NCBI GenBank assembly: GCA_021842405.1
Contig: JAKBZR010000013.1
Location: forward strand, 1 to 51,700
Direction of reading: 5' to 3'
DNA: 51,700 bases
DNA from: a bacterium
GTDB taxonomy: Bacteria; Armatimonadota; Chthonomonadetes; Chthonomonadales; JAMCWF01
Shown here: piece by piece, positions 1-51,700 of the stretch
How positions within the stretch are numbered: the stretch's first letter is position 1
Layout of the letters: each line of letters begins with the position of its first letter
The notes under the pieces: model-generated
Told to the model about the DNA's origin: nothing
Databases searched by the model: none
Seen by the model: the letters and a program-made list of their open reading frames with translations, nothing else
Made by a program: the position numbers and the translations under genes

Positions 1-37
1 TTAATTGGACGTAATTACCAAAAGACGCAATTTGCAT
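1..37 (-). CDS. possible start of next gene in the Cys-rich peptide operon (partial)
   Basis: Reading the minus strand, an ATG at 35-37 is preceded about nine bases upstream by a GGGGA ribosome-binding-like stretch. It opens a frame that stays open for the twelve codons left before the window edge (MQIASFGNYVQL). It follows the hairpin at 52-87 and the cysteine-rich peptide gene on the same strand, so it could be the next gene of that operon. Twelve codons are too few to recognise a family, and this may be chance. Confidence 0.25.
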   Translation of the reverse strand, partial: MQIASFGNYVQL

Positions 38-51
38 CGAGATTATTCCCC

Positions 52-87
52 AGTATCAAGGGTGCTGAGAGCAGCACCCTTGATACT
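52..87 (-). terminator. perfect 16-bp hairpin downstream of the Cys-rich peptide gene
   Basis: Positions 52-67 and 72-87 are exact reverse complements (16 bp arms, 4-base loop). The hairpin starts ten bases after the stop codon of the minus-strand cysteine-rich peptide gene. No T-run follows on either strand, so it is not a textbook Rho-independent terminator. It could be a leaky terminator or an mRNA-stabilising 3' structure. Confidence 0.55.
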
Positions 88-97
88 TGACACGAAT

Positions 98-550
98 TCA
101 GCACGGTTGGCTATAGACGGCCGGGTTACACGAAAAAGTACCGCAGTCGGTGTATGGAGCCTTGCAACTGAAGCTGTCACAAGTGAATTGCGAACATGTT
201 AGATCACGCAAGTAACAATCGTAATGCTGGCCACCTCCACCACACCCAAATATTTCGCAAGTTACTAGCGTGCTGCTACATGTGTAGTTTTGACTGCAAA
301 TGGATTGCGGGTTGATGGCATAACGGTGCAGCCCCTTGGCGACATCATCACCCATACCACGAATGGATTGCATCTCGTTTACCCGATCCATTGCCCGCGC
401 CATCACCGAATCGAACGTAACCGCGCCGAACAGAGCCGCAACCGCCGCCTTAATCGCGACATCGCTGATGAATTGCCGCCGAGAAAGGTCATCTTTCTCC
501 CCATCTTGCTTGCCCTGCAGCATCGGTTTCTCTTCCTCATGGGTTGACAT
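98..550 (-). CDS. Tat-type exported cysteine-rich peptide with CxxFxC repeats
   Basis: This 150-residue protein has a polar N-terminus, a twin-arginine-like motif SRRQF (23-27) and a hydrophobic stretch around 31-45, which together resemble a Tat signal. Its last 66 residues hold 11 cysteines (85, 91, 98, 103, 112, 119, 124, 129, 136, 141, 150). Four of the intervals follow CxxFxC (98-103, 119-124, 124-129, 136-141), and a GGGG run lies at 104-107. The start is well supported by AAGGAGG about eight bases upstream. It overlaps the upstream 109-residue gene by 14 bp, suggesting coupled translation. I do not recognise the family. A modified peptide (RiPP) precursor, a disulfide-rich secreted protein and a metal-binding protein all fit; no maturase is visible because the operon runs off the left edge. 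Confidence 0.75.
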   Translation of the reverse strand: MSTHEEEKPMLQGKQDGEKDDLSRRQFISDVAIKAAVAALFGAVTFDSVMARAMDRVNEMQSIRGMGDDVAKGLHRYAINPQSICSQNYTCSSTLVTCEIFGCGGGGQHYDCYLRDLTCSQFTCDSFSCKAPYTDCGTFSCNPAVYSQPC

Positions 551-866
551 TCTCTTTTCCTCCTTTTTGGGCTCTTGTCTCTTTTAAATCACCGTCCGAC
601 TGCTCAATGGATGCATTTGATCCGTTTTCACTTACACCCATCGGTGCATCACTACTTAATCCTCTTAGGCGCTCCAGTACCGCCTCCGCCAACAGATTGA
701 TCTTTTCCCGCTCATCAATCTTCCGTACAACCGCCTCCGCGATCCTCTCCACGATGAAAGCGTCCGCATCATCCATTCCATGATCGGCGCCGGCAGCCGG
801 AACTTCGCCCTCCCTGAGGCCGCTCTCGCCGGGTGGATCTTCCGTGTTTAGCGCTGTCTTATCCAT
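537..866 (-). CDS. small acidic hypothetical protein
   Basis: This 109-residue protein is first in the minus-strand operon and overlaps the cysteine-rich peptide gene by 14 bp. Its first 30 residues are acidic and probably disordered. Residues 34-70 look like amphipathic helix (FIVERIAEAVVRKIDE followed by LLAEAVLERL), and the tail is polar and charged. There is no signal peptide or membrane segment, so it should be cytoplasmic. I do not recognise a family. Its position suggests it acts with the cysteine-rich peptide, for example as a partner or chaperone, but that is inference. The start has a GGAG about eleven bases upstream. Confidence 0.6.
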   Translation of the reverse strand: MDKTALNTEDPPGESGLREGEVPAAGADHGMDDADAFIVERIAEAVVRKIDEREKINLLAEAVLERLRGLSSDAPMGVSENGSNASIEQSDGDLKETRAQKGGKENVNP

Positions 867-1054
867 GTGCCATCATCTCCACTATTGTTTTGTGCGCTCA
901 GATTGAAAAATGAAGAACCGTTTCGCTCGTCAACCGCTTACGCGGGACAAGCGAATCAAGACAGGTGTAGGAGGCCTGAACAACAGGGAGCAGCTTAACG
1001 GCCTCCGGGTTCGGCGCTTATCTTGCATATCGCCGAACTTTGGAGTTGATCATT

Positions 1055-1089
1055 TTCCGATCAGGCTGATCGGTGCGGCCTGATCGGAA
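1055..1089. repeat. 12-bp perfect inverted repeat
   Basis: TTCCGATCAGGC at 1055-1066 is the exact reverse complement of 1078-1089, with an 11-base loop that itself contains TGATCGG. No T-run follows. It may be an operator or an RNA hairpin. Confidence 0.55.
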
Positions 1090-1372
1090 CCATTTGATAT
1101 TATCGTCTGGTAGCAGCTTGTGGGAATTCCAGCGCCGGTTTCCGCTATTCGCCCGCCTGCCCCAACGATTGTTTAAATGATAATACGGGGGGGGCGTTTG
1201 TCAATAGTTAATTAGTACTATTATATGGTACGAAAGTACTATAATAGATTCAATTAATATGCAAAATAATTAATAAATAGCTTCGGAATTATTGGGAACT
1301 CGATTTTCATTCCTTCACGATAGTCCTATGTGCTCGCCTCCGCTTCAGCCGGCAGGCCGTATCCCACTAAAT

Positions 1373-1386
1373 TCATGCTAGCATGA
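1373..1386. promoter_or_regulatory. palindrome TCATGCTAGCATGA ahead of the GlcG-like gene
   Basis: A perfect 14-bp palindrome is centred about 40 bases before the ATG at 1419. Its size and place suit a dimeric repressor site, but no adjacent regulator gene is present. Confidence 0.35.
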
Positions 1387-1418
1387 GGTCAGCGTAAATT
1401 CCGACTTGAGGGGTAGCC

Positions 1419-1877
1419 ATGGCAGAGCTGATTCAGCGAAATCGCTTGATACTAACTGCTGAAGGAGCTAAGAGAATCATCGAGGGCGCTCGAGATCATG
1501 CCGAGCGGATGGGGGTTCCAATGGACATCGCGGTGGTGGATGACGGCGGCCATCTGCTCGCTTTCCTGCGGATGGACGGCGCCAAGATAACCAGCATTGA
1601 TATCGCGATCAACAAGGCTTTCACCGCGGCCGGGACCCGGACACCCACTCGTCGTTACGCCGATATCGCGAAGGCGGGCGGGCCAGCCTTCGGCATCCAC
1701 ACCAGCAATCAGGGGCGCTTCACCATTTTCGGCGGCGGCTTGCCGATTATGCTGGAAGGGCATTGCATCGGGGCGGTAGGTTGCAGTTCTGGCACCGCAG
1801 AACAGGACGAGGAGGCGGCACAAGCCGGTATAGATGCTCTGCTCCATTTGCTGTCAATTTCTAAACCGAACGAATAA
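1419..1877 (+). CDS. GlcG/HbpS family protein
   Basis: This 152-residue protein matches the GlcG/HbpS (DUF336) fold over its full length. It has the N-terminal LTAEGAKRIIEGA helix, the core strand MDIAVVDDGGHLLAFLRMDGA, the basic KAFTAAGTRTPT segment and the glycine-rich FGGGLPI followed by CIGAVGCSSGTAEQDEE. Members of this family bind haem or cobalamin-like ligands or serve as accessory proteins in glycolate and diol metabolism; which applies here cannot be told. It has no signal peptide, so it should be cytoplasmic. A GAGGGG lies upstream of the ATG. The gene stands alone, 61 bp before the DUF1802 gene. Confidence 0.85.
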   Translation: MAELIQRNRLILTAEGAKRIIEGARDHAERMGVPMDIAVVDDGGHLLAFLRMDGAKITSIDIAINKAFTAAGTRTPTRRYADIAKAGGPAFGIHTSNQGRFTIFGGGLPIMLEGHCIGAVGCSSGTAEQDEEAAQAGIDALLHLLSISKPNE

Positions 1878-1938
1878 TCGTCGTCAACCCAATCTATAAT
1901 TTATTGTAAAAAATCTGCTTTTAATTGAGGCAACTGAT

Positions 1939-2535
1939 ATGTTCAGTCAAAATCAACGCGCATTTAAGGAGTGGGCGGTTATCTGCGACTCACTGCTGAT
2001 GGGCCGGCAAATTCTGTTGATGCGCAAGGGCGGAATCAGCGAAGAGGACGGTATTTTTCGACTGGATGATCCCGAGTTCTTTCTGATGCCGACCTATGAG
2101 CACCAGAAGGAGGATCTGCTCCAACCGGCCTACGAGCCGCTGTTGAAACAGACGTTATCGGTACCCTATAACCCAATGACGGTGTCATTTCCAGGATATG
2201 CGGTGGTGGACACGGTCATGGCGGCGAAAAGCGAGGATGCGGTCAATCGGCTGGCTTTTGAGTACGCATGGAATGAGATTTATGTAAGGACGCGGTTTGA
2301 TTACAATCCTTACGATCTGCTCTACCTGATCCTGTTGAGGGTCTACGCCTTGCCGAAGCCGCATCAGCTCCCCATCAAGCCGGAGTATGGAGGCTGCCGC
2401 TCGTGGGTCACTTTGGATCAACCCCTATCAACCGCCGGCGCTCGTCCGGCTCTCTCCGATGCCGCATTCAACGCACGGCGTCGACTGCTGTTGGATTCTT
2501 TGGATACTAAAAAAGAGGTCACCATTATTCGATGA
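1939..2535 (+). CDS. DUF1802 family protein
   Basis: This 198-residue protein carries the features I associate with DUF1802: an N-terminal AFKEWAVICDSLLMGRQ, then LMRKGGISE, then the FFLMPTYEHQKEDLLQP block with a conserved Tyr-Glu-His. The family has no established function. It has no signal peptide or membrane segment. The ribosome-binding site is TTGAGG. The stop codon overlaps the ATG of the ABC ATPase gene by four bases (ATGA at 2532-2535), so the two are almost certainly co-translated. Confidence 0.8.
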   Translation: MFSQNQRAFKEWAVICDSLLMGRQILLMRKGGISEEDGIFRLDDPEFFLMPTYEHQKEDLLQPAYEPLLKQTLSVPYNPMTVSFPGYAVVDTVMAAKSEDAVNRLAFEYAWNEIYVRTRFDYNPYDLLYLILLRVYALPKPHQLPIKPEYGGCRSWVTLDQPLSTAGARPALSDAAFNARRRLLLDSLDTKKEVTIIR

Positions 2536-3452
2536 CGGATGGCTTTGGAGAGATCGCAATACAGAGCAATGGTCTGCGAAAATGCTATCGCCGCCTGGTT
2601 GCGGTTCAAAGCTTAAATTTATCGGTGCCGAGGGGGACAATTTACGGACTACTGGGGCCGAATGGAGCCGGCAAAACGACCGCCATTATGATGTTGCTGG
2701 GAAATGTGAGGCCGAGCGCCGGATCCGCTGCCGTGCTAGGCAAGCCGATCGGTAACATTGCAGTACGACGGTACATCGGATTTTTACCGGAAAAGTTCCA
2801 GTTCCATGAGTTTTTAACGGCGGAGGAGTTCTTACGGCTGCATGGTCGGCTGGCTGGAATGGAGCGCCGCCGGTTAAACGAGCGGATTCCCGAAGTGCTG
2901 GAGGCAGTGGGGTTGAAGGAGCGCGCCCGATCGCGCTTGAAGGAGTTTTCAAAGGGGATGCTGCAGCGCATCGGGCTGGGGCAGGCCATCCTCCACGAGC
3001 CGGAACTGGTGGTATTGGATGAGCCGACCTCCGCACTTGATCCATTAGGCCGGCGGGACGTGCGCAACATCATCCATCACCTCAAAGAAAAGGGCAAAAC
3101 GGTACTTCTCAACTCACACCTCCTCTCTGAAATCGAAATGACCTGCGATGAGGTGGCGATATTGAATCGCGGCGTGGTGGTGCGTCAGGGCAAATTAAGC
3201 GAGTTATTAACCTTCAGCTCCACCGTTGAGATGCAGGTGGAGAACATTAATCCCGATCTGATGGCCGCCATCCACCATATCTCACCCAGTGTGTCGGTCA
3301 ACGAGACCCACATCATTGCCTGGGTGGATTCCGAGGAACGCGCGGCCGATTTAGCCGCTGCCGTGGTTGACCATGGCGGTCGGCTCCTCTCTTTGATCCC
3401 CAAGCGCGAGACGCTGGAGGAGCTGTTCGTCCGAGTGATCGAAAAATCGTGA
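2532..3452 (+). CDS. ABC transporter ATP-binding protein
   Basis: This 306-residue ATPase resembles the NatA/CcmA-type subunits of ABC-2 exporters. Walker A is GPNGAGKTT (42-50), the signature is the variant FSKGM (139-143), Walker B is LVVLDEP (159-165) with Glu164, and the switch His is in NSHLLS (His196). The Q-loop reads LPEKF in place of the usual Gln. Residues 230-306 form a C-terminal accessory domain common in this group. It would power export through a membrane partner, but no permease gene follows; the next 339 bp hold no convincing gene. It overlaps the DUF1802 gene by four bases. The substrate is unknown. Confidence 0.9.
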   Translation: MTDGFGEIAIQSNGLRKCYRRLVAVQSLNLSVPRGTIYGLLGPNGAGKTTAIMMLLGNVRPSAGSAAVLGKPIGNIAVRRYIGFLPEKFQFHEFLTAEEFLRLHGRLAGMERRRLNERIPEVLEAVGLKERARSRLKEFSKGMLQRIGLGQAILHEPELVVLDEPTSALDPLGRRDVRNIIHHLKEKGKTVLLNSHLLSEIEMTCDEVAILNRGVVVRQGKLSELLTFSSTVEMQVENINPDLMAAIHHISPSVSVNETHIIAWVDSEERAADLAAAVVDHGGRLLSLIPKRETLEELFVRVIEKS

Positions 3453-3791
3453 CATTTAAATGAGATCGCTCGTATTAAAAATCGAATGATGTTCCGGCTC
3501 AAGCCAGACGTTCTGACCCATCAACCATTTTTTCGTGAAGAGCAGAAATTGGTTGTCTAACATCCTCCAGACGAGCGGATAACATTGATCGGTTGAAGTT
3601 AGTTTGTAGGCGGGGCGTTCAGAATTCGCTCGGGTGCGTGGAACAAACATTTCAAAAGATTCCGTAAACTGAATAGCGAATTGAGTGTAATAAACCGCTT
3701 TTGCAACGATCTTAAGCAGTATGGGTTGCGACACTGAGGGTCGAAGCATCGGACAATTCGAGGAGTTTATGGAAGCATTGGAGGTCTAAAT
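3453..3791 (+). other. intergenic region after the orphan ABC ATPase
   Basis: This gap has no convincing gene. Short plus-strand open stretches exist: MRSLVLKIE from 3462, then a second short frame from about 3488. They sit where a permease gene would normally begin and could be remnants, but they are too short to assign. A GGAGG just before 3792 serves the protease gene. Confidence 0.35.
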
Positions 3792-5285
3792 ATGGTAAAG
3801 ATGATTTCAACGCCCAGACGGCGCACGTTCACGATTTTGGGGGCTGTCGTATTACTGGCGATATCGGCAATCGCTTTCGCCAAGCTGCGAACGACCGGCG
3901 CTTCGGCTGGGCCCGATCAACCGGCTTTGCGGCCACCGGCTTCGGTGCTTGGCATACAAGACGCGTTCGTGCAGGTAGCGAAGCGAGTCATGCCGGCCGT
4001 AGTCAGTATCACGAGCCGAAAAACCATAGAAAATCAAGGGTTCAATTTTCCAAACAGCAATTTCTTCCAGCAGTTCGGCTTTCCGGCACCGCAAATCGGA
4101 CCGCAACACTTTACCCAGGTTGCATCGGGGTCCGGTTTCATCGTCCGCAGCGATGGTTACATCCTGACCAATGATCACGTGGTAAACGGCGCCACCAAAG
4201 TGACGGTGCGCTTATCGGATGGCCGGGAGTTCCAGGGCAAGGTTATTCCGGATTTCAGCAGTGACTTAGCGATCGTGAAGATACCGGCCGATAATCTGCC
4301 CACCGTGCAGCTTGCCGATTCAAGCAAAGTGAGTGTCGGCCAGTGGGCGCTGGCATTCGGTAGTCCGTTCCGAATGTACAACACGATGACGGCCGGCATC
4401 ATCAGCGCGCGCGGACGGCACGAGACGATACCGGGCGATTCGGGCACCCCCAACGACGTCCGGTTTTATCCTGATCTGCTCCAAACCGATGCCCCCATCA
4501 ATCCGGGCAACTCAGGTGGTCCGCTGGTGAATGTTTATGGGCAGGTGGTCGGCGTTGATGTAGCGATCGAATCACCCACCGGCACCTATGCGGGGATCGG
4601 ATTCGCCATTCCTTCCAATATCGCCCGCAACATTATGGACCAACTGATAACTCACGGTAAGGTAACGCGGGGATTTCTTGGAGTCGTTCCGAAGACGGTG
4701 ACGGCCAACGATTCCAATCTCTATGGAGTCAGCCGAGGTGCGTTGATTGCAGCGGTGAATGACAATACCCCCGCCTCGCAAGCCGGCATTCACGTGCAAG
4801 ACGTAATAACCCGGTTCGGCAACAAACCGATTAACAATGCAAAAGACCTTTATGAAGCGGTCGCCAATACCCATCCAGGGACAACGGTACAAGTTACCAT
4901 CGTTCGTAACCACCGAACCATCACTCTGCCGGTGACGGTCGAGCTGCGTCCCAAGAATCTGGAGTTATCGCAGAATAATATGATGGGCACCAGTTCGTCA
5001 CTGAGCAAACTGGGCATCGCGATCGCCGATAATTCGTCCCAATTGGCGCAACGGTTTAATCTCAGCACCACAACCGGCGTGGTGATCACCCAAGTGCTGC
5101 CGGGCAGTCCCGCCCAACAGGCCGGATTGCAAGCGGGTGACATCATCGAGCGGTTTGACCAGCAGAGCATTACTTCCGCCGCTCAGCTTCAGAGCTTAGC
5201 GAAGAAATCCGGCAACGGCAACACGGTGACGATGGTGATTCGGCGCGGTAATCAGCGAATGTTGGTTCAAATCACAACTGATTAG
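3792..5285 (+). CDS. HtrA/DegP-type serine protease with two PDZ domains
   Basis: This 497-residue protein is a periplasmic or membrane-anchored quality-control protease. An N-terminal basic region and hydrophobic segment (about 12-32) act as signal or anchor. The trypsin-like domain (about 55-290) carries His129 in TNDHVV, Asp158 in SSDLAIVKI and Ser241 in NPGNSGGP, so the triad is complete. Two PDZ domains follow (about 290-385 and 405-497), the second with the LPGSPAQQAGLQAGDII signature. Length and order match DegP/DegQ enzymes. The ATG at 3792 has GGAGG upstream. It is a single-gene unit followed by an inverted repeat. The family degrades or refolds misfolded envelope proteins. Confidence 0.95.
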   Translation: MVKMISTPRRRTFTILGAVVLLAISAIAFAKLRTTGASAGPDQPALRPPASVLGIQDAFVQVAKRVMPAVVSITSRKTIENQGFNFPNSNFFQQFGFPAPQIGPQHFTQVASGSGFIVRSDGYILTNDHVVNGATKVTVRLSDGREFQGKVIPDFSSDLAIVKIPADNLPTVQLADSSKVSVGQWALAFGSPFRMYNTMTAGIISARGRHETIPGDSGTPNDVRFYPDLLQTDAPINPGNSGGPLVNVYGQVVGVDVAIESPTGTYAGIGFAIPSNIARNIMDQLITHGKVTRGFLGVVPKTVTANDSNLYGVSRGALIAAVNDNTPASQAGIHVQDVITRFGNKPINNAKDLYEAVANTHPGTTVQVTIVRNHRTITLPVTVELRPKNLELSQNNMMGTSSSLSKLGIAIADNSSQLAQRFNLSTTTGVVITQVLPGSPAQQAGLQAGDIIERFDQQSITSAAQLQSLAKKSGNGNTVTMVIRRGNQRMLVQITTD

Positions 5286-5323
5286 AAGAACCGGATCCTT
5301 AATCCGGGCAAGCTGAAATGAAA

Positions 5324-5360
5324 GGGGTTGTCGGGGGGGCATCTCAATCCTGACAACCCC
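5324..5360 (+). terminator. inverted repeat after the HtrA gene
   Basis: GGGGTTGTC (5324-5332) pairs with GACAACCCC (5352-5360) across a 19-base loop, about 40 bases after the stop codon. There is no long T-run, only GATTATCTT, so termination strength is uncertain. Confidence 0.45.
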
Positions 5361-5432
5361 GATTATCTTACCGCCGGATCCAGCGCATAATGGCAACGTC
5401 TAGCAACGTACCCATCGGGTGATATCCAACGG

Positions 5433-5567
5433 CTACCCTCCAATATTGTAGAGCCAAAAAAATGAATAGGTCATCCTTGGTATGAGTCCTTCATCATAGA
5501 TATAAGAAGGAAAAAGAAAAGCGACAGCACCCACCATAACACCCCTTTCAATCGTTTTTCTATTCAT
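5433..5567 (-). CDS. small putative membrane protein (44 aa)
   Basis: A 44-codon frame on the minus strand starts at an ATG with an almost ideal AAGGAG seven to eight bases upstream. The product begins MNRKTIERG and has a hydrophobic run VMVGAVAFLFPSYIY (10-24) and a second aromatic hydrophobic stretch near the C-terminus (TYSFFWLYNIGG), so it may be a single-pass membrane peptide. No family is recognised. The strong ribosome-binding site and amino-acid composition are the only evidence. Confidence 0.45.
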   Translation of the reverse strand: MNRKTIERGVMVGAVAFLFPSYIYDEGLIPRMTYSFFWLYNIGG

Positions 5568-5616
5568 TGAGTATCTCCTTAAAGGATGTCGTAGAAGTCG
5601 CTGGAGTCCGCCGTTT

Positions 5617-5665
5617 CGTCATTCCCGCATGGCTCCACTCCAGTGGAGTGGATGGCGGGAATCCA
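5617..5665. repeat. REP-like palindrome (CGTCATTCCCGC ... GCGGGAATCCA)
   Basis: CGTCATTCCCGC at 5617-5628 pairs with GCGGGAATCCA ending at 5665, and an inner CCACTC/GAGTGG hairpin lies between. The same arms recur at 37085-37112 and 39038-39065. This is a dispersed palindromic repeat of the kind common in intergenic DNA. Confidence 0.6.
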
Positions 5666-5825
5666 TTCCTTTTGATCCCTACCGGCAGGTATGCCGGCGT
5701 TCTGACTTATTGGTTCCTCTATACGGCCCGATAGTGTCACCTCGACGGATGAGACCATATTTTCGACACCTTCCTATTGCCTGAACTCATTCGCGCGTTG
5801 GCTTACTGGTCAAAGCCGTGAGGTC

Positions 5826-6308
5826 TCAATATCCAAGCTGATTCAACCGTTGGCGAACCCCATTGTATTGATCGGCAGAAATTGAGCCGCCGCCGCGCAA
5901 ATGAACTTGCCCTCGGTGATCGGTGGGCGGCGGTTGAATGCCGAATTGGCGCTCCGCATTTCGGAGGGCTTCCCGCGCCTTTAGCTCGACGGGATCTATG
6001 GGTTCGGATGAGGAAGGTGTTGCCCGCGTGTAAGCGGGCGCCGCTGGGTTTGCCGATACTTGGCCGGGTGACGGGTGCAGTGCGCGCCACATCATCCAGG
6101 CGCCGGTTAGCACAATGATGATGAAGAGGCCGCTCAGCAACGGAATTGCCCACCGTAGCGGATATTGATTCGTGGTTGAAGTGGGTGATTGATGGCTTTG
6201 TGAAGACCGGGTCAGTGGAGCGCCGCACCGTGCGCAGAATTGCCAGTCAATACGATTCATCGAACCACAACGTCGGCAAATTAAAGCGTTATCCCTTTGG
6301 TTGTGCAC
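5826..6308 (-). CDS. zinc-ribbon membrane protein
   Basis: This 160-residue protein begins with a short zinc ribbon, CRRCGSMNRIDWQFCARCG (11-29), with four cysteines in two CxxC pairs. A linker and one membrane segment (WAIPLLSGLFIIIVLTGAWM, about 53-72) follow. The C-terminal part is Pro/Ser/Ala-rich and ends in a short polar domain. The ribbon should face the cytoplasm. No specific function is known for this architecture. The start is GTG with GGAG ten bases upstream. It lies six bases after larC on the same strand and is probably co-transcribed, though a functional link to larC is not obvious. Confidence 0.65.
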   Translation of the reverse strand: MHNQRDNALICRRCGSMNRIDWQFCARCGAPLTRSSQSHQSPTSTTNQYPLRWAIPLLSGLFIIIVLTGAWMMWRALHPSPGQVSANPAAPAYTRATPSSSEPIDPVELKAREALRNAERQFGIQPPPTDHRGQVHLRGGGSISADQYNGVRQRLNQLGY

Positions 6309-6314
6309 TTTCGT

Positions 6315-7511
6315 CTACTCCGGCGAGTTTAACCGCTTGTAGGCTTGCAGAGCCGCATCATAAACCGTCTTGCCCGGCACCTGATTGCGCAGTGCGGATG
6401 CCTTCACATCCTCATATTCCGGCGCTATGGTAACCGGCTTGCCTCTCCACGATGCTGTTTTTACCCGGATTTCACCGTATTCGGTATTCATTTTGGCGAT
6501 ATTTCGTTCCAGACAGAGCCGCCGCATGGTTTGATACCGGATTCCGAACGTCGAAGTTTCAGTGAAAAGAATGTCGGCCAGCTTTTCAACCGTTGATGGA
6601 TCCGAGATCACCTGCACCAGCGTGGCAGGCCGATTCTTCTTCATCTGGATGGGCGCAAAGCTGACATCCAGTGCTCCGCCGTGAAGCAGCCGCTCTAACA
6701 GCAGGTCGTATAGCTCGGGTGAAAAGTCATCCAAGTTACACTCCATCACGACCACCTCAGTGGATGCCGCCATCTCGGTCGAGACCGCCTCCCCAATCAT
6801 AACCCGGAGCAGATTGGGTCGCTCACCGAACGATCTCTTACCGGCGCCGTAACCGCTGTTCGTTATTTGCATTGGCGGGGGCGGACCGAAATGGGCGGCT
6901 AAGTTGGCGACCAGTGCGGCTCCGGTCGGCGTGACCAGTTCCCCCTCAATATCCACCCCATATACCGGCACGCCCTGGCAAAGCTCAACCACGGCGGGTG
7001 CCGGCAGAGGAATTTCACCATGCGCGCATGATACAAACCCATGTCCCATCGGCAACGGGGAGCACTCGATTCTTTCAATCCCCAGTAGATCGAGCGCCAG
7101 ACATGTCCCCACGATGTCCACGATCGCATCCACCGCCCCAACCTCGTGAAAGTGAATCTCGTCCGGCTGTTTCCGGTGAACGGTCGCCTCCGCCTGAGCC
7201 AGCTTATGAAAGACGGAAATCGCATTCCGCTTTACCGCCGCCGGTAGGTCGGATCGTTCGATGAGGCTCACAATTTCAGGCAGATGGCGATGGTGCTCGG
7301 CTGCGGCAGGTTCAGAATCGACAATCACTTGGACATCGGTCGCCCCGATGACGTTTCGTTCCACCGATCGCATATCGAGTTTCCAGCCGGGTAGATGGAG
7401 TTGTTTTAGGCTGGTACGTAACGCATCCACGTCCGCGCCCGCTGCAATCAGTGCGCCCAGCGCCATATCGCCCGATATACCGGAAAAGCAGTCAAAATAG
7501 GCGATCCTCAT
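6315..7511 (-). CDS. larC: LarC, nickel insertion protein of the nickel-pincer cofactor pathway
   Basis: This 398-residue protein is LarC (DUF111). It starts with the diagnostic AYFDCFSGISGDMALGALI and contains the FHEVGAVDAIVDIVG block and the TPTGAALVANLA segment, and it is near family length. LarC is a CTP-dependent enzyme that inserts nickel into the pyridinium dithiodicarboxylate precursor, giving the nickel pincer cofactor used by lactate racemase and relatives (established in Lactobacillus). Here it is one continuous frame, not two frames joined by frameshifting. larB, larE and larA are not in the window. The zinc-ribbon gene follows six bases downstream. Confidence 0.93.
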   Translation of the reverse strand: MRIAYFDCFSGISGDMALGALIAAGADVDALRTSLKQLHLPGWKLDMRSVERNVIGATDVQVIVDSEPAAAEHHRHLPEIVSLIERSDLPAAVKRNAISVFHKLAQAEATVHRKQPDEIHFHEVGAVDAIVDIVGTCLALDLLGIERIECSPLPMGHGFVSCAHGEIPLPAPAVVELCQGVPVYGVDIEGELVTPTGAALVANLAAHFGPPPPMQITNSGYGAGKRSFGERPNLLRVMIGEAVSTEMAASTEVVVMECNLDDFSPELYDLLLERLLHGGALDVSFAPIQMKKNRPATLVQVISDPSTVEKLADILFTETSTFGIRYQTMRRLCLERNIAKMNTEYGEIRVKTASWRGKPVTIAPEYEDVKASALRNQVPGKTVYDAALQAYKRLNSPE

Positions 7512-7575
7512 CCGTACTACCCCCTGTGAGACCGTTGCTCGTCTGAACTTAATTTTACCTCTGAAAACATTTCGA

Positions 7576-7605
7576 TTGACGCCAGCTTCATAAATCGGTT
7601 ATGCT
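7576..7605 (+). promoter_or_regulatory. candidate promoter of the J-domain gene
   Basis: TTGACG (7576-7581) and TATGCT (7600-7605) are separated by 18 bases and sit about 45 bases before the TTG start at 7650. This is a reasonable sigma-70-type match. Confidence 0.4.
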
Positions 7606-7649
7606 CATGAAGCAGCCAGAGCCGAATTGCCCTGGTTTAAGGGATCGCG

Positions 7650-8828
7650 TTGCCGAAAAACTACTACGAAGTGCTCGGATTAGCCTCCACCGCCACGCCG
7701 GAAGAAATAAAACGGCGTTATCGGGAGCTGGCTCGCCGCTACCATCCCGATATCAACCGAAACGCGGATGCCTCCGATCGCTTTAAGGAGATCAACGAAG
7801 CCTATCGCACGCTCTCTCACGCCGGACGGCGAGCTACCTATGACCTGGAGCTTCGTTATACCGCGCGCAAAATAGCCGAGCAAGCCCAGCAAAAGACCCC
7901 TTCGCCCCAACCCAAACCAGCGCCCCAACAGCCGCCGACAAACCGCCCTCATTCGCAATCGGTAGGGGAAGAAACGATTGAACAGATCGTTCTGCAGGCG
8001 CAGATCGCCTATTCGAGGGGACGGTTGCTGCAGGCGGCCGGCCTCTGTCGCCAGGCGCTGCGACTTCATCGCCGCAACGCTGCCGTCTACGAGTTGCTGG
8101 CCGATATCTACCGCGCTCAGGGTAAGACCGATGAAGCGATCGCCATGCTGAGCTATGCTTTGCAGCTCAATCCATCCAGCCCCTCCGTTTCGGCCAAGTT
8201 CAGCCGGATGACCGGCCACCGAAGCCCGATTCGCTCAAGGCCCGGCTCCGGCGGGTCATTCCATTCTCCGTCTCGCTCCGTTTTCGATCGCACCTCGGTT
8301 CGATGGGTAGGCCGTGCTTTTACCATCGTGATCTGTATGTTTATCGTTATAATTTCCTTATTGGCAGCTAATCGAGCGCCCACCACTCCTTCAGAATGGA
8401 TCGCCGACACTTTGCCATGGCTAATTGGATGGAACGGATGGTTAGTATTATGCTTGTCCGCCTCCGGGCTGGCAAGCGGCGCGCTGCTCACATTCGCCGG
8501 GTGGCTGGCGCCGATCAAGGAGACCTTTTGGTTCACTGCAGGCGGCTCCAAAAAGACGGGAGTGCCTTTTGCGGCGTTGATATTGGCGGCTTCCCTCATA
8601 TTTTTCTATGGGGCGGCACTGGTCTACTTCATCGCCAGTGTAATGCAAGAGGCCTATTCACGCAGCGTTGCACTGACTATGTCAGCCGTCTTGATTCTGA
8701 TTGTGTTGTTCGCCTTGATCTATTCGCCGGGCAGCCAGGTTTCGCTGATCTTATTTGGTGGAAACATCCTTTTCCCCAGCCTCATTATGGGCTGGGCGTT
8801 GGGCGACGGAGTGAGGGGAGCGTTGTGA
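7650..8828 (+). CDS. DnaJ-domain/TPR integral membrane protein
   Basis: This 392-residue protein has an N-terminal J domain (1-67) with the intact HPD motif (32-34), which stimulates DnaK-type ATPases. A Pro/Gln-rich linker follows, then about two TPR units (around 110-180). The C-terminal half has about five hydrophobic segments (around 217-240, 262-285, 305-333, 345-365, 370-385). It lacks the G/F and zinc-finger regions of true DnaJ, so it is a membrane-tethered co-chaperone or scaffold. The start is a TTG; no in-frame ATG is better placed, and the J domain begins immediately after it. Confidence 0.85.
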   Translation: MPKNYYEVLGLASTATPEEIKRRYRELARRYHPDINRNADASDRFKEINEAYRTLSHAGRRATYDLELRYTARKIAEQAQQKTPSPQPKPAPQQPPTNRPHSQSVGEETIEQIVLQAQIAYSRGRLLQAAGLCRQALRLHRRNAAVYELLADIYRAQGKTDEAIAMLSYALQLNPSSPSVSAKFSRMTGHRSPIRSRPGSGGSFHSPSRSVFDRTSVRWVGRAFTIVICMFIVIISLLAANRAPTTPSEWIADTLPWLIGWNGWLVLCLSASGLASGALLTFAGWLAPIKETFWFTAGGSKKTGVPFAALILAASLIFFYGAALVYFIASVMQEAYSRSVALTMSAVLILIVLFALIYSPGSQVSLILFGGNILFPSLIMGWALGDGVRGAL

Positions 8829-8837
8829 TGGGCCGGC

Positions 8838-11270
8838 CTACGCGGGTGAAGGCACTTTGCGAATAAGCCGGAGGGCGTTGGCGATTACCAGCAGCGAGAC
8901 GCCGCTATCGCCCATGACGGCGATCCAGAGCGGAATGGGAATGATCACCGCTACCGCAAGCAGTACGCCTTTAGTGGCCAGGCTGAACGCCACATTTTGC
9001 CGGATGATGCTTATGGTGCGCCGGCTCAACCGGATGAGATCGCCGAGCTGAGTTAGGTTATCGCCCATCAACGCCACGTCGGCCGTTTCCATCGCGATGT
9101 CGCTCCCGATGCCGCCCATCACGACGCCCACGTTGGCAGCCGAGAGCGCCGGCGCATCATTTATTCCGTCTCCCACCATTGCGACCGTTGAGTACGTTCT
9201 CTGAAGCTCACGAATAATACCCAGCTTGTCCTCCGGTAGTAAATTTGCTTTCATTTCCTTCAGGCCGACCGTGTCCGCAACCGCTTGCGCGGAGTGAACG
9301 TTATCGCCGGTCAGCAGCGCCTGGTACCTCACCCCCAGCGAGCGGAACATAGAAATGGCGCTGGAAGCGTTTTGCCGGGGACGATCGCTGATCACGATTA
9401 CGCCGACCGCTCTCTTTCCGGCCCCCAGTACAAGGGCGGTCTTTCCTTTTGATTCAATGGCTGCCATCGTCTCGCCCGCCCCGTTTAAATCGGCTTTGAG
9501 GGTGTGGGCCAAACGGGCGCTGCCCATCCAATAGAGTTCTCCATCCAATTCGGCGCGTATTCCCTGGCCGGGAAGCTCCGTGAACTGGGTGATCTTCAAG
9601 GGGGGACGGCGATCAGTTGCTCGTTGATAATCGGCAAACGCAGCGGCCAACGGGTGTTCGGAGCGGGATTCCATCGCGCCGGCGATATTTAAGATTTCAT
9701 GGCACGGCAGCGTATCCAGCGGAACGACGTCCTCCACAACTGGCCGCCCTTCGGTTAGGGTGCCGGTTTTATCATAGACGATCGCATCAATTCGACCGAG
9801 TTGCTCAAGGTATGTCCCACCTTTGATCAGCGCTCCCATTCGGGATGCTTGCCCAATCGCGGCTACGACCGCCACCGGAGTGGAGATGACCAGTGCGCAC
9901 GGGCAGGCGATTAACAACAGACTCAAGCCTCGATGCAGCCAGGCAACCCAGAGAGCACCGGTGGCCAGTTGGCCTGCCCACTGAATCCTCAGTGAGATGC
10001 ACAGCGGCACCAGAAATGCAATGATGATCGCTAAGATCACTACCACAGGCGTGTAGCGGCGCGCAAATCGGTCCACCAGCTCTTCATAGGGCGCCTTTTG
10101 AGCTTGCGCCTGATCCACCAGCTTAACAATATTGGCTAGCGATGTCTGGCTGAAAATTTTCCGAACCCTGACTTCGATCGCGCCGGAGCCATTTATGCCG
10201 CCCGCATAGACCCAATCGCCGTTTGATTTGTGAATCGGAAGGCTTTCTCCGGTGATCGGCGCCTGATTCACCTCCGTTTCGCCGGCGATGACCTCACCGT
10301 CCAGCGCGATTCGCTCACCCGGTCGAATGATAACCACTTCATCCAGCCGCACATTTTCAGGCGCGACCTCATAATCGCCTCGCCCCCTCTTCACCAAAAC
10401 CTTGCTGGGAGTGGTTTCCAACAGTTGTCGGATCGAGCGCCGCGTTCTTTCCATTGCCGATGACTGCAGCAGAGCTCCAATGTTGTAGAGAATAACGACT
10501 CCTACCGCCTCTTCCCACTGTCCGATTGCGCCAGCCCCAATAACGGCGAAGGTCATCAGCACATTCATATCAGTTGCACCGTCTCGGAGCGCGAAAACGG
10601 CGCCGCGTGCGATCTGCCAGCCTCCAAACGCGACCGCTAGCAGATAAAGCCAGGCCGCAACCGCACTGTTTCCTTGATACGCGCTTAATGCGCCGAATGC
10701 GGTGATACCCGCGGCCAACACCGTGCTGATCAATCGGCGATTTTGGAGCCATCTCGGCATTACAGATTGGGCGAGTCGGGTTGAAGGCACCGATTCGCGG
10801 TCTTCCAATGGCTTGAGCGTGCATGCGCGGATACCGTGCTTCTCGATCTCCTCCTTGATTTTAGAGGGACGGGTTACATCCCGCTCATATTCCACGTGAA
10901 TTTTGGCCGCCGCAAAGTTAGCCCCCACCCAAAGGACTCCCGATAGCCCGGAGACCGCCTTTTCCACCGCGCGGAGGCAATCGGGACAATCCACCTCACT
11001 CAGACCGAAGGTTCGATGGGCAACCCGGTTATCCAGCGATGCGCCGATCTTGCGGATCTCGCTCTCGATACGGGACACTGATATTAAATCGGGATCAAAG
11101 GTAATCGAAATCTCGGTGCGGGTGTTGCTGACGGAGGCATCATCCACCCCCTTAATGCGTCGAATGCTATCCTGGAGGTTCGCCACGCACTGTTGACAGG
11201 TCTCACCGCTGGGCAGAGAGATGGGTAATTTCAACCGCCGCAGGGGGTCATTTAATGGGGTATCGCTCAA
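8838..11270 (-). CDS. cadA: P1B-type heavy-metal ATPase (CadA/ZntA-like)
   Basis: This 810-residue metal efflux pump has two N-terminal metal-binding domains: one with CQQC (25-28) and a divergent one with CPDC (95-98). Membrane segments follow, with the TGES actuator loop (340-343), the transport motif CPC in ACPCALVISTP (456-458), the phosphorylation site DKTGT (Asp500) and the hinge GDGINDAPALS. The sequence after CPC (ALVISTP) favours the Zn/Cd/Pb group over copper pumps. The gene overlaps the ArsR/SmtB repressor gene by four bases, forming the usual metal-responsive operon. The exact metal cannot be fixed from sequence. Confidence 0.93.
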   Translation of the reverse strand: MSDTPLNDPLRRLKLPISLPSGETCQQCVANLQDSIRRIKGVDDASVSNTRTEISITFDPDLISVSRIESEIRKIGASLDNRVAHRTFGLSEVDCPDCLRAVEKAVSGLSGVLWVGANFAAAKIHVEYERDVTRPSKIKEEIEKHGIRACTLKPLEDRESVPSTRLAQSVMPRWLQNRRLISTVLAAGITAFGALSAYQGNSAVAAWLYLLAVAFGGWQIARGAVFALRDGATDMNVLMTFAVIGAGAIGQWEEAVGVVILYNIGALLQSSAMERTRRSIRQLLETTPSKVLVKRGRGDYEVAPENVRLDEVVIIRPGERIALDGEVIAGETEVNQAPITGESLPIHKSNGDWVYAGGINGSGAIEVRVRKIFSQTSLANIVKLVDQAQAQKAPYEELVDRFARRYTPVVVILAIIIAFLVPLCISLRIQWAGQLATGALWVAWLHRGLSLLLIACPCALVISTPVAVVAAIGQASRMGALIKGGTYLEQLGRIDAIVYDKTGTLTEGRPVVEDVVPLDTLPCHEILNIAGAMESRSEHPLAAAFADYQRATDRRPPLKITQFTELPGQGIRAELDGELYWMGSARLAHTLKADLNGAGETMAAIESKGKTALVLGAGKRAVGVIVISDRPRQNASSAISMFRSLGVRYQALLTGDNVHSAQAVADTVGLKEMKANLLPEDKLGIIRELQRTYSTVAMVGDGINDAPALSAANVGVVMGGIGSDIAMETADVALMGDNLTQLGDLIRLSRRTISIIRQNVAFSLATKGVLLAVAVIIPIPLWIAVMGDSGVSLLVIANALRLIRKVPSPA

Positions 11271-11644
11271 CGACGCCCTCCCTCCAACAAGTGTTCCAGC
11301 CCCTGTTCCAACAAATCCTTGATATGTAGATCGTCTAACGAGTAGTAGACCAGGCGCCCGCTTCGGCGATGCTTAACCAGCCTTAAATTGCGAAGGGTGC
11401 GAAGATGATGTGAAACGGTGGATTGAGAGATTCCGGCCGCGGCTGAAAGCTCGCAAACGCATAGTTCGGCGATGGAGAGGCCATGCAGCAGGCGCAAACG
11501 GGTGCTATCGGCTAAGGCCGCATAGACTTCAGCCATATCCTGAGCCACCGCTTCGCTGATGAGTGAAGCTCTCACCCGCGCAACTGGCTCATTGTCGAAG
11601 ATGCCGGTATCACCGGCATCGAGATGGGGGGATGTCGTTGCCAT
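11267..11644 (-). CDS. ArsR/SmtB-family metal-responsive repressor
   Basis: This 125-residue winged-helix regulator has the ELCVCEL motif (Cys62 and Cys64) that in ArsR and CadC binds soft metals, and the recognition helix SQSTVSHHLRTLRNLRLVKHRRSGR. It sits directly upstream of the metal ATPase and overlaps it by four bases (ATGA). By family logic it represses the operon until metal binds. The leader region contains a TATG-AA-CATA element that could be its operator. The first 20 residues lack the CadC-type cysteines, so metal preference may differ from CadC. Confidence 0.93.
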   Translation of the reverse strand: MATTSPHLDAGDTGIFDNEPVARVRASLISEAVAQDMAEVYAALADSTRLRLLHGLSIAELCVCELSAAAGISQSTVSHHLRTLRNLRLVKHRRSGRLVYYSLDDLHIKDLLEQGLEHLLEGGRR

Positions 11645-11657
11645 TTTAATATTAACT

Positions 11658-11667
11658 TATGAACATA
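11658..11667. promoter_or_regulatory. possible ArsR/SmtB operator (TATGAACATA)
   Basis: TATG-AA-CATA is a short inverted repeat starting 14 bases before the repressor gene. It contains ATGAACA, which resembles half-sites of SmtB-type operators. It lies between a possible -35 (TTGTAG) and -10 (TATTAA) on the minus strand. Confidence 0.35.
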
Positions 11668-11722
11668 TCTACAATTATGATACCAAAAAAGCAATGGAAA
11701 ATCAATGCGAAAGAATCGAAAG

Positions 11723-11992
11723 AGAGTTCGGTTCTACGGGAATTATTTTCGTTCGACCCCCACCCCGGCCCTCCCCCGTAAACGGGGGAGGGGATTATGA
11801 GGGACTGGGGGGCAAGATAAAAGCACCGCCGCTAAACTCTCTCCCCCTCTCCGCTTGCGGGGAGGGTGTCATTGCGAGCGAAGCGAAGCAATCTCCTTCA
11901 CCAGTCCTCTCTCAGGATTGGGAAAAGAGTTGCCTGCCTGGCGGCAGACAGGGAGTGAGAACCTCCTGCTTAAATTATCCAGAGAACTGAAC
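11723..11992. repeat. mosaic intergenic repeat, copy 1
   Basis: The left end resembles AGAGTTCGGTT and the right end is AACTGAAC, which are inverted copies of each other. Inside lie a CCCTCCCCCGTAAACGGGGG palindrome, a GACTGG...CAAGATAAAAGCACC module also seen in the 25180-25354 copy, a GCGAGCGAAGCGAAGCAATCT module and a GCCTGGCGGCAGACAGG module shared with the 39136-39341 copy. It fills most of the gap 11645-12054, where I see no gene. Confidence 0.75.
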
Positions 11993-12054
11993 GGTTACCA
12001 GTGAGGCTAGTACTAATTACGCTATAACGTTGCCGGAGTAATATATTAAATTCC

Positions 12055-12873
12055 CTAGCCGCCCTTTTGCACTGGGTATCCGTGCTTCGCCCAGTCCTTA
12101 TCAAAACTATCCGGAAGATAGAGCGCCTTAATGTGGGTAAACCCCATCTTCTTCAATAGGGCGAAGGCGGGTCGAATGTTGGGACAGTGCATCCAGGGGC
12201 AGCAGCCGCAGTAGATCACGATGTTGCGATTTCTAGGTAATTTAGCCAATGTTTTGCGGATTGAGGCGATGCCGTCCGGTGTAGCCGCGTGGCCGACGTG
12301 AATGGAACCCGGAATGTGCTCCATTTTGTATAGAAATGGCACCCCCACGTGATAGATGATCGGGCGGTCGGACGAAGAGAGCAAGCGATATAGTACCGGT
12401 GCCGTGATGAGCTGGTCCGGTTTCCAGGGATCTGAGATCCCAATCGGGATGGACGGTTCCATGCTCCATACTTTGCCGGTTTGCACCCAGACATAGAGGG
12501 GGTGCCGGTCCAACTTTTGTAATTTCGTGCCCAGCAGCTTGTAACCGCCTCGTTGCGGCTGGAAGAAGAAATCCAAAGCCGCCGTCCCGCCGCCCTTTAC
12601 GTTCAATTGAGCGTCCACCGCATAGCTGCCGTCTGGTAGATTGCGCTTGGAGGAGGATATTTTCAGTGTGTTCGGAATCAGCTTTAACACCTCTCCGTTC
12701 GCAGTGTCCATCACTCCCAGATAGCCGTCGTGAGACTTTGCCTCAAACGCAACGTACCGGCCGATGACCGCGGCGGAATAAGAAGGAGGGGCGAGGGCGA
12801 ACGCCGAGGCGGGAATAACGACCAAAGCGCCTAGCCAAAATAAGGCGCTCGTCGCTGATTTTCGAATTTCCAA
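12055..12873 (-). CDS. exported rhodanese-domain protein
   Basis: Starting at a TTG (12873) that has GAGG nine bases upstream, the product has a clear signal peptide (LFWLGALVVIPASAFA). A longer GTG-initiated frame from 12933 would place its first codons inside an inverted repeat and is less likely. The mature N-terminal region is unassigned. The C-terminal 120 residues form a rhodanese domain: HIPGSIHVGHA, then VIYCGCCPWMHCPN with the catalytic-loop cysteine, then a pairing strand (HIKALYLPDSFDKDWAKHGYPV). Rhodaneses move sulfur through a Cys persulfide; the extra cysteines here are unusual. The preceding gene on this strand encodes another exported protein. Confidence 0.75.
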   Translation of the reverse strand: MEIRKSATSALFWLGALVVIPASAFALAPPSYSAAVIGRYVAFEAKSHDGYLGVMDTANGEVLKLIPNTLKISSSKRNLPDGSYAVDAQLNVKGGGTAALDFFFQPQRGGYKLLGTKLQKLDRHPLYVWVQTGKVWSMEPSIPIGISDPWKPDQLITAPVLYRLLSSSDRPIIYHVGVPFLYKMEHIPGSIHVGHAATPDGIASIRKTLAKLPRNRNIVIYCGCCPWMHCPNIRPAFALLKKMGFTHIKALYLPDSFDKDWAKHGYPVQKGG

Positions 12874-12900
12874 TTTGAAGGCCTCGATTTCGCTAAAAGT

Positions 12901-12947
12901 GAAAGCGGTATAGTGCTCGCTCAATGAAGACACACCATACCGCTTTC
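12901..12947 (-). terminator. inverted repeat between the exported protein and rhodanese genes
   Basis: GAAAGCGGTAT (12901-12911) pairs exactly with ATACCGCTTTC (12937-12947) across a 25-base loop. On the minus strand it follows the stop of the 140-residue protein and is followed by ACTTTT, a weak U-tract. It may be a partial terminator. Confidence 0.45.
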
Positions 12948-12961
12948 GGTGTAATCACTCG

Positions 12962-13384
12962 TTAAAGGGCGCTTTTCTTCGGAACCGGTGAAGCGCCTGG
13001 AAGCACTGCTCTGAAATGGCGCAGCCAGATCGAGCCAACCGTTTGTCGAGTGCCCCGATTAGCTCGCGCATCTTGCTTGGTTACGGTGACGAGCAAGTGA
13101 CCTCGAACGGTGATGATCATCTGGTGATTGCGCCGCACCAGTCGGATGTCGCTTGCCCGGAGCGGTGGATGTTCGGTCTCTGAAAGGATATTGGTTATCC
13201 GTTCTTCGAGTATTCCTTCCCGCTGTTTGGGAGAAAATCCATTCACCGTCGTGCGGAACGTCAGTATCTCTTTGCCATCAAACGCCAATCTTCCGGCTGC
13301 ACTCGATTGACTTGCTGATGCGGCTGCAGCCAATGCCAGCATGGAACCAAAAACCATCAACCACGCAATCAATCTCAATTTCAT
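12962..13384 (-). CDS. small exported protein of unknown function
   Basis: This 140-residue protein has a classical signal peptide (WLMVFGSMLALAAAASASQ, about 8-26). The mature part starts with LAFDGKEILTFRTTVNGFSPKQREGILEERI, which resembles the periplasmic N-terminal segment of some MscS-type channels and related exported proteins (F-x-x-G-hydrophobic, then an Arg-rich helix). Only this segment is present, with no channel domain, so the function is open. GGAGG lies upstream of the ATG at somewhat long spacing. It precedes the rhodanese gene on the same strand with a hairpin between. Confidence 0.65.
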   Translation of the reverse strand: MKLRLIAWLMVFGSMLALAAAASASQSSAAGRLAFDGKEILTFRTTVNGFSPKQREGILEERITNILSETEHPPLRASDIRLVRRNHQMIITVRGHLLVTVTKQDARANRGTRQTVGSIWLRHFRAVLPGASPVPKKSAL

Positions 13385-13680
13385 TTGTCGTGTGCTACCT
13401 CCACTTTGGGCTATTATAATTGTTAGTGATCCTGCTCTGCGGTTCCTGCTCTAAACTCAGGTGATCGGCTGAATCATCGTACCCGCTCAGTTATAGTACG
13501 GATATTTTTGCCATTCAGTAACCGGGATCGGTATCGTTTTACTGCTATTATAAAACCATAAAACATTATGAATTCGCGCAACCATCTTGATGCCGTTCGG
13601 ATGCCCGGTGGTGGGACCCCGTTTAAATACTGGAAATCCGTTGCATCCGCACTAACGTCGGCCAAGGAGGACAAAATTCA

Positions 13681-14397
13681 ATGCCCTATTTGGATTGCAA
13701 ATACATTGATATCTCTTCAGCGGACGGGTCGGCAATGAGGGCCTATGCAGCCCGGCCGGTCGGGAGTGGGGCGCCGCCGGTGCTGCTTGTGTTTCAGGAG
13801 GCGTTTGGGGTAAACGCTCATATCCGGCAGGTGGCGGAGCGATTTGCCGGCGAATTGGGTTGCCTGGCGATCGCGCCGGAGCTGTTTCATCGAACCGCAT
13901 CCGGTTTTGAAGGGGACTACAACAATTTTGCCGGAGTTATGGAACACGTGCGGGCGCTCACCGAAGAGGGACTGACGGCAGATTTTACCGGGGTTTACAA
14001 CTGGATTCGGGGCCAGGAATCGGTGAATAGCGAGGCGGTGGGCGCAGTGGGGTTCTGTCTGGGAGGGCGCGCGGCGTTCCTCTGCAACTCGGTATTGCCG
14101 TTAAAGGCGGCGGTATCCTATTACGGAGGCGGCATCGCGCCGGGCCTGCTGGGGCGCGCTTCGGCCATGCACGGGCCGATCCTGCTGTTTTGGGGCGGAT
14201 TGGATCAACACATCGGGCCGGAACAGACGCGCGCGGTGAGCGATGCGCTTCGTGAGGCGGGCAAAAAGTACGTGGCGGTGGAGTTTTCCGATGCCCAGCA
14301 CGGCTATTTTTGCGATGTCCGCCCTTCCTACAATCCGGCCGCCGCGAGCCAATCCTGGGTGCTCACGGTGGAGTTTTTTAAGGCCTACTTGAAATAA
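13681..14397 (+). CDS. dienelactone hydrolase family protein
   Basis: This 238-residue alpha/beta hydrolase has the dienelactone hydrolase signature: FQEAFGVN with Glu40, the nucleophile Cys126 in GFCLGGR, Asp175 in GGLDQHI and His207 in DAQHGYF, giving a Cys-Asp-His triad. Length is normal for the family and there is no signal peptide. Such enzymes open dienelactones or related esters; the actual substrate here is unknown. AAGGAGG lies ten bases before the ATG. It is monocistronic, with dnaA downstream behind its own promoter. Confidence 0.9.
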   Translation: MPYLDCKYIDISSADGSAMRAYAARPVGSGAPPVLLVFQEAFGVNAHIRQVAERFAGELGCLAIAPELFHRTASGFEGDYNNFAGVMEHVRALTEEGLTADFTGVYNWIRGQESVNSEAVGAVGFCLGGRAAFLCNSVLPLKAAVSYYGGGIAPGLLGRASAMHGPILLFWGGLDQHIGPEQTRAVSDALREAGKKYVAVEFSDAQHGYFCDVRPSYNPAAASQSWVLTVEFFKAYLK

Positions 14398-14546
14398 CGC
14401 GGATTCTGCCTCGAGGGTAATCGGCATGCCGTGCCCTTACAAGAGGGGTGTGAGGCCGATGTATGTGCTGAAAGACGACTGCTGGCTGTGATAACTCGGA
14501 TAAAGAAATTTTAATCGGCGCCCTCGTGAATTGATCGGCCGAACGG

Positions 14547-14575
14547 TTGAATGACGGCGGCAGCTATGTTATAAT
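14547..14575 (+). promoter_or_regulatory. sigma-70-type promoter of dnaA
   Basis: TTGAAT (14547-14552) and a perfect TATAAT (14570-14575) are 17 bases apart and end 29 bases before the dnaA ATG. No clear TTATCCACA-type DnaA boxes are seen in the 200-bp gap. Confidence 0.7.
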
Positions 14576-14604
14576 GGGCGATCGGATGGCTGTTGGAGGG
14601 CTGT

Positions 14605-15987
14605 ATGAGCGAACAGCTTCGCATTGATGATGATGATTTTTCGATTGCTCTACGTCGGACTTGGGAGCGTGCGCTCCAGCTTTTATCGGTTAAGGTCAGC
14701 ATAGTTACCTACGAAAGCTATCTGCGGACCATCCACCCGATCTCCTGGAACGGCACCGAAGTGGTTTTAGGTGCGCCCAGCCCATTTGCGCGCGAATGGA
14801 TTGAAAAGCGGTACAGCAACAACATCCGTGCCGTTTTGGAATCGTTGTTTGAAAAGACGGTCAAATTGCGGTTTGTCGTCACCGAGGATGCCGATCCGGC
14901 ACCAACCATTGAGCGGTCGGCTCCTCGGCGGGTGGCGCGCGCTACACCGGATGCTCCTTCGCTGCCGCTGAACGAGAAATTTACCTTTGACCATTTCGTG
15001 GTCGGGGATTCCAATCGTCTGGCTCAGGTCGGGTCAATCGCCGTATCAGTGGAGCCGGGTAAAACCTACAATCCGCTCTATCTTTATGGGCCGCCCGGCG
15101 TCGGTAAGACCCACCTGCTTCACGCGATCGCCCACTCATGCTTCGAGCATAAGCCCGACATCCGGGTGGCCTACGTATCGGGGGAGCATTTCACTCAACA
15201 CTATCTGCTGGCCCTTCGTGAAAACCGGACGAATGAGCTTCGTCGCCGAATGCGCGGGGTTGATGTATGGCTCGTAGATGATGTGCAGTTCATCGCTGGA
15301 AAAACGTCCACCAAAGAGGAGTTTTTTCACACTTTTAACACGCTGCACCTGTCCGGTAAGCAGATCGTGATTTGCAGCGACCGCAGCCCCCGTGAATTGC
15401 GCGAAATGGACGAAAGGCTCCGCTCCCGTTTTGAATGCGGGCTGATTGCCGACATTCAGATGCCGGAATTTGAGACCCGGCTTCGGATTTTAAAACATCA
15501 TTGCAAGGAAAATCGTTATGTCATCCCCAATGAGGTGCTCGATGAACTGGCCTCCGCCATTCAATCCAATGTGAGAGCCCTCGAGGGCGCGCTCGTGAAG
15601 CTGGTGACCTACGCCTCGGTGATGTCGAAACCGATTGATATCGAACTGACCCAGCGCATCCTTTCCGAGTACTTGATCACCCGTCCAGCCAGCTCCGTCA
15701 CCATCACTTGCGATCTGGTTATCCAAAAGGTTTCCGAAAGCTTTGGAGTGCCGCCCGATCAGTTGCGGAGCGCCCGCCGAGACAATGATATCTTGTTGGC
15801 CCGGCAGGTCGCGATCTATCTATGCCGTGAATTCACCTCGTGTTCATTGAAAAGCATCGGGGTGGAGTTCGGCGGACGTGACCACACCACGATCCTTCAT
15901 TCCATCGAGCGGATTGAGCAAAAGAGTTCATTGGATACCCAGCTCCGGCACCGAATCGATTCGTTACGCGATGAATTCAGGCGCTGA
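14605..15987 (+). CDS. dnaA: chromosomal replication initiator DnaA
   Basis: This 460-residue protein has all four DnaA regions. They are a domain I-like helical region (about 12-95), a short linker (95-125), the AAA+ domain with Walker A GPPGVGKT (162-169) and Walker B WLVDDVQF (Asp225-Asp226), and the DNA-binding domain IV (about 363-460) with the GRDHTT signature (424-429). The ATG at 14605 is chosen because GGAGGG ends four bases before it; a longer TTG start would overlap that site. It initiates replication at oriC. dnaN, its usual neighbour, is absent: the next gene is convergent and unrelated. Confidence 0.95.
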   Translation: MSEQLRIDDDDFSIALRRTWERALQLLSVKVSIVTYESYLRTIHPISWNGTEVVLGAPSPFAREWIEKRYSNNIRAVLESLFEKTVKLRFVVTEDADPAPTIERSAPRRVARATPDAPSLPLNEKFTFDHFVVGDSNRLAQVGSIAVSVEPGKTYNPLYLYGPPGVGKTHLLHAIAHSCFEHKPDIRVAYVSGEHFTQHYLLALRENRTNELRRRMRGVDVWLVDDVQFIAGKTSTKEEFFHTFNTLHLSGKQIVICSDRSPRELREMDERLRSRFECGLIADIQMPEFETRLRILKHHCKENRYVIPNEVLDELASAIQSNVRALEGALVKLVTYASVMSKPIDIELTQRILSEYLITRPASSVTITCDLVIQKVSESFGVPPDQLRSARRDNDILLARQVAIYLCREFTSCSLKSIGVEFGGRDHTTILHSIERIEQKSSLDTQLRHRIDSLRDEFRR

Positions 15988-16065
15988 TCCCGCTTAATAG
16001 CTCACGGCGCCCCGAATATCCTTTCAGCGGAAAGAGGGGGCTTTTCCACCGGCTGAGTTTGCCCA

Positions 16066-18075
16066 TCACTGGTTCCAGCCGAGCCGGCCGTTAATGGAGA
16101 TCGTGTAGGTGGCATGGCGGGTATACATCGCCATAACCGCCCACAGGGTCTCCACCACGAATTCGCCCAAGATCACGCCCAGCGCCGCATTCCGCAATCG
16201 CTCATAGCCGGGCAGTCCGTAATATCGCGTTACAAAAACCTTGATGAGCAGCACCACCACCAGTCCGAACCAGTAGTAATCAAGTCCAAAGTTCATCGCT
16301 AGTGCGTAGCCGGCCGGGTGGAACGGAAATCCTGGATAACGGAAGCGGATCATATCCAATACCATTACAACCAGTAAGCCGGATAAGACCGCCGAGATCG
16401 CAACTGGATTGGGAGGTCGCCGATTATCTACTAAATCCGATACGGTGCCGACCGTGCCGGTCCCAAATCCAGCCCCATATCCCCAGCTTCCGTATCCAAA
16501 ATGGTAGTTCAGATAGATGCGGGTAAGATGGCCGACCACAACGCCCACCACCGTCGCCAGCAACACGGCGGCGAATATCAGCAACTGGCTGACGCCGCTG
16601 GATTCGCCCATCTTCATCGATTCGAGTTGAGAAGGCATCGGGTCATCGCGGTGAATTCGGTTCATAAAATAAAAGGTGGTTACCACCCGCGTGATGGTCG
16701 CTTCCTGTACCGTCTGAGTTCCCGCGAAATCCACAAACATTTGATTGGGCCCCATGAAGGCCATTTCGTGAGAAGGGGCACCAAGCTGCGCGCGCAGTCT
16801 CGTCACCGCAACGGCAAAAACCAGATACAAAGCGATATAGATTACCACCAGCCAGAAAGCGAGACCGATCGAAACACCGATCCATCCTAACAGGGCGACG
16901 CTGATGATTAAGCCGGCAAATGCAGCGCGGTGTGAAATCTCTCCCTTGCGCCGAACTCCTCGTTTTATCTCATCCCAAACCTCGCGCAGATAGCTCCGCG
17001 CCACCCAGAGCGCGCTGATAAATAGCCCGATGAACGCTCCCCAGGACTGCTCACTCAGGTAGGGCGGTCCTGGAACCAGACCTCCTCCCCCGAAAACCCC
17101 CTGGTTAATGCCGAAAGCGGACACCACCACCTGCTCCCCTTTCCGCACGAAGAAGAAAAAGATGCAGGAAAAGAGGAGGTCGGTCGGCATGAATACACCG
17201 ATCGCCGCAATGTAGGGAAAGATGCCGATCGGCGTCCACCCGATTGAATTCCAGGGTGGTGAGGGGAACCAGAGCGAAAGATCGCCCATAAAACGGACAT
17301 TAACCCAGGGAACCGAGGGATAGAGAAAGTGAAAACCGTTCAGCAGGTCAATGGCGGCCATAATGGTGAAGCCGCCCCAAACGTACCGGTTCTTCCAGAA
17401 CGGAGAGCGGCCGCCCCCGGCAATAAGCGCCATCGGCAACTGGATAATTGGAAATGCCAGCCTTTCGCGTCGTGTCCATTGATCCCTCATCAAGCTGTTG
17501 ATGCAGAGCATCGAGAAGCAGACCAGCGAGACGATCGCGCTCCAGCCCAGCACCGGCCGCCACCACATTCCCAAGTGATGTAAGGCATAAGAGAGCGAAT
17601 ATCCGCCCATCTCGATCGCCCGCAGATGCTTGTCGCTCTTGATGTAGAGAAAGCTGGAGATGTAGGGCAAAATGTGGTTTTTAATGGTGGCATCGTTGTT
17701 GGCATTGATGGCATAGGTCACGATGTAGTTGTTGATCATATCCATCCATTCCGATGACATCACGCAAACGACGGTTTGCATCACATAGAACACCACCAGT
17801 TCGCCTTCTGTGAAGGCCAGGCGGGGCGCAAAACGTTGAAGCAGCTTATTGATAAGAACGATCGCGAAAGTGATCATCACCGGTGGAACCATCAGAGAGA
17901 ATATTCGGTCCACCACCTGTGCGGAAGCCCAATAAGTGCAGACCGGTGTGAGGATTAGAGCGAGCAGGATAACACGAAAATAGCGGAGGGGGGATGTGCG
18001 CCTGGGAATGACTTTTTCGGCCGGTTTCTCAGGTGCCACGAGCACCGGCTTACCGGCCGGTTGGGGTGAAATCAC
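16066..18075 (-). CDS. large polytopic membrane protein (DUF6785/DUF6784-like, OPT-like)
   Basis: This 669-residue protein has well over ten hydrophobic segments spread along its length. After a short Pro-rich cytoplasmic N-terminus it contains TEGELVVFYVMQTVVC (about 93-108), a conserved region in large membrane proteins annotated as DUF6785/6784 and found often in Armatimonadota and Planctomycetota. They are distantly reminiscent of oligopeptide (OPT) transporters. A transport role is therefore plausible but unproven. The start is GTG with AAAGGAG upstream. It lies 222 bp downstream of the dehydrogenase gene on the same strand. Confidence 0.7.
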   Translation of the reverse strand: MISPQPAGKPVLVAPEKPAEKVIPRRTSPLRYFRVILLALILTPVCTYWASAQVVDRIFSLMVPPVMITFAIVLINKLLQRFAPRLAFTEGELVVFYVMQTVVCVMSSEWMDMINNYIVTYAINANNDATIKNHILPYISSFLYIKSDKHLRAIEMGGYSLSYALHHLGMWWRPVLGWSAIVSLVCFSMLCINSLMRDQWTRRERLAFPIIQLPMALIAGGGRSPFWKNRYVWGGFTIMAAIDLLNGFHFLYPSVPWVNVRFMGDLSLWFPSPPWNSIGWTPIGIFPYIAAIGVFMPTDLLFSCIFFFFVRKGEQVVVSAFGINQGVFGGGGLVPGPPYLSEQSWGAFIGLFISALWVARSYLREVWDEIKRGVRRKGEISHRAAFAGLIISVALLGWIGVSIGLAFWLVVIYIALYLVFAVAVTRLRAQLGAPSHEMAFMGPNQMFVDFAGTQTVQEATITRVVTTFYFMNRIHRDDPMPSQLESMKMGESSGVSQLLIFAAVLLATVVGVVVGHLTRIYLNYHFGYGSWGYGAGFGTGTVGTVSDLVDNRRPPNPVAISAVLSGLLVVMVLDMIRFRYPGFPFHPAGYALAMNFGLDYYWFGLVVVLLIKVFVTRYYGLPGYERLRNAALGVILGEFVVETLWAVMAMYTRHATYTISINGRLGWNQ

Positions 18076-18297
18076 GCAGAGTGACTCCTTTCAATCCGGA
18101 GACTGAGATGGTTTAAATATTCGAGAAAAAAGCGAAAATTCCTACCTGATATTGAAGATGGCCTGCTGACTTGTCGCATGGCGCTGACGGCGGTTATTGA
18201 TCAGGCGGTAGGGTTAACTTCAAGGCTTAGGCCGCATCGAGAGTGCAACCGGATATCTAAGCGGCGAAATCCGGATTTATCCTTTTGCCGTAAGCCT

Positions 18298-19305
18298 TCA
18301 CTCATTCCATTCAAAAATTACGCCCATTGCTTGGCTGCGATCCCGCAACAGCCAAGCATACACTTCGGCTGCATCGGCCGGCTTTACCCGATGAGTGATC
18401 AGATCGCCAACACGCATATCGCCCCGTTGAAGATAGGTGAAGAAAAGCTGGGACATATTTGCATTGGTCCAATAGACGTAATCGTTTGCAAACGGCGGTG
18501 CATAATTGCTATGCCCCCCTACGATCCGTACACCGCGGGTCACCACATCGCCGGTCAGCCGCTGCTCCGATGGGCTGCCGGTATCGCCCAGCAGCAAAAG
18601 GGTCCCGAAACGCCTCGCCAACCGGAGCGCCGACGGCAATACGGAATAGTTTCCGGTAATTTCATACACCACGTCGGCGCCGCGCCCTCCGGTCACCGCC
18701 CAAATCTCCTCGTATGCCTGTTCCGCCGTGCGATCAATGGTGCGGGTAGCCCCATGGTCGGTCGCCGCTTTCAGGCGATGAGCGGCCGGATCTACCACGA
18801 TGATCTCGCGAGCGCCCTGAAGTCTCACATACTGAACCACCAGTTGCGCCAATATACCGGCGCCCACAATCACGACCGCATCGCCGAGCGCATGTTCGGC
18901 CTGCCGCACGCCAACTTGAGTGATGTTGGCGATTGCAAACCAAGTTGCATCCTCGTCGCTCACCCCATCTGGAACGGGCGTCACCGCCGAGGCGTGGGTC
19001 ACGAACAGGGCTTGATGAGGATACTGGGCCGTAACCCGATCGCCGGCCTTTATATCCTTTACCTGAGAGCCGACGCTCTCCACCACTCCCACGCTGCTGT
19101 AGCCGGTAGCGAATGGGTATTTCACCCAATTATCCCAGTGGGTACCCGGCGCAAATTGGTGGCCATAACAGATGCATTCGGTTCCGGTGCTGATCAGCGA
19201 TCGCCGGGTGCGAACCCGGACATGATCCGGTCCTGGCTCCGGCGCCGCCTCTTTTCGGATTTCAACCTTTTCCGGTGCGGTGAAGTAGATGTTGAGCGAG
19301 TCCAT
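18298..19305 (-). CDS. zinc-type (MDR) dehydrogenase lacking the usual zinc ligands
   Basis: This 335-residue protein belongs to the medium-chain dehydrogenase superfamily. It has a GroES-like N-terminal half with SLISTGTECICYG, GYSSVGVVESVG and KAGDRV, then a Rossmann fold with VIVGAGILAQLVVQ (the dinucleotide-binding loop) and VVYEITGN. The usual catalytic-zinc Cys and the GHE motif are replaced (STGTE and TGYSSVG), as in the BchC-like subgroup. It may thus use NAD(P)H without catalytic zinc. The substrate is unknown. The large membrane protein gene follows on the same strand. Confidence 0.85.
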   Translation of the reverse strand: MDSLNIYFTAPEKVEIRKEAAPEPGPDHVRVRTRRSLISTGTECICYGHQFAPGTHWDNWVKYPFATGYSSVGVVESVGSQVKDIKAGDRVTAQYPHQALFVTHASAVTPVPDGVSDEDATWFAIANITQVGVRQAEHALGDAVVIVGAGILAQLVVQYVRLQGAREIIVVDPAAHRLKAATDHGATRTIDRTAEQAYEEIWAVTGGRGADVVYEITGNYSVLPSALRLARRFGTLLLLGDTGSPSEQRLTGDVVTRGVRIVGGHSNYAPPFANDYVYWTNANMSQLFFTYLQRGDMRVGDLITHRVKPADAAEVYAWLLRDRSQAMGVIFEWNE

Positions 19306-19498
19306 CCTTATCCCCTCGATTTTCGTGAAAATGTAATAGAAATACCTCGCCGCTTATTCTTCCGCGGCGGAGAAAATCTGGCAGCGAGACAGCGAAATCA
19401 CCTACCTCGCATACGGTTATGAATCGGAATACTACATTTGGTTTCAAAGATACCCGATTCCAAATTGAAAACTGAGCGGTTGCTTCTCTGCCCAACAA

Positions 19499-19527
19499 TT
19501 GCAATTCTGATCACTTAGTGATATACT
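19499..19527 (+). promoter_or_regulatory. promoter of the TPR-YfhO operon, with a palindrome in its spacer
   Basis: TTGCAA (19499-19504) and TATACT (19522-19527) are separated by exactly 17 bases. The spacer holds the palindrome ATCACTTAGTGAT (19510-19522), placed where a repressor would block RNA polymerase. Confidence 0.55.
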
Positions 19528-19603
19528 AGCTCTCACATGCCATTGTCAAATAAGACTGGTCGCGCGTTGCAAGTCTTTCGATTCGCCCAAGGAGTGCCAA
19601 CCT

Positions 19604-19954
19604 ATGAGCAGAGTCGGTAACCGGCATCTGGATAACGGAATCGCTCTTAAAACTGAAGGTAAACACGTCGAGGCGCTTGAAGAGCTTCGTTTAGCGGCTG
19701 AGGACGATCCGGACGATTCCGAATGCTATCATCAAATCGGTCTCGTTTGCGGCTTTCTCGGCTTATTCGAAGAATCATTGGAGAATTTGCAACACGCACA
19801 CCGATTGGACGACCTCAATATCACGATTTTAAACGACCTGGCGCTTACCTACGCCATGCTGGGAATGTACGATGAAGCGAAAGCCGCCTTCACGCAAGTT
19901 TTAACGCTAGATCCCGGCAATGGAATCGCCCTCAAACAGATCAGCTTCTTTTGA
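19604..19954 (+). CDS. TPR-repeat protein
   Basis: This 116-residue protein consists almost entirely of about three tetratricopeptide repeats, with typical spacing in AIALKTEGKHVEALEELRLA-like and LALTYAMLGMYDEAKAAFTQ-like helices. TPRs mediate protein-protein contacts. There is no signal peptide, so it is probably cytoplasmic. AAGGAG lies about eleven bases before the ATG. Its stop codon overlaps the TTG start of the YfhO-family gene (TTGA), indicating coupled translation and perhaps a functional partnership with that membrane protein. Confidence 0.85.
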   Translation: MSRVGNRHLDNGIALKTEGKHVEALEELRLAAEDDPDDSECYHQIGLVCGFLGLFEESLENLQHAHRLDDLNITILNDLALTYAMLGMYDEAKAAFTQVLTLDPGNGIALKQISFF

Positions 19955-22245
19955 ATACCCCTCGTAAGCATCGCGCCCTTCTTGATCGTTTAATCCTTTT
20001 GGCCGCCTATATGGTGCTGTCCGCCGTTTTGATGTGGCCGTGTTTGATGGAGGGGCGCGCATTTCTGCCGGCTCAAGATATCGCTCACTTCACGCCATGG
20101 AATGCCACCGCCATAACCAGCAACCGCCGCCAGTGGAACCCTTTAGGTTGGGATGCGGTCGCTCAAATCTATCCCTGGCGCCTCCTGGCCAGCCGGTTAT
20201 TTCATCGCGGCTGGATTCCGCTCTGGAACCCTTACTCCTTTTGTGGAACGCCGCTGGCCGCCAATGATCAATCGGCCGTCTTTTACCCCGGTAATCTGCT
20301 TTTTTGGGTCTTACCGGTTTGGCGCGCGCTCGGCTGGACCGCCTGGCTGCATTTAACGCTGGCCGGCTGGTTTATGGCGCTGCTCTGCCTGCAGCTCGGT
20401 CGCTCCCGCATCGCCGCCTTTCTTGCCGGTATCATCTACGCCACCTGTTCTTGGCAAACAAGCTGGCTTTTGCTGCCCACCTTCCTCTGCACCGCCGTCT
20501 GGATCCCCTTGATGATGCTGACGGTCATCCAGTTGGGAAGCCGGTGTTCACTGCTCAATATGGCAAAAATGGCGGCAGTCGGCGGAATGCTGCTGCTGGC
20601 CGGCCATCTTCAAATTGCGCTTTACGGCTGGTTCGCGGCATTGGTGAGCGGGTTTTTTGTGCTCTGGTCGCGCTTCCAATCGAATCGGCGCTCCGGACTT
20701 ATAACTCTCTTCGGTTTATTTGCAGCTACAGCAGTCTCATTCATTTTGGCCTCGGTACAGCTCCTTCCAACCTATGAGCTTTCCCGCAACTCTCCCAGAA
20801 CCGGCGCCCCCACATCGGCCGGCTATCGGGCCTATGTGGCTTATGCGCCGCCCCTAGCTAACCTGGCCACTCTCTATTCACCGAACCTGTTCGGAAACCC
20901 GTCTCATCCTGGCGACCCCTATTACGGCGTTTCGCAGGGCGGCATCCCTTTCAACTTCGCGGAAGGGGCGGTCTACTTTGGGGCAATCCCGCTCTGCCTG
21001 GCCTTTATCGGTCTCTATGCGCCGGAACCCAACCGGCGTCTCTTCGGGATTATCGCCTTGCTAGGATTATTGCTGGCGCTCGGCACCCTGCTGGATGAGC
21101 TGCTTTATTTCGAGCTGCCCGGCTTTGCCGCCAGCGGATCACCGGGCCGTGCGTTACTGCTGGTTGATCTGGGCGGCGCCGGACTGGCTGCAATCGGGCT
21201 GGATTCGATGCGGAGCCGCTGGGATCGCCGCCATCTGTACGGTCTCATCACGCTGGCGTCGGCCGCCGTCGTCACCTTTGGGCTGGCGGCCCTCTGGCTC
21301 AACCGCTATCCAGGACCCTTTAATGGGGTATTGTCAGCCGCGGCCGGTGATGGTTGGCGCTGGATCGCCGCCTTCGTAGCGCTATCCGTGTACGGGCTGA
21401 TCGGTAAAGCGGGGATGCTGCTTAAACGCATCGGCTTGGTACTGATATTCGGGCTGACAATCGCCGACCTTTTCAAGCTGGGGATGGCCTATAATCAGAC
21501 CGCGCCGCCGCAAGCGATCTATCCGGTTACCGCCGGCATCCGATACCTTCAAAATCACATGGGCCACGATCGCATCATGCCGATCAATTCCCGCTGGAGC
21601 CTTTTCGAGTACCCGGATGCGGTGTTGCCGCCCAATTCGGCCTCCGTCTACCAACTGAGAGACGCACAGGGTTACGATTCGCTGTTTACCCGCACCGATA
21701 AGGCGTTCAGTAACCGGTTGAGCGGCGGCGATTCCAGTCCGATTGAGGTAGGCAACATGATTTTTGTAAAGCGGATTGCACCGGCCCTGGATGCGAGCGC
21801 CGGCGTGAAATATGTCGTTACGAAGGCGCCGGTTACGATCCCGCAGTTGCAACTGGTTCATGGGGGCGGGATGTATATCTACCGGTTAATCGGAAGTCAG
21901 GGGCGGGCGCAGCTCCATCCGCGAAACGCCGGCACGATGACCTGGCTGCGGGATGACCCCACTCGAATCTCCCTGTTGGTTACCCTCCTACGGCCTGCCG
22001 AGTTCACTCTCGCTGAAAGCCGGTATCCAGGATGGAAGGCTAAATTAGATGGCCGGCCGGCGCCTCTTCTGCCGGCAAATGATCCCTTCTGGCACATCGC
22101 CCTGTCCGCTGGAACGCACCGGCTAACCTTTCGGTATAGGCCAGTCTCGTATCGGCTTGGGTTATATCTAACCGGCCTTGCTCTTGCGATGATCGTTGGA
22201 ATCGGCATCGGATCTCGGTTCACAGCGCCTCAAAGTAGGAATTGA
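19951..22245 (+). CDS. YfhO-family membrane protein
   Basis: This 764-residue protein has about a dozen membrane segments from residue 12 to about 500 and again at the C-terminus, and an extracytoplasmic domain near 510-730. Features of the bacterial YfhO family are visible: an aspartate in FLPAQDIAHFTPWN after the first membrane segment, LWNPYSFCGTPLAANDQSAVFYP, and the C-terminal YPGWKAKLDG...YRPVSYRLG. YfhO proteins resemble GT-C glycosyltransferases, and some modify lipoteichoic acid or other envelope polymers. The start is TTG overlapping the TPR stop codon. It probably acts in envelope glycan modification; the donor and acceptor are unknown. Confidence 0.85.
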   Translation: MNTPRKHRALLDRLILLAAYMVLSAVLMWPCLMEGRAFLPAQDIAHFTPWNATAITSNRRQWNPLGWDAVAQIYPWRLLASRLFHRGWIPLWNPYSFCGTPLAANDQSAVFYPGNLLFWVLPVWRALGWTAWLHLTLAGWFMALLCLQLGRSRIAAFLAGIIYATCSWQTSWLLLPTFLCTAVWIPLMMLTVIQLGSRCSLLNMAKMAAVGGMLLLAGHLQIALYGWFAALVSGFFVLWSRFQSNRRSGLITLFGLFAATAVSFILASVQLLPTYELSRNSPRTGAPTSAGYRAYVAYAPPLANLATLYSPNLFGNPSHPGDPYYGVSQGGIPFNFAEGAVYFGAIPLCLAFIGLYAPEPNRRLFGIIALLGLLLALGTLLDELLYFELPGFAASGSPGRALLLVDLGGAGLAAIGLDSMRSRWDRRHLYGLITLASAAVVTFGLAALWLNRYPGPFNGVLSAAAGDGWRWIAAFVALSVYGLIGKAGMLLKRIGLVLIFGLTIADLFKLGMAYNQTAPPQAIYPVTAGIRYLQNHMGHDRIMPINSRWSLFEYPDAVLPPNSASVYQLRDAQGYDSLFTRTDKAFSNRLSGGDSSPIEVGNMIFVKRIAPALDASAGVKYVVTKAPVTIPQLQLVHGGGMYIYRLIGSQGRAQLHPRNAGTMTWLRDDPTRISLLVTLLRPAEFTLAESRYPGWKAKLDGRPAPLLPANDPFWHIALSAGTHRLTFRYRPVSYRLGLYLTGLALAMIVGIGIGSRFTAPQSRN

Positions 22246-22266
22246 AATATTTCTCCGTGTTGGAAG

Positions 22267-22441
22267 GAGTTCAGTTTTGCGGAAAATAAAAAATTAACCG
22301 GTAAATCACCTCGCCCCCTAACCCCCTCTCCGAACTCGGAGAGGGGAAATCGGAAGCGGGAAGAAATGAGTGGCACCCTCTCCGCTTGCGGGGAGGGCTG
22401 GGGTGGGGGCGAACGAAAATCATTCCCACAAAACTGAACGC
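22267..22441. repeat. mosaic intergenic repeat, copy 2
   Basis: The element begins with GAGTTCAGTTTTGCGG and ends with CCCACAAAACTGAACG, inverted with respect to each other. The interior holds CCCTCTCCGAACTCGGAGAG and CTCCGCTTGCGGGGAG hairpins. It occupies the gap between the YfhO-family and GH38 genes. Confidence 0.75.
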
Positions 22442-22450
22442 TTTCCCGGG

Positions 22451-22481
22451 TTGCTATAAAGTCCCGGCTTCGTTATATAAT
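22451..22481 (+). promoter_or_regulatory. candidate promoter of the GH38 gene
   Basis: A perfect TATAAT (22476-22481) lies about 40 bases before the gene. The only -35-like sequence is TTGCTA at 22451-22456, with a long 19-base spacer, so this is moderate evidence. Confidence 0.4.
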
Positions 22482-22521
22482 AGATCATATCCATCAACTT
22501 ATAATTGAAAAGGAGTTAGCT

Positions 22522-25119
22522 TTGCGTACTCTTCATGTCGTTTCACACACTCACTGGGATCGCGAATGGTTCCTGCCATTTCAGCAGTTCCGTCTTCGAT
22601 TGGTTGACCTGATTGACCACCTCCTGAACCTCATGGATTCTGATCCCGAGTTTCGATATTTTAACCTCGATGCACAAACGATCGTGCTGGAGGACTATCT
22701 GCAAATTAAGCCCGAAAACCGGGAGCGGCTCGAGAACTATATCCGCGAAGGCCGCATCACGGTCGGGCCATGGTATGAGCTGAACGACGAGTTCCTGACC
22801 AGCGGTGAAGCGACCGTGCGCAGCCTGTTGGAGGGGCACCGGATCGCTGATGAGTTCGGCGCCTGCATGAAGATCGGCTACCTGCCCGATCAGTTCGGCA
22901 ATATATCCCAGATGCCGCAGATACTGCGGGGCTTCGGCATTGATAACGCGATTGTGGGTCGAGGGTACCATCTGGGCGGGCAGCGAAAAATGGAGTTCTG
23001 GTGGGAGGCGCCGGACGGCTCGCGGGTGTTAACCAGCTTGATGGCATTTTGGTACAACAATGCCCAGCGATTTCCAGCCGATCCCGAGCAGGCCCTGCAG
23101 TACACCCGGCAGATTCGCGACCGAATGACCGCCGCATCGAAGAGCAGCCATCTCCTTTTAATGAACGGCGTGGATCATCTGGAGCCTCAATACGACCTCT
23201 CGCCCATTTTAAAGACATTGCAGAAAACACTGGCGGAGGAGCACGACACCATCATCCACTCCACCCTGCCTGCCTACATCGGTTCCTTGCAAAAGGAGGT
23301 GGAAGAGAAGTCCCTCAAGCTCGATGTGCATCATGGGGAGCTGCGGGAGGACCGTGGCGGCTCCTGTCTGGCCGGCACTCTCTCCACCCGCATCTATCTG
23401 AAACAGGCAAACGATCTCTGCCAGACACTGCTGGAGAAGTACGCCGAGCCGCTCAGCGTATTGGCCGTAATGGCGGGCGCCGAGTACCCGCGAGGAGCGC
23501 TGCGCTACGCCTGGCGGCTGCTCATGAGCAATCACCCGCATGATTCGATCTGCGGCTGTTCGGGGGATCAGGTTCATCGCGAAATGGTGCCGCGGTTTGA
23601 GCAGGTTGAGCAGGTCGCCGGAGCGGTCATTGATCGCAGCCTGGATGCGCTGACTCAATCCTCTCTTAACGCCGACCGACCCAACCAGCCCGATACGCTG
23701 GCCACCATTCTCGCCGTCAATTCCCTTACATGGTCAAGGACCGATCCATTGATCGTCACACTCGATTTTCCGCTGGGCGAACCGGCGCGCGACAACCCGG
23801 CGCGCGATGATTCCCGCGCGCCGCACACCTTCCGGATCATAGATGATCAGGACAAGGAGACGGCCTACCATTTAATAAGCGCCGAAACATTTATCAATAC
23901 TGTGACTTCGCCGGTTGAGCTGCCCCGACCTCAGTGGATACGCCGCTACACTTTTGAGATGCTGGCTGAAGAGGTGCCGGCGGCCGGATTCCGCTCCTAT
24001 CGGGTGGTGGCCGGTCGCCCCACTTGGAGCGCTCCGAATAGCGACGCGCTGGAAGACCTCGCCTGGGCTTGCCGCAACATTTCAATCTTATACGAGGATG
24101 GCGGCGACGTCGGCGATGAGTACCTCTACCGCCCGCCGCTGGAAGACGCGGTTCGATTCCTGCCGCTGGCCCAAATGCCGGACGCGGTGGAAACCACCCC
24201 AATTTCGGTGTGCGGCGTTTATGAATCGCAGTGGAATCTGCCTGCCTCAGCGACCGCCGACCATCAATCGCGATTGGATGAGACGGTGGAGTGCAAGGTA
24301 CGCACCCGGATCAAGCGCTATTTCGGCGCGCCACGAATCGAAATAGAGGCCGATGTGATCAACCGAGCAAAAGATCACCGGATCCGCATTCGGTTCGTGA
24401 ACGGCCTGCTGCGAAATGTGGAAACCTACGCTGAAAACCCCTACGACGTCGTTTCGCGCCCGATCCGGAACCCGCTCGAATCGGAGGGGGCGTCGCCCTT
24501 TTATCCGCAGCAAGGATGGTGCTGTCTGACCGGCCGCGGCGAATCGGGCGCCGAAACGATGACCGTCATCAACCGCGGATTGCCCGAGTATCAACCGTTT
24601 GAAAGCGAGAGCGGCTCCGCGTTGGCCATCACGCTGCTGCGCTGCGTCGGCCAGTTGAGCGGGCGCGGGGACGGACCGGGCATCTCAACGCCCGACGCTC
24701 AATGTCTAGGCCGGCACCGGTTTCACCTGGCGCTTTTGCAAAATGAGGGCGCCTGGTGTGAGAATGCGGTTTGGCGACAGTCGGAGCAGTTTCGGGTGCC
24801 GTTGCGGGCGTTCGCCAAGACCGGCTGCACCCCGACCGTGAATCAGCGGTCATTTATTAAGATCGAACCGGATTCACTGTTGGCGACCGCCGTTAAAGCG
24901 GCCGAGCGCAGCGACAGCATCATCGTCCGCTTTTTCAACACCACCGAGCAGCCGGTATCGAGCGGGTCGCTTTGGGTAGCCGGCGTCAAGCGGGCTTACC
25001 GGGTCAATCTCAATGAGGAGCGGCTGAACGAGCTGCCGCTTGCCGACGGAAAGATCGCGCTGAACGCCGGTCCGAAGGAGATCATAACGGTTGAAATCGA
25101 ACTTGGCGGTGGGGATTGA
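22522..25119 (+). CDS. GH38 alpha-mannosidase
   Basis: This 865-residue enzyme opens directly with the GH38 catalytic motif: SHTHWDREW (8-16), where His11 and Asp13 bind zinc. The catalytic nucleophile is Asp123 in LPDQFGN, and a later His-rich motif NHPHDSICGCSGDQVH supplies another zinc ligand. The central helical domain and C-terminal beta-sandwich domains are present and length is normal. There is no signal peptide, so it is likely a cytoplasmic enzyme releasing alpha-mannose from imported oligosaccharides. The start is TTG with AAGGAG six bases upstream; no ATG lies before the motif. It is monocistronic. Confidence 0.95.
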   Translation: MRTLHVVSHTHWDREWFLPFQQFRLRLVDLIDHLLNLMDSDPEFRYFNLDAQTIVLEDYLQIKPENRERLENYIREGRITVGPWYELNDEFLTSGEATVRSLLEGHRIADEFGACMKIGYLPDQFGNISQMPQILRGFGIDNAIVGRGYHLGGQRKMEFWWEAPDGSRVLTSLMAFWYNNAQRFPADPEQALQYTRQIRDRMTAASKSSHLLLMNGVDHLEPQYDLSPILKTLQKTLAEEHDTIIHSTLPAYIGSLQKEVEEKSLKLDVHHGELREDRGGSCLAGTLSTRIYLKQANDLCQTLLEKYAEPLSVLAVMAGAEYPRGALRYAWRLLMSNHPHDSICGCSGDQVHREMVPRFEQVEQVAGAVIDRSLDALTQSSLNADRPNQPDTLATILAVNSLTWSRTDPLIVTLDFPLGEPARDNPARDDSRAPHTFRIIDDQDKETAYHLISAETFINTVTSPVELPRPQWIRRYTFEMLAEEVPAAGFRSYRVVAGRPTWSAPNSDALEDLAWACRNISILYEDGGDVGDEYLYRPPLEDAVRFLPLAQMPDAVETTPISVCGVYESQWNLPASATADHQSRLDETVECKVRTRIKRYFGAPRIEIEADVINRAKDHRIRIRFVNGLLRNVETYAENPYDVVSRPIRNPLESEGASPFYPQQGWCCLTGRGESGAETMTVINRGLPEYQPFESESGSALAITLLRCVGQLSGRGDGPGISTPDAQCLGRHRFHLALLQNEGAWCENAVWRQSEQFRVPLRAFAKTGCTPTVNQRSFIKIEPDSLLATAVKAAERSDSIIVRFFNTTEQPVSSGSLWVAGVKRAYRVNLNEERLNELPLADGKIALNAGPKEIITVEIELGGGD

Positions 25120-25179
25120 CGGAGCGGTAAGTAAAGATTGCCCTCTTTCGTGATGATGACGTTGTCACGCGAAATGGAG

Positions 25180-25354
25180 ACCACCCCCCCCACCCCAGCC
25201 CTCCCCGCAAGCGGAGAGGGAGAGGGAGTTTAGCGGTGGTGCTTTTATCTTGTCCCCCAGTCCCTCTTAATCCCCTCCCCCGTTTACGGGGGAGGGTTAG
25301 GGTGGGGGTGCATCCAATATGGTCGTAAATCATTCCCGTAGAACTGAACTCTTT
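25180..25354. repeat. mosaic intergenic repeat, copy 3
   Basis: The right end (AATCATTCCCGTAGAACTGAACTCTTTC region) is the inverted form of the 43600 copy. The interior (CCTCCCCCGTTTACGGGG, then a TTTATCTTGTCCCCCAGTCC module) matches copies 1 and 5 in opposite orientation. The left end appears to be lost. It fills most of the 308-bp gap before the SRPBCC gene. Confidence 0.7.
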
Positions 25355-25427
25355 CAACTGAACTCTAACGAAGTAATGGGTGTGAAATGCGGTAAACTGG
25401 TTGCCATCTTTCTTGAGTGAGGTGGCT

Positions 25428-25895
25428 ATGCCCCGAATTGAGCAAAGGCGGCTGATCACCGCCGACATTGAGCGGGTCTTTGCGATTGCGCGCGATATCG
25501 AATCGTTTCCGCGCTTTATGCCGGACCTGCAATCGCTGGTGGTGCAAGAGCGGAGTTTGGATGGCTGTCGCACGGTTTCGGAATGGGTGGGCCTCATCCG
25601 GGAATTTAAGATGACGATCAAGTGGGTTCAGGAAGATGTTTGGGATCTGGAGGCCAAGCGGGATCAGTTTCGATTGTTGAAGGGCGACTTAAATCGAATG
25701 GATGGCTACTGGCAGTTTGTGGCACAGGACGGCAAGACGCTCTTCGAGTCGGTATTGGATTACGAATATAATGTGCCGCTTATCGGGCCGATGATTAAAA
25801 CGTTAATTCACAAGAAGATGACCGAAAACTTGAATTCTATGATGGCGGCGATTCAACAGCGGGCTGAAAATTCCGCCACAGACGTTTCCAAATGA
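25428..25895 (+). CDS. SRPBCC-family (polyketide cyclase/COQ10-like) protein
   Basis: This 155-residue protein fits the START/Bet v1-like fold. An N-terminal strand with Ile-Glu is followed by IERVFAIARDIESFPRFMPD, the signature of polyketide-cyclase/COQ10-type lipid-binding proteins. Strands with E-W-x-x-D and an amphipathic C-terminal helix (MTENLNSMMAAIQQRA) complete the fold. It has no signal peptide. The ATG at 25428 has GAGG upstream and is preferred to a TTG at 25401. Its last 59 bp overlap the 3' end of the convergent RND pump gene. A ligand cannot be assigned. Confidence 0.85.
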   Translation: MPRIEQRRLITADIERVFAIARDIESFPRFMPDLQSLVVQERSLDGCRTVSEWVGLIREFKMTIKWVQEDVWDLEAKRDQFRLLKGDLNRMDGYWQFVAQDGKTLFESVLDYEYNVPLIGPMIKTLIHKKMTENLNSMMAAIQQRAENSATDVSK

Positions 25896-28800
25896 GCGAA
25901 CGTTGAAAGCGCCGTAATCCAACGTAGAAGCTGGGTATGACCAGCAGGGTGAAGAAATCGGTGATGCTCAATCCCCCGATCACGGCAATGGCTAGCGGCT
26001 GCTGCATTTGTGAGCCGGCGCCGATCCCAAGCGCTAGCGGCAGCAATCCGAACATGGCGGCCAGTGTCGTCATAATGATGGGGCGCAGTCGCACACGGCC
26101 TGCTTGTGCAACTGCCTCCTCCGGTGAAAAACCGTCCGCTTCGGCCCGTCGTGCGTAATCGAGCAGAATGATCCCGTTTTTCACCACCAGCCCCGCCAGC
26201 ATAATGGTTCCCATAAAGCTGGAGACGTTAAAGGGGATACCGGTGATATAGAGGCCGAGCACCGATCCCAGCAACGGCAGCGGCATCGCGAACAAGATGA
26301 CCAAGGGAGCGGTAAACGATTCAAATTTCATGATCATCACCACGAAAACCAGCAGGATCGCCAACGCTAAAACGATCAGCAGACTGTGAAATGATTGCTT
26401 CTGGCTTTGATACAGGCCACCCAACTTGTAACTGATGGCGGGAGGCAATGACATTTTATCCATAACGCGGCGAATGTGCGCCATCACGCTGCCCAAATCG
26501 CGACTGCCGCTCAGCCTTGCCGTTACATCCAACATCAACCGTTGGTTTTCGCGGGTTATCTCTGAGTTGCCTAGAACCGGTGTGACGGTGGCAACCGTGC
26601 CCAGTGGGACTGAGACGCCGGCCGGTGACTGAAGCATCATTTGTTGGATATTGGATTCGTCACTGCGGTATTTCAAGGGATAGCGCACTCGAACCGCCAC
26701 CAGGCGGTCATGGCGATTCAGGTAGGTTGCCACGTCCCCGAAGATGGCGGCATTCGCCTGTGAAGCGACATTATGCGGAGTAAGGCCTAACCGGCCAGCC
26801 ATTCGGGCATCGGGATGGATGACCAATTCGGGAGGGCTGTTAATGATGCCGTTGTTGACATCCACCACCCCATTTGCGGTGGCCAAACGCCGGCTCACCT
26901 GTTCAGCAACCGGCTTTAACTCCGCCAAGTTGGAGCCGAATATTTTAACCTCAATGGGTGCCGGGGCGCCGGAGAGGTCTCCGATAAGGTCCTGCAGCAC
27001 TTCAATAAAGTCAATTTTAACGCCCGGCACGCTGCTTTCAATCTTTGCCCGCAAGCTGTTCATGATGGTGTCTATATTCCGATTACGACGGGTATGCAAC
27101 ATCACCGTGAAGTCACCTTTATTAGGAGGTGTCAGTGCAAAGCCGAGCTCAGCGCCGGTTCTCCTCGAGAAGGCTTTAACTTCCGGTGTGTTGTGTAGAA
27201 TATTTTCAATTTGTATCAGGATGCGGTTGCTCTCCGGTAGCGAAGTGCCGGTGGGAGTCCAGTAATCCAGAATAAACGAGCCCTCATCCATATTCGGCAT
27301 AAATCCGGTTCCCAAATGGGTTCCGATCCAGATTGTGGCGGCAAACACCGCGAGGGAGAGCGTGATAGAAATCCACAGCCGCTTTACGACGAACTTAGCA
27401 ACCCGCTCGTAAAGATTAATTAACCTCTCAAACTGGGGGCTGTGTTCCGGCGTTCCCGGTTTCACTCGGAGGAAAGCCGCGCAGAGACTGGGGGTGACCA
27501 AGAGAGCCAGCACCAGCGAAGCTAAAACTGCAACCGTTAGTGTAATCGCCAACGCAGTGAAGAAGGCGCCGGTAACTCCAGCCACCAGAATGAGCGGTAG
27601 AAACACCACCACCGTTGTGAGCGTGGCGCTGACCATCGGCGGCGCGATCTCGGATGCAGCCGTCACCACGCTTTCACGAGGAGTTTCACCATGTGAAAGG
27701 TGGCGGACCACGTTTTCAACCACCACGATGGCATCATCAATCACCAGACCGATGCCAACCGCCAGGGCGCCCAGGGTCATCAAATTCAAGGTTTGGCCTA
27801 GCGCTCGCATCAGTAAAAACGTAATCAACATCGTGACGGGGATGACGGTAGCCGTCACGGCGGTTGCTCGAAGGTTGCCCAAGAAGAGCATCAAGACGAA
27901 TACGGCCAGCAGGCCGCCCAGCAGCACCGAGTCGCGGACGTTTTGAATCGCCTGCTTGATCAGGATGGATTGGTCATAGAATGTTCCGACTTGGGTTCCC
28001 TGCGGCATTAATGGTTGCAAGTTTTGCATTTCACGGCGAACGGCATTGACCACCGTCACCGTATTGGCGTTCGGTTGGCGGATTATGTTAAGGAGGACGG
28101 CCTGGCTTCCGTTGGCGGTAACAATGCTGGTCGTATCCTCAACGTCGGCATGCACTCGTGCCACATCGTTGACCGTTATCGGAACACCGTTATGGGAGGC
28201 GACCACCACTTTACCCAGCTCGGCGGGATCGGTGGTGTAACCGGATGTGACCACCTGAAATTGCTGAAACCGGCGATTCATGATGCCGACTGACCGAACC
28301 ACATTGGTGCGGTGAAGAGCATCAATGACGTTTTGGAGCGTTAAGCGATATGCAGCCAGCTTTTGAGGATCGGCGGTGGCCTTATATTCACGAATCCGGC
28401 CCCCTTGCACCTCCACCCGCCCAACGCCAGGAACTCGCGCTAGTCGGGGACGAAGCGTGTACTCGGCCAGGTCATAGAGTTGACTTTGAGAGAGATGTTT
28501 GCTATGCAGTGAAAGCCCCAGTATTGGAAAGAGGGTGGGGTTCATGCGGTGAATGCTGATTTGAGTTCCAGCCGGCAGCGAACTGCGGATCTCGCTAATC
28601 CGATTTGAAACGAGCTGGAGAGCCTGAAACATATCGGTATTCCAGCCAAAATCAACTGATATCTCGCAGCCGCCCCGCATGGTACGGGAGCGGATTCGCT
28701 GGACACCGATCACCGAGGCGACTGCCTGCTCCAACGGACGGGTAATGCTGGCCTCGACCATCCGAGACGGGCTATTTCCCACGTGGGCGATCATCACGAT

Positions 28801-28932
28801 ACGGGGGAACACCATATCCGGCAGGATTGAAACCGGAAACGTGCCCACAATGAGCGCGCCGAGCAGCGATAGTGCGATGGTCGCAAATAGGATTGATGTC
28901 CGATGTTCGGTGGCGAAACGGCTTAAATTCAC
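25837..28932 (-). CDS. RND-family efflux pump (inner-membrane component)
   Basis: This 1031-residue protein has the AcrB/HAE architecture: a first membrane segment (about 12-32), a large periplasmic loop, a block of membrane segments near 335-540 with the proton-relay Asp pair in GLVIDDAIVVVENV, a second periplasmic loop and a final membrane block near 845-1010. Conserved elements such as the SILPDMVFPRI start and AVASVIGVQRIRS are intact. It works with the adaptor and TolC-like genes upstream on the same strand (start GTG, 91 bp after the adaptor). Substrate, drug or metal, is undecided. Its 3' end overlaps the SRPBCC gene. Confidence 0.94.
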   Translation of the reverse strand: MNLSRFATEHRTSILFATIALSLLGALIVGTFPVSILPDMVFPRIVMIAHVGNSPSRMVEASITRPLEQAVASVIGVQRIRSRTMRGGCEISVDFGWNTDMFQALQLVSNRISEIRSSLPAGTQISIHRMNPTLFPILGLSLHSKHLSQSQLYDLAEYTLRPRLARVPGVGRVEVQGGRIREYKATADPQKLAAYRLTLQNVIDALHRTNVVRSVGIMNRRFQQFQVVTSGYTTDPAELGKVVVASHNGVPITVNDVARVHADVEDTTSIVTANGSQAVLLNIIRQPNANTVTVVNAVRREMQNLQPLMPQGTQVGTFYDQSILIKQAIQNVRDSVLLGGLLAVFVLMLFLGNLRATAVTATVIPVTMLITFLLMRALGQTLNLMTLGALAVGIGLVIDDAIVVVENVVRHLSHGETPRESVVTAASEIAPPMVSATLTTVVVFLPLILVAGVTGAFFTALAITLTVAVLASLVLALLVTPSLCAAFLRVKPGTPEHSPQFERLINLYERVAKFVVKRLWISITLSLAVFAATIWIGTHLGTGFMPNMDEGSFILDYWTPTGTSLPESNRILIQIENILHNTPEVKAFSRRTGAELGFALTPPNKGDFTVMLHTRRNRNIDTIMNSLRAKIESSVPGVKIDFIEVLQDLIGDLSGAPAPIEVKIFGSNLAELKPVAEQVSRRLATANGVVDVNNGIINSPPELVIHPDARMAGRLGLTPHNVASQANAAIFGDVATYLNRHDRLVAVRVRYPLKYRSDESNIQQMMLQSPAGVSVPLGTVATVTPVLGNSEITRENQRLMLDVTARLSGSRDLGSVMAHIRRVMDKMSLPPAISYKLGGLYQSQKQSFHSLLIVLALAILLVFVVMIMKFESFTAPLVILFAMPLPLLGSVLGLYITGIPFNVSSFMGTIMLAGLVVKNGIILLDYARRAEADGFSPEEAVAQAGRVRLRPIIMTTLAAMFGLLPLALGIGAGSQMQQPLAIAVIGGLSITDFFTLLVIPSFYVGLRRFQRSLIWKRLWRNFQPAVESPPS

Positions 28933-29023
28933 GATCTATACCCTCTCACTGCCGGTTATGCATTCTCCGATCAGGACCGGCAGTGGCAGTCATTTTCAAT
29001 TGATTCCCATAAATAGGGCGGAG

Positions 29024-30469
29024 TTAGTTCAAGATGCGCACTTTGGATTGGTTGGCCAACTCATACTGCCCCAGCGTAATGACCCGGTTACCGGCTGAAA
29101 TGCCACTCAACACCTCAACCCGATCTCCTTCTTCAACGCCGAGATGAACGATCCTCAAATGAGCCACGTCCGACTTATCAACCACAAAGATGACGTTTCC
29201 AGCCTGGCGGGACACCACCGCCTGTTTGGGAACCACGACCGCATGGGGATGAGCGCCCACCGCGATTTTAACGATTGCAAATGAGCCGATCCGCAGCCGG
29301 TGTTGTGGATTGGGCACCAGGACGCGTACATTCAGCATATTTGAGGTTGGATCTATCTGGCCGATCGTCTGCAGGGTACCGGGGAACCGCTTGCCGGGGA
29401 AATCGGGCGTTTCCAGATCGCATCGCTCGCCAACCTTAAGTAAAGATAGATCGGATGCGGGAAGGCTGGCCGTCAAAACGAGATGGTTTAAATTCGCGAC
29501 GTCTAAAATAATGCTGGTGACATCCACAATGTCGCCCGGATTAGCATTACGGTGGACAACGACGCCATTCAGCGGTGATCGGATGGCGTACATGGAGGCG
29601 GTGGTTTGCAGAGCGGCCAGGTCAGCCTGTTTTTGAGCCGTCTTTTCAACCATAGCCTGCGCTTTCCGCTGCTCAAGCTCCACCGCGATGGCATTGGCTT
29701 TTGCGGTATCCAACGCTTCCTGATCCTGTTGAACCTGAATTTGGGCGGCCTGAATGTCTTGAGGCCTTGCACCCGCCTTCAGTAAGCTCAACTGCGCCTG
29801 TGCACCGGCTAGGTTGGCTTTCGCTACCTCCATCGCCGCCTTCGCGCTGTCCAGCTCACGGGCAGGCGCGATGCCGTGTTTAAACAGAAACTGTACCCGA
29901 GTATAATCGGCCGTAGTACTGGATAGGGTTGCCAGCGCTTGATCAATCGAGCTGGCAGCCGCGCTGATTTGTTGGGGACGTGCGCCGGCGAGCACCTTTG
30001 ATAGGTGAGCCTTAGCCGCTTGCAAAGCAAGCTCAGCCTGCGCTACCCCGGTATTTTGGCTCACTTTCGCTGCTCTTACCGCAACCTGTGCCTGACCCGC
30101 CTCCGCTGATGCAGCCCGTACGGCCGCGCGTGCGCCGGCTATTTGGGCGTTAATCGCGCTGGTATCCAGTACCGCCACCACCTCGCCCACATGAACCGGG
30201 TCACCGTCTTTAACCAAAACCTGCGCCAGACGACCGGCCACCATCGCCCCAAGCTTTGCGTCTCCATTCGGGGCCGGCATCAGCACACCCTGACCGGTTA
30301 CCGTTTGAGTGATCGCTTCCAGCTTTGCAATCGCAGCACGAACCGGCACCGGTGCGGGATCGAGTGGCTTATCCACCGCATTTTTACGATTTGTACTGCG
30401 GCAGCCGACCAAAACCATGCCGCCGATGATGAAAAATACGATTATTTGAATGGCTTTGAATTGACACAT
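29024..30469 (-). CDS. RND efflux periplasmic adaptor (membrane-fusion lipoprotein)
   Basis: This 481-residue protein has a lipoprotein signal (IIVFFIIGGMVLVGC, lipobox Cys23). A first lipoyl half (AGRLAQVLVKDGDPVHVGEVVAVLD) is followed by a very long Ala/Gln/Lys-rich alpha-helical hairpin (about 107-285), then the second lipoyl half (IRSPLNGVVVHRNANPGDIV), a beta-barrel and a membrane-proximal domain. The hairpin is longer than in AcrA, as in some cation-type adaptors. It bridges the pump and the TolC-like protein. The ATG has GGAGG nine bases upstream, inside the end of the TolC-like gene, which it overlaps by 28 bp. Confidence 0.93.
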   Translation of the reverse strand: MCQFKAIQIIVFFIIGGMVLVGCRSTNRKNAVDKPLDPAPVPVRAAIAKLEAITQTVTGQGVLMPAPNGDAKLGAMVAGRLAQVLVKDGDPVHVGEVVAVLDTSAINAQIAGARAAVRAASAEAGQAQVAVRAAKVSQNTGVAQAELALQAAKAHLSKVLAGARPQQISAAASSIDQALATLSSTTADYTRVQFLFKHGIAPARELDSAKAAMEVAKANLAGAQAQLSLLKAGARPQDIQAAQIQVQQDQEALDTAKANAIAVELEQRKAQAMVEKTAQKQADLAALQTTASMYAIRSPLNGVVVHRNANPGDIVDVTSIILDVANLNHLVLTASLPASDLSLLKVGERCDLETPDFPGKRFPGTLQTIGQIDPTSNMLNVRVLVPNPQHRLRIGSFAIVKIAVGAHPHAVVVPKQAVVSRQAGNVIFVVDKSDVAHLRIVHLGVEEGDRVEVLSGISAGNRVITLGQYELANQSKVRILN

Positions 30470-31785
30470 GGTAGCTTGCCTCCAACTGCATATCGAAGCT
30501 CTGCGCGAGCGATCGCCAGCGATGCCTCTGCCTGAAGATAAGCGGATTTCTCGGTAAGATAAACTTGCTGCGCATCCAAAAGTTCGAGGTAGGTAGTGCT
30601 GCCGTGCCCGTAGCCAAGCTGAATCTTGTCGCGGAGCGTTTTCGCCCGATTCAAGCGGCCAGTGTTAAATGAGTTGGTTATTTGTTGAGCCTCCTCATAA
30701 TTTTGGAAAGCGGTTTTAACTTCCAAATCAATCGTTCTCTTTATGCCGTCCACAACGGCCTGTTGCTGCTGGATTGCGGCCTGCGCCGCTTTGACCTGAG
30801 AATGGATGGTGCCGTGATCCAGCAGGGGAAAAACAAAACCCGCTCGTAACGTGTTGCCACCGATCGTTGGATCCAGTGTTGAGTGGCGAGCCTCCACTAC
30901 GAGATTGGGCTGAAATCTCGTGCGAACCTGTTTTAATGCGGCTTCTCGACTTTGGAGGGTATCCAGCGCCGCTTTCATGTCGGGTCGCATCCGTTGCGCC
31001 AGGCTTATCAAATCGTTCAATTGAAATTGAACTTCCGGCACACTCAGGCCATCCGTTAATTGGAGGTTGGACCCCGGCGCCAAGCCGATCTCGTTTATCA
31101 AAGCGGCGTATTGGATTTGGCGGGCGGTTTCAGCCGTTGTCAACTGTTCCTGCGCTTGCGCCAGTGAGATTTGACTTCGGAGCACGTTGGTTTGAGCCAC
31201 GGCGCCCGCTTGAAATTGAGTTTTAGAGGTGTTTGCGAACTGCTGCGCCAACTTCATACCTTCTTGGGCAAGCCGAAGGTTTTGATCACTCAACAGCGCA
31301 TTGTAGTAGGCGGTGCTGGTTTTCAGAATCAAATTGATCATTACATTGTTTTGCACTTCGATGGCGGCTAAGTGATTTGCGGCTGCCTCTTTTACCCTCC
31401 AATGCAGCTTTGATCCGAGCGGAAAGGCCTGTGAAAGAATGATAGCCTCATCGTTTGACCCGGCATTTTTGCCGAATGCAGGCCCGATATTAAGCTGCAG
31501 TTCAGGTAAAGCTCCGGCACCCTTCAGCAAGGCGGCCGCTTCGTGAACCCGTGCCGCTGCCGCCGCCGATTCGGGATTCCGGGCGAGCGCCATAGCGATC
31601 GCCTGCTTTAACGATAGTGGCAGCGGGGCGGCATCTGCCGTTGATCCGCTCATCAGCGCCAAACTCGCCATCCCAATTATCCAGGCCGCCAAACGATACC
31701 GAACTGATTTTTTATCACTGGACGAACTATTCATTCCAAACCACACAATCGTCAACAACCTCGTAGGGCATATTTTCTTGCTCAC
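30442..31785 (-). CDS. TolC-family outer-membrane efflux protein
   Basis: This 447-residue protein has a signal peptide after an extended N-terminus (WIIGMASLALMSGSTADA) and two repeats of the TolC helical fold. Typical elements are LSLKQAIAMALARNPE, then the Q-rich NLRLAQEGMKLAQQF, and LLDAQQVYLTEKSAYLQAEASLAIARAELRYAVGG at the C-terminus. It forms the outer-membrane channel of the efflux system whose adaptor and pump follow on the same strand. The GTG start at 31785 is the longest reading; an ATG at 31734 is an alternative because the signal peptide lies after it. An array of TTAA motifs lies upstream. Confidence 0.92.
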   Translation of the reverse strand: MSKKICPTRLLTIVWFGMNSSSSDKKSVRYRLAAWIIGMASLALMSGSTADAAPLPLSLKQAIAMALARNPESAAAAARVHEAAALLKGAGALPELQLNIGPAFGKNAGSNDEAIILSQAFPLGSKLHWRVKEAAANHLAAIEVQNNVMINLILKTSTAYYNALLSDQNLRLAQEGMKLAQQFANTSKTQFQAGAVAQTNVLRSQISLAQAQEQLTTAETARQIQYAALINEIGLAPGSNLQLTDGLSVPEVQFQLNDLISLAQRMRPDMKAALDTLQSREAALKQVRTRFQPNLVVEARHSTLDPTIGGNTLRAGFVFPLLDHGTIHSQVKAAQAAIQQQQAVVDGIKRTIDLEVKTAFQNYEEAQQITNSFNTGRLNRAKTLRDKIQLGYGHGSTTYLELLDAQQVYLTEKSAYLQAEASLAIARAELRYAVGGKLPCVNSKPFK

Positions 31786-31810
31786 TGGATTTTAATGTAC
31801 CGCCTTCATC

Positions 31811-31846
31811 TTAAGCAAAACTTAAAGGTAAATTAAAGTTCTTTAA
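31811..31846 (-). promoter_or_regulatory. four TTAA cores spaced 10-11 bp upstream of the efflux operon
   Basis: TTAA begins at 31811, 31822, 31833 and 31843, i.e. steps of 11, 11 and 10 bases on one helical face. The array ends 26 bases before the GTG of the TolC-like gene. Tandem half-sites with 11-bp spacing are characteristic of OmpR/PhoB-type response regulators. Confidence 0.45.
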
Positions 31847-31934
31847 GGAAGAAGGATGTGAAAGAAGCGGCTGTTTTGCGCGCCGAGGTGTGGATATCCG
31901 GATTTCCGATGGAAAAAGATCGGCTTTTCGGGCC

Positions 31935-33212
31935 TTAGAGCGGCTCTGATTTAAAGGTCAATGTTAGCAGCAAACCAGCGGCGGCCACTGCGATGGTAAG
32001 ACCGAAGACGGGGAAGTAGCCGAAAGATTGTGCGATAATGCCGCCCAGCAGCGGGTAAAGTGCGGTTGGTGCAATCATGGCGTTGCTTACCCCAACCGCC
32101 AGCGGGCGATTGGAGGGCTGAACCGAATCCAACAGGGCGTTGCTGAAGACCATCCAGAGTCCCTGAGTGGCTCCGCCCATGAAAAAGAAGCAAGCCGGCA
32201 TCAGCAGCGAGTTCCAACTGGATAACAAAGCAATTGAGGGTGCGGCGATGATCGCCAATCCAATTCCACGATATGCTGCCACAACACCCCAACGCTCCGA
32301 CAGCCACCCCCAGAGCGGGCCGGTCAATATCTCGCCCAGTTTTTGAAAGGCGAGGTAGATTCCGGTCATCGCCACCGCAATTTGCAGGGATTGCCGAGCG
32401 TAAACGACGTAAAACGGCGCCGCCATCCCACCAACCTCCAAGCAGATGCGAATGGCGGTGTATCGAAGCATCGTCCGGTTTTCATTGATAAAACCGGGAA
32501 TACGCCGGAGATGGGTGCTGAAAGACCCTTTGATTATGCCGTCCACTTCACCGATCGGTTCGCGAATAAGAGAGAGGGCGATTTGTGAGCTCAACAGACC
32601 GAGCGAGCAGAGGCCGATCAGCACCGCGAAATCGGCCGGAAACGCCAGCCGGCTCGATCCTAAAATGAGGCTGATCAAGGCGGCCGCCGGGATGGTCACG
32701 ATGCCGCCGAGCAGTTGCATGGTGCCAAAAAAGCGGCCTCGGGTACGGGCCGGCACCGATTTGGCGATGATGTCCAGCCATGAAACACCGCAGGCGCCGT
32801 CACAGCTCCAAAACAGGCCATAGGTAACAAACAGCCAAATTAGCGTGATTCGAGGGTGCGCTCTGCCCATAAACCAGACCACCGGCGCCAGGGTGAGCAA
32901 GGCTGATCGGCCGATTGCGCAGACGCCTAACAGGAACCGTTTATGCAGCGGGCGGCCATGGATTAAATGAGCGGCAAAAAGGGGCGGCAGGAAGACGGCC
33001 AGTATCCGAATGGAGTTGATGCAGCCGATCGCCCATGGCGCGGCATGCAGCCGAAGCAGCAATAGCGGCAGCACGGTTGCGGAGTCGATGAAGACCACTC
33101 CCCAGAAGAAGGAGACGGCATCGGCCTGAAGAACCCAGAAATTCCAGCGCGCGTGCTGGATGTTGCCTTCATCGCCGGACGATGGGATGGGGCGAGATCG
33201 AGCGTTAGCCAC
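31935..33212 (-). CDS. MFS transporter
   Basis: This 425-residue protein has about twelve hydrophobic segments in two halves with a basic/polar linker in the middle (LIREPIGEVDGIIKGSF), as in the major facilitator superfamily. It lacks a clear drug-efflux or sugar-porter signature, so the substrate is unknown. The start is GTG, eight bases after the stop of the exported helical protein gene, so the two form an operon. GC-rich Gly/Pro/Ala membrane composition is normal for the class. Confidence 0.85.
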   Translation of the reverse strand: MANARSRPIPSSGDEGNIQHARWNFWVLQADAVSFFWGVVFIDSATVLPLLLLRLHAAPWAIGCINSIRILAVFLPPLFAAHLIHGRPLHKRFLLGVCAIGRSALLTLAPVVWFMGRAHPRITLIWLFVTYGLFWSCDGACGVSWLDIIAKSVPARTRGRFFGTMQLLGGIVTIPAAALISLILGSSRLAFPADFAVLIGLCSLGLLSSQIALSLIREPIGEVDGIIKGSFSTHLRRIPGFINENRTMLRYTAIRICLEVGGMAAPFYVVYARQSLQIAVAMTGIYLAFQKLGEILTGPLWGWLSERWGVVAAYRGIGLAIIAAPSIALLSSWNSLLMPACFFFMGGATQGLWMVFSNALLDSVQPSNRPLAVGVSNAMIAPTALYPLLGGIIAQSFGYFPVFGLTIAVAAAGLLLTLTFKSEPL

Positions 33213-33220
33213 CGCAGCGG

Positions 33221-33856
33221 CTATTGACCGGCGCCCAATTTAGCCGTATGCATCTGTTCCAGCAAGGTAACGATGCGGGGATAACGGATGAACACCTCGC
33301 GCACGAATAGGTTGAAATACTGCTGATCAGTGCCCTTGCTATTGGTTTCCACTTTGCGCGCCTGATCGGCCATCATCTTGAACTGTTTATCGGTGACCAC
33401 GCTGTGAATTTGATCGGCCAGGGAGGCCAATGTCTGATTGTCCAGATCGGTTCGTTCCTTCTCGAACTTGCTTTGCATGTCTTTAATCTGCTGATCGAAC
33501 TCCTTGGGAATGGGAGCGCCGGTCAGCGCTTGCTGCTTGGTCTGGTGAATCTGGGAGGCGATCTTTTCCAACGGCTCCACCGTTAACTTGATCAGTTGCT
33601 GGTTGTATTTCACCTGCGCCGATATAATGATCGTGGTGAGCTGCTGGAGCTGGTCAGCGGTTAGATCGAGGGGATTGAGGATGCGCAGCTTGTCAATATC
33701 CGCAATTTCAGCCAACAAATTCGAGGCCGTTTTGGGAAATTGTAACTGATTAGAAGATGAAGGTTGGCTCTGCGTGTCCGCCGATTGCGCGAAGCCATAT
33801 CGAACCAAGATCGCAATCCCCAGAATGACGGCAAAGGTAAATCCTATTTTTCTCAT
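33221..33856 (-). CDS. exported helical protein of unknown function
   Basis: Beginning at the ATG at 33856, chosen because GGAGG lies just upstream (an earlier GTG would overlap it), the 211-residue product has a signal peptide (KIGFTFAVILGIAILVRYGFAQS). It then has a mostly alpha-helical, Gln/Lys/Asp-rich body. A short LTADQLQQL motif resembles the LTxxQ helices of periplasmic stress proteins such as Spy, but overall similarity is not obvious. It shares an operon with the MFS transporter and might serve it as a periplasmic partner. The promoter at 33944-33971 is clear. Confidence 0.65.
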   Translation of the reverse strand: MRKIGFTFAVILGIAILVRYGFAQSADTQSQPSSSNQLQFPKTASNLLAEIADIDKLRILNPLDLTADQLQQLTTIIISAQVKYNQQLIKLTVEPLEKIASQIHQTKQQALTGAPIPKEFDQQIKDMQSKFEKERTDLDNQTLASLADQIHSVVTDKQFKMMADQARKVETNSKGTDQQYFNLFVREVFIRYPRIVTLLEQMHTAKLGAGQ

Positions 33857-33943
33857 GCCACACCTCCACACCGTTCGGTGACGACATCGAAATCAAAGTT
33901 TTGATTTAACTGGCACCGATTTTGGTTTGTTGATTTCCTGTCT

Positions 33944-33971
33944 ATTATATTACAGCCGATTTACAATTCAA
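33944..33971 (-). promoter_or_regulatory. sigma-70-type promoter of the exported protein/MFS operon
   Basis: On the minus strand TTGAAT (33966-33971) and a perfect TATAAT (33944-33949) are 16 bases apart, about 85 bases before the ATG. Confidence 0.6.
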
Positions 33972-34045
33972 CCAGCTAATCGTGGCGGCGTCATGAAGAG
34001 GGTAGGCAAGCAATATGGCGCCGGCCGTTTCAATCCAACCCATCG

Positions 34046-36736
34046 TTATTGTTCCGGAAACAGAGCGGCTGCTTCCTGCGGTCCCAATTGAAAGCTTGCC
34101 TTTAAGATTTTACCCTCTTTCTTCAGCACTATTTGCCGACCATTAATCCGATCGGTGAGGGCAGCCGGTATGCGGCTATGAAATACGGAAGGTGAGATGC
34201 TTAAGACGACCTCTTGGGGGACGGTTGTGTCGTTGAATACGGTAAACGAAACCGGCTTACCGTCTGATCCGCCGTACCGCTCCACCCAGACTTTTGGGTC
34301 TCCTGTCCAAGCATTGGTCACCGGCTCCCAACCGGCTTGCGAGAGCGCGCGGATGATCGGGATAGTGTGCTCAAACAGACCGCGGTCCCGATTGTATAAG
34401 TTCGGATTCTCCCAGTAGGGGTTGTTGGCCGCGTTGTAGGAGAACATGCTGGGATACATGGCGTAAAACAGGGAGCGCTCCATATACTTTCGGATCATAT
34501 CGTGATTAAACTGATCGAAATGGGTGTCCATCAATAAAAGATAGGGCTTTTGGCCGGCGATCATGCGGCGATAGAGCAGGGTCGAATCCGGCTCCGGGTG
34601 GTATTTTCCGTTATCGAGCCAGTTGGTCTCGATGCCCATCACATCGAGCTGGCCGGCGTACCAGTAAAAGTTGACCGGGGTATCGTTGGCGAACATCAGC
34701 TTGCCCAACTGATGAACACGATGAGCGATCCATCGAACGAACTCATAGGTGGATACCGCGCCCAGAATACAGGGCTTTTCGGAGTTGGTGCTGAAGGCCA
34801 GCGGCTCCGATTCATAGGGAAATTGGCCGGTCCGGTAGTTTTTCATCAGCGATCCCATCTCCAGCGAATCCAGGTATTCGCCATCTTGGTAACCGTTTTG
34901 CGGTTCACCATAAAGCTGACGGGCGATTTCATTGGACCATGCGACATGAGCGCGGTTCAGGTAGCCGGGACGATCGGGCAATTTGGGGTTGCAATTGTTG
35001 ATAAATAGAGCGGAGTGGGGCGCCCACGGCGCATCTTCGGTCGCCATAAAGTAGCGGCCGTCGCCCGTAAAATCATCGGAAATCTGGACCGCGCGAGCGT
35101 ATATCTGGTCGTTTTTATTGCCGAGCGTTCCATTGGCATACTGGTCTAGGCAGCTCAAACATGATTGATAAGTGCGTTTCACGCCTTTAGGGATCGGCAT
35201 CCACCAGCTCATCGGCTCGGTGTAACGAAAACAGTAGACATGGTGGGCATTGTCCCACGCCTTGTCATTGGTGCCCTCATGAAAGCCGAAACCAAAGCTC
35301 TGCGGATTTTGCACCGTTGAAATGGCGGTAAACGGCATCCATATCCCCTCACGGTGAACGCGCTTCACGAAGAAATCGGGAAAAATCTTCATATAACGCC
35401 GTTCCGCCGCTCGCAATCCCCAATTGGGATCACTGGCATAAATCACAAATCGGAAGGTAGCCGGCGGACCATTGGGTATGATCCCGAAATCGAATGCGAT
35501 GTAATATTGGCTGGACGATGCATCGTAAACGATTCGGGCGTCACGAGGCTCATTCATCGGCAGCGCTAAGGCCAGTCCCATCTGAGGTGACTGAAGACAG
35601 GCATAAGGGTTTCGGCTGATGAGGCCGCTGGCGCCGACCCCGGCGTAAACGGTATCGGCGTAGGTGCCGTTCGGCTGAACGGGGCGGGAGGAGCGCAAGG
35701 TATCCCACCAGACCAGATTTTTGGGAGAAACCGGCAAGGCATAATAGAGCGTAATGGCTCGGTCTTTACCGGATGTATCCCAAATTCGGCCCGAAATAGC
35801 CACGTAATCGGGATTGCCGATGTAATGGGCGACCATCCGCAGATGAAGGGGCCTGATCGAGCAAGATTGTTGGTAAGCTCCTTCGACGGATCGCGTCAGT
35901 GGGGCGCGGCATCCATAAAAATCGGATCCAGCGGCCGCATCCCGCACGAAAAAGCCGGAGCCGGCGGCTAAATCTGGAGGTAAGGCGACTTGATGGTTTC
36001 GATAGGCATAACCGATTGGGCAGCCGTCATTCCGCTGCAGCAAAAGGCGAAACCGATCGCCACCCAATGTAACGGAGGGGTGAGCCTTCAAACTCTGTTG
36101 GGTGGGCCGGTTCATAACCGGAACCGTATCAAAAAAGGTGACGCCGTTTCCGGGCGTGAGCTGGTGCAGGCTGAAGTCATCGAACCAGGCGGTGCCGGTG
36201 TGATACCGGAAGAGCGCATAGATATAGATCGTCTTGATTGGCTTGGTGGGCCAGACCACCACGCGTCGAAACTCCCACCCGTGCGTTCCGGTCTCAAAAT
36301 CGGCGGTTTGTCCCCACAGCGGAGTGCCATCTTGATAGATGATATCCAGATAGAGCGAGTAGTCGGTATTGGGATATCCGCTTACGTCTTGACACCGGCT
36401 CCAGGCGGTTGCTATGATCGGCATGGCCACCTGCTGGTTTAATTGGATGGTCTCTGCTGCGCCGCGCTCGGCCTTGGGGCTGGAGTTATGGCAGATAATG
36501 GCGCTGCGGCCGGAGTGAACGATGGTCGTTTCGCGTTCGAAGCCTTTGCCTTGAGGTCGCCAGCCGGCGCCGTTTTCAAAACCGGGATCGGTCAGCAGTT
36601 CATTGCCGATATTGGCAAAATTGATCTGTCGCTTCACGATGGGTGCGGAGGCGCAAGCGGAATGCAGCAAGACGGCTTGAGCGACCAATACCGCAACCGA
36701 TGCGACAAAATTTCGTTTCACTAATCGAATTGACAT
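34046..36736 (-). CDS. large secreted protein, putative glycosidase with N-terminal carbohydrate-binding-like domain
   Basis: This 896-residue protein has a signal peptide (about 10-31). Residues about 40-195 (NELLTDPGFENGAGW ... AWFDDFSLHQL) look like a CBM4/9-type jelly-roll domain. The long middle region, rich in Trp, Tyr and Asp (for example EGIWMPFTAISTVQ, MSWWMPIPKG, GYQDGEYLDSLE, FANDTPVNFYWYAGQLDVMGIETNW), reads like a TIM-barrel glycosidase with acidic residues at strand ends. The last 100 residues resemble a beta-sandwich. I do not recognise a GH family and cannot name the catalytic pair. ATG has a GAGGGGG upstream. It is a single-gene unit among carbohydrate genes. Confidence 0.7.
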   Translation of the reverse strand: MSIRLVKRNFVASVAVLVAQAVLLHSACASAPIVKRQINFANIGNELLTDPGFENGAGWRPQGKGFERETTIVHSGRSAIICHNSSPKAERGAAETIQLNQQVAMPIIATAWSRCQDVSGYPNTDYSLYLDIIYQDGTPLWGQTADFETGTHGWEFRRVVVWPTKPIKTIYIYALFRYHTGTAWFDDFSLHQLTPGNGVTFFDTVPVMNRPTQQSLKAHPSVTLGGDRFRLLLQRNDGCPIGYAYRNHQVALPPDLAAGSGFFVRDAAAGSDFYGCRAPLTRSVEGAYQQSCSIRPLHLRMVAHYIGNPDYVAISGRIWDTSGKDRAITLYYALPVSPKNLVWWDTLRSSRPVQPNGTYADTVYAGVGASGLISRNPYACLQSPQMGLALALPMNEPRDARIVYDASSSQYYIAFDFGIIPNGPPATFRFVIYASDPNWGLRAAERRYMKIFPDFFVKRVHREGIWMPFTAISTVQNPQSFGFGFHEGTNDKAWDNAHHVYCFRYTEPMSWWMPIPKGVKRTYQSCLSCLDQYANGTLGNKNDQIYARAVQISDDFTGDGRYFMATEDAPWAPHSALFINNCNPKLPDRPGYLNRAHVAWSNEIARQLYGEPQNGYQDGEYLDSLEMGSLMKNYRTGQFPYESEPLAFSTNSEKPCILGAVSTYEFVRWIAHRVHQLGKLMFANDTPVNFYWYAGQLDVMGIETNWLDNGKYHPEPDSTLLYRRMIAGQKPYLLLMDTHFDQFNHDMIRKYMERSLFYAMYPSMFSYNAANNPYWENPNLYNRDRGLFEHTIPIIRALSQAGWEPVTNAWTGDPKVWVERYGGSDGKPVSFTVFNDTTVPQEVVLSISPSVFHSRIPAALTDRINGRQIVLKKEGKILKASFQLGPQEAAALFPEQ

Positions 36737-37181
36737 ATATTCCCCCTCGAATCAACCGGCATTCACTGATTCCAATGCACCATTACTGGATTAACAGGCA
36801 TTCCCCCGTTGGGTCTCGACGATATAAAGTTAGTTTTCCCTTTCAGGAGAATATTGAGAAATCCCGCAGCACCCACCAGACCGCCATTTGAGGGCCGCAC
36901 AGCGGAACCCGGAATCCAGTAGAGTATCTATCTGAAAATTCGAACACTTCACAGGCTTTTCATTGAGAGCGATCGCGGGGAGCGAAGCAATCCCCATTGG
37001 CAGTTATGAGATTGCTTCGTCGCCGCTTCGCGACTTCTCGCAATGACAGGAGAATAGCAGCCCCGTCTTCCGGTAGGCAGGGAACTGGATTCCCGCTTTC
37101 GCGGGAATGACGAAATGGCAGTATCCCGCGACTTATTTCAACAATCTCTTACAACCTGAAAATAGAACGGTTTAAATCATA
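36737..37181. other. intergenic region with REP-like modules
   Basis: No gene is seen. The region carries a GCAGCGGAACCCGGAATCC-like stretch (also near 48955), a GCGAAGCAATCC ... GATTGCTTCG module shared with the mosaic repeats, and the REP palindrome at 37085-37112. The promoter of the secreted-protein gene should lie at its left end. Confidence 0.5.
37085..37112. repeat. REP-like palindrome
   Basis: CTGGATTCCCGC and GCGGGAATGACG flank a short CTTTC-type loop. It is the same palindrome as at 5617-5665 and 39038-39065. Confidence 0.6.
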
Positions 37182-38078
37182 TCAATCCTTTGGCTGGAAT
37201 TCAAGCGCTGAGCTGAGCGCATCGCTCAAGCGGCCGAACTCCGCCACCGAGAGCGTTTCACCCCGGCAATCGGGCGGAATGCCGACTTGCATCAGCGCTG
37301 CTCGGATGACATCTGGCGTCCAGGATTCGCGCACTCCAGCCAGCGCATTCGGCAAGGTTTTCCTGCGTTTTCCAAATGCCGCTCGAGCCACCTGAAAAAA
37401 CAGCGTCTCGTCAGCAACGACAACGGTGCCCGGTTGCGCCGGTTCCAGCAAGATCAAGGTTGAATCCACTTTCGGGCGCGGCCAAAAGGAGCCGGGCGGC
37501 AGTTTAGCCGCAATTTGTGGATGGCAGTGGTACTGCACGAAGACGGAGAGGGAGCCGTAAGAGGGGGAACCCGGGGCAGCGACCATTCTTTCCGCTACCT
37601 CCGCCTGCACCAGCAGCACCATTCGCCGAAAGAGGTATTTTACGGAGAGCAATTTTTCGATGGCGGGAGCGGTGATGCAGTAGGGCAGGTTAGAGACGAC
37701 GGCGCCGACCGGTTGTTCCTTTTCCAGCGGCCAGCCGTCCTCCTTCAGACCTTCAATCAAAGGGGCCTTGATGAAATCTTCCCAATGCAGTCGGACGTTG
37801 TTTACCGGTTGGAAAATTTGCTGTAATATCGGCTCCAGCTTTCGGTCCACCTCGAAAGCGGTGACCAGCGCGGCTCGTTTGGCCAAAGCGAGGGTTAAAG
37901 TGCCGGCCCCAGCTCCTATCTCAAGAGCGTAATCTTGTGGGCTGAGGCCGGCGAGGTCTACGATTCGATCGAGGATGTTATGGTCAAAAATAAAGTTCTG
38001 CCCCAGACGCCTCTTAGGACGGAAATTAGCCGTCCGGAGCAGAGTTAACGCTTGCCTTAGGGAAGCTGGATCGCTCAA
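37182..38078 (-). CDS. rsmA: 16S rRNA dimethyladenosine transferase RsmA (KsgA)
   Basis: This 298-residue enzyme dimethylates two adjacent adenosines near the 3' end of 16S rRNA. It has the expected RPKRRLGQNFIFD start, the SAM-binding EIGAGAGTLT, the catalytic SNLPYCIT motif and the SFWPRPKVDSTLI segment. The start is taken as a TTG overlapping the stop of the 3D-domain gene (TTGA), which gives normal RsmA length. A longer frame from 38144 adds 22 residues unlike the family. It is co-translated with the 3D-domain gene, a neighbourhood known from Gram-positive genomes. Confidence 0.93.
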   Translation of the reverse strand: MSDPASLRQALTLLRTANFRPKRRLGQNFIFDHNILDRIVDLAGLSPQDYALEIGAGAGTLTLALAKRAALVTAFEVDRKLEPILQQIFQPVNNVRLHWEDFIKAPLIEGLKEDGWPLEKEQPVGAVVSNLPYCITAPAIEKLLSVKYLFRRMVLLVQAEVAERMVAAPGSPSYGSLSVFVQYHCHPQIAAKLPPGSFWPRPKVDSTLILLEPAQPGTVVVADETLFFQVARAAFGKRRKTLPNALAGVRESWTPDVIRAALMQVGIPPDCRGETLSVAEFGRLSDALSSALEFQPKD

Positions 38079-38752
38079 TCCAGGATGTGAACGATCACTT
38101 TCCGCCGACCAAATTCGTCGGCTTCTTGGCGGGTGTTGAAGCAAAGATCAATGCGATCCCCTTTAATTGCGCCTCCAACATCCGCGGCTACCGCGCGTCC
38201 ATATCCCTCGATATAGAGGTGTGTCCCCAATGGAATGACGCGCGGGTCTACTGCAACCACACCGTAGCCCGCCTTTAACCCGGTTGCTGTACGACCGGTT
38301 CGGCTTCCGCCATTGCAGGCGGGGCCTGGGTCATAGGCGGTGGCGATCATCACCAATGTATTGCGTCCCGAAAAATAGCCTCGTGACGCCAGTCTCCCCC
38401 GGCTTGCCCAGTTGACATGTCGAGATGGCAACTGGCCGTAACTGCGATAAGCTTCACCGCTTCGTGAAATGGGTTGAACAACCTTCTTATCTCGGCTGTG
38501 GGCAAATAGAGAGACTTTTCGTTTCGTCTCAGCGGCCGAATTCACCGCTTTTCGCCGATGGATGCTCTGCTTCCTTAGGGTGGAATAGTGTATCGGCTTG
38601 TTTTGCGTCGCCTTGCGTTCTCGTTTTACGCTGGCGGCGGCTTTGTCTTTGTTCTTGGTGGTTGCGCTCTTCACCATCGGAACCAGGCTGAAGAAGCCCA
38701 GTGTAAACAATCCGAAGAGCATGCTTCCACCCCGAACGGGTCGGTTGGCCAA
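38075..38752 (-). CDS. exported 3D-domain protein (RpfB/MltA-like)
   Basis: This 225-residue protein starts at a TTG with AAGGAGG seven bases upstream. An N-terminal hydrophobic segment (MLFGLFTLGFFSLVPMV, about 11-27) acts as signal or anchor. A long basic, low-complexity linker follows, and the C-terminal 95 residues form a 3D domain (IATAYDPGPACNGG, TATGLKAGYGVVAVDPRVIPLG, GRAVAADVGGAIKGDRIDLC). Its Asp residues (AVDP, ADVGG and GDRID) form the catalytic site of MltA-type lytic enzymes and are all present. It should cleave or bind peptidoglycan. Its stop overlaps the rsmA start. Confidence 0.88.
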   Translation of the reverse strand: MANRPVRGGSMLFGLFTLGFFSLVPMVKSATTKNKDKAAASVKRERKATQNKPIHYSTLRKQSIHRRKAVNSAAETKRKVSLFAHSRDKKVVQPISRSGEAYRSYGQLPSRHVNWASRGRLASRGYFSGRNTLVMIATAYDPGPACNGGSRTGRTATGLKAGYGVVAVDPRVIPLGTHLYIEGYGRAVAADVGGAIKGDRIDLCFNTRQEADEFGRRKVIVHILD

Positions 38753-38895
38753 AGCCGTCCCTCCTTTCAGACCGCGACGCGGTCCACCTTTCGGAGTTTT
38801 CCGTCAACCTCCTCATACTTGCGCCCCTGCTTCCCAATTTGAAGCTGCGGGGCTACGGTGGCAGACCCATACTTGAGCCTACCGTCCACTTCCCT
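38753..38895 (-). ncRNA. structured 5' leader of the 3D-domain/rsmA operon (unassigned RNA)
   Basis: Several stems can be drawn on this leader. One is GGTaGGC/GCCACC (38857-38883). Another is CCCC-GCTTC/GAAGC-GGGG (38824-38852). The third is GACCGC/GCGGTC (38770-38784), immediately before the ribosome-binding site. A CTCC element can pair either with an upstream GGAG or with the GGAGG of the ribosome-binding site. CAAGTATG occurs twice. I could not match it to a known riboswitch class: c-di-AMP (ydaO) signature elements are absent. Confidence 0.4.
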
Positions 38896-38918
38896 TGCAA
38901 GCCGGGCTATTGTGACAT

Positions 38919-38958
38919 AAAAAAGACCCGCCGGTCAACCTTATATTGCCGGCGGGGC
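38919..38958 (-). terminator. Rho-independent terminator (minus strand)
   Basis: On the minus strand the CCCGCCGG/CCGGCGGG stem (arms 38949-38956 and 38927-38934) is followed by TC and six T (38919-38924). It lies downstream of the GH27 gene and just upstream of the 3D-domain leader, isolating that operon. Confidence 0.7.
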
Positions 38959-39037
38959 ATGCGCTTCAGAGAAAAGAGCCGATTTAAAAACGGCGGCTTT
39001 CGGTAGTTGTTGAAAAACTTGCCGGGATCCGTCGCTC

Positions 39038-39065
39038 CGTCATTCCCGTGAAAGCGGGAATCCAG
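39038..39065. repeat. REP-like palindrome
   Basis: CGTCATTCCCGTG and AAAGCGGGAATCCAG form the palindrome also seen at 5617 and 37085. A decayed second copy (TGGATTCC ... GGAATGACG) follows to about 39110. Confidence 0.6.
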
Positions 39066-39135
39066 TCCGATGTTGATATTCTGGATTCCAAGGCCCCGGA
39101 ATGACGATCCGGGGATGTCGCCGTATTTTTAACGT

Positions 39136-39341
39136 AAGAGTTCAGTTCTCTGGGTAATTTAGGCAGCAGGCTCTCACTCCCTGTCTGCCGCCAGGCAGGC
39201 AGGCAACTCTTTTCCCAATCCTGAGAGATGACTGGTGAATGAGATTGCTTCGCTTCGCTCGCAATGACACCCTCCCCCGTTGACGGGGGAGGGCCGGGGT
39301 GGGGGTCGAACGAAAATCATTCCCACAAAACTGAACTCTTT
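39136..39341. repeat. mosaic intergenic repeat, copy 4
   Basis: This copy has both ends intact: AAGAGTTCAGTT on the left and AACTGAACTCTT on the right, perfect terminal inverted repeats of at least 11 bp. Inside are the GTCTGCCGCCAGGCAGG module, the GAGATTGCTTCGCTTCGCTC module and the CCCTCCCCCGTTGACGGGGG palindrome. It is 206 bp long. Confidence 0.8.
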
Positions 39342-39357
39342 CTTTTTAACGACTACT

Positions 39358-41427
39358 TTATGGATTCTGCTGCATAACTTTGCGATAGAGCGATAGGAGA
39401 TTAACCTTTTTGGGATGGCCGATCTTCAGCAGCACCGCCCCATGAGCGGGAACCTTTACCGTGTAGCTCCCGTCGTAAACGCCTACATTTTTGTGAAGCC
39501 ATAGATCGCGAACCGGCTGCCGGCCCTTGATTCCCAAGGCGCTCCAGTGAACGGTTACCGGTGCATCCAGCGGACCTAAATTGAAGAGGCCGACCGCGTG
39601 AGTCCCGTCGTAGAGAGGGCGCGCCCACACCTGAGTAAAGGGAGTTTGCTCCACACGGCTGGCCACCTTTCCCAACGGATCTTGATTGATGGCCAGCGCT
39701 TCATCGTTGGTCAGCAGGGCGAGGGTAAAACGGTTGAGCTTGGTTAGATCGCAACCCATCAGCAACGGCGCCGATTCAAGGCACCAAAGCGAGATGTGGG
39801 TGATCTGCTCGTTCGGGGTTAGGTGGCTCGGATGAGGATGCCCCCATCCGACCCATCCGACTACCAGCATATCGGGGTCGTTCCAATGACCGGGGCCGGC
39901 GTACTTGGCGTGACTGCTCTGGCTGAAGCCGTTGTTCACCACGCTGGGCCAGCTATCGTTGATGTCGCCGGTCACTCGCCAGAGGTTGCCGCCGGTTTTT
40001 GCGCCCCACTTCCAGACGTCGGCCATACCGTACTGGCAGAAGCTGAACACGATGTCGCGATCCACTTTATCCAGCGCCGCTCGCATCACCTGATAGGGTT
40101 TCTCAAACTTTTCCACACCGGTTCCGGTTGCAACCCCACCGTAAGAGCACCAATCGTATTTCAAGTAGTCAATTCCCCATTTGGCGTAGGTTTCGGCATC
40201 CTGCAGCTCATGATGGTAGCTGCCTTCGTAACCGCCGCAGGTTTTCGGACCGGGGGATGAGTAGATTCCGATCTTCAATCCCAGAGAGTGCACGAAATGA
40301 CACAGGGCCGGCATACTCGGGAACTTACTATTGGATTGGATAAAGCCCTGTGCATCCCGGCTATCTTCCCACGTGTCGTCAATATTGACGTACTGGTAGC
40401 CGTGGGCGGCCAGACCGCTCTTTACCATCACTTCCGCCGCCTGGCGGATGTCTTGGTCGTTAACTTCGCCCGCGAAAGCGTTCCAGGAGTTCCAGCCCAT
40501 CGGCGGGGTAAGGGCCAGCTTGTGCCAACCGCCTACAATCAACAGCGGTCGGTGAGCGATACCTCTGGGGCCGCGCACGATCAGTTCCGCTTCGGTGATC
40601 CCCGATTTTCTCAGCGCACCCGTGATAATCCCGGTATGCGGATTTAGCGAGAGGCCGGCCGGCAGATTCTTCGCCGCATAGGTCAAGGGGCCTTCGCCGG
40701 TAGCCGGGATCAGGAACTCGAAGGGGTTGCCGGGTGTCGCGCCGGTTACCAATGGACCATGAATGGCCGGCTTGAGCGAGACGGGCGGTATCGCCATTCG
40801 GGGCGGCTCAACCGGTACCCCAACCGATTGCGGTTTGGCAGTGGCTCCCGGCGCCATGAGGATCATCGCACCGGCCCAATCGGCATGGTCGAAATCAATG
40901 CCGTTCTGGGCGGAATTGACGATCAACATCATCTGTTTTGCGCCGGTTAAATTCACTGAAAGCAGCTTTGCCGCCTCTTTGCCATGTATCGCGCCGGAAT
41001 CGGCCTCTTTTTTGCCGTCCACCCAGACTTGAAAATCCACCGCGCCCTGCCCATTCGTCTCGTCGTCCACTCCAACTGCCGAGATAAATTGGGTTGCTTC
41101 TCCGTGCAAATCCACGATCATGGTGCTCTGGGCATGGGTGCCGACGCCGTGAGGGTAAGCCACGCCGTCAATGGTGATGGGATTGCCCTGTACCGATTTT
41201 GCCGCGTGAGGTTCTCCCCAACCCGCCGACATATTATTGAGATTTAGGCTGTCCAACCAGACCGCGTTGGCTGGCGGCACCTCCGCCTGTAGGTTTGGAC
41301 TTCCTTCTGCTCTCGCATATTGGGCGGTGTTGACCCCAAAAATCAGCCAGAGTGTTGCGAGAAAAATCATTGCAAACAGGCGTAACCGGCGATTTTTGAC
41401 CCGTTTACCGACCTTCAACCTGCGCAT
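39358..41427 (-). CDS. secreted NPCBM-GH27 alpha-galactosidase
   Basis: This 689-residue enzyme has a signal/anchor (about 17-40). It then has an NPCBM carbohydrate-binding domain (53-192, with AYPHGVGTHA and VGVDDE), an Ig-like putative domain (222-298, ending LNPHTGIITG) and a GH27 catalytic domain from 303 (LTPPMGWNSWNAF). The nucleophile is Asp425 in YLKYDWC and the acid/base is Asp488 in RVTGD, so it should be active on terminal alpha-galactose. A C-terminal beta-sandwich follows. The GH42 gene lies 22 bp upstream on the same strand, so the two form a galactoside-degrading operon. Confidence 0.93.
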   Translation of the reverse strand: MRRLKVGKRVKNRRLRLFAMIFLATLWLIFGVNTAQYARAEGSPNLQAEVPPANAVWLDSLNLNNMSAGWGEPHAAKSVQGNPITIDGVAYPHGVGTHAQSTMIVDLHGEATQFISAVGVDDETNGQGAVDFQVWVDGKKEADSGAIHGKEAAKLLSVNLTGAKQMMLIVNSAQNGIDFDHADWAGAMILMAPGATAKPQSVGVPVEPPRMAIPPVSLKPAIHGPLVTGATPGNPFEFLIPATGEGPLTYAAKNLPAGLSLNPHTGIITGALRKSGITEAELIVRGPRGIAHRPLLIVGGWHKLALTPPMGWNSWNAFAGEVNDQDIRQAAEVMVKSGLAAHGYQYVNIDDTWEDSRDAQGFIQSNSKFPSMPALCHFVHSLGLKIGIYSSPGPKTCGGYEGSYHHELQDAETYAKWGIDYLKYDWCSYGGVATGTGVEKFEKPYQVMRAALDKVDRDIVFSFCQYGMADVWKWGAKTGGNLWRVTGDINDSWPSVVNNGFSQSSHAKYAGPGHWNDPDMLVVGWVGWGHPHPSHLTPNEQITHISLWCLESAPLLMGCDLTKLNRFTLALLTNDEALAINQDPLGKVASRVEQTPFTQVWARPLYDGTHAVGLFNLGPLDAPVTVHWSALGIKGRQPVRDLWLHKNVGVYDGSYTVKVPAHGAVLLKIGHPKKVNLLSLYRKVMQQNP

Positions 41428-41449
41428 CCTTAAATATCCTCCTGATCAG

Positions 41450-43429
41450 TTAATTGTCTGAAGCGGCCGGAGCAATAACGGCCACCCCATTAGGCTCTAA
41501 GTCGAGCGGTGTTTCCAAAGCTTTTTGAGTGAATAGGTTCGTGGCGCTGAAGGGTAAATCCAATTGTGCCGGTTCCCGTGAATGGTTAATAAGGATGTAG
41601 ACTGTTCGGCCATCCTCAGCAACCCGGCGGCAGACCTCCACACCTTTCGAGGAATCCATAACCGGCTTCACACCGGCCTCATCGGAAGCAAATTCCATAA
41701 AGGAGCGTTGCATCGTTTCGTCCAGCCATGTCCCGACGTAGTAGGCTCGGCCCGCCCTTTCATCCCGCATCGTGACCGCCGCCTTATTATCCAGCCAGCC
41801 GTTGGACTTGGCGTAGGATGCCAGCGCATGGCCCTCATCGCCGACTTCCAAGCGCTCAGCCCAGATCGAGCAGTTCCCCCGCTCCACATCCCGCCAGATG
41901 GAGAAGAGCGGCACCTCCTTCTCCAGCGCATAATACTCTTCCACCCGGCAACCGGCCAGGCGGCTGAGAGGCCCGGGTTGGCGGCTTGGCAGCAGGGCGT
42001 TGTATTCGTCTTTCATGCCGGTTCGTAGGGTCAAAATTAAATGGCCGCCTCCTTTTACAAATTGGGTCAGGCTTTCCACCAGCTTATCATCCAGGATTAA
42101 CAAGCAGGGGGCGATGACCAATTTGTAGTCGTCCAGCGAAGCGTGGTCCGATATGACATCCACCGGGATGTTGCGCTCGGCGAGGGGACGATAGTAGTGG
42201 ATGAAATGTTGGATGTAATCAAAGTCTCGATGGTGCTTTTGCCACATAACGGACCAGCGGTCGGGATAGGAGTGGAGCATCGCAACCTCAGCTTTAGGCG
42301 AGGTGCCGCTCAGAGCGTCGCCGGCCTGGCTGAGATCGGGCCCGATTTGGTGAATCTCCTGGTATAGCAGGCGCGGTTTGCCATCCGGCCCGATCAGCGT
42401 GCCGTGGTACTGCTCCTGTCCGCCGAGAGCCGATCGCCACTGCCAGTATAGAACCGCTTCCGCGCCGTGCCCGATCGCATGCCAGGCCATCGCTCTCACC
42501 GCGCCGTGATTGAGGTCGTTGTTGATTGAGGACCAATTGACGTGGCCGGGCTGAGTTTCCATCAGCCAAAAGTTTTGCCGTTTCAAGCCACGGGTCAGGT
42601 CATGAACGGCGCCATTCGCGGTGTAATCGAGCTGGCCGGTGCCGATGTAGTTATCCCAGGCTGCGAGGTCAAGGTCGGCGGCCATCTCATAGTGGTCAAA
42701 CAGATCAAACCAGCCCATAAAGTTATGGGTAATCCATACTTCGGGCTTAATATATCGGCGCAGGATGGCGATTTGTTGATGCTGATAGCGGCGGTAGCTC
42801 TCGGTAATGAACCGCCGCCATTCCAGCATGAGGCCCGGATTGTGGTAACCGATTGGGATTGGAATCTGGCGCCAGTCATTGTACGCTTCACTCCAGTAGG
42901 CGGTTGACCAGTGCTGGTTGAGATTTTCAATCGTGTCAAAGCGTTTCTTAAGAAATTGCTGAAATTCACGCCGGCACTCCTCGCAATAGCAGACGCGATT
43001 GTACTCATTATCAAGCTGCCAGCCTATAATGTGTGGGTTTTGTCCAAATCGGATCGCCATCGCCTCCACGATCTGCCGGCAAAAATCGAGGTAGATCGGG
43101 CTGTTTACACAGTAGTGGCAGCGGTTTCCATGCTGGGCACGCCGCCCATACTCATCAACGGCCAGGGTAGTCGGATGCGCCTGTGTCAGCCAGGCTGGAG
43201 GGGCGGCGGTGGGTGTGCCCAGCACGGTCGCAATTCCGTTGTCGGCCAGCAGGGAAACGGCGCGTTCCAACCAGTCCAAGTTAAACTGTCCTTCGGCCGG
43301 CTCCATCGTGGACCATGCAAATTCGGCGATCCGTGACACGTTCATGCCCGCCTCTCGCATCAAGCGCACATCCTCGGTCCAATGCTCCTCCGGCCAGTGC
43401 TCCGGATACCAGGCCGCTCCCAAACGCAT
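41450..43429 (-). CDS. GH42 beta-galactosidase
   Basis: This 659-residue enzyme begins with LGAAWYPEHWPEEHW, typical of GH42. The acid/base is Glu142 in WQLDNEY and the nucleophile is Glu291 in LMETQPG. Cysteines 104, 147, 149 and 152 (CYCEEC) match the structural zinc site of the family. The trimerisation and C-terminal domains follow. There is no signal peptide, so it is cytoplasmic and would split imported beta-galactosides. Together with the secreted GH27 enzyme 22 bp downstream it suggests galactan or galacto-oligosaccharide use. Confidence 0.94.
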   Translation of the reverse strand: MRLGAAWYPEHWPEEHWTEDVRLMREAGMNVSRIAEFAWSTMEPAEGQFNLDWLERAVSLLADNGIATVLGTPTAAPPAWLTQAHPTTLAVDEYGRRAQHGNRCHYCVNSPIYLDFCRQIVEAMAIRFGQNPHIIGWQLDNEYNRVCYCEECRREFQQFLKKRFDTIENLNQHWSTAYWSEAYNDWRQIPIPIGYHNPGLMLEWRRFITESYRRYQHQQIAILRRYIKPEVWITHNFMGWFDLFDHYEMAADLDLAAWDNYIGTGQLDYTANGAVHDLTRGLKRQNFWLMETQPGHVNWSSINNDLNHGAVRAMAWHAIGHGAEAVLYWQWRSALGGQEQYHGTLIGPDGKPRLLYQEIHQIGPDLSQAGDALSGTSPKAEVAMLHSYPDRWSVMWQKHHRDFDYIQHFIHYYRPLAERNIPVDVISDHASLDDYKLVIAPCLLILDDKLVESLTQFVKGGGHLILTLRTGMKDEYNALLPSRQPGPLSRLAGCRVEEYYALEKEVPLFSIWRDVERGNCSIWAERLEVGDEGHALASYAKSNGWLDNKAAVTMRDERAGRAYYVGTWLDETMQRSFMEFASDEAGVKPVMDSSKGVEVCRRVAEDGRTVYILINHSREPAQLDLPFSATNLFTQKALETPLDLEPNGVAVIAPAASDN

Positions 43430-43599
43430 TTTTCAGCCCCCCTTTTCAACGAAATTGATCTTGATCAGATCACTCAATTTACATCGTTTAACATGGACGG
43501 TTACGGTTGGTTCATTACCGTCACATCGGCGATTATTTCAACGAATCGAGATGGGTTTCCTTTATTCCGCGTTTCGATGACATGTAATCATAAATTGGT

Positions 43600-43798
43600 A
43601 AGAGTTCAGTTTTGCGGGAATCATTTACGACCATATTGGATGCACCCTCACCCTAACCCTCCCCCGTAAACGGGGGAGGGGATTAAGAGGGACTGGTGAA
43701 GGAGATTGCTTCGCTTCGCTCGCAATGACACCCTCCCCGCTTGCGGGGTGGGCCAGGGTGGGGTCGAACGAAAATCATTCCCATAAAACTGAACTCTT
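43600..43798. repeat. mosaic intergenic repeat, copy 5
   Basis: This 199-bp copy has both ends intact (AGAGTTCAGTTTTGCGGGAA and CCCATAAAACTGAACTCT). It contains CCTCCCCCGTAAACGGGG, the GAGATTGCTTCGCTTCGCTC module and a CTCCCCGCTTGCGGGG hairpin. Its first half matches copy 3 in inverse orientation. Confidence 0.8.
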
Positions 43799-43850
43799 TC
43801 ATCAATTGACATCGAACCGCTAATCAGGTATGATGGAAGCATAATTCAAT

Positions 43851-43977
43851 ATCGGTTTGCGGGAGCCGCTCTGTCGTGGAGCGGCGAGAAGGGGGGAAGT
43901 CCGGTCAAAGTCCGGCGCAGTCCCGCTGCGGTAGGCATGTGAATTGTGCATGCAAGCCCGAATGCCCGCCCGCAAGA
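43851..43977 (+). promoter_or_regulatory. cobalamin-type riboswitch aptamer
   Basis: The core GGGAAGTCCGGTCAAAGTCC followed by GGCGCAGTCCCGC fits the conserved cobalamin-aptamer core. AAGCCCGAATGCCCGCC (about 43953-43969) fits the B12 box. P1 closes with TTGCGGG (43857-43863) against CCCGCAA (43968-43974), and a strong GCCGCTC/GAGCGGC stem lies at 43865-43885. The family senses adenosylcobalamin or related B12 forms. It is on the plus strand, ahead of the prepilin-like gene. Confidence 0.85.
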
Positions 43978-44000
43978 TGCACGCTACCCTTCGCGAGATA

Positions 44001-44072
44001 GGGGATGGCGGGCCGGCATGATATAAATTATGATGCCGTTCTCGTTAAGCCATCCCAGGGGATGGTTTTTTT
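44001..44072 (+). terminator. riboswitch expression platform with Rho-independent terminator
   Basis: CCATCC (44050-44055) pairs with GGATGG (44060-44065), followed by seven T (44066-44072): a clear intrinsic terminator. GGGGATGG occurs a second time upstream (44001-44008) and can capture the same CCATCCC, giving a mutually exclusive antiterminator. A CGGCAT/ATGCCG hairpin (44014-44038) lies between them. This arrangement suggests transcriptional control by the aptamer. Confidence 0.75.
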
Positions 44073-44077
44073 ATCCG

Positions 44078-44150
44078 CCCCGATTCTGCGCTGAATCGGG
44101 GAGAAGCTCCTGAACGCGCCCGGCGCTCTCCCGTCATCAATTTGGGCGCG
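44078..44150 (+). other. two further hairpins in the prepilin-like gene leader
   Basis: CCCCGATTC/GAATCGGGG (44078-44101, 9 bp, 6-base loop) has no T-run. CGCGCCC (44115-44121) pairs with GGGCGCG (44144-44150) and ends just before the AAAGGAG ribosome-binding site at 44153-44159. These may stabilise the mRNA or hold the ribosome-binding site single-stranded. Confidence 0.45.
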
Positions 44151-44169
44151 ATAAAGGAGCAAACTAATT

Positions 44170-44925
44170 ATGCGAAATAACCAGCACCGGCGGGGCTTTA
44201 CCCTCATCGAGCTGCTCGTTGTAATCGCAATTATCGCGATACTGGCAGCCATCCTGTTTCCGGTTTTTGCGACCGCCCGCGAAAGGGCGCGGCAGATAAG
44301 CTGTGCCTCAAACCTCAAACAAATCGGTCTTGCAACCATGATGTATATGCAGGATTACGATGATGTCTATCCGCTTTACAACATTAACTGGACCATCTAC
44401 TGGTCGGGCGGCTACACCTACAGCTCATCCGGTTCCGTCGGTTGGGATAAGCAAATCGGCCTCATATACCCCTATTTAAAAAACGGTGACATAGAGCGGT
44501 GCCCCGATTGGACCGGAGAGGCGCGCTTCGGAGATACCGGCTATGGCTATAATTGGGGCTATCTGGGGTCGGACTGTTACATTACCTACGACTGCTTCAA
44601 TGCGCCCTACCCGATCATCAATCCGGCACCGGATGCCTCGATCAACTCACCGGCCGACAACATTATGTACTCCGATTCCGGCTACTACAACGCTCCCTGG
44701 TACGGCGGGGACGGCCAGATGGTGGAGACGGTCGCCATTGATCCGCCCAGCCAATGGTACGGAACGCCAACTATGGATTTCCGGCATATCGATTCGAGCA
44801 TGACGGTCAATAGTTCGGCGCAAACGGTGGTCGAACATGGGCTGGCCAATGTGGTCTTCTCCGACGGCCATGTGAAGCCGTTGAAACAAACGATGGTAAC
44901 CGATGCGATGTTCACTCGCAATTAA
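44170..44925 (+). CDS. prepilin-like secreted protein (type II/IV N-methylation motif, DG-type C-terminus)
   Basis: This 251-residue protein starts with the prepilin peptidase motif [24 protein letters not shown]. Cleavage after Gly and methylation of Phe would precede assembly as a pseudopilin. Next comes [21 protein letters not shown], a hallmark of the large pilin-like families of Planctomycetota and Armatimonadota, and the C-terminal part ends in [14 protein letters not shown] (H-x8-DG). The middle is Tyr/Trp/Ser-rich. Role: a surface or secretion pseudopilin, exact function unknown. The only upstream signal is the cobalamin-type riboswitch and its terminator, so the gene is probably B12-controlled. 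Confidence 0.9.
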
Positions 44926-44940
44926 TCCGGTAAAATGAAT

Positions 44941-45081
44941 GAGTTCAGTTCTCTGGGTAGTTTAGGTAGCTGACACCTACCCCCTACCGCAATAATCAAC
45001 TCCCTCCCCCCTCGTGGGGGAGGGTTGGGGTGGGGGGGCGATCAATGCTGCTATAAATCGTCCCCAAGGAAATAAACTCTT
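44941..45081. repeat. mosaic intergenic repeat, copy 6
   Basis: The left end is GAGTTCAGTTCTCTGGGTA, as in copy 4. The right end (AAATAAACTCTT) is degenerate. The interior holds CTCCCTCCCCCCTCGTGGGG. It lies just after the prepilin-like gene; the rest of the gap to 45303 shows no gene. Confidence 0.65.
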
Positions 45082-45303
45082 ACCAGTATCATCGGCCTAT
45101 AGGTATAATTTTCAATGCACGGATTGTACTTACGGATCAGCGCTTTACCCTGCATTTTCAGCCGCTGAGAATTACAGCCACCGCTTTTTCCGTAAATAAG
45201 TTCGAATCGGTTTCGTGGTGAGCCGGCCGAAACGATCACCGGATGTCAGTGACGATATCTGGCTCGCGCGACCGGCTCCCTGCTATATAAGGAGGAAGAT
45301 GCG

Positions 45304-45810
45304 GTGTTTCGGCTGCGATTTCACAATATCAGAGGTGGAGTGCTCGCCTTCAGTATATGCGTGTTGGGTGCATTGTGGCTGCCGGCAACATGCTGGGCGG
45401 CCAAACCGGCCCCCATCGCGCTGACCCAATTTCACATCAACGATTTCGCTGCCTATTGCCAGACCGCTATCATTGACCTGCGTGATTGCAGCGCAGCTCA
45501 TCGGCCGTCTGAATCAGCACAAGCCTATGTGAAGCGTATGGGGGGTTATCTCTCGGCGCTGATAAAGGTTGAAAAGCAGACCGAGCCAATCCGCGTAATG
45601 CCCATTCTACAGGACAATTCACCATCCAACCGCAAGACGTGGAGCAACGTCTGCAAAGAGGCTTACAAATTACCACAATGGGTGACGAGGCTGGATTTGT
45701 TATGGCGTAAGCGGGATCATGTGCCGCTGACTCATATCGGCGACGCGCTGCTTCGCTCCAAAATCTGCGTGGAAGCGATGGAGAACGGCCTGCGAAACGC
45801 CCGCCCTTAA
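45304..45810 (+). CDS. small exported protein of unknown function
   Basis: This 168-residue protein starts at a GTG with AAGGAGG about eight bases upstream. The N-terminus is basic, followed by a signal peptide (VLAFSICVLGALWLPATCWAA). The mature part is helical and basic, with four cysteines (residues 52, 61, 120 and 158), and has no motif I recognise. It is separated from the neighbouring prepilin-like gene by a repeat and from the large glycosidase by 161 bp, so it is probably its own unit. Confidence 0.6.
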   Translation: MFRLRFHNIRGGVLAFSICVLGALWLPATCWAAKPAPIALTQFHINDFAAYCQTAIIDLRDCSAAHRPSESAQAYVKRMGGYLSALIKVEKQTEPIRVMPILQDNSPSNRKTWSNVCKEAYKLPQWVTRLDLLWRKRDHVPLTHIGDALLRSKICVEAMENGLRNARP

Positions 45811-45971
45811 ACCGACTATATTTTTCTTACCTGGTGCTCGCATCACAATCGGTGAATCAAAGCTCCATTTGCGAACGATGATCGGGCCATACACGTCTCC
45901 ACCGAAGCTCAAATAGCGTGAGCTCTGCCGCGACTGAGTTGGCTTTAATATAATGATTGTCGGAGGTTGAT

Positions 45972-48881
45972 TTGACACGTTTCGCGAAATTAACGGCGAT
46001 CCTTTTGGCGCTGACCCTTTTCGGGAGTTGGCGCCGGCAAGCCGCCGCACTGGAGACACCGATGCAGGTAACCGGAGAAAACCTCGCTCCCAACCCAGGC
46101 TTTGAAATCCTGAATCCGGCCGGAAATAACTTTCCGGTCGGGTGGTCCGCCATCGTTCCTTCCGGCGTAGAGCCGGATGCGTCGGTCAATATCACCAAGG
46201 AAGCTCATTCGGGCAGCCTGGCGGTGGAAATGAGAAGCACGTCAGCCGCCGTTTGCGGATTGAACTCAGTGATTGTGCCCGTTGCACGCGGTAAGCTGAC
46301 CTTCTGGTTCCACGCGATCTCATCGAGCGCGGCAGGACAAAATTTGGTCTTTTATGTGATCGGAGTGAACTCGGCCGGAATTGAAGCGGCGCCGCGGGTT
46401 GCGTTTGTCGTTCCTTCGGCCGATGTGGGTGGCGGGAAGTGGCACCAGGGCTCTCTTCAATTTGATTACCGGGATCAGCCGCAGATCGTGGGCATTATCC
46501 TCGCCCCTCGCATCAATGAAAACAGCCCGACCGGCGCCGGGGATTGGATTCTGGATGATGTGGACGTGAGAGATGGCTGGCGTCCGGCGACCCTTCATAT
46601 CTCCGCATTCTGGGCGGCCAGTACCCTGCAACCGGTCAATAAAGCGGTTACGGTGGGCGTGCAAATCACAAACGTCGGTGATGTAGCGTCGGAGGCATCG
46701 GAGGTCAGGCTGTCGCTGCCGGCGGGGGTGGAGTTGGAACCGGGGTTCGAGACTGAAGATCATTGTAAACCGCTGGCCAGTCAGCAATCATGGCGCGGCG
46801 AGTGGCGCCTCAAGGCAGTGCGGCCGATGGAGGCCACCCTTCGCGTAACCGCCGTCCAGGGTGATCACGCCGAGGAGGCGGAGTGCCGGATTCTGTTCGT
46901 CAGCCATCACAACCGACGCTTCCTTTGCACCGGCGCCGATGGCTCATGGGAGCATTATCCTCCGCTTCAAACTCTACAGCGTGGCGATGAGGAACCCCTG
47001 CGTCCACTCCGTTACGCCAATTCGGATGCGCTGCCTGATAGTCCATTCGGTATTGCGGTTCAGTTGCCCCGAGCGCAGAACCTGGAGACGATCTTTGAGC
47101 CGTGCTTTCTGAATGACGGTAATCCCCATACCTATTGGGCCGGATGGCCTCACGCCACCGCGATGCCGGGCCCGCCCGATTGGGTTGAGGTGCGGCTTCC
47201 TCATAAGGTGAAGGTGGATGCGGTCCGGCTGACGCCCTATTGGCATGGGCAGGGATTCCCGGTTGATTTCCAGATCGAAACGGCAGCCGGAAGACGTCCT
47301 TGGCGAACGGTCGTGAGCGAATACGCTTATCGCCTCGCATCCGGCAAGGAGGAGCAGCCGGTGACCTTCGCATTTCCGGCGGTGGAAGCCAACCGGGTGC
47401 GACTCACGGTGAGCCGCTTCTCCCAGGTACCCGGCTTTTACACCGATTTCAGCTCCCCGTATGAGTGTCGCCTCGCCGAAATCGAGGTGTTGGACCTACA
47501 TGGTCGAAACGTGGCGCTGACCTCGGAGGGTGGCTCGGTCGCTTGCTCCTCAACCTACCATAGCTATTTTTCGGAGCGGGATCGCATCGGCAAAGCCTTC
47601 CCCGACATTTTTAAGCTGGGAATTAAGTGGATCCGCGTGGGGCACCGGGGAGACCCCACCTGCTGGAGCGCGGTGGAGCGCGTGAAGGGCCACTACTCGG
47701 TTGATCCGCGAACGGATGCGGCCATCACCGAGTGCGCAAAACGGGGTGTTCACATCCTCTACACGCTGGATTACGGCAATCCCCTCTATCAGCGCACCCC
47801 GACGCTGGGCGACCCGGGGCCCCTCTGGCACCAGGGGCATCCTTTTTACGGTGAGGCAGGACCGACCACGCCGGCGGCTCAGCGTGGCTTTGTGAACTAT
47901 TGCGGCTGGGTGGCAAAGCACTTCAAAGGCCGCGTTTCGGCCTACGAGATTTGGAACGAGGAGAATTCGTGGGCTTGGTTCGGTGAGCCACCCGACCCGG
48001 CCGCGTTCGGTAGGCTGGTGAAGGACGCGGCGCGCCGTATCAAAGAGGTTGATCCCCACGCGATGGTGGTGTTCGGCGGGACGGCGGCTCTGGCGCCGAC
48101 CTTTCTCAAAGCGGCATTGAAAGAGGGCGCCGGGCCGTATCTGAATGCGATCGCTTTCCATCCTTACGGGCTGCCGAAGCCGGAAGGTGCGGTCGGCGCC
48201 CTCGATGTGGTGGATGGCAAGCAAGAAGGAATCCCTCCTGAGAAGCTGGACTTTCATGATTATGCCGACGTGCTGGCCGGCCTGCGCCGCTGGATCGAGC
48301 CGTACTGTCCCAAGGCGCAGCTCTGGGCCGACGAGTGGAACGTGCTGGTGCGCCGGCAGGGAATGGCCTATCCCGGCGTAAGCGAGCTGACCCAGGCTAA
48401 GACTCTGGCCCGCTTCTATGTGACCAACCTGTTTTACGGCGTCCATGCCTTCTGGTGGTCGCTCTTTAACGACAACGGTGCTCTGGAGTGGGGGTTGCTG
48501 CGCTCGGCCGATATGAGCCGGATGCCCTCTTTCTATACCTGCCGCGCGATCTGCACCACCCTCAGCGGGGCCGCTCCGGATCGAGGCGTAAAGGCGGAGC
48601 TGGACACCACCGCCCCCGATAAGACGATCTGGACTTTTCGAGGGCGGCGAGGATCCCTGCTGATTGCGGCCTACTCCGCGCTCGACACCAGTCAGATGAA
48701 GGACGATGCACCGGGTACTCCTGGCACCCTCGTAATCCAGGGAGTTCATCCACATCTCATCGAGGCGATCGATCCGCTCTATGGCGTGACCCAGCGCCTC
48801 CACTTTACGGACACGACGAATGGAGTGGAGGTGCCAGACCTTTTGATTCGGGATTATCCGATGATACTGCGGATACGATAA
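45972..48881 (+). CDS. secreted multidomain glycoside hydrolase (clan-A-like TIM barrel)
   Basis: This 969-residue protein is taken from a TTG at 45972 with GGAGG five bases upstream; an earlier TTG at 45957 lacks such a site. Signal peptide: LTAILLALTLFGSW. An N-terminal jelly-roll carbohydrate-binding domain (about 30-200, NLAPNPGFE ... WILDDVDV) is followed by an Ig-like stretch. A discoidin (F5/8 type C)-like domain follows (about 350-530, with DGNPHTYWAGWP). The catalytic TIM barrel is about 560-830. YEIWNEEN gives the acid/base Glu and LWADEWN the nucleophile, as in GH5/GH39-like clan A enzymes. The exact GH family and substrate are unresolved. Confidence 0.8.
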   Translation: MTRFAKLTAILLALTLFGSWRRQAAALETPMQVTGENLAPNPGFEILNPAGNNFPVGWSAIVPSGVEPDASVNITKEAHSGSLAVEMRSTSAAVCGLNSVIVPVARGKLTFWFHAISSSAAGQNLVFYVIGVNSAGIEAAPRVAFVVPSADVGGGKWHQGSLQFDYRDQPQIVGIILAPRINENSPTGAGDWILDDVDVRDGWRPATLHISAFWAASTLQPVNKAVTVGVQITNVGDVASEASEVRLSLPAGVELEPGFETEDHCKPLASQQSWRGEWRLKAVRPMEATLRVTAVQGDHAEEAECRILFVSHHNRRFLCTGADGSWEHYPPLQTLQRGDEEPLRPLRYANSDALPDSPFGIAVQLPRAQNLETIFEPCFLNDGNPHTYWAGWPHATAMPGPPDWVEVRLPHKVKVDAVRLTPYWHGQGFPVDFQIETAAGRRPWRTVVSEYAYRLASGKEEQPVTFAFPAVEANRVRLTVSRFSQVPGFYTDFSSPYECRLAEIEVLDLHGRNVALTSEGGSVACSSTYHSYFSERDRIGKAFPDIFKLGIKWIRVGHRGDPTCWSAVERVKGHYSVDPRTDAAITECAKRGVHILYTLDYGNPLYQRTPTLGDPGPLWHQGHPFYGEAGPTTPAAQRGFVNYCGWVAKHFKGRVSAYEIWNEENSWAWFGEPPDPAAFGRLVKDAARRIKEVDPHAMVVFGGTAALAPTFLKAALKEGAGPYLNAIAFHPYGLPKPEGAVGALDVVDGKQEGIPPEKLDFHDYADVLAGLRRWIEPYCPKAQLWADEWNVLVRRQGMAYPGVSELTQAKTLARFYVTNLFYGVHAFWWSLFNDNGALEWGLLRSADMSRMPSFYTCRAICTTLSGAAPDRGVKAELDTTAPDKTIWTFRGRRGSLLIAAYSALDTSQMKDDAPGTPGTLVIQGVHPHLIEAIDPLYGVTQRLHFTDTTNGVEVPDLLIRDYPMILRIR

Positions 48882-49093
48882 ATTCGGACTTCGGCGCAAT
48901 CCAACAAATCACATTCTTTTTGGCACGACCCATCGGGTTGTCATTCGGTGGCCGCAAAGCGGAACCCGGAATCCAGAGATCAGCATCCCTGCCTGCCGGT
49001 CTGCCTACCTGCAATAGGAAGGAGCCCAGGCGGGCAGGTAAGTTCGATGCGGCCTTCCGAGCAATTTAGGGGGATCGATGTTACCCTTACATC
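48882..49093. other. intergenic region with REP-like and CTGCCTGCC modules
   Basis: GGCCGCAAAGCGGAACCCGG (from 48950) repeats the module near 36893, and several CTGCCTGCC/GGCGGGCAGG stretches follow. No gene is seen. Similar CTGCCTGC modules recur at 49250-49350, on the far side of the small Trp-rich ORF. Confidence 0.5.
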
Positions 49094-49222
49094 TCATCTC
49101 AAATACCATGCTCGGTGACACAGCAGTCCGTACTGCAAGCAGACGTAGGCGAAAGCCCAGCCGGAAAACCATAGCGGCATCCATTTCACAATCGGAATCC
49201 AATTTGCCTTCAACCAATTCAT
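49094..49222 (-). CDS. small Trp-rich membrane protein (42 aa)
   Basis: A 42-codon frame on the minus strand begins at ATG with AAGGAGG eleven bases upstream. The product (MNWLKANWIPIVKWMP ...) has seven tryptophans and a hydrophobic core LWFSGWAFAYVCLQYGLL (17-34), consistent with a single-pass membrane peptide with interfacial Trp residues. No family is recognised. The coding case rests on the ribosome-binding site and composition; it lies between repeat-rich stretches. Confidence 0.45.
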   Translation of the reverse strand: MNWLKANWIPIVKWMPLWFSGWAFAYVCLQYGLLCHRAWYLR

Positions 49223-49502
49223 TACTGTCGAAACCTCCTTTTCCAGGCTGCCTGCCGGTGCCGGCATCCATTATGCTCCATCTGTTATTGGTTTTACCTG
49301 CCTGCTACAGGCAGGCACCATTCGCCCTGTGCACCTGTCTGCCGCCAGGAATGGCCATTTGCTGACCAGACTGACTGCAAGCCTGAGCCCTCTGGCTACC
49401 AGGGAGTGATTCCTCGTTTCAATAGTCTCCTTATGCCAGTATATTCGGAAAATCGCTTTCTCTTGAAGGAATATTGCCACCGAGCACGAATATTCGTTTA
49501 TC

Positions 49503-50250
49503 ATGCATCACTTACCTAAATGCTTTAAAGTAAGCGGGGGGTGGATCTATTTTTGGTCAGCAACGATCATTTTATCCGCGCTGCCAACCTCCGCTCATGC
49601 TGACACGATGACCTATCTCGACAACGGCACCATCCGCATTGGCGTAGACCTCAACCTTGGCGGTGTCATCACCTATTTCGCAGGGAGTAAATCACCTCAA
49701 AACATCATAAACTCCCATGACTTAGGCCGCCAAATTCAGCAATCCTACTATTCCGGACCGGCCCCGTATGGGCATCCAGTTGCATCCTGGCCGGGCTGGC
49801 CGTGGAACCCAATCGGCACCGGCGATGTTTTCGGCCATCCGGCAAAAGTCTTGCGGTGGTCGAACAATGACAAGGAGATTTACGTCAAAAGCATTCCGAT
49901 GCAGTGGGCGCTTAATAACGTGCCCGGAAACTGCTGGTTTGAAAGCTGGATTACTTTACAGGGGAATACCGCGCTGATCCGCTGCCGGCCGTGTATACCA
50001 TTGGAAAGCTCTACCGGATTTTTTCTTATGATGGAGATCACCCCTTTGAGAATAGGGCGATTCATCAGTTCCAAAACAGCGGGCCGCCTTGGATAACGAT
50101 CCACGCCAGTGAAAACTGGGTGGCGCTGGTAAACGATCAAAACTGGGGATTGGGTACTCACCGGGCAACTATGGTGCGCCCGGCGATCAAGTAAAGGTGG
50201 CCTGGATTTCCGCGCAGCGATTGAGTCAAGGAGACTCGAGCAGACGATGA
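49503..50250 (+). pseudogene. decayed secreted-protein gene (frameshifts and internal deletions)
   Basis: An intact signal peptide (IILSALPTSAHA) is followed by MTYLDNGTIRIGVDLNLGG and a YYSGPAPYGHPV ... FGHPAKVL stretch of a conserved secreted family. After ALIRC (about 49985) the family-like sequence continues in another frame (AVYTIGKLYRIFSYDGD ... WVALVNDQNWGLG). After about 50155 it continues in a third (YSPGNYGAPGDQVKVAWISAQ), ending at a TGA at 50248. At least two frame changes, probably deletions, have broken the gene. The intact relatives I recall have unknown function. Confidence 0.8.
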
Positions 50251-50400
50251 TCGTGCTATAATTTCAGCGTTCGACCAACCGGCCGCCTGATGAAAGATTG
50301 CATTCGCGATTACGTGCCGTTACTATTCCGAAGGGCGGGGGTGGTGGCCGTTCAATTTCCAATCGTATTCTATTCATGAAAGGATGATATTGACGAGCCT

Positions 50401-51366
50401 GTGATCCAACGAAAACATCAATGCGCCATCGTGCTGGTGATGGGGTTCGTGCTGGTATCTTCCATCGCTTATGCCGCCGCCAAACCGGTCCATCCATGCC
50501 AAGAACTGAGGATGGCCTTCTTCTCCTATTCGCATTCCCAACCGCTCAACCCGGTGCTGACTCCATTCGGCAATCCGAACGCTGATCGCACCCAATACCA
50601 TCTCACCTATCAAAGCGGCCACGAACAGACCGTAACCGCCATACTAACCATTCCCAACCGCTTCAAGCCACCCTATCCGGCCGTCCTGCTGCTGGCCGGC
50701 GCCGGCGGCAGCAAGACCAGCGACTACATTATGGCCAGCGCCGAGATGCTGGCACGGGTGGGCTACGCCTCGCTAGCCATTGATGCGCAGTATCATGGCG
50801 AGCGCGCGCGGCCCGGCCGAACCACCGATCTGCATAAGATCGGCAGCGTCAGCGTGCGGAACGCATGGATTCAGACCGTCATTGATCTGCGGCGGGGTGT
50901 AGATTACCTCGATTCCCGGCGTGACATCAATCCGAAGCGGATTGGGTTCTTAGGTTTCAGCGAGGGCGCCATAATGGGGGCGATATTGGGAGGGGTCGAG
51001 CCGCGCCTGCATTGCTACTGCTTGGTGGTGCCGGGCGCCGATTTTTTGCCATGGGCCAAAAAACTGGGGCTCATAACCCCACAAAATCGCCACAATGTGG
51101 AGGTTACAGCCAAAATTCTGGATCCCATCCACTTTGTTGGACGAATTGCGCCGCGGCCGCTGCTCATCCTATCCGGGCGGCAAGATCCGATCATCCCCCG
51201 CTTCGCCACCGAGGCGCTTTATGACCATGCCAAGCAGCCTAAAAAGCTCATCTGGTATAACTCCGGCCATATTGTCCCGCTCATCGCCATCAACACGATC
51301 CGGTCGTTCTTTGTGTCCAATTTGGGCAAGAGGGCGCCGATCCACCCAATACCGGCCGGCGAATAA
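50401..51366 (+). CDS. secreted alpha/beta hydrolase (esterase/DLH-like)
   Basis: This 321-residue protein is read from a GTG and has a signal peptide (CAIVLVMGFVLVSSIAYAAA). The alpha/beta hydrolase core shows LLLAGAGGSK (oxyanion region), the nucleophile Ser in GFSEGA, the acid Asp in GRQDPIIP and His in SGHIVP, so the triad is complete. It resembles dienelactone hydrolase/acetyl-xylan-esterase-like enzymes; the substrate is unknown. In this carbohydrate-rich stretch an esterase that deacylates polysaccharide is plausible. A TATAAT at 50257-50262 may be its -10 element. It follows the decayed gene on the same strand. Confidence 0.85.
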   Translation: MIQRKHQCAIVLVMGFVLVSSIAYAAAKPVHPCQELRMAFFSYSHSQPLNPVLTPFGNPNADRTQYHLTYQSGHEQTVTAILTIPNRFKPPYPAVLLLAGAGGSKTSDYIMASAEMLARVGYASLAIDAQYHGERARPGRTTDLHKIGSVSVRNAWIQTVIDLRRGVDYLDSRRDINPKRIGFLGFSEGAIMGAILGGVEPRLHCYCLVVPGADFLPWAKKLGLITPQNRHNVEVTAKILDPIHFVGRIAPRPLLILSGRQDPIIPRFATEALYDHAKQPKKLIWYNSGHIVPLIAINTIRSFFVSNLGKRAPIHPIPAGE

Positions 51367-51511
51367 TCGTAAACACCGAAAGAGCGGTCGCCCCAAGCCG
51401 AAACCCCCACTTTGTTCCGGCCAGTCGCGCCACTAACGCCATTGCGAGTTAATCGCGGCCAAAAACAACGCACCCCTTGTGTGGATTCTTATTTGAGGCA
51501 ATACGAAACCT

Positions 51512-51700
51512 AAGAGTTCAATTTTCGGGGAATGATTTTCGTTCGACCCCCATCCTGGCCCTCCCCCTCGCAACCGTTCCGTGCTCCTTCCCCCTCCCAG
51601 GGGGAAGATTCTATGATTTTTGTCAAGCACCAAGTTTTGCCGTAAGAGTTCAGTTTTGCGGGAGTGATTTTTGTTCGCGCCCACCCCAGCATTCCCCTAG
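51512..51700. repeat. mosaic intergenic repeat, copies 7 and 8 (cut by the window edge)
   Basis: AAGAGTTCAATTTTCGGGGA starts at 51512 and AAGAGTTCAGTTTTGCGGGA starts again at 51644, both followed by ATTTT(C/T)GTTCG as in copies 1 and 4. They are tandem left ends in the same orientation; the second runs off the window. No gene is seen after 51366. Confidence 0.7.

Follow-up and report, generated by a model that had tools for sequence, protein, structure and literature searches.

What does the small Cys-rich gene at the left edge of this contig encode, and which enzymes act on its product? The window analysed here (51,700 nucleotides) is a complete contig (G000:C170) from a draft genome of 3.5 Mb, so there is nothing to the left of base 1 in the assembly and the operon is cut at position 1, as an earlier note on this DNA had pointed out. 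That note suggested a new class of peptide that is exported and possibly modified, whose maturation genes would lie left of position 1. Our own answer, to which we assign a probability of about 0.7, is that the gene encodes the precursor of a ribosomally made protein that is modified by a radical SAM enzyme. No product has been observed; both export and modification are inferred. The features lie on the minus strand throughout:

98..550, minus strand: precursor of 150 aa with a Tat-type leader, a recognition helix and a Cys-rich core (open reading frame; family present in 13 of 291 genomes from the phylum)
470..484, minus strand: twin-arginine motif SRRQF, residues 23-27 (RRxF invariant in 9 of 9 aligned homologues; TatC encoded in the genome)
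314..415, minus strand: recognition helix of the leader, residues 46-79, related to the partner helix (hhalign E 8.5e-5)
101..298, minus strand: precursor core, residues 85-150, with 11 Cys and six aromatic-x-Cys units
537..866, minus strand: acidic partner of 109 aa, a leader-like helix without a core (a partner-like gene adjoins the precursor in most homologous loci)
660..773, minus strand: conserved partner helix, DDADAFIVERIAEAVVRKIDEREKINLLAEAVLERLRG (partner alignment A5, compared with the leader)
559..564, minus strand: ribosome-binding site AGGAGG of the precursor (from the sequence)
about 52-87, minus strand: 16-bp hairpin directly 3' of the precursor stop (fold -39.1 kcal/mol, z -4.6)
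867..1353, minus strand: upstream non-coding DNA, 97% identical to a second locus of this genome on contig C32
1204-1177, minus strand: promoter-like TTGACA-16-TATCAT within the upstream non-coding DNA
1180-867, minus strand: predicted structured RNA (314-nt transcript, z -4.2)

The anatomy given in the earlier note was recovered throughout. The twin-arginine-like signal SRRQF lies at residues 23-27, the last 66 residues (85-150) contain 11 Cys, the four CxxFxC units are CEIFGC, CSQFTC, CDSFSC and CGTFSC, the precursor (98-550) overlaps its acidic partner (537-866) by 14 bp and the strong ribosome-binding site AGGAGG precedes the precursor ATG. We propose that partner and precursor would be co-translated. 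The hairpin at 52-87 had not been mentioned before; it is a possible attenuator or terminator, and there is no T-run immediately 3' of its stem. The upstream non-coding DNA (867-1353) is better conserved between the two copies in this genome than the coding parts, and an Rfam search of this region returned only a chance miRNA match with 22.8 bits (cut-off 62).

The units of the window core are YTC, FGC, YDC, FTC, FSC and FSC, i.e. an aromatic residue stands at position -2 in 6 of the 11 Cys compared to 1.5 expected (shuffle p = 0.0005). For the other homologues, taken individually, the corresponding values were 0 to 0.0005 of 2,000 shuffles. When a loose motif filter was applied to the 319 open reading frames of at least 45 aa in the window, one other frame passed (464 aa, 4 of 8 Cys). 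Across 13 homologues we observed F, Y, W or H at -2 in 78% of 299 Cys (F alone in 60%) against a background of 16%, and the information at this position was 1.62 bits compared to 0.45 bits at the next-best position. Five peptides from other phyla gave similar values, with an aromatic residue at -2 in 77% of cases and 1.82 bits. Over both sets position -2 thus carries 1.6-1.8 bits and any other position at most 0.56. The real signature is [F/Y/W/H]-x-Cys and not CxxFxC, which is merely the tightest packing of this more general unit. About 22% of the Cys lack an aromatic residue at -2, which we count against the main reading. Asp or Glu at position +4 of Cys occurred in 9% of cases compared to a background of 11%, and we found no comparable enrichment of Asp/Glu or Asn/Thr acceptors at fixed positions of the kind seen in known ranthipeptides. 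Precursors that bear the repeat are 138 to 591 aa long, and their cores contain 10 to 60 Cys.

Cys-rich peptides with adjacent aromatic-Cys repeats were encountered at L199 (3150-3686), L200 (4885-5499) and L197 (7381-7692), where they adjoin prepilin and/or radical SAM genes of the enzyme clade described below; the adjacent repeat is a sister variant of the aromatic-x-Cys motif. At L043-L046 (G097) and L048 (G090) the same Tat leader is followed by very short tails ending in CCN, CCT, CCGS, YCEQ or CPCS, and multi-haem cytochrome-like proteins are encoded at some of them as well. In the short-tail precursors the leader has a second use, one that involves no aromatic-x-Cys repeats.

The genes missing from the window are present in the paralogous locus on contig C32. 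Here the order is partner, a 157-aa Cys-rich precursor, a DUF1559 prepilin, the SPASM protein rSAM_A (382 aa), a second SPASM protein rSAM_B (542 aa) and a GT2 glycosyltransferase. The DNA identity to the window is 97% for the upstream non-coding region, 91% for the leader and 86% for the partner, but only about 50% for the core. The genome holds two precursor copies with one leader and two different cores. The expectation of maturation genes to the left of position 1 is supported: the near-copy has two radical SAM/SPASM genes directly downstream of its precursor, with the caveat that the window locus is without an intact maturase in the assembly. Further downstream of the C32 cluster (L004, 524-4307) lie genes for two Gfo/Idh oxidoreductases, each with a Tat signal at its N-terminus, and for an ApbE flavin transferase; these genes are not conserved at the other loci read. 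Elsewhere in this genome, on C40 (L019/L020, about 13956-17102) and C112 (L021, 10414-13800), Rhs/YD-repeat proteins with Cys-rich C-terminal tails are followed by small unknown genes and a relative of rSAM_B, so that the same arrangement occurs twice; the rSAM_B relative is truncated in C40 and has an altered C-terminus in C112.

In several genomes of the phylum the genes run partner, precursor, DUF1559 prepilin (in the taxonomic order of the window and some others) or a propeller-like protein (G097, G264, G276), then rSAM_A. The enzyme was found at the locus in G000, G005, G007, G250, G264 and G097; the other loci are cut by contig ends. Counted against the main reading are G015, where partner, precursor and prepilin are present in a genome that is 92% complete and no rSAM_A was detected at E 1e-45, and G005:C13, where the precursor has no rSAM nearby. 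A single contig, G005:C76 (L038), carries the locus twice in tandem; in the second of these copies frameshifts, either natural or from the assembly, interrupt the frames of both precursor and rSAM_A. Neither precursor nor partner matched any Pfam or NCBIfam model above cut-off, spore and sheath structural families included, and a plasmid collection contained no match to the precursor.

In rSAM_A the cysteines of the radical SAM motif (CxxxCxxC) and of the SPASM region are invariant. The closest solved structure is CteB (5wgg, E 5.8e-64). The best NCBIfam model is PapB with 231.9 bits, and three members scored 232, 216 and 264 bits with this equivalog (NF047865), all below its cut-off of 340; rSAM_A remains below every NCBIfam maturase cut-off. 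Both CteB and PapB belong to the thioether-forming ranthipeptide group (PMC11002830). A leader-like helix at the N-terminus of the rSAM was considered and dismissed as unsupported, with 7 columns only.

The six closest relatives of rSAM_A in named genomes each adjoin an aromatic-x-Cys gene. Their hosts include Sumerlaeota, Poribacteria, Chlorobiota, Planctomycetota, the archaeon Methanoperedens and one further bacterium. The peptide of Methanoperedens is short, with 72 aa and four units. For the next 74 relatives, largely SCIFF-type clostridial enzymes, we found no adjacent aromatic-x-Cys gene, and the viral contigs held no relative of rSAM_A. Overall the aromatic-x-Cys relatives span at least six phyla, the archaeon included. 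In a tree of 43 enzymes a clade of 17 rows (SH-aLRT 91), separate from the SCIFF maturases, comprises 12 of the 12 rSAMs beside aromatic-x-Cys peptides and 4 of the 4 beside aromatic-Cys peptides (L199, L200 and L197 among them); one member only, L198, is unpaired, and it sits at the end of a contig. As relatives in at least six phyla adjoin one radical SAM clade, the window gene probably encodes an enzymatically stapled peptide that is exported through Tat, with the chemistry itself not shown. The earlier note would have been refuted by homologues that all lack an enzyme partner or by a match to a structural protein such as a spore or sheath component. Neither outcome was seen: the radical SAM/SPASM gene sought near the homologues is of the same clade across phyla, and together with the C32 genes this supports a new class of peptide that is exported and possibly modified, without demonstrating the modification.

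We infer that rSAM_A acts on the core and would cross-link the Cys of the aromatic-x-Cys units in the cytoplasm. The bond is likewise inferred. The leading candidate, nearly an even bet, is a thioether between the Cys sulphur and a carbon in the side chain of the Phe or Tyr at -2, with the sulphur chemistry deduced from the enzyme clade and the acceptor from the motif. It is unlikely that the bond is instead triceptide-like, with a ring carbon of aromatic residue i joined to the beta-carbon of the Cys at i+2 and the thiol left for disulphides or metal. The motif has exactly the three-residue spacing of such cyclophanes, and each of F, Y, W and H is known to act as an acceptor in cyclophanes (PMC11002830). 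However, the models of the cyclophane maturases (YhhB, GrrM/OscB and FxsB, cut-offs 310-445) give only about 56-57 bits with rSAM_A compared to 232 bits with PapB. Its close relatives also pair with aromatic-Cys peptides, and this i, i+1 spacing has to our knowledge not been described for cyclophanes. Furthermore, the review of triceptides reports no Cys at X3 (PMC11002830).

Besides the C32 gene the genome has just one rSAM_A, a truncated copy at the very start of contig C66 (L017, 737-1267), preceded by a prepilin and cut after about 155 aa, in the first half of the barrel, without the SPASM region. It adjoins a helicase-like gene of opposite orientation. The window ends past the precursor and C66 opens with a prepilin followed by rSAM_A, both of them pointing outward, from which we infer, as the simplest case, that the two contigs adjoin. 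This link remains an inference from matching incomplete operon ends because there is no sequence overlap: between window base 1 and C66 no common word of at least 12 bases was found within the 400 bases compared. The C66 copy is likely the window locus's own broken maturase, absent from the window and truncated. The window copy might accordingly be a decaying duplicate of the C32 operon that lost its maturase and is now inactive, and the fragments of rSAM_B on C40, C112 and C171 agree with such decay. We consider this doubtful, as precursor, partner, ribosome-binding site and upstream region are intact, the core motif is still above chance and the intact C32 rSAM_A could serve the window copy in trans.

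In a profile comparison with hhalign the conserved helix of the partner aligned to the leader helix just past the Tat region (E 8.5e-5) with a score of 24; none of 200 column shuffles exceeded 15.2, and none of 150 shuffles that kept the hydrophobic class exceeded 18.2. When inspected by eye, the Planctomycetota precursor has a leader (HRLEVREKLRTVAEMF) that also resembles the partner (RKIDEREKINLLAEAV); the profile search did not report this likeness. Given the helix similarity the partner is probably a stand-alone leader module that helps the precursor to meet its maturase, an inference from sequence. On the same grounds, leader helix and partner copy would bring the chain to the SPASM enzyme rSAM_A.

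The window precursor reached 15.1 bits with the Tat model TIGR01409, just below the cut-off of 16.7. It met the test for a Tat substrate, RRxF[LI] followed by a moderately hydrophobic stretch of 15 residues (mean hydropathy 1.97), and the genome encodes TatC and four secretins. On inspection the Chlorobiota and Poribacteria precursors have RRxF plus a lipobox-like LSGC/LGSC and look like Tat lipoproteins; their loci hold a YjbH-type envelope protein. The peptides of Sumerlaeota, Planctomycetota and Methanoperedens have no Tat leader, which counts against the main reading. Radical SAM reactions belong to the reducing cytoplasm and Tat carries folded substrates. Cyclised peptides are regarded as too bulky for the narrow Sec route, and Tat has been proposed as the alternative (PMC5686179). 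The stiffened chain would be hard to thread through Sec and, judging from the conserved RRxF leader, may exit via Tat. The product may then end in the envelope or on the surface, and in many loci the co-encoded DUF1559 pseudopilin may help; both its role and the final function are inferred.

The precursor could also be an ordinary disulphide-rich or metal-binding secreted protein, with the radical SAM enzymes acting on another substrate such as the prepilin. A Cys-rich, exported chain is what one would expect in this case, and within the taxonomic order the prepilin equals the enzyme in its constancy as a neighbour. But no prepilin separates the enzyme from the adjoining aromatic-x-Cys gene in Chlorobiota, Poribacteria, Sumerlaeota and Methanoperedens, and across phyla the motif follows the enzyme clade, which leaves this explanation improbable. 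About equally improbable is a diffusible antimicrobial or signalling RiPP: the two copies in this genome, alike in leader but diverged in core, do resemble diversifying bacteriocins, but the family includes proteins as large as 400-591 aa that contain 31-60 Cys, the loci read showed neither an ABC exporter nor a peptidase, and the lipobox-like motifs together with the pseudopilin, YjbH-type and glycosyltransferase neighbours favour a surface or envelope product.

Among known systems the ranthipeptides (freyrasin PapA/PapB, SCIFF/CteB, QhpC/QhpD) share a Cys-rich precursor that adjoins a SPASM radical SAM gene of the QhpD/CteB/PapB type. Ranthipeptides of the PapA type have Cys-X3-Asp/Glu, whereas the window family has aromatic-x-Cys instead, a Tat leader and precursors of up to 591 aa; in addition rSAM_A starts about 35 aa before the barrel, while the matched part of CteB begins at residue 95. 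The triceptides (XncB, OscB, MscB/FxsB, YhhB) share a repeated aromatic-X-residue motif with i, i+2 spacing, but in the window family the third residue is Cys and the maturase falls in another clade; a Tat leader is not described for triceptides in the review (PMC11002830). We therefore filed the window family as a variant of radical SAM RiPPs under neither class, given that the CX3D/E motif and the PapB cut-off failed for ranthipeptides and the enzyme family for triceptides. Work on lanthipeptide phage display likewise found cyclised peptides to be poorly moved by Sec and suggested Tat; the attempt was engineered and unsuccessful (PMC5686179), whereas the Tat leader of the window family is native to the precursor. 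In the literature, with most subscription journals outside our coverage, we found no paper that combines radical SAM with an 'FxC motif' and none that joins twin-arginine, RiPP, leader peptide and radical SAM.

The widest claim stays tentative, at somewhat less than even odds: in several bacterial phyla and an archaeon, dedicated radical SAM enzymes would staple tens of aromatic-x-Cys units in the cytoplasm on proteins of up to 591 aa, which would leave by native Tat export and form covalently hardened surface structures. If true, aromatic-x-Cys would be a new cross-linking motif for radical SAM peptide chemistry, and the use of Tat instead of Sec would be a natural answer to how pre-cross-linked chains cross a membrane. 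It would also suggest that radical SAM stapling makes large envelope proteins and not only small antibiotics.
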